DNA of 44,972 nt from Saprospiraceae bacterium. Lineage in GTDB: Bacteria; Bacteroidota; Bacteroidia; Chitinophagales; Saprospiraceae. This document shows positions 1 to 44,972 of this stretch, piece after piece. The stretch spans positions 1-44,972 of the forward strand of contig JAHDIP010000023.1 in NCBI GenBank assembly GCA_020630735.1. The letters run 5' to 3'. Numbering within the stretch: the first letter of the stretch is position 1; every line of letters begins with the position of its first letter. The notes beneath the pieces are model-generated. The model did not search any database and was not told the DNA's origin. It saw nothing but the letters and a program-made list of their open reading frames with translations. A program made the position numbers and the translations under genes.

Positions 1-75
1 TGCAAACTACGCTTAGCAGATTGGGTTGTTTTTTGGACTTAAAGTAAATTTTAAACAAATGAAACGACCATGATT

Positions 76-130
76 AAATAGTCTTTAAACCTGCCTGCCG
101 GCAGGCAGGCACACAAAGGAATGACTATTT
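76..130. repeat. Long imperfect hairpin around a GC-rich 20-bp perfect palindrome
   Basis: Positions 90-109 read CCTGCCTGCCGGCAGGCAGG, a perfect palindrome (10+10) that stands out in AT-rich DNA. It is flanked by an outer inverted repeat, AAATAGTC at 76-83 and GACTATTT at 123-130, so the whole stretch can fold as one hairpin. It lies about 50 bp upstream of the start of the first gene. I infer a dispersed palindromic repeat (REP-like) or a terminator of an upstream gene outside the window; the missing T-run argues against a simple terminator. Confidence 0.6.
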
Positions 131-178
131 CATCTTGGCAAGTTCCATTTGACCATTAGGAAAAATAAATATAGACAA

Positions 179-1855
179 ATGAAAAAAAGTAGCTTATTAC
201 TTGGTAGTCTATTATTCGCAGTATCAATAGTCGCTCAAAATCGACACTTTCTATACGTCGATAAATTTGACGAAATACTAGACGATCCAACGAAGCAAGC
301 AGAATTATTAGAGTATGCACAAGAAGCGGGCTTTGACTGTTTGATGTTTTACGGTTTACACAGAGTTCACAATAACCATAATTTAACAAATCCGACAACT
401 AACCAAATTTTAGCCGACTTTATCAAAGAAGCCAAAACGAATTACGGAATACTAGAAGCAACAGCAATAGGAGAGAGTGCCTCTTTTTTCGAAACAAGAA
501 TAGATGCTTATAATAACACCCGCAGCGATCCATTAGAAAAATTTGATAGCTATAATTTAGAGTTTGAATTTTGGAATACCCCTTTGGTAACAAATGGTGG
601 CTATTATTGTACGACTTATTTAGAGCAAAATAACTTAGCTTGCGATACCTCTGGCGCAATCGAATTTTATCTCGAACAATTAGAAGGCATCAAACTACTA
701 GCAGAAGCAAATACACATGATATCTTAACCGAAACTTATGTGGGCTGGCCGAACCAAGGGCAATGCCACCAAATCGCAGCAGTTGCTGATCGCATTTTGG
801 TGCACGCTTATCGTACCGACCCGATTACAGCATATGCTTATACCGAAAACCGTTTGGAGTACTTTGGTACGAGTACCAATCCTGTAGATCTCTCTATTAT
901 TTATTCTTCAGAACCCAATTTTATGGGGCCTTGGCTAACAGCAAATTCTTTGCAAGCAGCAGAGGATATATACATGGCAGATTATAATGCCACATCTGAA
1001 TCATGGAAAAATAATATTAACCTTTTAGGCTTTAGTTATTTTACATACATTTACATGCCACCTATTCAAAATTGTGATATTCCACAACAAATAACAAGTG
1101 AAGTATTTTCTGGAAATGTAGCAAAAATTAATTGGCTTTTTGAGGAGGGTGTTGAAAAATATAAAATACGTTATCGACCAATAGCTACGACGACTTGGAC
1201 AGAAGTTTTTTCAAGAGGTGCTTATCGTTTTCTAAATGGATTAAGCCCGATGACGAATTACGAATACCAACTCAAAACAGTTTGTGCAGGCGATAATTCG
1301 ATTTGGTCAGGGAGTTATCAATTAACAACCTTGAGCGATGCTTGTGATTTAGCACCTACATCTACAGTTACCTTTGTAGATGTCAATTCTATGTTGGTTA
1401 ATTGGGAAAGTAATCCTGATGATGTAAAGTATAAAATTAAGTATCGCCCAATAGGTGGTACTTGGATAATTGAGACGATCAATAGTACAAGTAAAACATT
1501 GGTGGGTTTGTCTCCAGCAACGATCTATCAATACAAGATCAAAACAAAATGCTTAAGTGGCTGGATTAATTGGACGGCAGTTGCAACATTCGAAACACCA
1601 GACCTTCCGACGAATAGGTTGAGCGATGAGTCGCAAATAATTATTTTTCCAAACCCTTCCAGTGGTAGTATAGCGGTACAAAATAGCCCGACTGTAAAAG
1701 CGGTAAATATTTATTCCTTGAATGGAAAATTACACCAAACGGTAGAGCAAAATTTTACAGTTATTGATATTCGTAATTTATCAGAAGGTATCTATATTAT
1801 AAAATTAGTACTTGAAGATGGAAGTAGTGTTCATCAAAAATTGCTTAAACATTAA
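179..1855 (+). CDS. Secreted protein with unrecognised N-terminal domain, two FN3 domains and a T9SS type A sorting domain
   Basis: This is a 558-residue exported protein. The start is taken at ATG 179, because the ORF extends upstream only to a TTG at 149 and the ATG gives a clean signal peptide (MKKSSLLLGSLLFAVSIVAQ). Residues about 21-295 form an alpha/beta-looking domain with aromatic and acidic segments (CLMFYGL, YVGWPNQGQ) that may be a TIM-barrel glycoside-hydrolase-like fold; I do not recognise the family. Residues about 299-385 and 389-474 are fibronectin type III domains. Residues about 485-558 (IIFPNPSSGSI, then LSEGIYIIKL) are a T9SS type A C-terminal sorting domain. The same CDIP-starting FN3 pair and tail occur in the GH8 and GH9 enzymes of this window, which suggests a role on polysaccharide. 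It probably forms an operon with the next gene, 6 bp downstream. Confidence 0.85.
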   Translation: MKKSSLLLGSLLFAVSIVAQNRHFLYVDKFDEILDDPTKQAELLEYAQEAGFDCLMFYGLHRVHNNHNLTNPTTNQILADFIKEAKTNYGILEATAIGESASFFETRIDAYNNTRSDPLEKFDSYNLEFEFWNTPLVTNGGYYCTTYLEQNNLACDTSGAIEFYLEQLEGIKLLAEANTHDILTETYVGWPNQGQCHQIAAVADRILVHAYRTDPITAYAYTENRLEYFGTSTNPVDLSIIYSSEPNFMGPWLTANSLQAAEDIYMADYNATSESWKNNINLLGFSYFTYIYMPPIQNCDIPQQITSEVFSGNVAKINWLFEEGVEKYKIRYRPIATTTWTEVFSRGAYRFLNGLSPMTNYEYQLKTVCAGDNSIWSGSYQLTTLSDACDLAPTSTVTFVDVNSMLVNWESNPDDVKYKIKYRPIGGTWIIETINSTSKTLVGLSPATIYQYKIKTKCLSGWINWTAVATFETPDLPTNRLSDESQIIIFPNPSSGSIAVQNSPTVKAVNIYSLNGKLHQTVEQNFTVIDIRNLSEGIYIIKLVLEDGSSVHQKLLKH

Positions 1856-1861
1856 TCCTAA

Positions 1862-2710
1862 ATGAAAAATACATTTTTACTTTTTCTTTGTCAATTGATT
1901 ATTATGTCAACCTTTGCACAAGACAAACCAGCTTATTTGTTATACAACTCGAAAGGGAAAAAAGTATCCTACAAAAAAATGATGAAGTCTCTGAACAAAC
2001 AAGATATCATCCTTTTTGGCGAATACCACAACGACCCCATTGCACATTGGTTGCAACTCGAAGTCAGCCAGAGCCTAGAACAAAACAGGCCCTTAATAAT
2101 GGGAGCAGAAATGTTTGAAACAGATAATCAGATTCCGTTGACACAATACATTAAAGGAGAAATCGACGAAGCCGCTTTAGATTCTTTAGCTCGTCTGTGG
2201 CCCAATTACAAAACCGATTATGCACCATTAGTCAATTTTGCGAAAGCAAAAAAAATACCCTTTATCGCTACCAATGTACCACGTCGTTATGCACGTATGG
2301 TGTTCCGTCAAGGAATGGCTTCATTAGATACCTTGACTGCTGAAGATAAAGCCTGGATTGTGCCCTTGCCCTTTCCTTTTGATGTCACTTTACCAGGCTA
2401 CAAAAATATGTTAGATATGGCAGATGGCAATGAAGATTTTCCGAAAGCACAAGCGATCAAAGACGCAACAATGGCGCATTTTATTTTAGAACATTATAAG
2501 CTTAATCATAGCTTCATACATTTTAATGGTACCTATCATTCCGATAATTATGAAGGTATTTTATGGTACCTTAAACAACGAAAACCAGATTTGAATTACG
2601 GAACAATCAGCACTGTTTTACAAAAAGACATTAGCTCACTTAGTGAAGAAAATAAAGGGCTAGCAGATTTTATTATCTGCATTCCTGACAATATGACGAG
2701 GACGTATTAA
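1862..2710 (+). CDS. ChaN/Tiki-like haem-binding (DUF399) family protein
   Basis: This 282-residue protein starts with a signal peptide (MKNTFLLFLCQLIIMSTFAQ). The family signature is visible: LFGEYHNDP at residues 51-59, MGAEMFE at 80-86, TNVPRRYARMV at 137-147, and FNGTYHSDNYEG at 221-232. ChaN proteins are Fe/haem-binding lipoproteins or periplasmic proteins linked to haem and iron uptake, related to the Tiki/PrgY/TraB fold where the GExH and His motifs bind metal. No lipobox cysteine follows the signal peptide, so this copy is probably soluble or periplasmic. It starts 6 bp after the preceding gene and is followed by a strong terminator. Haem binding itself is inferred from the family. 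Confidence 0.85.
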   Translation: MKNTFLLFLCQLIIMSTFAQDKPAYLLYNSKGKKVSYKKMMKSLNKQDIILFGEYHNDPIAHWLQLEVSQSLEQNRPLIMGAEMFETDNQIPLTQYIKGEIDEAALDSLARLWPNYKTDYAPLVNFAKAKKIPFIATNVPRRYARMVFRQGMASLDTLTAEDKAWIVPLPFPFDVTLPGYKNMLDMADGNEDFPKAQAIKDATMAHFILEHYKLNHSFIHFNGTYHSDNYEGILWYLKQRKPDLNYGTISTVLQKDISSLSEENKGLADFIICIPDNMTRTY

Positions 2711-2728
2711 GATGACATCTGATACAGG

Positions 2729-2766
2729 AAAAGGCTATCGCAGTAGAACGATAGCCTTTTCTTTTT
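2729..2766 (+). terminator. Intrinsic terminator after the ChaN-like gene
   Basis: An 11-bp perfect stem (AAAGGCTATCG at 2730-2740 with CGATAGCCTTT at 2749-2759) and an 8-nt loop run into CTTTTTAG. It lies 19 bp after the stop codon and closes the first two-gene unit. Confidence 0.85.
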
Positions 2767-2872
2767 AGTTCGTGCTCAATGTTATACAGACACCAAAATA
2801 GTTTTTGGATTGCCAAACGATTAAAACTACTGAAAAACAAACCTTAGCTAGTCATGATGATCTGTTATAGTT

Positions 2873-3910
2873 CTACATCAAGACTCCGTTCACGGCTTTT
2901 ACTGCTTCTGGGATATCTTCATCATTCAACATTTCTTTCAAGTCGATTTCGATGACACGTGTGAGTGCTAACATGGGAATATCATTGCCCAATCCTTCAA
3001 ATGGATTTTCACTATAGTCACCGATTAATTCCATCATCAGATAAACCCAACCAACTAGTACTGTGAATGGAATAGAAATCCAAGCACCAAAATGACTGAT
3101 TTCATGAAAAGTAGAAACCATACCAAGCGGTAGTAATAAAATAAAAATGGCAACGAAATAAAAACTCATACTTCCATATTGACGAGGTAGTGGAAATTTC
3201 TTTATTCGTTCACACTTTCCTTGATGCGTATAAAAATCATTTAGTAATTTTTGCAACTCCATATGGCGGAAGTCATCAATTAAGCCTGCAGCACGCAAAC
3301 CTTTTAAATCTTGCGATTGTTGGTCGATGATTTGAGTAGCCGTATTTTTATAATTAATCAACCGTTCTAATTCATCTGCGGGCAAAAACTCTTTCAGTTC
3401 TTCTTCTGTTACTCCATCGTTAGATAAATTAACACCAAAGTTTTTTTGTCTTTTTTCATTAAACCGTTGAACATGGCCACCCTGTGCCAAGTGTTCCCAA
3501 GGAGTAGAGATAAGCAATTGACTTCTCAAAGCATAAAGCCATCCAATATGACGATAGAGAAGCTTTTTGTGAATAGCATGAATTTCTTCTTTGCTTAAAT
3601 TTTCTTCAGTAAATTGATTTGTTACAAAAGCTTTTACTGTTGCACCCCACATTCGGCTACTATTGATAATAGCACCCCAAATTTTTCGAGCTTCCCAAAG
3701 TCTATCGTAAGCACTGTTATTTTTGAAACCTACATAAAAGGCAACTGCTGTACCTATCACTGAAAGCGGCAACCACGGAATATGTAACCATTCCCAATGG
3801 AAAAATTCGAATAATGCAGTAACAGTTGTTGCCCAAGCGGTAATCCAGAGGATATGACCACCAGAAAAACGTAAAATATCAATAATGTTAAAATTCTTCT
3901 TTATATACAT
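2873..3910 (-). CDS. Bestrophin-like (UPF0187 family) membrane channel
   Basis: This 345-residue protein has the arrangement of bacterial bestrophin homologues: two hydrophobic segments near the N-terminus (residues about 13-36 and 43-60), the conserved stretch VGFKNNSAYDRLWEARKIWG just after them, a cytoplasmic helical middle, and two more membrane segments at about 245-290 followed by GDYSENPFEG near residue 312, which matches the family's D/N-P-F-G element. Family members form pentameric anion or cation channels in the inner membrane. It is divergent from folD and convergent with the ChaN-like gene. The ATG at 3908-3910 is the natural start. The ion selectivity cannot be read from sequence. 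Confidence 0.88.
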   Translation of the reverse strand: MYIKKNFNIIDILRFSGGHILWITAWATTVTALFEFFHWEWLHIPWLPLSVIGTAVAFYVGFKNNSAYDRLWEARKIWGAIINSSRMWGATVKAFVTNQFTEENLSKEEIHAIHKKLLYRHIGWLYALRSQLLISTPWEHLAQGGHVQRFNEKRQKNFGVNLSNDGVTEEELKEFLPADELERLINYKNTATQIIDQQSQDLKGLRAAGLIDDFRHMELQKLLNDFYTHQGKCERIKKFPLPRQYGSMSFYFVAIFILLLPLGMVSTFHEISHFGAWISIPFTVLVGWVYLMMELIGDYSENPFEGLGNDIPMLALTRVIEIDLKEMLNDEDIPEAVKAVNGVLM

Positions 3911-3947
3911 CTGATTTCATTTTTTGATGATGAGGTAAAAACCAAAG

Positions 3948-3955
3948 CAAAAATA
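3948..3955 (-). promoter_or_regulatory. Candidate -7 element for the bestrophin gene
   Basis: The minus strand reads TATTTTTG, which fits the Bacteroidota -7 consensus TAnnTTTG, about 38 bp upstream of the bestrophin start. No TTTG -33 box sits at the usual 19-21 bp, so the call is tentative. Confidence 0.3.
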
Positions 3956-4058
3956 ATAATCTTCCTTAAAAAGAGCTTGTCTATTTTGGTCAAAATATAA
4001 AATCGAAACAAATACATAATCAATGTGTTCAATTTTCAACTTCTTACAGTACTTTTTA

Positions 4059-4066
4059 TACTTTTG
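4059..4066 (+). promoter_or_regulatory. -7 promoter element of folD
   Basis: TACTTTTG matches TAnnTTTG and ends 14 bp before the folD ATG, implying a very short leader of about 8 nt beginning near 4073. An A/G-rich AAAGGAAACT precedes the ATG. The -33 element is not clear. Confidence 0.5.
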
Positions 4067-4080
4067 CAAAAAAGGAAACT

Positions 4081-4965
4081 ATGAATATTATTGATGGAAA
4101 ATTATTAGCTAAAACGATTAAAGAAGAAATCGCTTTGGAGGTCGAAAAACTTGTAAACGGAGGCAACAAGAAACCTCACTTAGCAGCCGTTTTGGTTGGC
4201 GATGACCCTGCAAGTCAGTCCTATGTGCGTAGCAAAGTACGTTCTTGCGAGCAAGTCGGTTTCGATTCTACCTTAGTTCGCAAAGAAGCTGATATTACCG
4301 AAAGCGACTTATTGGAAATCATAGACAAGTTAAATGCCGATGATGCAATCGATGGTTTTATCGTTCAACTTCCATTACCAAAGCATATTAATGAGGAAAA
4401 AATTACCTTAGCTATTGATCCCAAAAAAGATGTAGACGGTTTCCATCCTACCAATTTTGGTCGCATGGCACAAGGATTACCCTGCTATTTACCCGCCACA
4501 CCTTTTGGTATATTGCAAATGTTGAAACGATATGATATAGATGTTGAAGGCAAAGAATGTGTTGTTTTAGGTCGTAGTAACATTGTAGGCTCACCTATTA
4601 GTATTCTCTTATCTCGTAAAGCTACACCTGGCAATGCAACTGTAGTATTATGCCATAGCCGAACGAAAGACCTTGCCGCCCATACCAAAAGAGCAGATAT
4701 TTTGATCGTTGCCTTAGGGAAACCTGAGTTTATTACAGCTGATATGGTCAAAGAAGGTGCTGTTGTGATAGATGTAGGGATCAATAGAGTAGATGACGAA
4801 ACAGCGAAAAGAGGTTATCGCTTAAGAGGAGATGTAAAATATGATGAAGTGGCTCCTAAATGTAGCTATATTACTCCTGTTCCTGGTGGTGTAGGTCCCA
4901 TGACAGTTACCTCTTTATTAATGAACACGCTAAAAGCTTGTAAGGGAGATGTTTATCGAAAATAA
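4081..4965 (+). CDS. folD: Bifunctional methylenetetrahydrofolate dehydrogenase / methenyltetrahydrofolate cyclohydrolase
   Basis: FolD oxidises 5,10-methylene-THF to 5,10-methenyl-THF with NADP+ and hydrolyses it to 10-formyl-THF, supplying one-carbon units for purines and formyl-Met-tRNA in the cytoplasm. The 294-residue length is normal. The substrate motif SQSYVRSK holds the catalytic Tyr48 and Lys52. Gln96 lies in DGFIVQLPLP and Asp119 in KDVDGFHP. The nucleotide-binding segment is VVLGRSNIVGSP (161-172), and the signature TPVPGGVGPMT is at 265-275. All key residues are present. It is monocistronic, with its own -7 element just upstream. Confidence 0.98.
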   Translation: MNIIDGKLLAKTIKEEIALEVEKLVNGGNKKPHLAAVLVGDDPASQSYVRSKVRSCEQVGFDSTLVRKEADITESDLLEIIDKLNADDAIDGFIVQLPLPKHINEEKITLAIDPKKDVDGFHPTNFGRMAQGLPCYLPATPFGILQMLKRYDIDVEGKECVVLGRSNIVGSPISILLSRKATPGNATVVLCHSRTKDLAAHTKRADILIVALGKPEFITADMVKEGAVVIDVGINRVDDETAKRGYRLRGDVKYDEVAPKCSYITPVPGGVGPMTVTSLLMNTLKACKGDVYRK

Positions 4966-5238
4966 AAAGAGTGCAATATCTGCTTTTTTTTGCCTAAAAG
5001 AATGTCATTAGCTCCTATTGGTTGATTTTTATACATCAACGGAATATTGGTGGTATCGTACTTTTAATCCTTCTGCATTCCAAAAAACATTTAGTTTTTA
5101 GTATATTAACAATAAATATGGTTTTTTCCACGACATTTTATAATGCTTTTAGGCATAAAAATTAAAAAAAATAGTCTTTATAAGTATCATGTGTCCTCTA
5201 AAAAACACGTACTCTTTATTTTTGAGAAAATTATTATA

Positions 5239-5766
5239 ATGGATTGTATAAAAGGAACAGATAAAATCACTTCTGATATTATTCAATTGCTTGGCAAATT
5301 AGACAATACTTCTTACAAACAACCACTTGAAATCTTCAATGGATCAAGTTTGGGACAACACTTTAGGCATATTCTCGATTTTTATAACTGCTTAGTTAGA
5401 GATGAAGCAAAAGGTCTAATTGATTATGCGTCAAGAGAAAGAGACCCAAAAGTAGAAGTTGATACAGCAGTGGCTTCAGCGGCTTTCTTAAACATTAGTG
5501 CTAAGGTTCATCAGATGGATATCGAACAAACCATTCAAGTAAAAGCGGATTTTTCTGAAATCATTGATAAGAAACCAGTTGTTCAATCTTCTTTAGGAAG
5601 AGAATTGATGTTTGCTTATGACCATGCTTTGCATCATTTGGCTATGATAAAAATTGGATTACAGACAAACTTTCCTCACATTTGCATCGACGAAAAATTA
5701 GGTGTAGCTCCTTCTACTTTAAAATTTCAAAAAGGTAGTGCCGCTCCTAGTGAAACAAATGCATAA
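5239..5766 (+). CDS. DinB-like four-helix metal-binding protein
   Basis: This 175-residue cytoplasmic protein looks like the DinB/YfiT superfamily: mostly helical, with histidines spaced as in the metal site, GQHFRHILDFY at residues 39-49 (His41, His44) and YDHALHHLAMIKIG at 127-140 (His129, His132, His133). DinB-like proteins bind a divalent metal and often act in thiol-dependent transfer reactions, but many are unassigned, and the partner thiol cannot be inferred here. The start is placed at ATG 5239. An in-frame extension to 5143 adds a Lys-rich AT-derived segment with no counterpart in the family. It is followed after 33 bp by prmA and may be cotranscribed with it. Confidence 0.75.
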   Translation: MDCIKGTDKITSDIIQLLGKLDNTSYKQPLEIFNGSSLGQHFRHILDFYNCLVRDEAKGLIDYASRERDPKVEVDTAVASAAFLNISAKVHQMDIEQTIQVKADFSEIIDKKPVVQSSLGRELMFAYDHALHHLAMIKIGLQTNFPHICIDEKLGVAPSTLKFQKGSAAPSETNA

Positions 5767-5799
5767 GTTAGTTTGATTTATGCATCAATGGCATAAATC

Positions 5800-6618
5800 A
5801 TGAATTACTACAAGTATAGTTTCCAATACGATGGCGATAATGAAATCTTACTGGCTTTTTTGAGTCAATTACCTTTTGACACCTTTGAAGAGGAGGAGGG
5901 CTTTCATGCCTATATTTCAGAAGATAACCATAACGAAACTTTCCTGACAGAATTAAATGCTCTTAAAGAGCGAATGCAGTTTTCTGTCAAAGAAGAGTAT
6001 ATCCCCGCTCAAAATTGGAATGCCACTTGGGAAGCCAACTTTCATCCCATTTTAGTAGGCGATTATTGCGCAATACGAGCCAATTTTCATGCACCAATTC
6101 CTACCGTTAAGCACGAAATCATTATTCATCCCAAAATGGCTTTTGGAACAGGGCATCACGAAACCACTTTTATGGTGATTGAGCGCATGCAATCGATTCC
6201 TTTTACAGGCAAAAAAACATTAGATTATGGATGTGGAACGGGCGTTTTAGCAATTCTTGCTGCTTTCGAAAATGCCTCAATTATTGATGCCATAGATATC
6301 GATCCTTTGTCTTACGAAAATACAGTTGAAAATTGCGAAAACAATGGTGTTTCTTCAGTGAATAGTATTCGGGGAGTACTGTCTGATATAGAAACAGATG
6401 ATTACGATGTCATTTTAGCCAATATAAATCGGCATGTTATTTTAGAGAATTTTGCTCTTTTAAGCCAAAAAGCAAAGAAAAATGGTCTTTTAATCATTTC
6501 AGGCATACTTCATTCAGATGAATCCCTAATTCTCGAAAATGCCACTCAGCATTCCTTCAAATTACGAGACAAAAAAGAAAAAAATGGCTGGCTTTGCCTC
6601 ACTTTTGAACGAATTTGA
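5800..6618 (+). CDS. prmA: Ribosomal protein L11 methyltransferase
   Basis: PrmA uses S-adenosylmethionine to trimethylate ribosomal protein L11. The 272-residue protein has the N-terminal substrate-recognition domain, the linker motif MAFGTGHHETT (113-123), SAM motif I LDYGCGTGVLAI (141-152), the acidic loop AIDIDP (164-169) and the active-site stretch LANINRHVI (206-214). All are typical of PrmA; the length is slightly short, as is usual in Bacteroidota. It lies 33 bp after the DinB-like gene. The stop codon sits inside a pair of alternative hairpins. Confidence 0.95.
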   Translation: MNYYKYSFQYDGDNEILLAFLSQLPFDTFEEEEGFHAYISEDNHNETFLTELNALKERMQFSVKEEYIPAQNWNATWEANFHPILVGDYCAIRANFHAPIPTVKHEIIIHPKMAFGTGHHETTFMVIERMQSIPFTGKKTLDYGCGTGVLAILAAFENASIIDAIDIDPLSYENTVENCENNGVSSVNSIRGVLSDIETDDYDVILANINRHVILENFALLSQKAKKNGLLIISGILHSDESLILENATQHSFKLRDKKEKNGWLCLTFERI

Positions 6619-6639
6619 GTTCAAACGCTCAAATTTTAC
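6604..6639 (+). terminator. Overlapping alternative hairpins at the prmA stop codon
   Basis: Two mutually exclusive stems overlap: TTTGAAC (6604-6610) with GTTCAAA (6619-6625), and AATTTGAG (6612-6619) with CTCAAATT (6628-6635), the latter followed by TTAC. The second could be a weak terminator for prmA. The stop codon (6616-6618) falls within both. Confidence 0.35.
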
Positions 6640-6682
6640 AAAAAATAAGCTAAAAACAAGATGATAATTACAAATCAAAGCG

Positions 6683-6713
6683 TTTGGGTATAGTATAACT
6701 TTGTTTAACTTTG
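6683..6713 (+). promoter_or_regulatory. Bacteroidota-type promoter for the 1500-residue protein gene
   Basis: TTTG at 6683-6686 (-33) is followed after exactly 19 bp by TAACTTTG at 6706-6713 (-7), a full match to TTTG-N19-TAnnTTTG. A second overlapping TAACTTTG sits at 6696-6703. The predicted start of transcription is near 6720, about 50 nt before the ATG. Confidence 0.7.
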
Positions 6714-6768
6714 TATGCTCAAAATTTATCATATAACCAGAATACAAATCCAAAACTGATTCTACATT

Positions 6769-9700
6769 ATGAAGGGTAAATTACTTATAACTTTCCTCGC
6801 GCTTACTTTTTTTACATTCTCAGCCACAGCACAAGTCAAAATCACTCAATTTAAGGAAGACCCAATAGAGTTCATGCAACAGCTTGGTCAATTTATGACG
6901 ACCAGTAAGATGAAGGAGATGGAAGAGGTCTACAAAAAATTTGAAAAGTACCACAAAGAAGTTGCTTTTAGTGCTAGTCAAATGGAGCGAATTATTCGGA
7001 CTTCCAATAAAATGCTTGATCAAAAAATGACGGCAAGTTCATTTTTTAAACCTTACCTGAATGGTCTAACTATTGTGAAAAACACAGAGTTAGGAGATGA
7101 ACGTTTTAATAAATGGCATGTAGTACTTAATGAAATGCTAGATAATATTGAAAATCGTAAGAAAGGTCCTTTCAAAGATTTCTTATTATTTTCTCTTGAT
7201 TTTTTCGAAAAGAAAACTCTACGCTATTCTAAATCGGGTATCTCTTGGATCGGCGACGCTTTCAATTATGATATGCTTTACGAAGAAGGACCAAAAATAA
7301 AATATGAAAAAGTTGATCTTATAGGTGCTAGAGGAAAAGATACCATCTTAATTCAGGAAACTAAAGGAATTTTTAATCCTATTGACAAAATGTGGAAAGG
7401 AGAAGGTGGTAAGGTAACTTGGGAGCGTTTTGGATTAGGCGAAGATTACCACGCAGTATTAGGAGAATATGGGTTTGAAATGACAAAGAGTTTGTATGAA
7501 GTACCAAATGTGAAATTATATTATCCAACGCTCTTCAACACTAAAGCTATCGAAGGATCTTTTAAAGATAAAGTGGTCACCAAAAATAAAGCGACAGACG
7601 GTTCGTATCCTCGTTTCGAATCTAGAGACAGTATCCTCGTTATTGAAACCATCGGAGATGGTATCAAATATGTAGGTGGTTTTAGATTGCATGGCACTAC
7701 GGTTTATGGCTATGGTAGTAAAGAAAATAAAGCGACGATTGCTATTGCCAATCAAGAAGCCAAAAAATCTTTCTTTGGAAAGTCTGAATTATTTGTTATC
7801 AAGAAGGGAGAACGAATTGTAAGCGAACGGGTAGAAAGTTCTTTATATCTTGGTCAAGATTCAATTTATCACCCTTCCGTAAATGTTCGTTTCGAAATAC
7901 CACAGCGAGAACTCCGACTCAATCGAGGTGATAGAGGAAGTGATCGAAATCCATTTTATACTTCTTTTCACAATTCGAATATCGACTCCGATTATATCGA
8001 TTGGATGATGAATAGCGATTCTATTTTGATCGGGAAAAAACAAGCCAATACAAGTACCTTAAAAAAAGAAGTAGTGATTGAGTCTTTAAAGTTTTATCAG
8101 GATCGAGACTACGAACGTTTTCAAAATATATCAACTACGAATCCGCTTTCTACCTTGAAACTATTTTCGGATGAAGAAGGAAGTACATTTGTTGATGCAA
8201 GAAGATTGGCTAAACGATTAAACCCACGCTACGATATTACAACAATTCAAAGTTTGTTATATGATTTAGTGTCAAAAGGATTTATAAATTATGATAGTGA
8301 TGAACAGGTCGTCGAAATAAAAGATAAAGTATTTCATTATGCAGAAGCCAGTCAGAAAAAAGTAGATTATGATGAAATGCGATTGGTATCAAAAACAGAA
8401 GATTTGAATGCCGTTTTGTCTTTAGAAGATTACTCGGTCGAAACAAGTGGAGTAAAAAACGTAGAGTTTAGTTCTACTCAAAAAGTAGCCTTGAAACCCG
8501 TCAACGATCAGGTCACGATGAAACAAAATCGTAATCTAGATTTTGACGGACGAGTTTTTGCTGGCTTCGGTGTTTTTGAAGGAAAAGATTATAGTTTTGA
8601 TTACAATGGTTTTAATATCAAAATGGATTCTGTACGTTATATGGATATGTTTGTGCCTACAGGCGAAGAAGACAAAAATAAAAATCCAATAGCGCTTTCT
8701 ATAGGTTCAAGAATAGAACACCTTCAAGGCGTATTATTGATTGATGCCCCATCTAATAAATCAGGTGCAGAAGATATTGAGATGTTCCCATCTTTTCAGA
8801 GTAAAGGAAATTCTTATGTTTATTATGATGCTAAAGAAACGAAAGGAGGCTGCTACATGAGAGATTCTTTTTATTTTCAACTCAATCCTTTTAGTTTTAA
8901 TAGTTTAGATAATTTTACAGAAGAAGATATAAATTATAAAGGGACAATGGTGTCTGCATATATTTTTCCAGACTTTAAAGAGGTTTTAGTATTGCAAGAT
9001 GATGCCTCTTTAGGATTTGATACAGAGACGCCAGAAAAAGGCTACGATACTTATGTCAATAAAGGAAATTATAAAGGCAAAATACACTTGAGTAATGTAG
9101 GTTTTCTTGGAAAAGGAAATATAGAATACCTCGGATCTAATTCCAATTCTGATAGTATAATCTTCAAACCTTATCGAACGATTTCACTGGCAAAAGATTT
9201 TAATTTAGAAGAAGCACGAACAGTACCCGAATTTCCACAAGTTTCTGGTATTGACCTCAAAATTAATTGGGTGCCTTACCAAGATACGATGATTGTCATC
9301 AATACCGAAGCACCATTTGACGTATTCCAAGATGGCTTACATACGCTTGATGGAACTCTTGGTTTGACTCCTAAAGGCTTGCGTGGCGATGGTTTATTTG
9401 ATTGGGATAAAGGAAGTATGACGTCTAAGATTTTAGAGTTCGGTGCTCATTCTGTTGATTCTGATACGACGAATTTACAGATTAAAGCACTGAGCGCAGG
9501 TGATATTGCTTTGGATACCAGAAATGTAAAAGCTAGTCTCGACTTCGATAAAGGAATGGGAAATGTAAAAGCTAATTCTGATGAACTAACGACTACCTTA
9601 CCCTACAATAAATATCGAACTTCGATGAACGAGTTTATCTGGGATATGCAGGATGAAAAAATTACCTTCAAATCGGAACAAGGACAAATGGGATCGTTTG

Positions 9701-11271
9701 AGTCAACACATCCTGATCAAGATTCCCTATTCTTTCAAGGGGAACGTGCATCCTACGACTTGAAAACAAACGAATTGAAAATTGGAGGAGTGCCCTTTGT
9801 TATTGCCGCCGACGCATTTATTTATCCAGAAAATGGGGATGTCGAAATCTTACCTGGTGGTGTAATGACTACATTGAATAATGCTCGAATTGTAGCCGAT
9901 ACGATCAACCAATACCACGTCATCAATAAAGCAACGGTAGATATAAAAGGAAAGCGTGTTTATCGAGCAAGTGGTTTTTATGAGTACAATATTGGAGATA
10001 AAGAACAAGAATTAGAGTTTGCAAACATTGTAGGTGAACCGAGTGGTAAGGGTTCTTTTAAAGAAAAGAAAACGATTACGAAAGCAACAGGTGAAGTAAA
10101 GGAAGGAGATAATTTCTTTATCGATCATAAAACAGAATACCGTGGAAAAATTAGCTTAAGTGCTGAAGACAAAAACTTAAGCTTTGAAGGTTTTGCTCGT
10201 TTAGATGCACCGCTAATGCCTGGAAAGCAGTGGTTCTCGATCAATACGGTTGCTGACAAAAATAAACTTTTGATTGGTTACGATACACCAAAAAATTATA
10301 AAGGCGATCCACTTGAGACAGGTTTCTATCTTAGCGGTCAATCTGCCCAAATCTATCCGAGGGTAATGATGCCTAAATGGATACGAAAAGACAGAGCTAT
10401 TCTAGAAGCAAAAGGCTTGTTCAAATACGACCTTACTAAAGATGAATTTAGTTTTGGAGATACACTCAAAATTAGAGCAGATTATAAGCAAGGGAATAAA
10501 ATGGTGTATAATGTGAAAAATAACACGATCAAAGGCGAAGGTCTTTTAGATATTGGTTCTGCATTAGATTATGTAAATATTACAGCTTCGGGGAGAATAG
10601 CTACCAAATTCAAAAATGAAGGTGAAACCGACGAAGTACTACCAGAAGTAACGGCTGAAGTGATGGCAGGTCTTAATTTTAATTTTCCTGACAAACTCTT
10701 AAAGCTAATCGTCTACGATTTACAGTCAAGTGGTTATGATGCTGCTAATGTTGATTACACCAAAGATTCTGAATTCTATGTTAGGGCTTTAGCCGAATTA
10801 ATTGATGACTCTAAGGTGTTAAACAAGACCATCACCAAGCTCAAAAATGGTGTTTTCGAAATGCCTAAAAAATATAATGACTACCAATTACTTTTTAGTA
10901 ATCTTGACCTCAAATGGGACCCCGATTATCAATCCTTTATTTCTTCGAAACCTAAAGTTGGTGTGGGAGCAATTGACGGAACAATGATTAATAAGGAACT
11001 AACTTGTTTTGTTGAATTTAAAATGCCAACAAACGAAGATGATCGCTTTTATGTTTACATCAAATCGCCAAGCGAGTATTACTATTTTTTCGGGTACAAA
11101 CAAGGTGTGTTAAATGTAGTGTCCAATAATGTTCGTTTCAATGATGCGGTATTGGCTTTAAAGAAAAAAGAAGCGATTATAAAAATGGATGATGGCGAGT
11201 TGTACGAAATCCAACCTGTTAATCCAGGAACTGCAGAACAGTTTGTAAATAGAATAAAGGCGCTTTGGTAG
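6769..11271 (+). CDS. Very large exported protein of unrecognised family (paralogue A)
   Basis: This 1500-residue protein begins with a signal peptide (MKGKLLITFLALTFFTFSATAQ). It has no lipobox and no T9SS tail, so it is probably periplasmic or associated with the outer membrane. An N-terminal helical stretch (about 25-150) is followed by long beta-rich sequence with repeated Gly/Tyr motifs (for example GGFRLHGTTVYGYGS, and FEGFARLDA later). In the middle, residues about 470-520 (DARRLAKRLNPRYD, then LLYDLVSKGFINYD) resemble a winged-helix-like unit. The C-terminal 75 residues (DRFYVYIKSPSEYYYFFGYK, then VSNNVRF) are the best conserved against the paralogue at 21107-25591. The beta-rich pattern is reminiscent of beta-taco/OstA-like proteins, but I cannot assign a family or function. 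It has its own promoter and terminator, so it is monocistronic. Confidence 0.8.
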   Translation: MKGKLLITFLALTFFTFSATAQVKITQFKEDPIEFMQQLGQFMTTSKMKEMEEVYKKFEKYHKEVAFSASQMERIIRTSNKMLDQKMTASSFFKPYLNGLTIVKNTELGDERFNKWHVVLNEMLDNIENRKKGPFKDFLLFSLDFFEKKTLRYSKSGISWIGDAFNYDMLYEEGPKIKYEKVDLIGARGKDTILIQETKGIFNPIDKMWKGEGGKVTWERFGLGEDYHAVLGEYGFEMTKSLYEVPNVKLYYPTLFNTKAIEGSFKDKVVTKNKATDGSYPRFESRDSILVIETIGDGIKYVGGFRLHGTTVYGYGSKENKATIAIANQEAKKSFFGKSELFVIKKGERIVSERVESSLYLGQDSIYHPSVNVRFEIPQRELRLNRGDRGSDRNPFYTSFHNSNIDSDYIDWMMNSDSILIGKKQANTSTLKKEVVIESLKFYQDRDYERFQNISTTNPLSTLKLFSDEEGSTFVDARRLAKRLNPRYDITTIQSLLYDLVSKGFINYDSDEQVVEIKDKVFHYAEASQKKVDYDEMRLVSKTEDLNAVLSLEDYSVETSGVKNVEFSSTQKVALKPVNDQVTMKQNRNLDFDGRVFAGFGVFEGKDYSFDYNGFNIKMDSVRYMDMFVPTGEEDKNKNPIALSIGSRIEHLQGVLLIDAPSNKSGAEDIEMFPSFQSKGNSYVYYDAKETKGGCYMRDSFYFQLNPFSFNSLDNFTEEDINYKGTMVSAYIFPDFKEVLVLQDDASLGFDTETPEKGYDTYVNKGNYKGKIHLSNVGFLGKGNIEYLGSNSNSDSIIFKPYRTISLAKDFNLEEARTVPEFPQVSGIDLKINWVPYQDTMIVINTEAPFDVFQDGLHTLDGTLGLTPKGLRGDGLFDWDKGSMTSKILEFGAHSVDSDTTNLQIKALSAGDIALDTRNVKASLDFDKGMGNVKANSDELTTTLPYNKYRTSMNEFIWDMQDEKITFKSEQGQMGSFESTHPDQDSLFFQGERASYDLKTNELKIGGVPFVIAADAFIYPENGDVEILPGGVMTTLNNARIVADTINQYHVINKATVDIKGKRVYRASGFYEYNIGDKEQELEFANIVGEPSGKGSFKEKKTITKATGEVKEGDNFFIDHKTEYRGKISLSAEDKNLSFEGFARLDAPLMPGKQWFSINTVADKNKLLIGYDTPKNYKGDPLETGFYLSGQSAQIYPRVMMPKWIRKDRAILEAKGLFKYDLTKDEFSFGDTLKIRADYKQGNKMVYNVKNNTIKGEGLLDIGSALDYVNITASGRIATKFKNEGETDEVLPEVTAEVMAGLNFNFPDKLLKLIVYDLQSSGYDAANVDYTKDSEFYVRALAELIDDSKVLNKTITKLKNGVFEMPKKYNDYQLLFSNLDLKWDPDYQSFISSKPKVGVGAIDGTMINKELTCFVEFKMPTNEDDRFYVYIKSPSEYYYFFGYKQGVLNVVSNNVRFNDAVLALKKKEAIIKMDDGELYEIQPVNPGTAEQFVNRIKALW

Positions 11272-11297
11272 TTCTATAAATGAGATTTTTAAAAAGG

Positions 11298-11335
11298 AAA
11301 AAGAGTGTATGATTAGAAGTACACTCTTTTTTTAT
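11298..11335 (+). terminator. Intrinsic terminator after paralogue A
   Basis: AAAAAGAGTGTA (11298-11309) pairs with TACACTCTTTTT (11320-11331) around a 10-nt loop and ends in a T-run. It is 26 bp after the stop codon. Confidence 0.85.
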
Positions 11336-11369
11336 TCGATTTTTGTAATGAATTTAGTAAAGAATATAA

Positions 11370-12140
11370 ATGTCGAAAATATTAGACTTAACACTAGATG
11401 AATTTGAATTTGTAGAAAAACATGAATTCAAAATGCTTTTATTTAAAGATAAAAATAGTGAGAAGTATTTTCAAGCTCAAGATGCTTACAAATATACTGA
11501 CCAAGATGTACAGTTAGGGTTAGATAACTATTACATTGAATTAAACGATCAACGCTATTCAAGCTATGGAGGCATTATGTTGATACAATTATATGATGGC
11601 AAAATTATTTTTAATCTAGAATTAGACGTTAGAAAACGATTGGAAGTTAGTGCGGTCATTGTCGATATCCTAGATATGAACATTGAAAAAATCGAAGAAC
11701 TAATCTTCAAGTTTTTTGATAAGAATAAGATTCGAATAAGAAATAACTTGAGAGCAAAGAAAATCAATGTTATAAAACTTCCTCTCAACTACCGTGATTA
11801 TGACATGGATTATAGTATCAGAAATTTGTCAACGGAAGAATACAATCAATTAATGGCAGAATTTGATCCTGCTGATTACGAAAACTATGATGGTGTTTTA
11901 AAACCTTGGAATGTATGGAATGGAATCGAAGTTGTCATGCACATTGGAGAAAAGTTTGAAGCGAAAGAATTAACAGAATACAGAAAAAAATATCATCCAT
12001 ACTGTACTGAATCTGCTCCTTTTCTCTTGAACGATAATAGAGTTTTGCTTATAAACGTTATAAGTGCCAGCTTATTTGATAGTGTTGATGACTATCTTAA
12101 AGAAGTAAAATCTTGGCCGAGGATGGATAATGATGAGTAA
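11370..12140 (+). CDS. Protein with Imm10-like N-terminal half
   Basis: This 256-residue protein has no signal peptide and is presumably cytoplasmic. Residues about 32-118 (FQAQDAYKYTDQDVQLGLDN, then YYIELND, then YSSYGGI, then a beta-rich segment and a terminal helix) resemble Imm10, an immunity-protein family of polymorphic toxin systems: the DEQD-type turn followed by GxDxY and a YGGI motif is my basis. Residues 130-256 form a second, unrecognised alpha/beta portion with a Trp-rich patch (KPWNVWNG). No toxin gene lies next to it; the neighbour upstream is the 1500-residue exported protein. If it is an immunity protein it is an orphan, or the fold has been reused. It has a start at ATG 11370 and no recognised promoter; it is convergent with the GH9 gene. 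Confidence 0.7.
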   Translation: MSKILDLTLDEFEFVEKHEFKMLLFKDKNSEKYFQAQDAYKYTDQDVQLGLDNYYIELNDQRYSSYGGIMLIQLYDGKIIFNLELDVRKRLEVSAVIVDILDMNIEKIEELIFKFFDKNKIRIRNNLRAKKINVIKLPLNYRDYDMDYSIRNLSTEEYNQLMAEFDPADYENYDGVLKPWNVWNGIEVVMHIGEKFEAKELTEYRKKYHPYCTESAPFLLNDNRVLLINVISASLFDSVDDYLKEVKSWPRMDNDE

Positions 12141-12156
12141 ATATCTTTACATAAAA

Positions 12157-12191
12157 ACAAAGGGCATATTTTAAAAAAATACACCCTTTGT
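12157..12191 (-). terminator. Terminator of the GH9 gene (convergent junction)
   Basis: ACAAAGGG (12157-12164) pairs with CCCTTTGT (12184-12191), with extra TA pairing inside. Read on the minus strand the stem is followed by TTTTTAT, so it fits the GH9 transcript; on the plus strand no T-run follows. Confidence 0.65.
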
Positions 12192-12203
12192 CCTTCCTAT
12201 ATT

Positions 12204-16322
<4,119 letters not shown>

Positions 16323-16324
16323 TT

Positions 16325-16360
16325 ACAAAAGAACGATTAAAAAATTAATCGTTCTTTTGT
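16325..16360 (-). terminator. 16-bp perfect stem-loop between the GH8 and GH9 genes
   Basis: ACAAAAGAACGATTAA (16325-16340) and TTAATCGTTCTTTTGT (16345-16360) form a perfect 16-bp stem with a 4-nt AAAA loop. It begins 9 nt after the GH8 stop on the minus strand and ends about 60 nt before the GH9 start. On the minus strand it is followed by AACGG rather than a T-run, so it may be a partial terminator, processing site or 3'-end stabiliser that sets GH8/GH9 ratio. Confidence 0.6.
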
Positions 16361-16369
16361 TTTAATAGA

Positions 16370-19300
16370 TTAATGCTTTACTACTCTTACGGTTTCTAAC
16401 AGTTCTCCTTTAATACATCTTAAAAAGTATATCCCAGTTGGTAAATCCTTTATGTTTAATTCAACTTGGTTGAAACCATTCGACGCAGCAATTTTTTGAT
16501 AATGTACTAATGTACCCTGTTGGTTAAAAAGTTCTAGTTGAATAATTGTATTTCGTTCAGTTGACCATTGCACATTTAAGCGATCACTCGTAGGATTTGG
16601 GTAAGCAGCAATGGCATTTTTAGTAACACCATTTTTTACACTACTATCTTGAAAACTATTAGGAATCGTAAAATACTCATTCCCTGACCAGTTTGTCCAA
16701 GCAGCAGCACACTTTGTTTTTGTTTTGTACTTGTATTCAGCACCAGTAACTAGATCAGTTAAACTCACCATCGGAACGGTAGGATTTAAGGTTACCCAGG
16801 CCGTACCAGTTGGACCAGGAATTCTATATTTGATTCTCCATTTGACATCATCAATATCGGTTGGCCAACTAATATCTACGGTAGTTGGACTTGTAATATT
16901 TACACTAGTTGATTCAGGAAAATCACAAACATCTGCCAAGCTTGCAAAAGTATAAGTACTCGACCAAACCGAATTTTCGGAAGTACAAAGCGATTTCAAT
17001 TGGTATTGATAATCGGTTGAAGCTTGTAAACCGTTTAAGAAACGGAATGTTTCTTCACCAGCTGTCAATTTTTCTACCCAAGTGCCACCTACAGGTCGAA
17101 AACGAATGCGGTAGCGTTCAGAATTATTTACAACAGACCAATTCAGTTTTACCACATTACCACTAATTACATCTACCGTTGTAGGAACAGGAATGTCGCA
17201 AGTAGGAGCTGGAGGAGGAGTGATTGGTTCTATTCCCCAAATCAAGACACCATTTCTATAAAGTGTCACTTTATCCCAACACTCATAATCTGTTTTGCTA
17301 GGATCATAAGAGTAATCATTTGTTTCGTCATAATTTGTCCAATCAACTTTAGACACGCGACTTTGGATATGACCACTATTAGAGTTGGCGTTCAAATTTC
17401 CAGCAGCAGGGAGAAAGCCAAGTTCCAAATAATGATCAGCATCATTTTCAGGACTAGACATAGCAACAACAGTTGAAGTCATATTCGAAGCACCAACAAT
17501 TGCATAATCAATCCATGAGTTTTGAGCTTGCGTCCCTTCTCTAGTAAACCAGTATTTGATGGTTAATTCAGAATAGGGGACAACTGTTGTTCCATTATTC
17601 ACAATGCGAAATTGAGGATCTACACGATTATCGAATGTTTCTAAATTACCGACTCTATATTCCAATTTTATGTCGCCGCTTACTACACCAACACTTACTG
17701 TCGTTGTAAACTCATCCGTTGCTCCATTAGAATCAGTTACTGTTAAAGTAGCTGTATAAACTCCATTAGTGGTATAGGTATGTGAAGTCGTTAAACCTGT
17801 TCCACTTGTACCATCACCAAAATCCCAAGAATAAGTTAAGTTGTCATTTGTTGGGTGTGTAGAACACGAAGCATCAAAACTTACATCTAAGGGCGCTTCT
17901 CCAGAAGCTGGAGTCGCTGCAAAACAAGCATCAGGTAAAACAGCATTTACGGTAATGGTAACCGCAGCAACATCGCTATCTGTTCCATCACTTACTGTAA
18001 CAGTAGCTGTATAGACTCCGGCTGAGGTATATATATGTGTAGCTGTAGCCCCTGTACCTGTAGAGCCATCACCAAAATCCCATGTATAAGTCAAGTTTCC
18101 ACCATTCATACTAGAAGAAGCTGAAGCATCAAAAGCAACATTTAGAGGTGCATAACCAGTAGTCGGAGTTGCACTTATTACTGCATTAATGGTAGAAGGA
18201 GCGATATCACTAGGACTCCAAAAATTACCTGTTAGCATAAAGAGTGAAACTGCTCGTAAGGTATTTCCAAAATAATAAGGTAGTGGGTCCGTTACGTTTA
18301 CTGTTTCTGTATACACTTGATTGAGGAGCGTTTGGTTATTTCCAGCACCCATTACAGCTAAGGCATAAGTTGATACAAATGTAGGACCATGAAAACCACT
18401 TGTTCCACCACTTTGAGGAACAGGACCACTCAAATTACTCACGCCTATACTATTCACATAGGCAGATACTTTTGTACAAATATTTTTGGCATCCGCATCA
18501 TCAAACCAAGCAATATCTTGTGCCATACGCCAAGGATTTCGGCAAGCATCCCATCCATATTCATCTGGACCATTACAGGAATTAGAATTTCCATTAGGAT
18601 CAGACCAATTGCTAACTAAACCAGTAGTTGGATGTGCATTATTATTAATGAGGGTATAACTTGCATTTACACAATTATCCCAAAAGGTGCTTTGGGCAGG
18701 AATATGATCGGCGTATAATCTATAGTAGGCAGGTGATTGATAACTCGGATTTCTACAATCGTTTCCAAAACCCCAATTGTCACCATTATTGATTTGGTAA
18801 GTACCATTGGCATTAGTTGGTTGTACTTCCCATGTTTTTATAGCATTGATCAAATCCGTTACATCAGAAGAGTAATTGTGTGGCGAAGTCGTATTTGGCC
18901 ATTGGTGGTTAGCTATCAAGAGTGCCATTGCTGCATCTAGTTCAGCATCAGCTGCACCCCCCGAACCAATTGTACCACTACATCCTCCTATTTTCCAATT
19001 CATCACACCATGATTATTCATATTGTCTTTATAATATTGCCAAAGTCCATCAAATAAATCTTTATCAGCAGCATATGCAGCCAAGAGCATTCCATAAGCA
19101 ATACCTTCAGAAACTGTTTCATTTGGATTGTCAAATTTTACACGGTATTTTCCTGTGCCGCAGGCCTCTACATAATCTGTTTTCCATTGATTATATGCAT
19201 TGGCGGCATCCTGTGCTTGACCATAGGTACCACTAGTTGGTAAATTACTTGGCAACAAAACAGAACCTGGATAAGAGGTGTTTGAACCAAATGGAATTGT

Positions 19301-19390
19301 AGCTCCCGCAGGAGTGTTAATTTGTGCTGTAAGGTGGCTTATTCCTAAGAGAAAAGAAAAGACCATACAGACATGGGTGAATTTAATCAT
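16370..19390 (-). CDS. Multidomain GH8 endoglucanase: GH8-PKD2-CBM3-FN3x2-T9SS
   Basis: This 1006-residue secreted enzyme belongs to glycoside hydrolase family 8, inverting endo-beta-1,4-glucanases of the (alpha/alpha)6 barrel fold. Signal peptide: 1-23. GH8 domain: about 25-395, with proton donor Glu95 in ETVSEGIAYGMLL, the substrate Asp in AADAELDAAMALL (148-152 region) and the base Asp281 in EYGWDACRNPWR. PKD domains lie at about 402-482 and 486-568, CBM3 at 573-722, FN3 domains at about 731-816 and 821-909, and a T9SS type A tail at 915-1006. A family-8 xylanase or chitosanase activity is possible, but the CBM3 and GH9 neighbour favour cellulose. It starts the minus-strand cluster; GH9 follows after 107 bp with a hairpin between. 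Confidence 0.95.
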   Translation of the reverse strand: MIKFTHVCMVFSFLLGISHLTAQINTPAGATIPFGSNTSYPGSVLLPSNLPTSGTYGQAQDAANAYNQWKTDYVEACGTGKYRVKFDNPNETVSEGIAYGMLLAAYAADKDLFDGLWQYYKDNMNNHGVMNWKIGGCSGTIGSGGAADAELDAAMALLIANHQWPNTTSPHNYSSDVTDLINAIKTWEVQPTNANGTYQINNGDNWGFGNDCRNPSYQSPAYYRLYADHIPAQSTFWDNCVNASYTLINNNAHPTTGLVSNWSDPNGNSNSCNGPDEYGWDACRNPWRMAQDIAWFDDADAKNICTKVSAYVNSIGVSNLSGPVPQSGGTSGFHGPTFVSTYALAVMGAGNNQTLLNQVYTETVNVTDPLPYYFGNTLRAVSLFMLTGNFWSPSDIAPSTINAVISATPTTGYAPLNVAFDASASSSMNGGNLTYTWDFGDGSTGTGATATHIYTSAGVYTATVTVSDGTDSDVAAVTITVNAVLPDACFAATPASGEAPLDVSFDASCSTHPTNDNLTYSWDFGDGTSGTGLTTSHTYTTNGVYTATLTVTDSNGATDEFTTTVSVGVVSGDIKLEYRVGNLETFDNRVDPQFRIVNNGTTVVPYSELTIKYWFTREGTQAQNSWIDYAIVGASNMTSTVVAMSSPENDADHYLELGFLPAAGNLNANSNSGHIQSRVSKVDWTNYDETNDYSYDPSKTDYECWDKVTLYRNGVLIWGIEPITPPPAPTCDIPVPTTVDVISGNVVKLNWSVVNNSERYRIRFRPVGGTWVEKLTAGEETFRFLNGLQASTDYQYQLKSLCTSENSVWSSTYTFASLADVCDFPESTSVNITSPTTVDISWPTDIDDVKWRIKYRIPGPTGTAWVTLNPTVPMVSLTDLVTGAEYKYKTKTKCAAAWTNWSGNEYFTIPNSFQDSSVKNGVTKNAIAAYPNPTSDRLNVQWSTERNTIIQLELFNQQGTLVHYQKIAASNGFNQVELNIKDLPTGIYFLRCIKGELLETVRVVKH
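16652..17266 (-). repeat. 615-bp block identical to 12492-13106 (copy 2, in the GH8 gene)
   Basis: This is the second copy of the identical block. The first mismatch on one side is at 17267 (C here, T at 13107). Beyond it the CBM3 coding regions are clearly homologous but diverged, and on the other side the sorting domains are diverged. Confidence 0.98.
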
Positions 19391-19473
19391 GTTGTAATTT
19401 TTTTTGACTGAAAAAAAAGAGTTAATTCAAAAGGGGAATGCGATAGGTAATAAGCTTAGTGAAACGGTTAATG

Positions 19474-19481
19474 CAAATATA
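19474..19481 (-). promoter_or_regulatory. Candidate -7 element of the GH8 gene
   Basis: The minus strand reads TATATTTG, matching TAnnTTTG, about 84 bp upstream of the GH8 ATG. The -33 box is not evident. The AT-rich dyad at 19548-19571 lies about 70 bp further upstream, a position suited to an activator. Confidence 0.4.
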
Positions 19482-19547
19482 TTAAAATTATTTAATATAA
19501 ACTATATGAGTATAGTGTGAGTTTACCTCTTTTAATAGTTGTTAAGG

Positions 19548-19571
19548 AATTATTAATATATATTAATAATT
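19548..19571. promoter_or_regulatory. 24-bp perfect AT-only palindrome in the GH8 / paralogue B intergenic region
   Basis: The half-site AATTATTAATAT is followed at once by its exact reverse complement, giving a 12+12 dyad. It lies 157 bp upstream of the GH8 start and 1.5 kb before paralogue B. It could be a regulator-binding dyad or a cruciform. The low complexity limits confidence in a specific function. Confidence 0.5.
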
Positions 19572-19665
19572 GTGACGTGTTAGTCTTTTTGCGTCAAAAG
19601 GGTACAAAGCAAAAAAAGTATCAATAAGTAGATATTGATATAAAAATAAATTAAAATTTTATATA

Positions 19666-19681
19666 TACCACTTTTTGGGTA
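19666..19681. promoter_or_regulatory. Candidate operator TACC-N8-GGTA (copy 1)
   Basis: The sequence TACCACTTTTTGGGTA, followed by TG, is a short dyad (TACC/GGTA) with a T-rich spacer. It sits 22 bp upstream of the -7 element at 19704. A near-identical site lies upstream of the giant adhesin gene at 27020-27035, which suggests a common regulator. Confidence 0.4.
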
Positions 19682-19703
19682 TGCATGGTAACTAAATTTG
19701 TTT

Positions 19704-19711
19704 TACCTTTG
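19704..19711 (+). promoter_or_regulatory. -7 promoter element reading into the 1.4-kb non-coding stretch
   Basis: TACCTTTG matches TAnnTTTG. A TTTG at 19674-19677 is 26 bp upstream, longer than the usual spacer. Transcription would begin near 19717 and read rightwards for about 1390 nt before paralogue B begins. Confidence 0.45.
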
Positions 19712-20598
19712 TCTTACACAACGAATGCCCCCGAGGCAATACAGAAAGTAGTATATAACACCCTTAAAAAGAACCCTCTTTTTACATTCTACTTTAGAAT
19801 TAAGATAATTAAAATATTGAATTAAAATACATCGAACAATACAAAGGAAAGATACTATTGCTATGCTTTAGTACTATCCTAACAACAACTATTTCATAAC
19901 CGTTTAAATAATAACTCTATAAGTAAAAAAGTATTTACACTTCTCGTTGAGAGTTTCAGGGACACAACCTCCGGCCTGGACTGTCAAACTTAGCCATGCA
20001 TTTATTGTTGATTATCAGTGGTTTAGCTCTTTTGTAAAGCTAAAGCCCTCAACAATAGCTCGCATGACCCTAGATTTAGTTTAGAATCCATTTAGCTTAT
20101 TTTTGGAATCAAGTATTTGGCTAATGTAAGCCTTTACTATTGCGATAGCTTTGCTTTCAATGTAGTATTAGAAGGTTTTGTAACAAGCCATACCCTGTAT
20201 AGGTATGCCTTAAACACAGCGCAAAAGTACTGCTTCTTGAAAGTACTAGGATAGGATTGCCCAAACTAAAATCAACTCTCTAAAAGATTTAGAATACCGT
20301 CTAAATCTTTCCTCCCAACAACCTTTTTATACACGTTCCCTTTGATGGAAGTTTTATTATTGTATCTGCATTTGCAGTTGCCTGATCAAGTATTGCTTAT
20401 TGTTATAACAATGTAATAACTGACAGAATGGGCTTCCTATGATTACCCCCTAATGCTAGTAAAATAACCTTTACTAGTACGGGCCACTTCATGCAAAAAA
20501 CGAAGTTATTACCTGTTTGGTGTATTGTAATGTCTACAATGCATACTGGCCATGCTATGCCTAAAACCGATTTAAAATAAATAGCAGCTTGTATGTTG

Positions 20599-20640
20599 AG
20601 CTTAAGAAAAAAGTAGAAGTATAGTTGTGTTACTGAAGCT
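20599..20640 (+). repeat. Twin hairpin 1 with shared 18-nt apical sequence
   Basis: The 18-mer AAGTATAGTTGTGTTACT occupies 20617-20634, with AGTA and TACT able to pair. It is enclosed by AGCTT (20599-20603) and AAGCT (20636-20640). Confidence 0.6.
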
Positions 20641-20658
20641 TTTAATTAATTGCTCTTC

Positions 20659-20715
20659 GAAATGGAATTTAATAAAAAGTATAGTTGTGTTACTACTTAT
20701 TAAACCATTCATTTC
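20659..20715 (+). repeat. Twin hairpin 2 with shared 18-nt apical sequence
   Basis: The same 18-mer is at 20677-20694, exactly 60 bp after the first copy. It is enclosed by a different stem: TTTAATAA (20668-20675) with TTATTAAA (20697-20704), extended by GAAATG (20659-20664) with CATTTC (20710-20715). Confidence 0.6.
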
Positions 20716-20720
20716 ATAGA

Positions 20721-21106
20721 CAAAAAAGAAGTCTCTTATTTCTGAACTTATGTGAATGGTCAGTTATACTGCCCTACAAACTTACTGTACTTATCGGTTT
20801 TATCAGTAATCAAATTTTTAAGGAATGACTAAAAACGTCTACAATTTTGCTTTGTACTTCACTACAATAAACTAATAACAAAATTGACAAAAGAAGGAGT
20901 TTTACTATACAATATTATTTGATATAAACTCCAATAGTGAAGGTTTAATCCGCATTCCTTAGCAATGAAAAAATAATACAGCGCTCTACCCAAAAGGTAG
21001 AAAATGATTATCGATTAAGAGGTTTTATATCTTTTAAACGCTAGCCATTCTCATTCCTAAGAGCAAGTGTTTAGTCATTGCTGAACATTAAAAACATCGA
21101 ATAAAA
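20721..21106. other. Remainder of the intergenic region before paralogue B
   Basis: This stretch has no gene. It contains GGAGTTT/AAACTCC (20896-20902 with 20926-20932), a long-range pair AAGGAATG (from 20820) with CATTCCTT (from about 20952), and TCTACC-caaaa-GGTAGA near 20986-21002. No exact TAnnTTTG promoter was found close to the start of paralogue B, so its transcription may begin far upstream. Confidence 0.5.
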
Positions 21107-24100
21107 ATGTTACGAACAATCATCACAACTATTCTCTCTGTATGCCTATTAGCGAATATCGCTTACGCCAATTATACAGAACCAGTAAAATTCTCTGACA
21201 GTCGATCTCAATTCATCTCTGAGATGGAGGATTTTATAATGGCAAGTAATAAAAAAGATGCCATAGAAAGTTTCAATAAATTTAAGACCAAAGTAAATTC
21301 CTCTTCTTATAATAATGATGAATTTGCACAAATTGTAGAAACCAGTAATAATATGCTGCAACTCAAAATGGCAGCAAGTCCTTACTTTAGCGCTTACCTA
21401 AAAGCAGTTACCATTATTAAAGATGAAGTAAAAGGCGAAAAACAATTTAAGACTTGGCATTCTACTTTAGTAGGAATGCTTAAAGATTTAGAAGACAAAA
21501 AATTCAAACCTTACAAAGAATTTGTCAACTTCTCTGAACGCTTCTTTAAAGAAAAGAATTTATATACTTCAAGCTCAGGATTAGTTTGGACGATAGAAAC
21601 TACTGAATTTGAATTTGCTTACGAAGAAAAAGAAGCTAGTGTTGTTTACAAAAACGTTACTCTAAAAGGAACTCGTAAAGATGCGACCATTATTATTCAA
21701 GAAACTTCTGGACATTATTATCCTGCAAAATTGAAGTGGAAAGGCGACGGCGGAAAAGTTAGTTGGGATAAATCTGGAGTAGACAATAACGTTTATTGCA
21801 GTTTAACGGAATATGATATCAATGTAAAAAAAGCACTTTATCAAGCGAATAATGTTTTAATGCATCACCCTGATATGTTTAAAGCAGGACCGGTAACGGG
21901 TAAACTTGATGATAAAATGATCATGGGCAAACAAAAAGATAAGGTTACTTATCCTCGTTTTGAGTCAAAAGAAAAAACACTAGAAATTGAAGACATAGGT
22001 GGTGGTTTAAAATATGTAGGTGGTGTAAAGCTACACGGAAATGTAGTGTATGGCTACGGAACAAAAGATACGAAAGCTAACATAAAAGTATATAATGACC
22101 AAAATGAATTAGTACTTAGAGCTTCTTCCGAATCATTCACGATCAAGAAAGGAGAAAAAATTGTTGGGAAGGAAGTAGAAGCAGTGATCTATGTCGAAAA
22201 TGATTCTATTTATCATCCTTCTGTAAATTTACGTTTTAATCCAATTGAAAAAGAACTGAATTTATTTAGAGGTGATAAAGGTCGTGAACGTAATCCGTTT
22301 TTTAGTTCTTATCATAAAGTAGATTTAGACGTTGACAAGATTGATTGGTATGTAGGAACCGACTCTATTATGGTCGGACGTAAAGTAGCAGATTTTGTTG
22401 ATGCTAATCAACGAGTAAAAATCCGTTCGTTCAACTACTACAACGAAAGTGAATACCAACGTTTCCAAAACGTATCTAGTACCAACCCAATTTCATTGTT
22501 AAAAATTATTACAGAAAAAGAAGGAACCAATGTTATTGATGCAAACAAATTAGCAAAGATGTTGAATCCTCGATTCGATATTAGTAGCATCCGTACCTTA
22601 CTCTATGACTTATCTGCTCAAGGTTTTGTAGACTACGATAAAGACTCGCAATTAGTGACTGTAAAAGATAAAGTGATTCATTATGCGAAAGCTAGCCAAA
22701 AGCAATCGGACTATGATAATCTAGAGATTGTTTCTACTACTGATGAAACCAATGCGGTTTTGAGTTTGACAAATCACAACCTGAAAACAAAAGGAATAAA
22801 ACATGTAGAGTTCAACAAGCGTCAGCGAGTAGCTGCAGTACCTACTGATAACCAAATTACTCTTAAAGATAATAGAGATATGACTTTTGATGGAAAACTA
22901 TATGCTGGTTTTGGTTTATTTGATGGTTCAGGTTACGAGTTTAGCTACAAAAAGAATTCGATCAAAATGGATTCTGTAAAAGTACTAGAGTTGTTTATTC
23001 CTACTGGCGATAAAGATACTAAAGGAATGCCTGAAGCATTTGCAATGGCTTCTAAATTAGAACATCTTAGTGGAGAAATTTTAATAGATGCACCTGAAAA
23101 TAAATCAGGTAAAGAAGATGTAGAAATGTTTCCATCACTAAATAGTAAAGGAGCATTTGTTTACTACGATATGAAAGAAGTACAAGGTGGTGTTTATACT
23201 AGAGACAAATTTTTCTTCAAATTGGATCCGTTCCATATGAACAGTTTAGACAAATTTACAAAAGAAGATTTAGTTTATAAAGGAACGCTTACATCACATA
23301 ATATCTTCCCTGATTTTCAGGAGACGCTTTTATTGCAAGAAGATCAATCTTTAGGATTTGTGACGAATACACCAGCGACAGGCTATCAGGCTTACCAAAG
23401 TTCTGGTGTATACAAAGGTGAGATCGCTTTAAGTAATGCAGGTCTATTAGGTAAAGGAAATATCGAATACCTTGGTTCTACATTTGATTCAAAAGACATC
23501 ACTTTCAAGCCAGAACAAATGCTAGCAACTGCAGATGCATTTAATTTAAAAGAGAGCAGATCGGGAGTTGAGTATCCAAAAGTAAAAGCACAAGATGTAA
23601 AGATAGATTGGTTGCCATATGCTGATACCATGTTTGTTGATACCAAAGAATTTCCGTTTGAAATGTTCAATGACGGTTTACACACATTAGGGGGTACATT
23701 GATTTTGACTTCTAAAGGACTCAAAGGAAAAGGTATTTTTGATTGGGACAAAGGCTCCGTTGATTCTGAATTGTATTCTTTTGGTGCGCACAGTTCTAAA
23801 GCAGATGTTGCTGATTTGCAAATTCGTGCATTCAATACTGAAGAACTAGCACTAGATACTAGAAATGTAAAAGTAGATTTCGATTTCGATAAGCAGATAG
23901 GTACCGTAAAAGCGAATGTTGATACACTTATGACGACTCTACCATACAATAAGTACATCACTTCTATGAATGAATTTGATTGGGATATTGCTGGCGAAAC
24001 GATTACGTTTAAGGCTGAAGAAAATAAAATGGGAACATTCTTATCTACTTCAGAAGGACAAGATTCATTATTCTTTAAAGGTGAAACGGCAAAATACGAT

Positions 24101-25591
24101 TTGAAATCTAGCGAACTGTTGATTGGTGGAGTAAAGAAAATTCAAGTTGCAGATGCCTTGATTTATCCTAACGAAGGAAAAGTTGATATCCAATCTGGTG
24201 GTATCATGACAACATTGAACGATGCAAAAATTGTAGCCAATCTTAGAAATAAACATCACGTTATTAACCGTGCAACAATTGATATCAAAGGGAAGAAATT
24301 GTACGAAGGTACTGGTTTTTATGAATATAATATTGGAGACAAAGAACAAGAGATTGAGTTTACAAATATTTCTGGTCAAGCATTAGAAGACAATAAATTG
24401 ACAACTACTGCATCAGGTACAATCAAAGAAACTGATCAGTTTTACATAGATCACAAAACGACTTTTAGAGGTACGATTCGATTAAACGCTGAATCTAGAA
24501 ATTTAAAATTCGAAGGTTTTGCAAAATTGGATGCTGAACGTTTACCACACAATCAATGGTTCTCTATTGATAGCAAAGGAGATAGAAAAAACCTAAGTAT
24601 CTCTTACGATGAGCCTAAAAATTTAGATGGAGCGAAATTGAGCACTGGTCTATTTTTAAGCCACGAAAAAGGAGCGATTTATCCTAGAGTAATGATGCCG
24701 GCTTGGTCAAAACAAGATCGTACTATTTTTGAAGCAAAAGGATTATTCAATTATGATGAAAAAAATAACCACTTCAATTTTGGTGACTCACTAAAAGTTG
24801 TTGCTAACCACACTAAAGGTAATTTGTTGAAGTTTGATGATAACGATGGTACCGTTACAGCTCAAGGACAATTTAATATTGGATCCGGTTTGGATTACAT
24901 CAATGTAACAACGGCGGGTAAAGCGATTACTCGATTTAAAGAAAGTGGTGGAGAAACACCTACCATAGACCTAAATGCAATGTTAGGAATTGACTTTATT
25001 CTTCCTGAAAAACTAGAGAGTATAATGGCAGGTGACTTTATGGCTACAAGCTATGAAGCGGAAGCGATAGATTACAAAGGTGATGGAACCTACGAAAAAG
25101 CATTAGCAGAATTTTATGATAATGATAAAAAGGCAATGTTCAAAGCATTGGACGTATTACGAAATAGTGGGAAATTAGAATTACCTAAGAAGAATTCTTA
25201 TACGATCTTCTTCAGTAAATTAGGATTGGAGTGGAATGAAGAGTTACAATCTTTTGTTTCTAATACTAAGAAAATTGGTTTGGGAGCTATTGGTGGCGAA
25301 GTGATAAATAGACAAGTAGAAGCATATGTAGAATTTAGAATGCCTTCTAATGAAAATGATCGTTTTTACATCCATCTTACTTCTCCAAGTGGCTACTACT
25401 ATTTCTTTGGTTTCAAAGAAGGTATCATGAATATCGTGTCTAATAATGTTCGATTTAATGAAGAAGTAATCAACATGAAGAATAAAGATAAAATGCACAA
25501 AATGAAAAATGGTGAAACATACGAAATACAACCCGTCAACGAGGGTACAGCAAAAGCTTTTGTCAACAGAGTTATTGAGGCTAGCAAATAG
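21107..25591 (+). CDS. Very large exported protein of unrecognised family (paralogue B)
   Basis: This 1494-residue protein is collinear with the protein at 6769-11271 over its full length. It has a signal peptide (MLRTIITTILSVCLLANIAYA), the helical N-terminal stretch, the beta-rich body, the winged-helix-like unit near residues 475-520 (DANKLAKMLNPRFD, then LLYDLSAQGFVDYD) and the conserved end (DRFYIHLTSPSGYYYFFGFK, then VSNNVRF). It has no lipobox, membrane anchor or T9SS tail. Blocks such as GFYEYNIGDKEQE are identical in the two proteins, while other parts have drifted, so the duplication is old and both copies are kept. The function is unknown. Its 5' side differs completely from that of paralogue A: no close promoter and a 1.4-kb structured stretch upstream. 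A strong terminator follows. Confidence 0.8.
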   Translation: MLRTIITTILSVCLLANIAYANYTEPVKFSDSRSQFISEMEDFIMASNKKDAIESFNKFKTKVNSSSYNNDEFAQIVETSNNMLQLKMAASPYFSAYLKAVTIIKDEVKGEKQFKTWHSTLVGMLKDLEDKKFKPYKEFVNFSERFFKEKNLYTSSSGLVWTIETTEFEFAYEEKEASVVYKNVTLKGTRKDATIIIQETSGHYYPAKLKWKGDGGKVSWDKSGVDNNVYCSLTEYDINVKKALYQANNVLMHHPDMFKAGPVTGKLDDKMIMGKQKDKVTYPRFESKEKTLEIEDIGGGLKYVGGVKLHGNVVYGYGTKDTKANIKVYNDQNELVLRASSESFTIKKGEKIVGKEVEAVIYVENDSIYHPSVNLRFNPIEKELNLFRGDKGRERNPFFSSYHKVDLDVDKIDWYVGTDSIMVGRKVADFVDANQRVKIRSFNYYNESEYQRFQNVSSTNPISLLKIITEKEGTNVIDANKLAKMLNPRFDISSIRTLLYDLSAQGFVDYDKDSQLVTVKDKVIHYAKASQKQSDYDNLEIVSTTDETNAVLSLTNHNLKTKGIKHVEFNKRQRVAAVPTDNQITLKDNRDMTFDGKLYAGFGLFDGSGYEFSYKKNSIKMDSVKVLELFIPTGDKDTKGMPEAFAMASKLEHLSGEILIDAPENKSGKEDVEMFPSLNSKGAFVYYDMKEVQGGVYTRDKFFFKLDPFHMNSLDKFTKEDLVYKGTLTSHNIFPDFQETLLLQEDQSLGFVTNTPATGYQAYQSSGVYKGEIALSNAGLLGKGNIEYLGSTFDSKDITFKPEQMLATADAFNLKESRSGVEYPKVKAQDVKIDWLPYADTMFVDTKEFPFEMFNDGLHTLGGTLILTSKGLKGKGIFDWDKGSVDSELYSFGAHSSKADVADLQIRAFNTEELALDTRNVKVDFDFDKQIGTVKANVDTLMTTLPYNKYITSMNEFDWDIAGETITFKAEENKMGTFLSTSEGQDSLFFKGETAKYDLKSSELLIGGVKKIQVADALIYPNEGKVDIQSGGIMTTLNDAKIVANLRNKHHVINRATIDIKGKKLYEGTGFYEYNIGDKEQEIEFTNISGQALEDNKLTTTASGTIKETDQFYIDHKTTFRGTIRLNAESRNLKFEGFAKLDAERLPHNQWFSIDSKGDRKNLSISYDEPKNLDGAKLSTGLFLSHEKGAIYPRVMMPAWSKQDRTIFEAKGLFNYDEKNNHFNFGDSLKVVANHTKGNLLKFDDNDGTVTAQGQFNIGSGLDYINVTTAGKAITRFKESGGETPTIDLNAMLGIDFILPEKLESIMAGDFMATSYEAEAIDYKGDGTYEKALAEFYDNDKKAMFKALDVLRNSGKLELPKKNSYTIFFSKLGLEWNEELQSFVSNTKKIGLGAIGGEVINRQVEAYVEFRMPSNENDRFYIHLTSPSGYYYFFGFKEGIMNIVSNNVRFNEEVINMKNKDKMHKMKNGETYEIQPVNEGTAKAFVNRVIEASK

Positions 25592-25626
25592 CCAAGAATA
25601 TAGTTGTTGATACTGTTCGATGTTTG

Positions 25627-25658
25627 AGAGGGTAAACTTGGTTTACCCTCTTTTTTTT
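25627..25658 (+). terminator. Intrinsic terminator after paralogue B
   Basis: AGAGGGTAAAC (25627-25637) pairs with GTTTACCCTCT (25641-25651) around a 3-nt loop and runs into eight T residues. It lies 36 bp after the stop and abuts the end of the convergent coiled-coil gene. Confidence 0.92.
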
Positions 25659-25661
25659 GGC

Positions 25662-26612
25662 TTACTTATTTTCTGCTTGAATTAGATCCATTTTTTCCTT
25701 TTGTAAGTTCATTACATTTGATTCAATGATATCCAACTCTTCGGAAAAGATACGATTTATTTCAACTACTTTTAGTTGTAATTTTTTTAATTCTTTTATC
25801 TGTTTTTGCCCTATTTCTTTTCGAGCAAGCTCTTTGATAATCAATTCTCCATAAGAAAGAGAACTAAAATATTCAGCTCTTCGATTATTGTATATCAATT
25901 CAAGGTTTTCATATTCATATACATCAGTCAATTCCTTTTTGAAAGCTTTGATTGATTTTTTAAGGTTTACAGCTTGTAATTGTATATCGCTAATGGTTAC
26001 CTCACATTCTTTTGTAAATGATGGAGTCTTCGGATCAGTATTATAACTTTTGGTTAATCTGTGGTTAATATTTATAAAAATATTGTTTAGTATTTTTATT
26101 ACATTTTTTCCTTCGTCCATTATTTCAAGGATCTCCATATAGAGCTTTTTGTTATCATCTATTTCTTTGACAAGTTTTAGTATTCTATTTAGATCAAAAG
26201 AGCCATGTTGTTTTATACTTTGTTCACGTTCAATAACTAATTCCGCAAATTCTTTTTTCAGGGAATGTTCGGTTGCGATTTTCTTATTCAGAACATTTAA
26301 TTCAAAATTTAATATATCGATTAGTTTTTGATGTTCATCTATTTCCATAGACTTACTCAGATATTGGTCTTTTAATTTTTTTTCTTTTTCTTGATGTCGA
26401 ACTCTAGCCTTTTTTAGGAGACTCTTTAGTTTACTAAATGATTTATGATCATCAAGTTGTTTTTCAAGGCTTGCCAATTCTCGCTCTAGCGCATCCAAGG
26501 TTCGTGCTTCAATTTTAATCTTTTTCACTAACTCAACACAGTAACCCTTACACAATTCGATGTTTTGTATCTCTTTTATTAATTCTTCTATTCTTGGTTC
26601 AATATCTTTCAT
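25662..26612 (-). CDS. Cytoplasmic coiled-coil protein of unknown function
   Basis: This 316-residue protein is almost entirely Glu/Lys/Leu-rich heptad-like helix (for example LDALERELASLEKQLDDHKS and later LKKLQLKVVEINRIFSEELD). It has no signal peptide or transmembrane segment. It resembles structural or scaffold coiled coils in general, and no catalytic motif is visible. The start is taken at ATG 26612 (MKDIEPRIEELIKE). A TTG 48 bp upstream is in frame but would run through a 10-bp dyad at 26640-26665 that looks like an operator or leader hairpin. It is convergent with paralogue B and divergent from the giant adhesin gene. Its relation to either is unknown. Confidence 0.7.
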   Translation of the reverse strand: MKDIEPRIEELIKEIQNIELCKGYCVELVKKIKIEARTLDALERELASLEKQLDDHKSFSKLKSLLKKARVRHQEKEKKLKDQYLSKSMEIDEHQKLIDILNFELNVLNKKIATEHSLKKEFAELVIEREQSIKQHGSFDLNRILKLVKEIDDNKKLYMEILEIMDEGKNVIKILNNIFININHRLTKSYNTDPKTPSFTKECEVTISDIQLQAVNLKKSIKAFKKELTDVYEYENLELIYNNRRAEYFSSLSYGELIIKELARKEIGQKQIKELKKLQLKVVEINRIFSEELDIIESNVMNLQKEKMDLIQAENK

Positions 26613-26639
26613 GCGTTTGAAATTTATAATATTGCTGGC

Positions 26640-26665
26640 ACTACTTGTATTTCCGTACAAGTAGT
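26640..26665. promoter_or_regulatory. 10-bp perfect dyad just upstream of the coiled-coil gene
   Basis: ACTACTTGTA (26640-26649) and TACAAGTAGT (26656-26665) flank a 6-bp TTTCCG spacer. It lies 28 bp upstream of the ATG at 26612. It could be an operator or a 5'-leader hairpin controlling the coiled-coil gene. Confidence 0.5.
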
Positions 26666-27250
26666 ATGATATACTTTTATTTTGTCAAATTCTCTTGGCC
26701 GAACAAGCCGACTACAATAGATTTGGTCAATCAATTCATGATCAATAATTAATAATCTATAGAACGATCTCCCATTGTACTACATCAGAAGCCGCATTTT
26801 GTGAAAATATTCGTTGTAAAAACAGGTATATTTCTCTTTTTTTAGCAACCTATGTCTTTTTTTTGCGTTAAACACTGCCCACAAAATTACCAAATTTTCT
26901 CTCCTTATATATACAATCTTTTCTTTATACCAACCGCTTCACAAATTTTAGCTTACTGTAAACCAGTGACAATATAAATTTACATATTAAAAAATGTATC
27001 TAAATATCTATATGTAAACTACCCTTTTTTTGGTATGATTTTAGACATAAGAACTTAGTGGAAAAGTAGCTTTTTCAATGCTTTTCTATTTAAGAATCTA
27101 GAAACTTTATAACTCGCTGTATGCTAGTTGTTTATGTTCTCATGAAAAATATTTTTTCTGAGCGATACATAGTTTTAAAATCCTATTAACCTTTTTGGGA
27201 AACTAAAAAAATCTCAAAAGGCTAAGGGAAAAGACATCAAAACAATCCCT
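26666..27250. other. Divergent intergenic region between the coiled-coil and giant adhesin genes
   Basis: No gene was seen here. It is AT-rich with the TACC-N8-GGTA site at 27020-27035 and an imperfect CCTTTT/AAAAGG pairing near 27189-27220 just before the adhesin start. I found no exact TTTG-N19-21-TAnnTTTG promoter on either strand. Confidence 0.5.
27020..27035. promoter_or_regulatory. Candidate operator TACC-N8-GGTA (copy 2)
   Basis: TACCCTTTTTTTGGTA followed by TG matches the site at 19666-19681 in 15 of 18 positions, with the same arm spacing. It lies 215 bp upstream of the giant adhesin start. Confidence 0.4.
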
Positions 27251-30200
27251 ATGAAAAGGAGTTTACAGATTTTATTTGCCTTATTTTTTATTTTTATAGC
27301 TTCTAGTAAACTATTAGTCGCACAAAATAATTTATCTGTGGCATTTGAAAATCTAAATGCCGTTCCCGATTTTTTGAATATTTGTGGCGATGCAGATACT
27401 GCCAAAGTAGTGATCAGTATTGAAGGGCTCAATCCATTTACTCGAACAAATCTTACTGCTACTGCTAATTTATTCGAAGGCGTGAATTTTGTCGAATTTT
27501 TACCAGCACAATCTTCAACTGGAATAACCTTAGTTGATGGATCAGATCCATCTAGACCTATTTTTAGTCTTCCCGATCTAGGACCATCTGGTATACTATC
27601 CGTCGAATTGACTTATTCTATTGTAGCCAAATGTGCTTATATCGATACGCTTACTGCAAACAATGCAGCCGATGTTTTAGATGCGTGGCATTTTGAGTAC
27701 GACCTTGATGGAAGTACAACTGGTCTCGTCGAAGATGATGTAAATATCGAATATCGTGATGCCTTTGCAGTTCCATCTTTTACGATCTCAGCCATGAATA
27801 GTAATGGTCCTTCAAAAGTAGGAGAGTGCTTGTCGAGAGATATTATTACAACGAATAGTGGATTAGATGGTTTTGTAGATACGCTGATGTATGAAAATAT
27901 TCAAGGGGCTGGAATCTCTGTAGTTGGTATAGAAGTAAACGGGATTTCAATACCATTCACCAAACAAGAAGTATTTGGCGATACCCTAATTACAGCCTTA
28001 ATAGATAGTTCCTTTTTTCAACTCAATACAATAGGTAGTGGACCTGGAGATGGAGATAACTTTTTTGATCCTGATGAAACGGTTTTGATTACCGAATATA
28101 TATGTGTCTTAAATTGTGATGACTCTAGAGCAAGTACACATACCGCTTTGTGGGGTTGCGATGGTGATTATTGTAGACCTACAACGACAACCGATTTTAT
28201 TAGAATTGGAGATGGAGCAGCCAATGTAGGTTTTGTTCCTTCAGGTTCTGTTACGAATACAAATACTGGTTATTGTCAAGCGGGTTCTTCTACAGTTACC
28301 TTTACTAATGAAGGAGTAGAAGTTGATCCTGGCTTTGCAACGATGACTGATTTGATCGCAGGTATTGGAATCGGCGATGGTTTTTTATTGAGCTCTGATG
28401 GTTTTACCATTACATCAATTGTAATCGGAGGTGTTACGATGACCGCTCCTTTAGCGATGAATCCTTTAGATGGGAATCCTCTTTTTCAAACCGATCCTGA
28501 TGGTCCAGGAGGCATAGAAGATATGGATGGCGATGGTTATTTTGATGATTTAGGATTGGGGCAATCGTTTGAGATGACCGCTTACTTTGAGTTTGATTGT
28601 TCAAATGCACAAGTAGTTGGCGATGATTACTGTGCCAATGATTTTGTAACTGCATTGAGTGCAAGAGTCGATTATACCGATGCATGTAGCGATCAAATTA
28701 TAGAGCTAGAAAGCTCTTACTATGCACCTCAAAACAAACAAGATAATTTTGAAAATTTTACAGATCCAGATGCCTTTTTGCAGACAGACGTATTTTATAT
28801 TATACACAATGAAACAAGAAGTGTTTTTAACTTCGAAAAAGATTGTGGTAGTGGAGAACAGTTTATTATAAAAATGGTATTGCCAACAGGTATCAATCCG
28901 ATTATTTCTGAAATGGCATTGTTTAGAAACCAGTCTTCATCCTCTGTGCCCTTGATCAATAATTTTATGACTGGGGATACCTTAAACCTTATTTACGATG
29001 CTTCTGTTTCTGCATTTATAGGTGGCGAGTATGAAGTCATCATGGCTTTACAAGCAGACTGTTCTGCACAAACAGGGCCAACAAGTTTTCCATTTAGTAT
29101 GGAACATTATTGCCCAAGTTGTGATTGTACACATACTTGGTATTGTGATGAATTACCTGGTCCTCAATTGCATACTACTGATCCTCCTTGTCCACCATTA
29201 GCTTGTCCTGTTGGTTTACAATCTACGTCATTTGATGTAAATCGGGTAACTTTTGGTTATACTGACAATAGTTACACAACTCCATATGATCCAGCATTAG
29301 CGAATACAAAAGTTGCTATTTCTTGCGACTCTATCGAAATGCGTTTGATCAATATTGTAGGAGATACGCCTATAAGTGATAGCATTGGAGTCGTAGTACA
29401 TTATAATAATGTAGATGGTAGTATGGATACTACCCAGACATTAATTTTTGGAGAAGGTACTTTACGATTAACTAATAATGGCAACGAATATTTTTGCCCT
29501 ATTGATCAATCACACCTAACTGTTCAAGCTATAGATAGTACCAAGTTTTTAACCTTTGAGTTAGGAAATTGTTTGACGGATTTAGGCATTACTCTAAATC
29601 CTGGTGATACAGTTGAATACATTGGTTATTTTAAGGTGAATACAGAAGGTCCTTATCCTGTACAATTCCGTAGAATTCCCAACTTAAGAGCATATGGATA
29701 TGCTGCGGTTGACGGTATCGATTATGCCTGTGATAACTTTGGAGATATACTAACGATAGCAAAAAATAATACCGTCTTTTCTTATCCAAACAGTACGAGT
29801 ATGCCTGAAGGCTGTGAAGAAGCAACCCTTCAATATCGACTCATTACGGTAAATAATGGATTTAGTGAATGGTTCGGAAATGAGTACAGACAAGCAATTG
29901 CAATCGACTCGATTACCTTCCGATTTGATACAACGATTTTTCAAGCCTTCAGTCAGTTTATACCTGAAGTTTCTATTCCTGGGCATCCAGTCCATGGCAA
30001 TAGTTTTGTTCCTATTGAATCATTTGACTTATCGCCAGATGGCTACTATGTAGCTCGTTTTGATACCTTACAAAATGTGCCAGCTTTAAATGATGTAACT
30101 TCTTATTCGTTTAATCTAAGAATCCGTGCAATACCGAACTGCCGTTCCTTAACAGGAAGTATAAATGACGACAATGTCTTTGATTTTGATCCGACCATTT

Positions 30201-33200
30201 ATTTTTATGATCGATATTATGCCAGCGTAATCGGAGATGGATCATGTATTGATTATAAAGTAGATTCTGTTGATAATAATATTACTTATACCGAGCCACC
30301 TACATTTATTCTTTCACCAGTCTCTAACCCAAACTTTATTTTAGTTGGTGATACTGCTGTATGGGAAGTACAATATTGTAATACTTCATCTGAAGCAGAT
30401 GCAGGACTTACTTGGCTTTCATTAGAGGATGCTACAGGAGCTATCGAGATTGTAGAAATGACGGACATTAGTAATCCATCGAATAATACTGATCTGACAA
30501 TCACGCAATATGATGCAGCAAATGGTAGCTATTACTTCGCTTATACACCTGCATTACTTAGAGCCGATGGTACTAATAATTTGGATGAAATGTGTAATAC
30601 TATCCGAATAAAATCATTAGTCAATAATTGTGGATTAACAAATATTACTGCTCGGATTGGTTACAACTGTATAGCATTCGATGACCCAAACTGGACGCCT
30701 TTATCCTATGATCCTTGTGATGATATTACGACGCCTTTAACGGTTACCACCTTGAGTCCATTTTTGGATGCTACCATTACAGAGCAACCAGCTACCAATC
30801 CAGAAATTTGCGATACTAGTACAATAGAAATTTTAGTAAGAAATACCAATGAAGGTATCGCATACGATATAAGAACACAACTCATTTTACCAATTCAAGG
30901 AGCTACGATTGTTCCTGGTAGTATTCAGTTTGCACATCCTTCAGATGCTCCAATGGTACCTGCATTATCTGACCCAGTATATGTTGGTACAAGTTCGAGA
31001 GGAGACATTTATCAATATGATGATTTCTCACAATTGGATGCTTTCTTAGATCAAAATGGCTTGCCTGGTTTCGATCCATCTAACCCAACAACCTCTAACG
31101 AAATCCGACTTCGTTACGATTTCGTAACCGACTGTAATTATGTAAGTGGTTCGGTGTCGTACTATACGATACAAGGTATGCAAGGTTGTGGAGACTCTAC
31201 CAACTTCGAGCGAGGGGAAACCTTGCCTATACAAATCAATGGTGCAGAACCTGATTTTTCTAAAATATTTGATATCAGTTTCTCTCCACAAACAGCCTTA
31301 TTTCCAGGAGGCGTTTCGACGGTTGGAATTGATGTAACCAATATGACAAGCACACCATCTGATACAACTGATAAAGTAAAACTAATGTTACCACTAGAAG
31401 TGGTTTATCAGCCTGGTTCAACAGTGGCTACTAATCCAGGAACTTGGATACTCGAAGAACCCGAAATAGATACGGTGGCTAATTTCCAAATGCTCTATTG
31501 GTGTTTGCCAGCTGGCATCCTTCAAAACGAAGTAGCCAACTTTACTTTTGGTTTAGCAGCACCCGATTACGATTGTAGCACTTCCAATTTAGAGGTAGGA
31601 TTATCTACTATTTTGAGAAAAGAACTGATGTGTGTAGGTACTACGATAACTTGTGAAGTAGAAGCAATTACATCTATAGATGGTAGTCAACTGACAGACT
31701 TACCTGTTATCCAAAATTCATTAGACTTTCATTTGGCATCCGTTACTAGTATTTGTCAAGATACCAATGAAGAACTCGTCACAGTAGATGGAGGAATAAT
31801 AAATGCAGGAGTAGATTTCCCCGCTTTACCTTTCACGGTGACTTATCACTTCGATTCTAATAGTAATGATATTTATGACGACGGCGAACCAGTCATTATG
31901 AGCTTTAATGAGAGTGGACCAATTGGTTCTTTAGATACCCTTCCAATCAATCATTCATTCTTTATTGATAATGGAAAAGTGTGTCAAATCATTGCTCGAA
32001 TAGATACCACAGGTTTAGGTCTTTGTGATGAAAGTGAAATCAAATTGCCAGATCCTGTATTACTAAATGCTGGCGATGATCAATTATTCTGTGCAGATAG
32101 TCCAACGACGATTAATACAGAGATTGGAGATCCTGCTTGTAATTTTATGGGTGGCTATGTTTATAATTGGAGAGCATTACCTCCAGCAGCAGATACAGAT
32201 TTGAGTAGCTTAACCGTACCAAATCCAACGATTAGTGTTCCGCACAATGCCGTCGTTGAAGACACCTTAATTTATGTTTTAGAAACACAACGAGTTGGTT
32301 GTGGTGCCTTAACGGTCGATTCTGTTTTAATCATCAGAGGAATTTCTATTGATGTAGTAGGTGGAGGAGATGTCTTCTCTACACCTGGTGATACCATTAC
32401 CTTGATGCCGACGGTTACAGGTGGTAGTACACCTTATACATACAGTTGGACACCAACAACAGATATGGATGACCCAACAAGTGCAACCCCACAAGTTTGG
32501 CCTTCAGTAGAAACACAATATACCGTAACGGCTACTTCGGCTGTAGGTTGTACAGATACAGATGTGATTCAAGTCTTTTTCTCGAATCCTGTTGAAGCCG
32601 TTTTAGAAACAGCAGATACGTCTATTTGTAGTAATGAAACGGTACAGCTAGGTGTAACTGGAGGAACAGATTATAGTTGGGTAGAAGATGCTGCAAATCC
32701 AACAATGGGTAATTTATCTTCTACTACAATTCCAAATCCAATATTTAGCGGAGCTGCTCCGAACTCTATTTATATGTATGATGTCATCGTGACAGATACG
32801 AATTATCCAGGTTATGCAGATACCGCAACAGTAACAATTACGGTAGATGATGCTTTAGCGGAAGCTTTAGCATTTCCTCCGATTGCTTGTGCAGGAGATA
32901 CCGTTGTCTTATCGGGCGGATATGGAATTCAACTAGATTGGTTTGAAGGAACAACGCCTATTGGTTCAGGGTTTAGTTTAGTCGTTATGCCTACAGCAAC
33001 GACAACTTATACCTTGGTCGCAGAAAATGCAATCGGTTGTCAAGATACAGCAATGGTTACAGTACAAGTAGAACCATTGCCAATAGTAGCCAATCCAATT
33101 CCAGATATGGAAAATTGCGCTAGTGATGTTATTCCTGTTTCAATAGAAATAAATGAACCTATAGCGTCCTATATCATTGCAGGAACAGGTGGTTTTGCGA

Positions 33201-36200
33201 ATGACTTTATATCAGGTGGAAATACCTTAAATTTTGATGCGATCTATACAGGTGATGTCTCTACTTTTGATGTTTATATAACGGGAGCAACAAATGGTTG
33301 CGAGATAGTAGAAACCTTTACGATAAGTTCTTGTACATCTTGTAATACACCAGTTGTTGCTGGTGTCTCTACAACAAGCTCTACATGTGGTAATGCTGAA
33401 GGTTCAGCCGTTATAACAGTAGCAGGTGATCCTAACTTATACTCCTTTGATTGGGCACCTAATAGCGGAACAATTGTTTCGCCAGGTAATGCAAGCGAAA
33501 ATTTACCATTCGGTGGATACATCGTTACCATTGCAGATATTGCTCAAGCAAATTGTAATACGGAAGCTTACGTGCTTATTACGAATGCTGATGGACCGAC
33601 TGCTTCGGCAGTGACAACACCAGCTACTTGTGAAGCACCTGATGGTACAGCAACACTTTCACCTGCCAACTTTACCTATGAGTGGAGCGATGGTGGAAAT
33701 GGAAACAGCCGTACTGATTTAACAACAGGTGTCTATTTTGTCACCTTAACAGACCCCGCTGATCCAGCTTGTCCAAATGCAATGATGGTGATCATTGATG
33801 AATACAATCCTTTGGTCGCAGAAGTGGTGATTAATCAACAACCTGATTGTGGCGTAGCGAATGGTTCGGTTACCATCAATATCACTGGAGGAAGTGGAAA
33901 CTATAGTTATAGCTGGGCAAGTGGAACAGATACCAATACAGATATGGCTGCTGGTGCTTACCTTGTGACGGTTCGTGATAATGGACCAACGGGTTGTGAG
34001 TTACCTGTCATCTTTGTACTAACGGATGATGTGCCTCAAGGAACAGTTACCATTACAGATACAATGCACGTAACTTGTGCAGGATTGCAAGATGGTGGAG
34101 TAGATTACGATATTGTTTTTGATCCAGCATTTACGAATCCGCCAGATACTTTCTTTACAAATACCTATGCGAATTTTGAGAATGACCAATTCCCTGCTGG
34201 TTCTTATTGTGTTGTCATCAATGATGGTAATGCCTGTGTGGCAGGTGGAGCTTGTTTCACAATTGAATCACCAGACCCACTAAATCTTTTATTTGAAAAT
34301 ACAGATGATTGTGTCGGTGGTGGAGCTATTGACTTGACGGTAACAGGAGGAACACCTCCGTACAGTTATGATTGGGCAGACTTGACACCTACTAGTGATC
34401 CAGAAGATCGTTTAGGTTTAAGCCAAGGAAACTATTCGATAACAGTTACCGATGCAAACGGTTGTACTTTAGATGCGAATACTGAAGTAAGACCTTGTAC
34501 CGATTGTATTCCAGCAACTGTTTCAAGTACCTCGATCGTGCAAGCCACTTGTGGAAATAGTGATGGTGCTGCTACTGTAAATGTAGAAGGCGATGAAGCC
34601 GATTACTCTTATGTTTGGACACCGACTTTAGGTACACCAAATGCCATTGGAAATACTCAAACAAATATTCCTTTTGGAGCATATACTATTCAAATAACCA
34701 ATAACGATGACCCATCTTGTGTTACCGAAACGACTTTAATCGTCACTAACTCAGATGGACCTACTCCTGATATTGTAACAACACCTGCCACTTGTGATGC
34801 AGCAGATGGTACGGCAACATTGACTCCGAATTTTTATAACTACACTTGGAGTGATGGTGGTTCAGGAGCTACTCGAAATGATTTAGCAACAGGTGTTTAT
34901 ATTATAACACTAACGGATCCCTTATTACCTGACTGTCCGAATGTGGCAGAAGTTTTTGTTGATCAAGACAATCCCCTTTTAGCGGATGTGGTGATCAATC
35001 AACAACCAGATTGTGGGGTGGCAAATGGTTCCGTAACGATCAATGTTTCTGGTGGAACGGGACCTTATACTTATAGTTGGCCAAGTGGAACAGATACACA
35101 AACTGGATTAACTGCGGGTATTTATGTTGTAACCGTTACAGAATCTGACCCAGTGACGAATTGTGAATTACCAGTCATCTTTATTTTGACAGACGATGTA
35201 CCTCCTGCTACCACAACAATTACAGATACGATTGATATCAGTTGTTTTGGATTAATAGATGGAGGAATTGAATACGATATTGTTTTTGATCCAGCATTTA
35301 CGAATCCATCCGATACCATTATTTCAAATGGATTCAACAACTTTACAAATGGAAATCTTCCTGCTGGAAATTACTGTTTACAGATTGATGATGGCAATGG
35401 CTGTGTAGCTGGTGGTGGTTGTTTTACCATCGAAGAACCAGAGCAAATGGAATTAACATTTGTTGTGACTTCTGCTTGTTCTCCAGGAATTGGAGCAATT
35501 GATTTAAGCATTACAGGCGGTGTCGCTCCATTCACAATTGATTGGGGAGATATGGCTGGCACTGATAATAATGAAGATCGTTTTTCTTTAGACGAAGGTA
35601 CTTATGATATAACAGTAACAGATGCTAGAGGCTGTGTAATGAGCGACCAAGTTGTAGTTGATCAACAAGGTTGTCCTTGTGAGGTAGAGATTACAAGTAC
35701 AGCAATTGTAGAAGCTACTTGTGGAAATGCTGATGGCGCTATTACGATTGAAGTAGAAGGAGACGAAGCAAATTATAGCTATACTTGGATACCAGATGTA
35801 GGACAAAGTATAGGATCAGGAAATGGTCAAATCAATGTTCCTTTTGGTGGTTATCTAATCACTGTAGTAGATAATAATGATCCAGCTTGTTCGTCTGAAA
35901 TATATGCTACAGTTACCAATTCAAATGGTCCAACTGCAACGGTAGTTACAGGTCCTGCGACTTGTGATGCTCCTGACGGAACAGCTACTTTAAGCCCTGA
36001 TACTTTTAATTATGTTTGGAGTGATAATGGTTCAACTTCTGCAACGAGAGATGATTTACCTTCAGGTACTTACTTTGTTACTTTAACAGACCCCGCTGAT
36101 CCTGACTGTCCAAATGTACTAGAAGTTATCATTGGAGAAGATAATCCATTAGTAGCAGATATTATTGTTAATGCACAACCAGATTGTGGTGTCTGTAATG

Positions 36201-39200
36201 GTTCTGTTACTATAAATGTGTCTGGAGGAAGTGGCGACTATAGTTTTAGTTGGCCGAGTGGAGTAGATACACAAGATGGATTATGCGCAGGTATTTATGT
36301 AGTTACGGTTACGGATAATGATCCAGTTACCAATTGTCAGTTACCAGTTATTTTTGTCTTAACGGATAATGTACCAGAAGCTGCGATTACGATTACAGAT
36401 ACCTTAGATGTTTCTTGTGCAGGTGGTGCAAACGGTGGAGTAGAATATGACATTGTTTTCGATCCAGCATTTACTCCGCCAGCCGATACGACTTTCTCAA
36501 ATGGCTTTGGCATTTTTGAAAATTATAACTTACCAGCAGGAGATTACTGCATGATGGTGCGGGATGGCAATGCTTGTGTAGCAGGCGGTGCTTGTTTCAG
36601 AATCGAAGAGCCAGATCCACTGCATTTAGAATTTGCGGTAACCTCTGCTTGTGAACCAGGAATTGGAGCTATTGATTTAACCGTTACAGGTGGAACGGCT
36701 CCTTTCATGATAGATTGGGAAGATATAGGTGCTGCTAATGATGCCGAAGACCGAACAGATTTAGACCAAGGAATTTATACCGTTAGTGTAACGGATGCTA
36801 ATGGTTGTGTGCTTGTAGGTCAAGCTGAAGTGAGTGATGTTGGTTGCAATTGTGTAGAACCTGTATTGACAAGTGTCGCAATCATAGAAGCAACTTGTGG
36901 CAATACAGATGGAACGGTTATCATAAGTGTAGAAGGTGACGAGTCAAATTATGTGTATTCCTTTACGCCTGATTTAGGCATTGCAGTAGGAGCTGGAAAC
37001 AGCCATACTAATATGCCATTTGGTGCTTATACAGTAACTGTTGCAGATGCAACGAATCCATCTTGTTCGATAGAGCTTGATGTCTTATTGACGAACTCTG
37101 ATGGACCGACTGCGGAAGCCTTTACAACGCCTGCAACTTGTGCTGTTGCAGATGGAACGGCAAGTATGACGCCTGATACTTATGCTTACGAATGGAGTGA
37201 TGGAGGTTCAGGAGCGATAAGAAACGATTTATTTACAGGCACCTATAGTGTAACATTGACTGATCCTGCTAATCCAGATTGTTCGAATGTGATGCAAGTT
37301 TTGATAGATCAAGATACACCGCTTATTGCAGATATTGTTGTCAATGATCAACCAGATTGTGGCGTAGCGAATGGCTCTGTTACCATAAATATTTCAGGTG
37401 GTAGTGGCAATTATAGTTATAGCTGGGCAAGTGGTACCGATACCAATACTGGTATGGCTTCAGGAATTTACGTAGTAACAGTTACGGATAACGATGGCTC
37501 AGGTTGTGAACTACCAGTCATCTTTGTACTGACAGATGATGTGCCTCCTGCAACAGTTACGATTACAGATACGATGAATGTAAGTTGTGCTGGAGAAGCA
37601 GATGGAGGTGTTCTATATGATATTACGTTCGATCCAGCATTTACGAATCCTGCAGATACGATTCTTTCGAATGGCTTCAATAATTTTACGAATGGAAATT
37701 TACCAGCAGGTGATTATTGTTATGCTATCAATGATGGAAATGGTTGTGTAGCAGGTGGTGCTTGTTTTAGTATCGAAGAACCTGATCCGTTGGCATTACA
37801 ATTTGTCATTGTTCCTGCTTGCGAAAATGGTGGAAGTATAGATGTTAGTGTTTCTGGAGGAACAGCACCTTATGCTTACGATTGGGCTGACCTTCCAGAT
37901 GGAGAGGATACAGAAGACCGAATGAATTTAACAATAGGTGATTACAGTTTAACAGTAGTTGATACGAACAATTGTACAATCGTCGAAGACCTTGTCAATA
38001 TCCCATCTTGTCCATCTGATGACTGTGATTATTTCAATGGACATGACAGCTTGTATTTACAAGCAATGGACTGTCTAAGTTTTGCAGAACTTTGTGTTGA
38101 TATTCCATTGCAAGATGTAAATGGATATGAGGTGTATGATAATGGTGTTTTATATACCGATTATGGAGAATGTAATTTTGACACCTTGTTTGCTTATGCG
38201 TATTCTGAATTATTCGGAAAAGGAACACTCGGACCTTACGAAGTAACTTCTTGGACAATAAATGACTCATTATATACTGGAGAATTTGAAACGATTCCAG
38301 ATCTCGTTGACTCAATGAATGTTTGGGACCCAATGGGTAACTGGACTATTTCTGATGTTGGTTTATTTATCGTTGGTGGTAATGCTAGTAATAGTTATTC
38401 TGAATTAGTGATAAATGCACTTAATTTTGGAACTACTTCGGTCATTGCATTTAATTTGCGCTTAACGCCTCTTGGCTTTAGTATCCAATTAGACTTAGGA
38501 GCGCATGAAGTCATTGTTCGTGACACCTTGACTGGATGTACAGATACTCTGATCGCTAATGTTGTTTGTACAACGACAGATACCATAACGACGACGATAA
38601 ATGTTACCCAAGTCGATACCCTCTGTTTTGAAACAACAGAATTGATAGGCGAATTAGATACCTTGTTCAATGCTTGTCCAGTAGATAATGTAACGTACGA
38701 AGTATATAACGATAGTTGTATCATTATCACAGGAATAGAAGCTGGAATAGATACGCTTTGTATTGTTCTTTGTGATGATGTAGGAATATGCGATACGAAT
38801 ACTGTTATTGTCACGGTACTCGATCCTCTCAACCCGATAGTAGATACCATCTTTGTCAATCAGATAGATACCTTCTGTGTAGATACCTCCTTGCTTAATA
38901 TTGAAGGAACACTAGTGAGTATGGAAAATGTCTGTGAAGAATTGTCAGGTGTCTTTGTCGAATTTACCTTAGATGAAACTGATGTCTGCATAATCTACGA
39001 AGGCTTGACCATAGGCACCGATACCGCCTGTATAGCCTTCTGTGATGATCTGGGAATCTGTGATACGATAGATGTGTACGTTACGGTCATTCCGAATCCG
39101 ATATCGCCCGATTATGTCTATGATACCATTTTTATCAATCAGACAGATACCTTCTGTATAGATACCTCACAGCTAGTTGGTGAGGTTGTGAGTATAGAAA

Positions 39201-39916
39201 ATTTCTGCCCTGAAGATGGAGGAGATGATGTCAGTTTCAATATTTTAGTAGATACACTCTGTCTCGAATATACAGGAATACAAGAAGGAAAGGATACAGC
39301 TTGTATCGAAATATGTGATGAGTTTGGTTTCTGCGATACGACCTTCTTCTGTATTTGGGTGGTTGAATTTGAAGACCCACCTGTAGCAGTAGATGATGTA
39401 GATACGACAGCACTCGGCACACCAGTAGTAATTGATATAAAAGCAAATGATACCTTTTTTGGTAGTCAGGATACAGCTTATATTTTAGAAGAACCGGAAT
39501 ATGGAACGGCATTTCTCAATCCAGATTGCTCTGTAACTTATACAGCAGGGGAGGAGTATTGTGAACGGCTAGATGAGTTCAGTTATGTTATTTGTAATCA
39601 TGCTGGTTGTGATACGGCATCAGTTTATGTCTTCATTGAATGTATAGACATAGTGATATTTAATGCTGTTTCTCCAAACCGAGATGGTGTGAATGATGTC
39701 TTCTTTATATCAGGTATTGAAGATTATCCCGAAAGTCGATTGAGTATATTTAATCGATGGGGGAATAAGGTATATGAAACAATTGGCTACATGAATGATT
39801 GGCAGGGAACATGGGATGGAAATAAAGATTTACCTGACGGTACGTATTTCTATATCTTAGAATTAAATGATACTGACGATAGAGTCTTTAAAGGATTCCT
39901 TGAAATCTATCGTTAG
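27251..39916 (+). CDS. Giant (4221-residue) SprB-repeat surface adhesin with T9SS type B domain
   Basis: This is an exported cell-surface protein, likely an adhesin used in gliding or attachment. A signal peptide (MKRSLQILFALFFIFIASSK and on to about residue 25) leads into about 1700 residues of beta-sandwich repeats of the DUF11-like type (for example near 1172), including a calcium-type acidic loop DMDGDGYFDD near residue 424. PKD/Ig-like domains follow around 1690-2030. Residues 2031-3592 are four tandem units of 388, 391, 391 and 391 residues, each made of about five SprB-type repeats (ATCGN, ATC-x-DGTATL, QPDCGVANGSVTI, C-x-G-x-DGG, GAIDLTVTGG-x-PY). Residues about 3783-4040 hold three Cys-rich repeats (DT-x-C, then CDD-x-GICDT). 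The end (about 4138-4221: AVSPNRDGVNDVF, then FNRWGNKVYE, then LPDGTYFYIL) is the T9SS type B / gliding-associated C-terminal domain. The T9SS tail predicts surface attachment or release; the ligand is unknown. Confidence 0.93.
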   Translation: MKRSLQILFALFFIFIASSKLLVAQNNLSVAFENLNAVPDFLNICGDADTAKVVISIEGLNPFTRTNLTATANLFEGVNFVEFLPAQSSTGITLVDGSDPSRPIFSLPDLGPSGILSVELTYSIVAKCAYIDTLTANNAADVLDAWHFEYDLDGSTTGLVEDDVNIEYRDAFAVPSFTISAMNSNGPSKVGECLSRDIITTNSGLDGFVDTLMYENIQGAGISVVGIEVNGISIPFTKQEVFGDTLITALIDSSFFQLNTIGSGPGDGDNFFDPDETVLITEYICVLNCDDSRASTHTALWGCDGDYCRPTTTTDFIRIGDGAANVGFVPSGSVTNTNTGYCQAGSSTVTFTNEGVEVDPGFATMTDLIAGIGIGDGFLLSSDGFTITSIVIGGVTMTAPLAMNPLDGNPLFQTDPDGPGGIEDMDGDGYFDDLGLGQSFEMTAYFEFDCSNAQVVGDDYCANDFVTALSARVDYTDACSDQIIELESSYYAPQNKQDNFENFTDPDAFLQTDVFYIIHNETRSVFNFEKDCGSGEQFIIKMVLPTGINPIISEMALFRNQSSSSVPLINNFMTGDTLNLIYDASVSAFIGGEYEVIMALQADCSAQTGPTSFPFSMEHYCPSCDCTHTWYCDELPGPQLHTTDPPCPPLACPVGLQSTSFDVNRVTFGYTDNSYTTPYDPALANTKVAISCDSIEMRLINIVGDTPISDSIGVVVHYNNVDGSMDTTQTLIFGEGTLRLTNNGNEYFCPIDQSHLTVQAIDSTKFLTFELGNCLTDLGITLNPGDTVEYIGYFKVNTEGPYPVQFRRIPNLRAYGYAAVDGIDYACDNFGDILTIAKNNTVFSYPNSTSMPEGCEEATLQYRLITVNNGFSEWFGNEYRQAIAIDSITFRFDTTIFQAFSQFIPEVSIPGHPVHGNSFVPIESFDLSPDGYYVARFDTLQNVPALNDVTSYSFNLRIRAIPNCRSLTGSINDDNVFDFDPTIYFYDRYYASVIGDGSCIDYKVDSVDNNITYTEPPTFILSPVSNPNFILVGDTAVWEVQYCNTSSEADAGLTWLSLEDATGAIEIVEMTDISNPSNNTDLTITQYDAANGSYYFAYTPALLRADGTNNLDEMCNTIRIKSLVNNCGLTNITARIGYNCIAFDDPNWTPLSYDPCDDITTPLTVTTLSPFLDATITEQPATNPEICDTSTIEILVRNTNEGIAYDIRTQLILPIQGATIVPGSIQFAHPSDAPMVPALSDPVYVGTSSRGDIYQYDDFSQLDAFLDQNGLPGFDPSNPTTSNEIRLRYDFVTDCNYVSGSVSYYTIQGMQGCGDSTNFERGETLPIQINGAEPDFSKIFDISFSPQTALFPGGVSTVGIDVTNMTSTPSDTTDKVKLMLPLEVVYQPGSTVATNPGTWILEEPEIDTVANFQMLYWCLPAGILQNEVANFTFGLAAPDYDCSTSNLEVGLSTILRKELMCVGTTITCEVEAITSIDGSQLTDLPVIQNSLDFHLASVTSICQDTNEELVTVDGGIINAGVDFPALPFTVTYHFDSNSNDIYDDGEPVIMSFNESGPIGSLDTLPINHSFFIDNGKVCQIIARIDTTGLGLCDESEIKLPDPVLLNAGDDQLFCADSPTTINTEIGDPACNFMGGYVYNWRALPPAADTDLSSLTVPNPTISVPHNAVVEDTLIYVLETQRVGCGALTVDSVLIIRGISIDVVGGGDVFSTPGDTITLMPTVTGGSTPYTYSWTPTTDMDDPTSATPQVWPSVETQYTVTATSAVGCTDTDVIQVFFSNPVEAVLETADTSICSNETVQLGVTGGTDYSWVEDAANPTMGNLSSTTIPNPIFSGAAPNSIYMYDVIVTDTNYPGYADTATVTITVDDALAEALAFPPIACAGDTVVLSGGYGIQLDWFEGTTPIGSGFSLVVMPTATTTYTLVAENAIGCQDTAMVTVQVEPLPIVANPIPDMENCASDVIPVSIEINEPIASYIIAGTGGFANDFISGGNTLNFDAIYTGDVSTFDVYITGATNGCEIVETFTISSCTSCNTPVVAGVSTTSSTCGNAEGSAVITVAGDPNLYSFDWAPNSGTIVSPGNASENLPFGGYIVTIADIAQANCNTEAYVLITNADGPTASAVTTPATCEAPDGTATLSPANFTYEWSDGGNGNSRTDLTTGVYFVTLTDPADPACPNAMMVIIDEYNPLVAEVVINQQPDCGVANGSVTINITGGSGNYSYSWASGTDTNTDMAAGAYLVTVRDNGPTGCELPVIFVLTDDVPQGTVTITDTMHVTCAGLQDGGVDYDIVFDPAFTNPPDTFFTNTYANFENDQFPAGSYCVVINDGNACVAGGACFTIESPDPLNLLFENTDDCVGGGAIDLTVTGGTPPYSYDWADLTPTSDPEDRLGLSQGNYSITVTDANGCTLDANTEVRPCTDCIPATVSSTSIVQATCGNSDGAATVNVEGDEADYSYVWTPTLGTPNAIGNTQTNIPFGAYTIQITNNDDPSCVTETTLIVTNSDGPTPDIVTTPATCDAADGTATLTPNFYNYTWSDGGSGATRNDLATGVYIITLTDPLLPDCPNVAEVFVDQDNPLLADVVINQQPDCGVANGSVTINVSGGTGPYTYSWPSGTDTQTGLTAGIYVVTVTESDPVTNCELPVIFILTDDVPPATTTITDTIDISCFGLIDGGIEYDIVFDPAFTNPSDTIISNGFNNFTNGNLPAGNYCLQIDDGNGCVAGGGCFTIEEPEQMELTFVVTSACSPGIGAIDLSITGGVAPFTIDWGDMAGTDNNEDRFSLDEGTYDITVTDARGCVMSDQVVVDQQGCPCEVEITSTAIVEATCGNADGAITIEVEGDEANYSYTWIPDVGQSIGSGNGQINVPFGGYLITVVDNNDPACSSEIYATVTNSNGPTATVVTGPATCDAPDGTATLSPDTFNYVWSDNGSTSATRDDLPSGTYFVTLTDPADPDCPNVLEVIIGEDNPLVADIIVNAQPDCGVCNGSVTINVSGGSGDYSFSWPSGVDTQDGLCAGIYVVTVTDNDPVTNCQLPVIFVLTDNVPEAAITITDTLDVSCAGGANGGVEYDIVFDPAFTPPADTTFSNGFGIFENYNLPAGDYCMMVRDGNACVAGGACFRIEEPDPLHLEFAVTSACEPGIGAIDLTVTGGTAPFMIDWEDIGAANDAEDRTDLDQGIYTVSVTDANGCVLVGQAEVSDVGCNCVEPVLTSVAIIEATCGNTDGTVIISVEGDESNYVYSFTPDLGIAVGAGNSHTNMPFGAYTVTVADATNPSCSIELDVLLTNSDGPTAEAFTTPATCAVADGTASMTPDTYAYEWSDGGSGAIRNDLFTGTYSVTLTDPANPDCSNVMQVLIDQDTPLIADIVVNDQPDCGVANGSVTINISGGSGNYSYSWASGTDTNTGMASGIYVVTVTDNDGSGCELPVIFVLTDDVPPATVTITDTMNVSCAGEADGGVLYDITFDPAFTNPADTILSNGFNNFTNGNLPAGDYCYAINDGNGCVAGGACFSIEEPDPLALQFVIVPACENGGSIDVSVSGGTAPYAYDWADLPDGEDTEDRMNLTIGDYSLTVVDTNNCTIVEDLVNIPSCPSDDCDYFNGHDSLYLQAMDCLSFAELCVDIPLQDVNGYEVYDNGVLYTDYGECNFDTLFAYAYSELFGKGTLGPYEVTSWTINDSLYTGEFETIPDLVDSMNVWDPMGNWTISDVGLFIVGGNASNSYSELVINALNFGTTSVIAFNLRLTPLGFSIQLDLGAHEVIVRDTLTGCTDTLIANVVCTTTDTITTTINVTQVDTLCFETTELIGELDTLFNACPVDNVTYEVYNDSCIIITGIEAGIDTLCIVLCDDVGICDTNTVIVTVLDPLNPIVDTIFVNQIDTFCVDTSLLNIEGTLVSMENVCEELSGVFVEFTLDETDVCIIYEGLTIGTDTACIAFCDDLGICDTIDVYVTVIPNPISPDYVYDTIFINQTDTFCIDTSQLVGEVVSIENFCPEDGGDDVSFNILVDTLCLEYTGIQEGKDTACIEICDEFGFCDTTFFCIWVVEFEDPPVAVDDVDTTALGTPVVIDIKANDTFFGSQDTAYILEEPEYGTAFLNPDCSVTYTAGEEYCERLDEFSYVICNHAGCDTASVYVFIECIDIVIFNAVSPNRDGVNDVFFISGIEDYPESRLSIFNRWGNKVYETIGYMNDWQGTWDGNKDLPDGTYFYILELNDTDDRVFKGFLEIYR
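33341..38026 (+). repeat. Four tandem ~1.17-kb coding repeats in the adhesin
   Basis: Unit starts, placed at the recurring cysteine before the first SprB motif, are 33341, 34505, 35678 and 36851, ending at 38026. Spacings are 1164, 1173, 1173 and 1173 bp. DNA similarity is uneven: the QPDCGVANGSV segment is close to identical in amino acids across units, while flanking segments have drifted. Confidence 0.9.
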
Positions 39917-40082
39917 CGACAAGAAAATAAAACGTGCAAAAAATAGGTCCACCATTTTGAAATAGAGATTCTATTTCTAGGAAAGTCAAAACAGTAGTTA
40001 ACCTAATGGGGTTTCTAAACCTTTTGAAGGAATATAAGTAAAATGTGGAAATAATTATTTGACCGTTAGTTACTTGAACAGT

Positions 40083-40117
40083 AAAAGAGCTATTGCCGTA
40101 TTGGTGATAGCTCTTTT
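40083..40117. terminator. Bidirectional terminator between the adhesin and a small convergent gene
   Basis: AAAAGAGCTAT (40083-40093) pairs with ATAGCTCTTTT (40107-40117), and TGCC/GGTG extends the stem inside, leaving a 5-nt loop. It lies 166 bp after the adhesin stop and 22 bp after the minus-strand gene stop, with U-rich ends on both strands. Confidence 0.8.
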
Positions 40118-40138
40118 GTTTTCGAGAAGAGTAAGAGT

Positions 40139-40519
40139 TTAAATATTTTCGATGTCTTCTATCTCTTCATTCGGCATCTCTTTCTTGATAAGGTAGAGAA
40201 TATCTTTTACAGAATAGGACAAAAATTTATTATTAGAAAGTAAGTCGAGAATGAATAAGGCATTTGTCTTTTTCAGGTTGACACGGAGTATAAGCAAAAG
40301 CCGAATCATCTTACTATAAGTTTCCATCTGAAAAAGTAATTGTTCGTATTGGTAGTGTTGTTGTTCCTCTTCGAGTTTTTTGAAATCCAGTGATATTCCA
40401 ATAGTCTGAACCATCTTATTGGTTTGGAATTCCATGTATTGTATTTTGGAATCAATAATTCCATATACTTGCTCAAGTAGAATATCTTCTACGACTAAGT
40501 AATCACTAATACCGGTCAT
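40139..40519 (-). CDS. Small helical protein of unknown function
   Basis: This 126-residue protein has no signal peptide and is mainly helical, with an acidic end (EMPNEEIEDIENI) and a Gln/Glu-rich middle (LEEEQQHYQYEQLLFQMETY). I do not recognise a family. It starts at the ATG at 40519, is followed by a bidirectional terminator, and stands alone. A real gene is likely from its length, terminator position and codon use like its neighbours, but a function cannot be given. Confidence 0.6.
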   Translation of the reverse strand: MTGISDYLVVEDILLEQVYGIIDSKIQYMEFQTNKMVQTIGISLDFKKLEEEQQHYQYEQLLFQMETYSKMIRLLLILRVNLKKTNALFILDLLSNNKFLSYSVKDILYLIKKEMPNEEIEDIENI

Positions 40520-40903
40520 TTTTTAATATTTTCATGGTTGATAATAGGTGTTGTTGTTAACTACTAATAGATTTAATTCTTTAGCTTAATGTAATCAAAC
40601 TAAAAAAAATTGTTCTAATTTTAGGGAAATGGGTAAATTGAAGAGTATTTATATTGTACTATTTTTTTGGAAGGAAAGAGTAACTTAGATTATAGCAAAT
40701 CACTCAATTACCTATAACTTGGCAAAAGCTGTGCTATTTTTAGGGTAATAAAAAAATAAAACAGCAAAAATGTATCAAGTGAAAAGATATCAGTAATTAA
40801 CGTACTATAATAGCAGTTTTAAAGATGTGTATTTTTAGATTGGTATAATCTATTCGTTATTAATTTATTGTAGTTGAGTAACAATATGCATATCAATAAA
40901 AAC
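40520..40903. other. Gene-free AT-rich stretch
   Basis: No gene is seen. A half-match to the TACC-N8-GGTA motif is present around 40732-40747 (TGCT, ATTTTTAG, GGTA). It may hold the promoter of the small minus-strand gene. Confidence 0.4.
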
Positions 40904-40944
40904 AAAGAGGAGACTATTTTTAATCAAAAAATAGTCTCCTCTTT
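40904..40944 (-). terminator. 18-bp stem-loop terminator, probably of the lipoprotein transcript
   Basis: AAAGAGGAGACTATTTTT (40904-40921) pairs perfectly with its complement at 40927-40944 around a 5-nt loop. On the minus strand it continues into TGTTTTTATTG. The nearest minus-strand gene upstream ends at 41199, giving a 3' untranslated stretch of about 255 nt. Confidence 0.7.
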
Positions 40945-41198
40945 CTCTTTGAAATGTGACAGTATTTAGTAACAGTCAAATAATAACTTTCTGATTTGTG
41001 GCTGGTATTTTTGAGTTGCATACCCGACCGCTAGCGGTTCATTTCGTTGAAAAGATCTCCAAAATCTTTTCTGCTTTGCACCACTTCGTTCATGTTATTT
41101 TCTCGACAATCCAAGGAAGATTCTCTCAAAAAATGCCTCGTCAAATCTAAAAATAGTCTCGACCAAAACACGAAAGAATTTAATTTACACTGTACGTA
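40945..41198. repeat. Non-coding stretch with a GC palindrome and repeated GAGACTATTTTT
   Basis: ACCGCTAGCGGT at 41027-41038 is a 12-bp GC-rich palindrome preceded by CATACCCG. AAAAATAGTCTC at 41149-41160 repeats the inner arm of the terminator hairpin (40927-40938). No gene is supported. It may be a decayed or dispersed repeat. Confidence 0.4.
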
Positions 41199-42020
41199 CT
41201 ATTTTTTCTTGTATTTAATAATGCCTTCTAGCTTCTCTTTACCGTCTAATATTTTCAGCAAATCAGCCTCGACAGTTACGGTTTTACCATCTATTACAGC
41301 ATTTGGAATATCCGCTGACTTCACTTTTCCCGGAAAATGATAAATTGTAGAATAAGTAGCATTATTGAAAAGCATTTGGGCAAACTGCATATCTTCTTCA
41401 GAAAAAGTATCGCCACCCATATCATAAGGTAGTCGTTCTAGAACACATTTCTTGTTTTTAAACATAGACTCACCAGCGTTACCTCCGAAGAAGCCGCCGC
41501 CGCCACCGCCCATAGCACCTAAGCCAGCCATACCTTGATTGTCACCTTGTAGTTTATCAAAGTTTTCATAAAAATAATCAATATCAGCCATGTTGTCGAA
41601 GTCAAGCATAAAGATCATTTTAAAAATACCTTTCTCTTTACTTACCTGTTGGCGAACACTTACTTTCTCTAAAAATTTTGGATTATCTACACGTTGTTTT
41701 AGAGAATCAGGAAGATCCTTCATATACATAATCGTATCTTTTTCCTCAAATGCAGAATCTAAATCATTCGGTGCTTTTTCTTCCGATTTAGCATCATACT
41801 CAGCCTCTTCTTCACTGCCATCTTGTTCAAGACCTTCTTGCATCATTTGCTCCATAAAGCCTTTCATCATACCATCTTCTTTAACCATTTCGCTCATATC
41901 TATCGTTAAGTGGTATTTTCCAGAGCCATCTTTATTCAAAAACATTTCTTCAATGATGTTGATACATCCTGTTTGTAGGAGCATAAAAGAGAATACCAAT
42001 AAATAACCAATTTTCTTCAT
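41199..42020 (-). CDS. Outer-membrane or periplasmic lipoprotein of unknown function
   Basis: This 273-residue protein has a lipoprotein signal (MKKIGYLLVFSFMLLQTGC, lipid-modified Cys19). The mature part starts with a beta-hairpin-like NKDGSGKYHLTIDMSEM, then a Met-rich segment (MMKGFMEQMMQEGLEQ), an acidic linker, and a glycine run (GGGGGGFFGG) near residues 175-182. The segment FNNATYSTIYHFPGKVKSADIPNAVID near the end is similar in style to Bacteroidota lipoproteins of unknown function. I assign no activity. It lies 126 bp downstream of the thioredoxin-like gene, separated by a terminator, so it is probably a separate transcript. Confidence 0.75.
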   Translation of the reverse strand: MKKIGYLLVFSFMLLQTGCINIIEEMFLNKDGSGKYHLTIDMSEMVKEDGMMKGFMEQMMQEGLEQDGSEEEAEYDAKSEEKAPNDLDSAFEEKDTIMYMKDLPDSLKQRVDNPKFLEKVSVRQQVSKEKGIFKMIFMLDFDNMADIDYFYENFDKLQGDNQGMAGLGAMGGGGGGFFGGNAGESMFKNKKCVLERLPYDMGGDTFSEEDMQFAQMLFNNATYSTIYHFPGKVKSADIPNAVIDGKTVTVEADLLKILDGKEKLEGIIKYKKK

Positions 42021-42087
42021 TCTATTATAATTGTAGTTGATAATAGCTGCAAGATAGACCTCTTTTATAAGTATTCAAAATAAAAAA

Positions 42088-42115
42088 TGAGGTATGTTAA
42101 AACGAACATACCTCA
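42088..42115 (-). terminator. Terminator of the thioredoxin-fold gene
   Basis: TGAGGTATGTT (42088-42098) pairs with AACATACCTCA (42105-42115) around a 6-nt loop. On the minus strand TTTTTTATTTTG follows. It lies 30 bp after the stop of the upstream gene. Confidence 0.88.
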
Positions 42116-42145
42116 CTTAAAGATGATTCTAAAGAATCAAAAAAA

Positions 42146-42937
42146 TTATTTTGTTACGACAAAGTCAAGCGAATTGAGACCTTCGTCTGACTGCATTTTC
42201 AATACATATAGTCCTTCTGTTAAGTCAGAAACATCTACATTAACAGTTTGTGCACCTGTAGCATAAGCTACAGTTTGGATGCTCTTTACTTTTTGACCTA
42301 AAGTGTTGTAAACTTCGATAGCCATTGTAGTACTTGTAGCTAAGTCAAACTCAACTGTGATATTATCAGATGCAGGATTAGGAAAGACTTGAACAGCTTT
42401 TAATCCTTCGATTGCTGAAGTACTAGAAGACAATTCAGTTACTCCACAGTCTTCTGTTAATTGGTTTCGGATTTCATTTGCGCCAGTAGAAATTGGCCAG
42501 ATATCCCAAGTGATGCTTCCATCTGAACAGATAATAGAGTAAGAAGGGTGTGCTTTAAAAGTAAAGTTAGCATCAAAAAGATTTAATATATCATTTCCTC
42601 CACCTTGCACACCACCAACTTTGTGGTGTTCGTGAGTAGAATTAAAGATACTAGCTTGGATATAAGCATTGTAATCTCGATCACTAATCGCCCATATTTC
42701 TAAAGTTGTACCTTCAAAATCTTCGATAATAGCATCAATTTCAGGTGCCCATTGTTGGCAAGGACCACAATCAACAAAGAAGAAGTCTAATAAAATGACT
42801 TTGTTTTCAGCAAGTGCATCCGATAAGGAATGTGATTCGCCATCAATATCTGTGAATGTAAAGTCGGGAGCTGTTTGAGCAAAAGTAGAAGAAAGAGAAA
42901 GGGCAAAAAGAAAAATTAGTGTAAAAATTTGCTTCAT
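42146..42937 (-). CDS. Secreted TlpA/AhpC-type thioredoxin-fold protein with T9SS type A sorting domain
   Basis: This 263-residue exported protein has a signal peptide (MKQIFTLIFLFALSLSSTFA). A thioredoxin-fold domain of the redoxin/TlpA class spans about 23-165 (APDFTFTDIDGESHSL, then VILLDFFFVDCGPCQQW), with the redox pair Cys57-Cys60 in CGPC and the cis-Pro-like HPSY at 130-133. Further cysteines are at 137 and 164. Residues about 180-263 (VQVFPNPASDNITVEF, then LTEGLYVLKM) form a T9SS type A tail. TlpA-like proteins reduce or exchange disulfides, usually in the periplasm; the T9SS tail instead predicts cell-surface or extracellular location, which is uncommon for a thiol enzyme. Substrates are unknown. 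Confidence 0.88.
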   Translation of the reverse strand: MKQIFTLIFLFALSLSSTFAQTAPDFTFTDIDGESHSLSDALAENKVILLDFFFVDCGPCQQWAPEIDAIIEDFEGTTLEIWAISDRDYNAYIQASIFNSTHEHHKVGGVQGGGNDILNLFDANFTFKAHPSYSIICSDGSITWDIWPISTGANEIRNQLTEDCGVTELSSSTSAIEGLKAVQVFPNPASDNITVEFDLATSTTMAIEVYNTLGQKVKSIQTVAYATGAQTVNVDVSDLTEGLYVLKMQSDEGLNSLDFVVTK

Positions 42938-43268
42938 AATAAAGTACGTTGCTTGAAGGTATATAAAGAAGTTGTTTAAAAACTACTTACTGGTTTTAAA
43001 AAAAGCCTTTTGAACTACTTCTCGTATTTTAATCGCTACGTAGCCCTGCAATGTGACTCTTTAAAACCTTAGCAGCAATTCATAAACAATTTCAAAAGTA
43101 AAATAGAATATATCAAACGGTTTCTAAATTAAGAGAAAATAGATTAATATTCATGTATTTCATCTAGAAAACCATGTTATTGTTAATTTTGAGACAAAAG
43201 AAATGTAGCAGCACGAATATTCCATGAATCCTGAATCTGATAAAATCTTTTTACTTTTACAATAAAAA
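42938..43268. other. Divergent intergenic region
   Basis: No gene. On the minus strand TACTTTTG (43093-43100) is a candidate -7 for the thioredoxin-fold gene with a leader of about 150 nt. On the plus strand TACTTTTA (43252-43259), placed just before the next ATG as in folD, is a weaker candidate for the S1P-lyase-like gene. Confidence 0.4.
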
Positions 43269-44696
43269 ATGAAATTTCCAGAAAAAGGCATCAATAAAGA
43301 AAAGGTAATGGATATGCTCAGAGCATTCCAAGAAAAAGATAAAGCTTGGAAAGACGCTAAAGCTTTTGGCTATGTTTACCAAGCTGGTGATGAAATTTTG
43401 GAAGTAGTAAAGGAAGCGTTTAATCTTTATTTTTCCGCCAATGCGCTAAACCCAACTGTTTTTGAAAGCCTTCGTCAAATGGAAACGGAGGTTGTTGCCA
43501 TGGCCGCAGATTTATTGCACGGAAATGAAGCGACCGTAGGTAGTATGACTTCAGGAGGAACAGAAAGTATTTTGATGGCGGTAAAAACAGCTCGTGAATG
43601 GGCACGTAAAAAAGACCCTGGTATTTTTGAACCAGAAATTATTATTCCTGATTCAGCCCACCCAGCTTTTCATAAAGCCTGTCATTATTTTAATTTAGCA
43701 GCGGTAGTCGTTCCTGTTGGTCCTGACTTTAAGGCGGTGCCTGCTGCAATGGAACAGGCAATTACATCCAATACAGTTTTGATAGTTGGTTCTGCTCCTT
43801 CTTTTCCTCAGGGAGTCGTCGATCCGATTGAAGAGATTGCAGCAATCGCAAAAAAACACGACCTACTTTGTCATGTTGATTCTTGCGTTGGTGGATTTAT
43901 GTTGCCCTTTTGGGTAGAGTTAGGTGCGCCGATTCCTGCCTTTGATTTTGCAGTGGATGGCGTAACGTCTATTTCGGCTGATATCCATAAGTATGGTTAT
44001 GCGGCAAAAGGCGCTTCTGTTATCTTGTATAAAAATGCCGAGTTACGTAAAGCACAATATTATGTGTATGCCAATTGGTCGGGAGGAATTTATGCTTCGC
44101 CTTCGATGGCTGGTACTCGACCAGGAGGAGCGATAGCAGCAGCTTGGGCGGCGCTAAAATTTATGGGAAAAGATGGCTATTTAGAAAAAGCTAAATCAGT
44201 AAAAAAGACGACCGAGTATTTGATGAAAGATATCAATGCGATTCCTGAATTGAAGATTTTAGGGAAACCTGATATGAGTGTTTTTTCTTTTGCCTCTGAC
44301 ACTCTTGACGTTTACGAAATTGGTGACGAAATGGGCTTGATGGGCTGGCACCTCGATCGACAACAATTGCCACCCAGTTTACATATGACGATTACGCCAG
44401 CACACGAAGAAGTATTCGAACAGTTTTTGGTTGATCTCCATAAAGCAGTCGAAAAAGCGAAAAAATATTCGACCCATAAACTGTCGAAACAGGTTCAAAT
44501 CAATTCTGTAAAAGGCTTAAAAAAGATATTGCCCAAAAAGATCTTCGGAAAATTTCAGGAAGTTGCAGCTAAGCATTCGCCAGTAGGGGGGAGTCGTTCA
44601 GCAGCTATGTATGGTTTGATGGGGGAGTTACAAGGAACAGGTAATCTAGATGAAATGGTGAAAGAGTTTTTACATCAATTGATGACGGAGAAATAA
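43269..44696 (+). CDS. Sphingosine-1-phosphate lyase-like PLP enzyme
   Basis: This 475-residue pyridoxal-phosphate enzyme of the group II decarboxylase fold is closer to eukaryotic S1P lyase than to glutamate decarboxylase. Shared segments include GSMTSGGTESILMA (91-104), SAHPAFHKACHYF (129-141), PQGVVDP (180-186), HVDSCVGGF (202-210; Asp204 pairs with the PLP ring), GVTSISADIHKYGYAAKG (231-248; Lys241 forms the Schiff base), GGIYASPSMAGTRPGG and the C-terminal YGLMGELQG. S1P lyase cleaves sphingoid-base phosphates into a fatty aldehyde and phosphoethanolamine. No N-terminal membrane anchor is present, unlike the eukaryotic form. It fits a sphingolipid-making bacterium, but the true substrate is inferred. 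Confidence 0.88.
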   Translation: MKFPEKGINKEKVMDMLRAFQEKDKAWKDAKAFGYVYQAGDEILEVVKEAFNLYFSANALNPTVFESLRQMETEVVAMAADLLHGNEATVGSMTSGGTESILMAVKTAREWARKKDPGIFEPEIIIPDSAHPAFHKACHYFNLAAVVVPVGPDFKAVPAAMEQAITSNTVLIVGSAPSFPQGVVDPIEEIAAIAKKHDLLCHVDSCVGGFMLPFWVELGAPIPAFDFAVDGVTSISADIHKYGYAAKGASVILYKNAELRKAQYYVYANWSGGIYASPSMAGTRPGGAIAAAWAALKFMGKDGYLEKAKSVKKTTEYLMKDINAIPELKILGKPDMSVFSFASDTLDVYEIGDEMGLMGWHLDRQQLPPSLHMTITPAHEEVFEQFLVDLHKAVEKAKKYSTHKLSKQVQINSVKGLKKILPKKIFGKFQEVAAKHSPVGGSRSAAMYGLMGELQGTGNLDEMVKEFLHQLMTEK

Positions 44697-44722
44697 TATT
44701 GTGTTTACAATTTTTATGTGTA

Positions 44723-44914
44723 TAATATTAGGCTCTTTGACAATTTTTGCATTTTAGATAGGGCAACTACTTTTCTAGCGTTTAGTATCTTGCAAAAGAT
44801 GCCGTTAAAAACGGCGCAAATATTGGGTCATAGTTTAAAACTACGACCAGCGATTTTATCTTTTGGATTGGGTTTTTCTTTTTTTTGCAAAAATTGTCAA
44901 TGAACCTAATATTA
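44723..44914. mobile_element. 176-bp MITE-like element with TIRs and 8-bp target-site duplication
   Basis: The element is 44731-44906. Left end GGCTCTTTGACAATTTTTGC (44731-44750) and the reverse complement of the right end (GGTTCATTGACAATTTTTGC, 44887-44906) match at 18 of these 20 positions. It is flanked by TAATATTA at 44723-44730 and again at 44907-44914. The GGnTCnTTG ends and 8-bp duplication recall the ISL3 family, so it may be a non-autonomous derivative; that link is from memory. Inside are further hairpins (GCCGTT/AACGGC at 44801-44815; GGTC-TAGTTT/AAACTA-GACC around 44826-44848). No transposase is encoded. It lies 26 bp after the S1P-lyase stop. Confidence 0.7.
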
Positions 44915-44972
44915 TTTATCCTTTTGAATAATATGACGTAGTTTGTCTTAGACTCCTTTATTACATACTAGT

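Follow-up and report, generated by a model that had tools for sequence, protein, structure and literature searches.

The hairpin-rich block at 19717-20720 of the window (the whole stretch of DNA analysed, 44,972 nt, which is an entire contig of a Saprospiraceae draft genome of 6.6 Mb in 434 contigs) probably forms most of a 1391-nt 5' leader of the downstream gene, paralogue B, whose box promoter is shared with genes for giant surface proteins. We put the probability of this reading at about three in four, and the promoter class is its solid part. The block had originally been predicted to be either an independent large structured RNA or an unusually long leader controlling paralogue B. The second option is supported by the conserved promoter class, which is kept upstream of B relatives in other genera, and by the presence of just one weak terminator candidate (20120-20149) before the B start codon.

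An orphan hairpin-rich gap is hereby linked to a promoter class that can be tested and whose targets are named. Confirmation of the class would offer a way into the control of giant type-IX-secreted matrix proteins and of exopolysaccharide in Saprospiraceae. Why the leaders are many times longer than the flavobacterial norm is a further question that it raises. A survey of the open-licence literature by title and abstract returned nothing on this promoter class or on long Saprospiraceae leaders.

The gap upstream of paralogue B

The block lies in a gap of 1716 bp (Table 1). The kilobase is gene-free, as predicted: the gap contains no ORF of at least 90 aa and no coding signal, the median coding score in 120-nt windows being -14.9, compared with -16.0 for other intergenic regions and +16.7 for paralogue B. 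Among 50 gaps of 250 nt or more in 315 kb of the same genome, none is longer. The neighbouring GH8 gene (16370-19390, minus strand) encodes a T9SS tail. Paralogue A (6769-11271), 49% identical to paralogue B, sits behind prmA, and two cellulase-like genes (GH9 and GH8) separate the two paralogues.

Table 1. Features of the gap and its surroundings, in window coordinates
Feature	Position	Strand	Remarks
Gene-free gap	19391..21106	.	Separates GH8 gene (minus) from paralogue B (plus)
TATATTTG	19474..19481	-	Likely -7 element of the divergent GH8 gene; assignment to GH8 putative
Palindrome TACCACTTTTTGGGTA (TACC-N8-GGTA)	19666..19681	+	Proposed NarL-like activator site, about -50 to -35
-7 element TACCTTTG (TAnnTTTG)	19704..19711	+	22 nt after palindrome
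Predicted 5' leader of paralogue B	19716..21106	+	1391 nt; +1 predicted from TAnnTTTG position
Longest hairpin	19995..20069	-	Better fold as minus-strand RNA
Perfect 11-bp hairpin AAAGATTTAGA-ATACCG-TCTAAATCTTT	20283..20310	.	
Perfect 8-bp hairpin CTAGTAAA-ATAACC-TTTACTAG	20456..20477	.	
Candidate short leader ORF	20491..20580	+	29 aa (MQKTKLLPVW...); weak lead
18-nt repeat, copy 1	20617..20634	+	Exact
18-nt repeat, copy 2	20677..20694	+	Exact
Paralogue B	21107..25591	+	1494 aa; no Pfam family

A promoter box at the left edge

The -7 element predicted at the left edge of the block is present. TAnnTTTG elements occur at 19693 and 19704, and the latter has the -7 sequence of a Bacteroidota sigma-A promoter. 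Upstream of it lies a TACC-N8-GGTA inverted repeat of the NarL-type 7-2-7 operator kind. Bacteroidota sigma-A promoters usually carry a -33 element, TTTG, at a distance of 17-23 nt. No -33 TTG is found 16-24 nt upstream of the 19704 element, which fits an activator-dependent promoter. In excerpts of a study of Flavobacterium psychrophilum, TAnnTTTG occupies -12 to -5 of sigma-A promoters (PMC9723704), and placing the element likewise puts +1 at 19716 and the palindrome at -50 to -35. The most likely origin of the transcript would therefore be 19716, downstream of a sigma-A-type promoter that has TAnnTTTG as its -7 element but lacks a normally spaced -33 TTG. Activation would most likely be by a dimer bound to the palindrome, centred near -43, the activator probably being a response regulator of the NarL/FixJ type (LuxR-like HTH). 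We infer that transcripts from 19716 read through into paralogue B.

The NarL 7-2-7 operator of E. coli, as described in parts of PMC4549865, consists of inverted heptamers two bases apart. An engineered site from that work, TACCCCTAAAGGGGTA, fits TACC-N8-GGTA with the geometry seen at 19666-19681, and the napF and yeaR 7-2-7 sites lie about as far upstream as the palindrome does here (PMC4549865, in part). Unlike the E. coli system, the present one belongs to another phylum, pairs the palindrome with a TAnnTTTG-containing sigma-A promoter and has a putative regulator, and its targets are surface proteins rather than nitrate genes.

A second TACC-N8-GGTA palindrome (TACCCTTTTTTTGGTA) lies at 27020-27035, upstream of a 4221-aa SprB-repeat ORF at 27251; no TAnnTTTG is present at the usual distance from it.

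The box in this genome and in relatives

The combined pattern TACC-N8-GGTA-N20..26-TAnnTTTG occurs 15 times in this genome (6.6 Mb), compared with 0 occurrences of a control consisting of the same pattern read backwards. Twenty relatives contain 141 matches versus 21 for the control, with 18 of the 20 genomes represented. The spacer is strongly constrained: 82 of the 141 matches have 22 nt and 44 have 23 nt, giving 126/141 where even use of the seven permitted spacers would put about 40. With the spacer set to N21..24, 79 other genomes of the class contain 89 matches versus 33 for the control, and this genome 14 versus 0; outside the family the pattern is enriched, but less so.

The surroundings of 63 sites were examined, comprising all 15 from this genome plus 48 of the 141 in relatives (13 of 13 in G016, 9 of 12 in G159, 14 of 16 in G145, 10 of 15 in G219, and single sites in G096 and G035). 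The three sites omitted from G159 have spacers of 20, 25 and 26, and the spacer count above rests on the full 141. With ORFs shorter than 90 aa not counted as genes, 53 of the 63 sites face a same-strand ORF, eight face one on the opposite strand, one lies inside an ORF and one meets a contig end. The 53 same-strand ORFs begin 44 to 1614 nt after the box (median 435). For 12 of the 15 sites in this genome the distance is 276-1395 nt; the remaining three lead to an opposite-strand ORF (L132 and L137) or to a contig end after 199 nt (L138). These 12 leaders have a median length of 622 nt, whereas the gaps upstream of 157 genes have a median of 177 nt (p=5e-6); the difference persists when only gaps of 100 nt or more are used for comparison (p=8e-5). 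In the F. psychrophilum data, as excerpted, 5' UTRs have a mean of 65 nt and a median of 24, and the adhesin operon remFG-sprCDBF has sigma-54 and SM5 promoters (PMC9723704). The sigma-A promoters of that species share TAnnTTTG with the box described here, whose leaders are mostly hundreds of nucleotides long.

The boxed targets at L127, L128, L129, L130 and L131 encode giant proteins that carry T9SS tails along with HYR, dockerin, cohesin, CUB or SprB domains, some of the domain matches being below the Pfam cut-off. At L133 and L136 the giant protein comes after one or two small ORFs. The L139 locus encodes a receiver-domain protein, a sugar transferase and a GT2 glycosyltransferase, and is an exopolysaccharide locus. 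The two ORFs at L134 (118 and 673 aa) have no match above the Pfam cut-off, and Pfam matches nothing in the second L131 gene, which runs off the contig. Four other genomes have the receiver-domain gene behind a box, at 411-443 nt (1009 nt here), and three have a 258-aa gene so placed, at 514-591 nt (662 nt here), both genes being recognised by their start sequences. One promoter type appears to serve giant type-IX-secreted surface or matrix proteins as well as an exopolysaccharide locus, and in most cases the leader is several hundred nucleotides long. Five of the 15 boxes of this genome lie on a single 66-kb contig (C23, L128-L131) that is full of giant HYR/cohesin/dockerin/SprB genes.

Conservation of the box in the A/B protein family

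Copies of the A/B family fall into two settings, prmA-linked (A-type) and long-gap. In a table of 51 upstream regions, in both orientations, 30 copies follow a PrmA-like ORF at a distance of 2-313 nt, like paralogue A; PrmA is confirmed by Pfam for the window only, and PrmA-like ORFs elsewhere were recognised by length and start. Twelve copies have no prmA upstream and gaps of 250-1298 nt, five have a short gap behind another ORF (L013, L021, L030, L033 and L110), three have no upstream ORF at all (L025, L094 and L102), and the remaining row, a fragment of 850 aa or less, was dropped before tree building. A quick tree of 52 proteins groups paralogue B with L092, L093, L026, L097, L096, L100 and L106 (SH-aLRT 86), and all members of this B clade have long upstream gaps. 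The long-gap label requires 2 changes on the tree versus 11.7 in shuffles, with 0 of 500 shuffles as low. The B copy comes immediately after A in G090 (L097) and some 2 kb after it in G096 (L026 and L095), an arrangement that suggests tandem duplication.

The upstream regions of the family have almost nothing in common beyond genus pairs. A promoter-like patch in L092 and L093 led to the pattern TACC-N8-GGTA followed by TAnnTTTG. The full box is present in six of the eight B-clade members (the window, L092, L093, L026, L100 and L106) and was not found in L096 or L097, while L098, L099 and L101, which are more distant, show the palindrome and lack the full pattern. None of the gaps of the 30 prmA-linked copies contains the box. 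Within 2.5 kb upstream of those copies (less at a locus end) there are two palindrome-like matches, at -2118 in L095 and -1184 in L107, both far beyond the gap.

Two observations from this clade count against a leader running from 19716 to paralogue B. One is the pair of members without a box. The other is length: B-clade boxes lie 283-1395 nt from the start codon, the five besides the window at 283-427 nt, which makes the window leader 3-5 times longer, and a nearer promoter may exist for that reason. The gap could accordingly be a plain intergenic spacer in which a nearer promoter drives paralogue B and the box promoter is of little importance or the source of a short RNA. Nearer -7-like elements are indeed available (TAnnTTTG at 20098 and 20146), as is a sigma-70-like site at 20884-20913, and the folding of the block, described below, is ordinary. 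We nevertheless consider a plain spacer unlikely, given that the full box is rare in the genome, is present at paralogue B and is kept at its relatives.

Folding of the block

Against the roughly nine inverted repeats first reported, 19717-20720 contains eight perfect hairpins that do not overlap, their stems being 6-11 bp long. Such counts are little raised over shuffle expectation: stems of 6 bp or more number 8 versus 5.9 +/- 2.0 (40 of 200 shuffles reach 8), and those of 8 bp or more number 3 versus 0.58 (reached by 5 of 200). The reported hairpin pair with a repeated loop holds in part. The 18-mer AAGTATAGTTGTGTTACT does occur in two exact copies, with no further copy in the genome at up to 2 mismatches, but only the second hairpin, 20655-20720, folds well (z -3.0; 20588-20655 has z -0.42). 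A TACC-N7-GGTA sequence at 20191-20205, inside the predicted leader, is a variant of the promoter palindrome with a spacer of 7 and doubles as a hairpin.

As a whole, the block folds more stably than its dinucleotide shuffles on both strands (z -4.5 plus and -3.2 minus, 0 of 100 shuffles as low on either; z -4.34 and -2.93 with 20 shuffles per strand). Other intergenic regions of the window do so too, including 40520-41198 (minus strand, z -5.5) and 26661-27250 (plus strand, z -2.8). The strong minus-strand folding of 40520-41198 comes mainly from 40759-40958. The deciding control is the comparison with intergenic DNA of the same genome, for which 200-nt tiles were folded on both strands (16 from the gap, 166 from 49 other gaps and 68 from coding DNA). 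Mean tile z is -1.75 for the gap, -1.57 for the other gaps and -0.35 for coding DNA; the gap differs from coding tiles (p=0.002) and does not differ from the other intergenic gaps (p=0.54). Hairpin richness is therefore real against shuffles and ordinary among the intergenic DNA of this genome, and the block lacks the exceptional folding expected of a large structured RNA. The leaders of the boxed targets in this genome likewise resemble other intergenic regions in their folding (sense tiles -1.55, antisense -1.31; p=0.31).

An independent large structured RNA of the OLE/GOLLD/ROOL kind, initiated at 19716 and terminated short of paralogue B, is distinctly improbable on this evidence. Like OLE, GOLLD, ROOL and HEARO, the block is a gene-free stretch on the kilobase scale. 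Its plus strand folds below all shuffles, the GC content of four successive tiles (19850-20650) is raised to 0.34-0.35, which sets the gap mildly apart (11 of 83 other intergenic tiles reach 0.34), and other promoters of the class seem to yield terminated RNAs. Unlike those families, however, it has no Rfam match, no relatives found and no folding beyond the intergenic norm; its terminator candidate is weak, and its promoter is common to B relatives with short, dissimilar leaders.

Search for relatives of the block

The Rfam search suggested with the original prediction, run against Rfam 15 with OLE, GOLLD, ROOL and HEARO included, gave no match at gathering score; the best sub-threshold match (E 2.7) is to a plant-type miRNA family. 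A DNA search of 60 relative genomes, none of them of the same genus, found no alignable homologue of the leader: besides self there were two foreign matches of about 33-43 nt and a single 38-nt match elsewhere in the block's own genome. Across 398 family genomes, 128 besides its own gave some match at E up to 0.1. Those listed are short and scattered, none exceeding 57 nt, and the best of them covers 34 nt at 88% identity (E 8e-5). Covariance models of 19986-20078 (R1, minus strand) and 20184-20314, each built from one sequence and run with strict filters that left at most 17 and 13 candidates per genome to be scored in the rows shown, matched nothing but self in 248 genomes.

Short matches pile up over about 20000-20042, where the motif TTGTTGATTATCAGT forms an arm of the longest hairpin. 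It has 12 exact matches in 11 of 100 family genomes, compared with 0 for the control, and so appears mildly over-represented in the family. Its contexts are mixed, several lying within ORFs, and it was rejected as a marker of block relatives.

The longest hairpin region folds better as minus-strand RNA (19986-20078: z -4.88 minus, -2.48 plus), as an antisense or small RNA from that region would. Such a transcript is very improbable, since model R1 finds nothing else in 248 genomes, the minus-strand -7-like elements lack TTG at the usual distance and the block as a whole folds better as the plus strand. A decayed gene or mobile-element remnant, to which a GC content close to that of coding DNA and a weak 3-periodicity at 20280-20600 (z 2.8) might point, is hardly credible given the intergenic-level coding score, the ten stop-free pieces without a usable Pfam match (best E 0.11), the lack of convincing similarity in tblastn with 17 window ORFs including prmA (best E 0.11) and the absence of any phage match.

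Contents of the predicted leaders

Processive antitermination systems such as RfaH/ops, LoaP and UpxY act on long leaders before very long genes and polysaccharide loci. The predicted leaders of the box promoters likewise precede very long genes and a polysaccharide locus but, unlike those systems, have no element that we found common to the targets: leaders of unrelated targets gave only weak cross-matches, and k-mers lay mostly inside shuffle maxima.

Terminators and words were scanned in 43 same-strand leaders of at least 200 nt. Terminator-like sites number 17 on the sense strand, in 13 of the 43 leaders, and 8 on the antisense strand; shuffles give 3.9 +/- 2.1. Sense-strand sites are present in some leaders outside the B family, and some of these sites fall right after conserved elements. 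Examples are L188 (234-327 after the -7 element) and L205 (239-334), whose element is 95% identical over 96 nt between two genera, and also L179, L191 and L209; all combine conserved elements with strong intrinsic terminators. The elements end about 300-390 nt after the promoter box, CAGTTTTTG precedes the stem, and no Rfam match was found for them. They are possibly unannotated small RNAs or attenuators, and part of the promoter class may make small RNAs. Strong terminators inside boxed leaders elsewhere count against the leader reading of the block, as separate RNAs may result.

The B leaders of L100 and L106, which belong to one genus, share 79% identity over 300 nt. Between them, a hairpin spanning alignment columns 168-219 is conserved without change, and 4 of 52 predicted pairs are changed on both sides, in a comparison of two sequences only.

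As to what a long leader might do, we tentatively suggest, as a minority possibility, that it delays and gates expression through gene-specific short ORFs and hairpins rather than through one conserved fold. The wider proposal of a Saprospiraceae-wide regulon switched by the NarL-like palindrome, in which most targets, namely giant matrix proteins, a polysaccharide locus and paralogue B, have leader RNAs of about 0.3-1.6 kb that gate or time expression through short ORFs, hairpins or terminators, is doubtful; if true, it would amount to a leader-based programme for cell-surface construction.

Some words in the leaders are strand-specific. CATGAAC occurs 13 times on the sense strand of the leaders, 0 times on the antisense strand and 3 times in 43.7 kb of other intergenic sequence, and ACCGATTT 10, 0 and 1 times respectively. 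These words were scored on a Markov background and chosen from many, and some of the leaders are mutual orthologues, so that they are leads rather than results. CATGAAC looks like the start codons of mini-ORFs. CATGAAC-type starts of very short ORFs occur, for example, in L127, L172, L192 and L194, some encoding just Met-Asn-stop. The window leader contains one ACCGATTT and, at 20491, a loosely similar ORF start.
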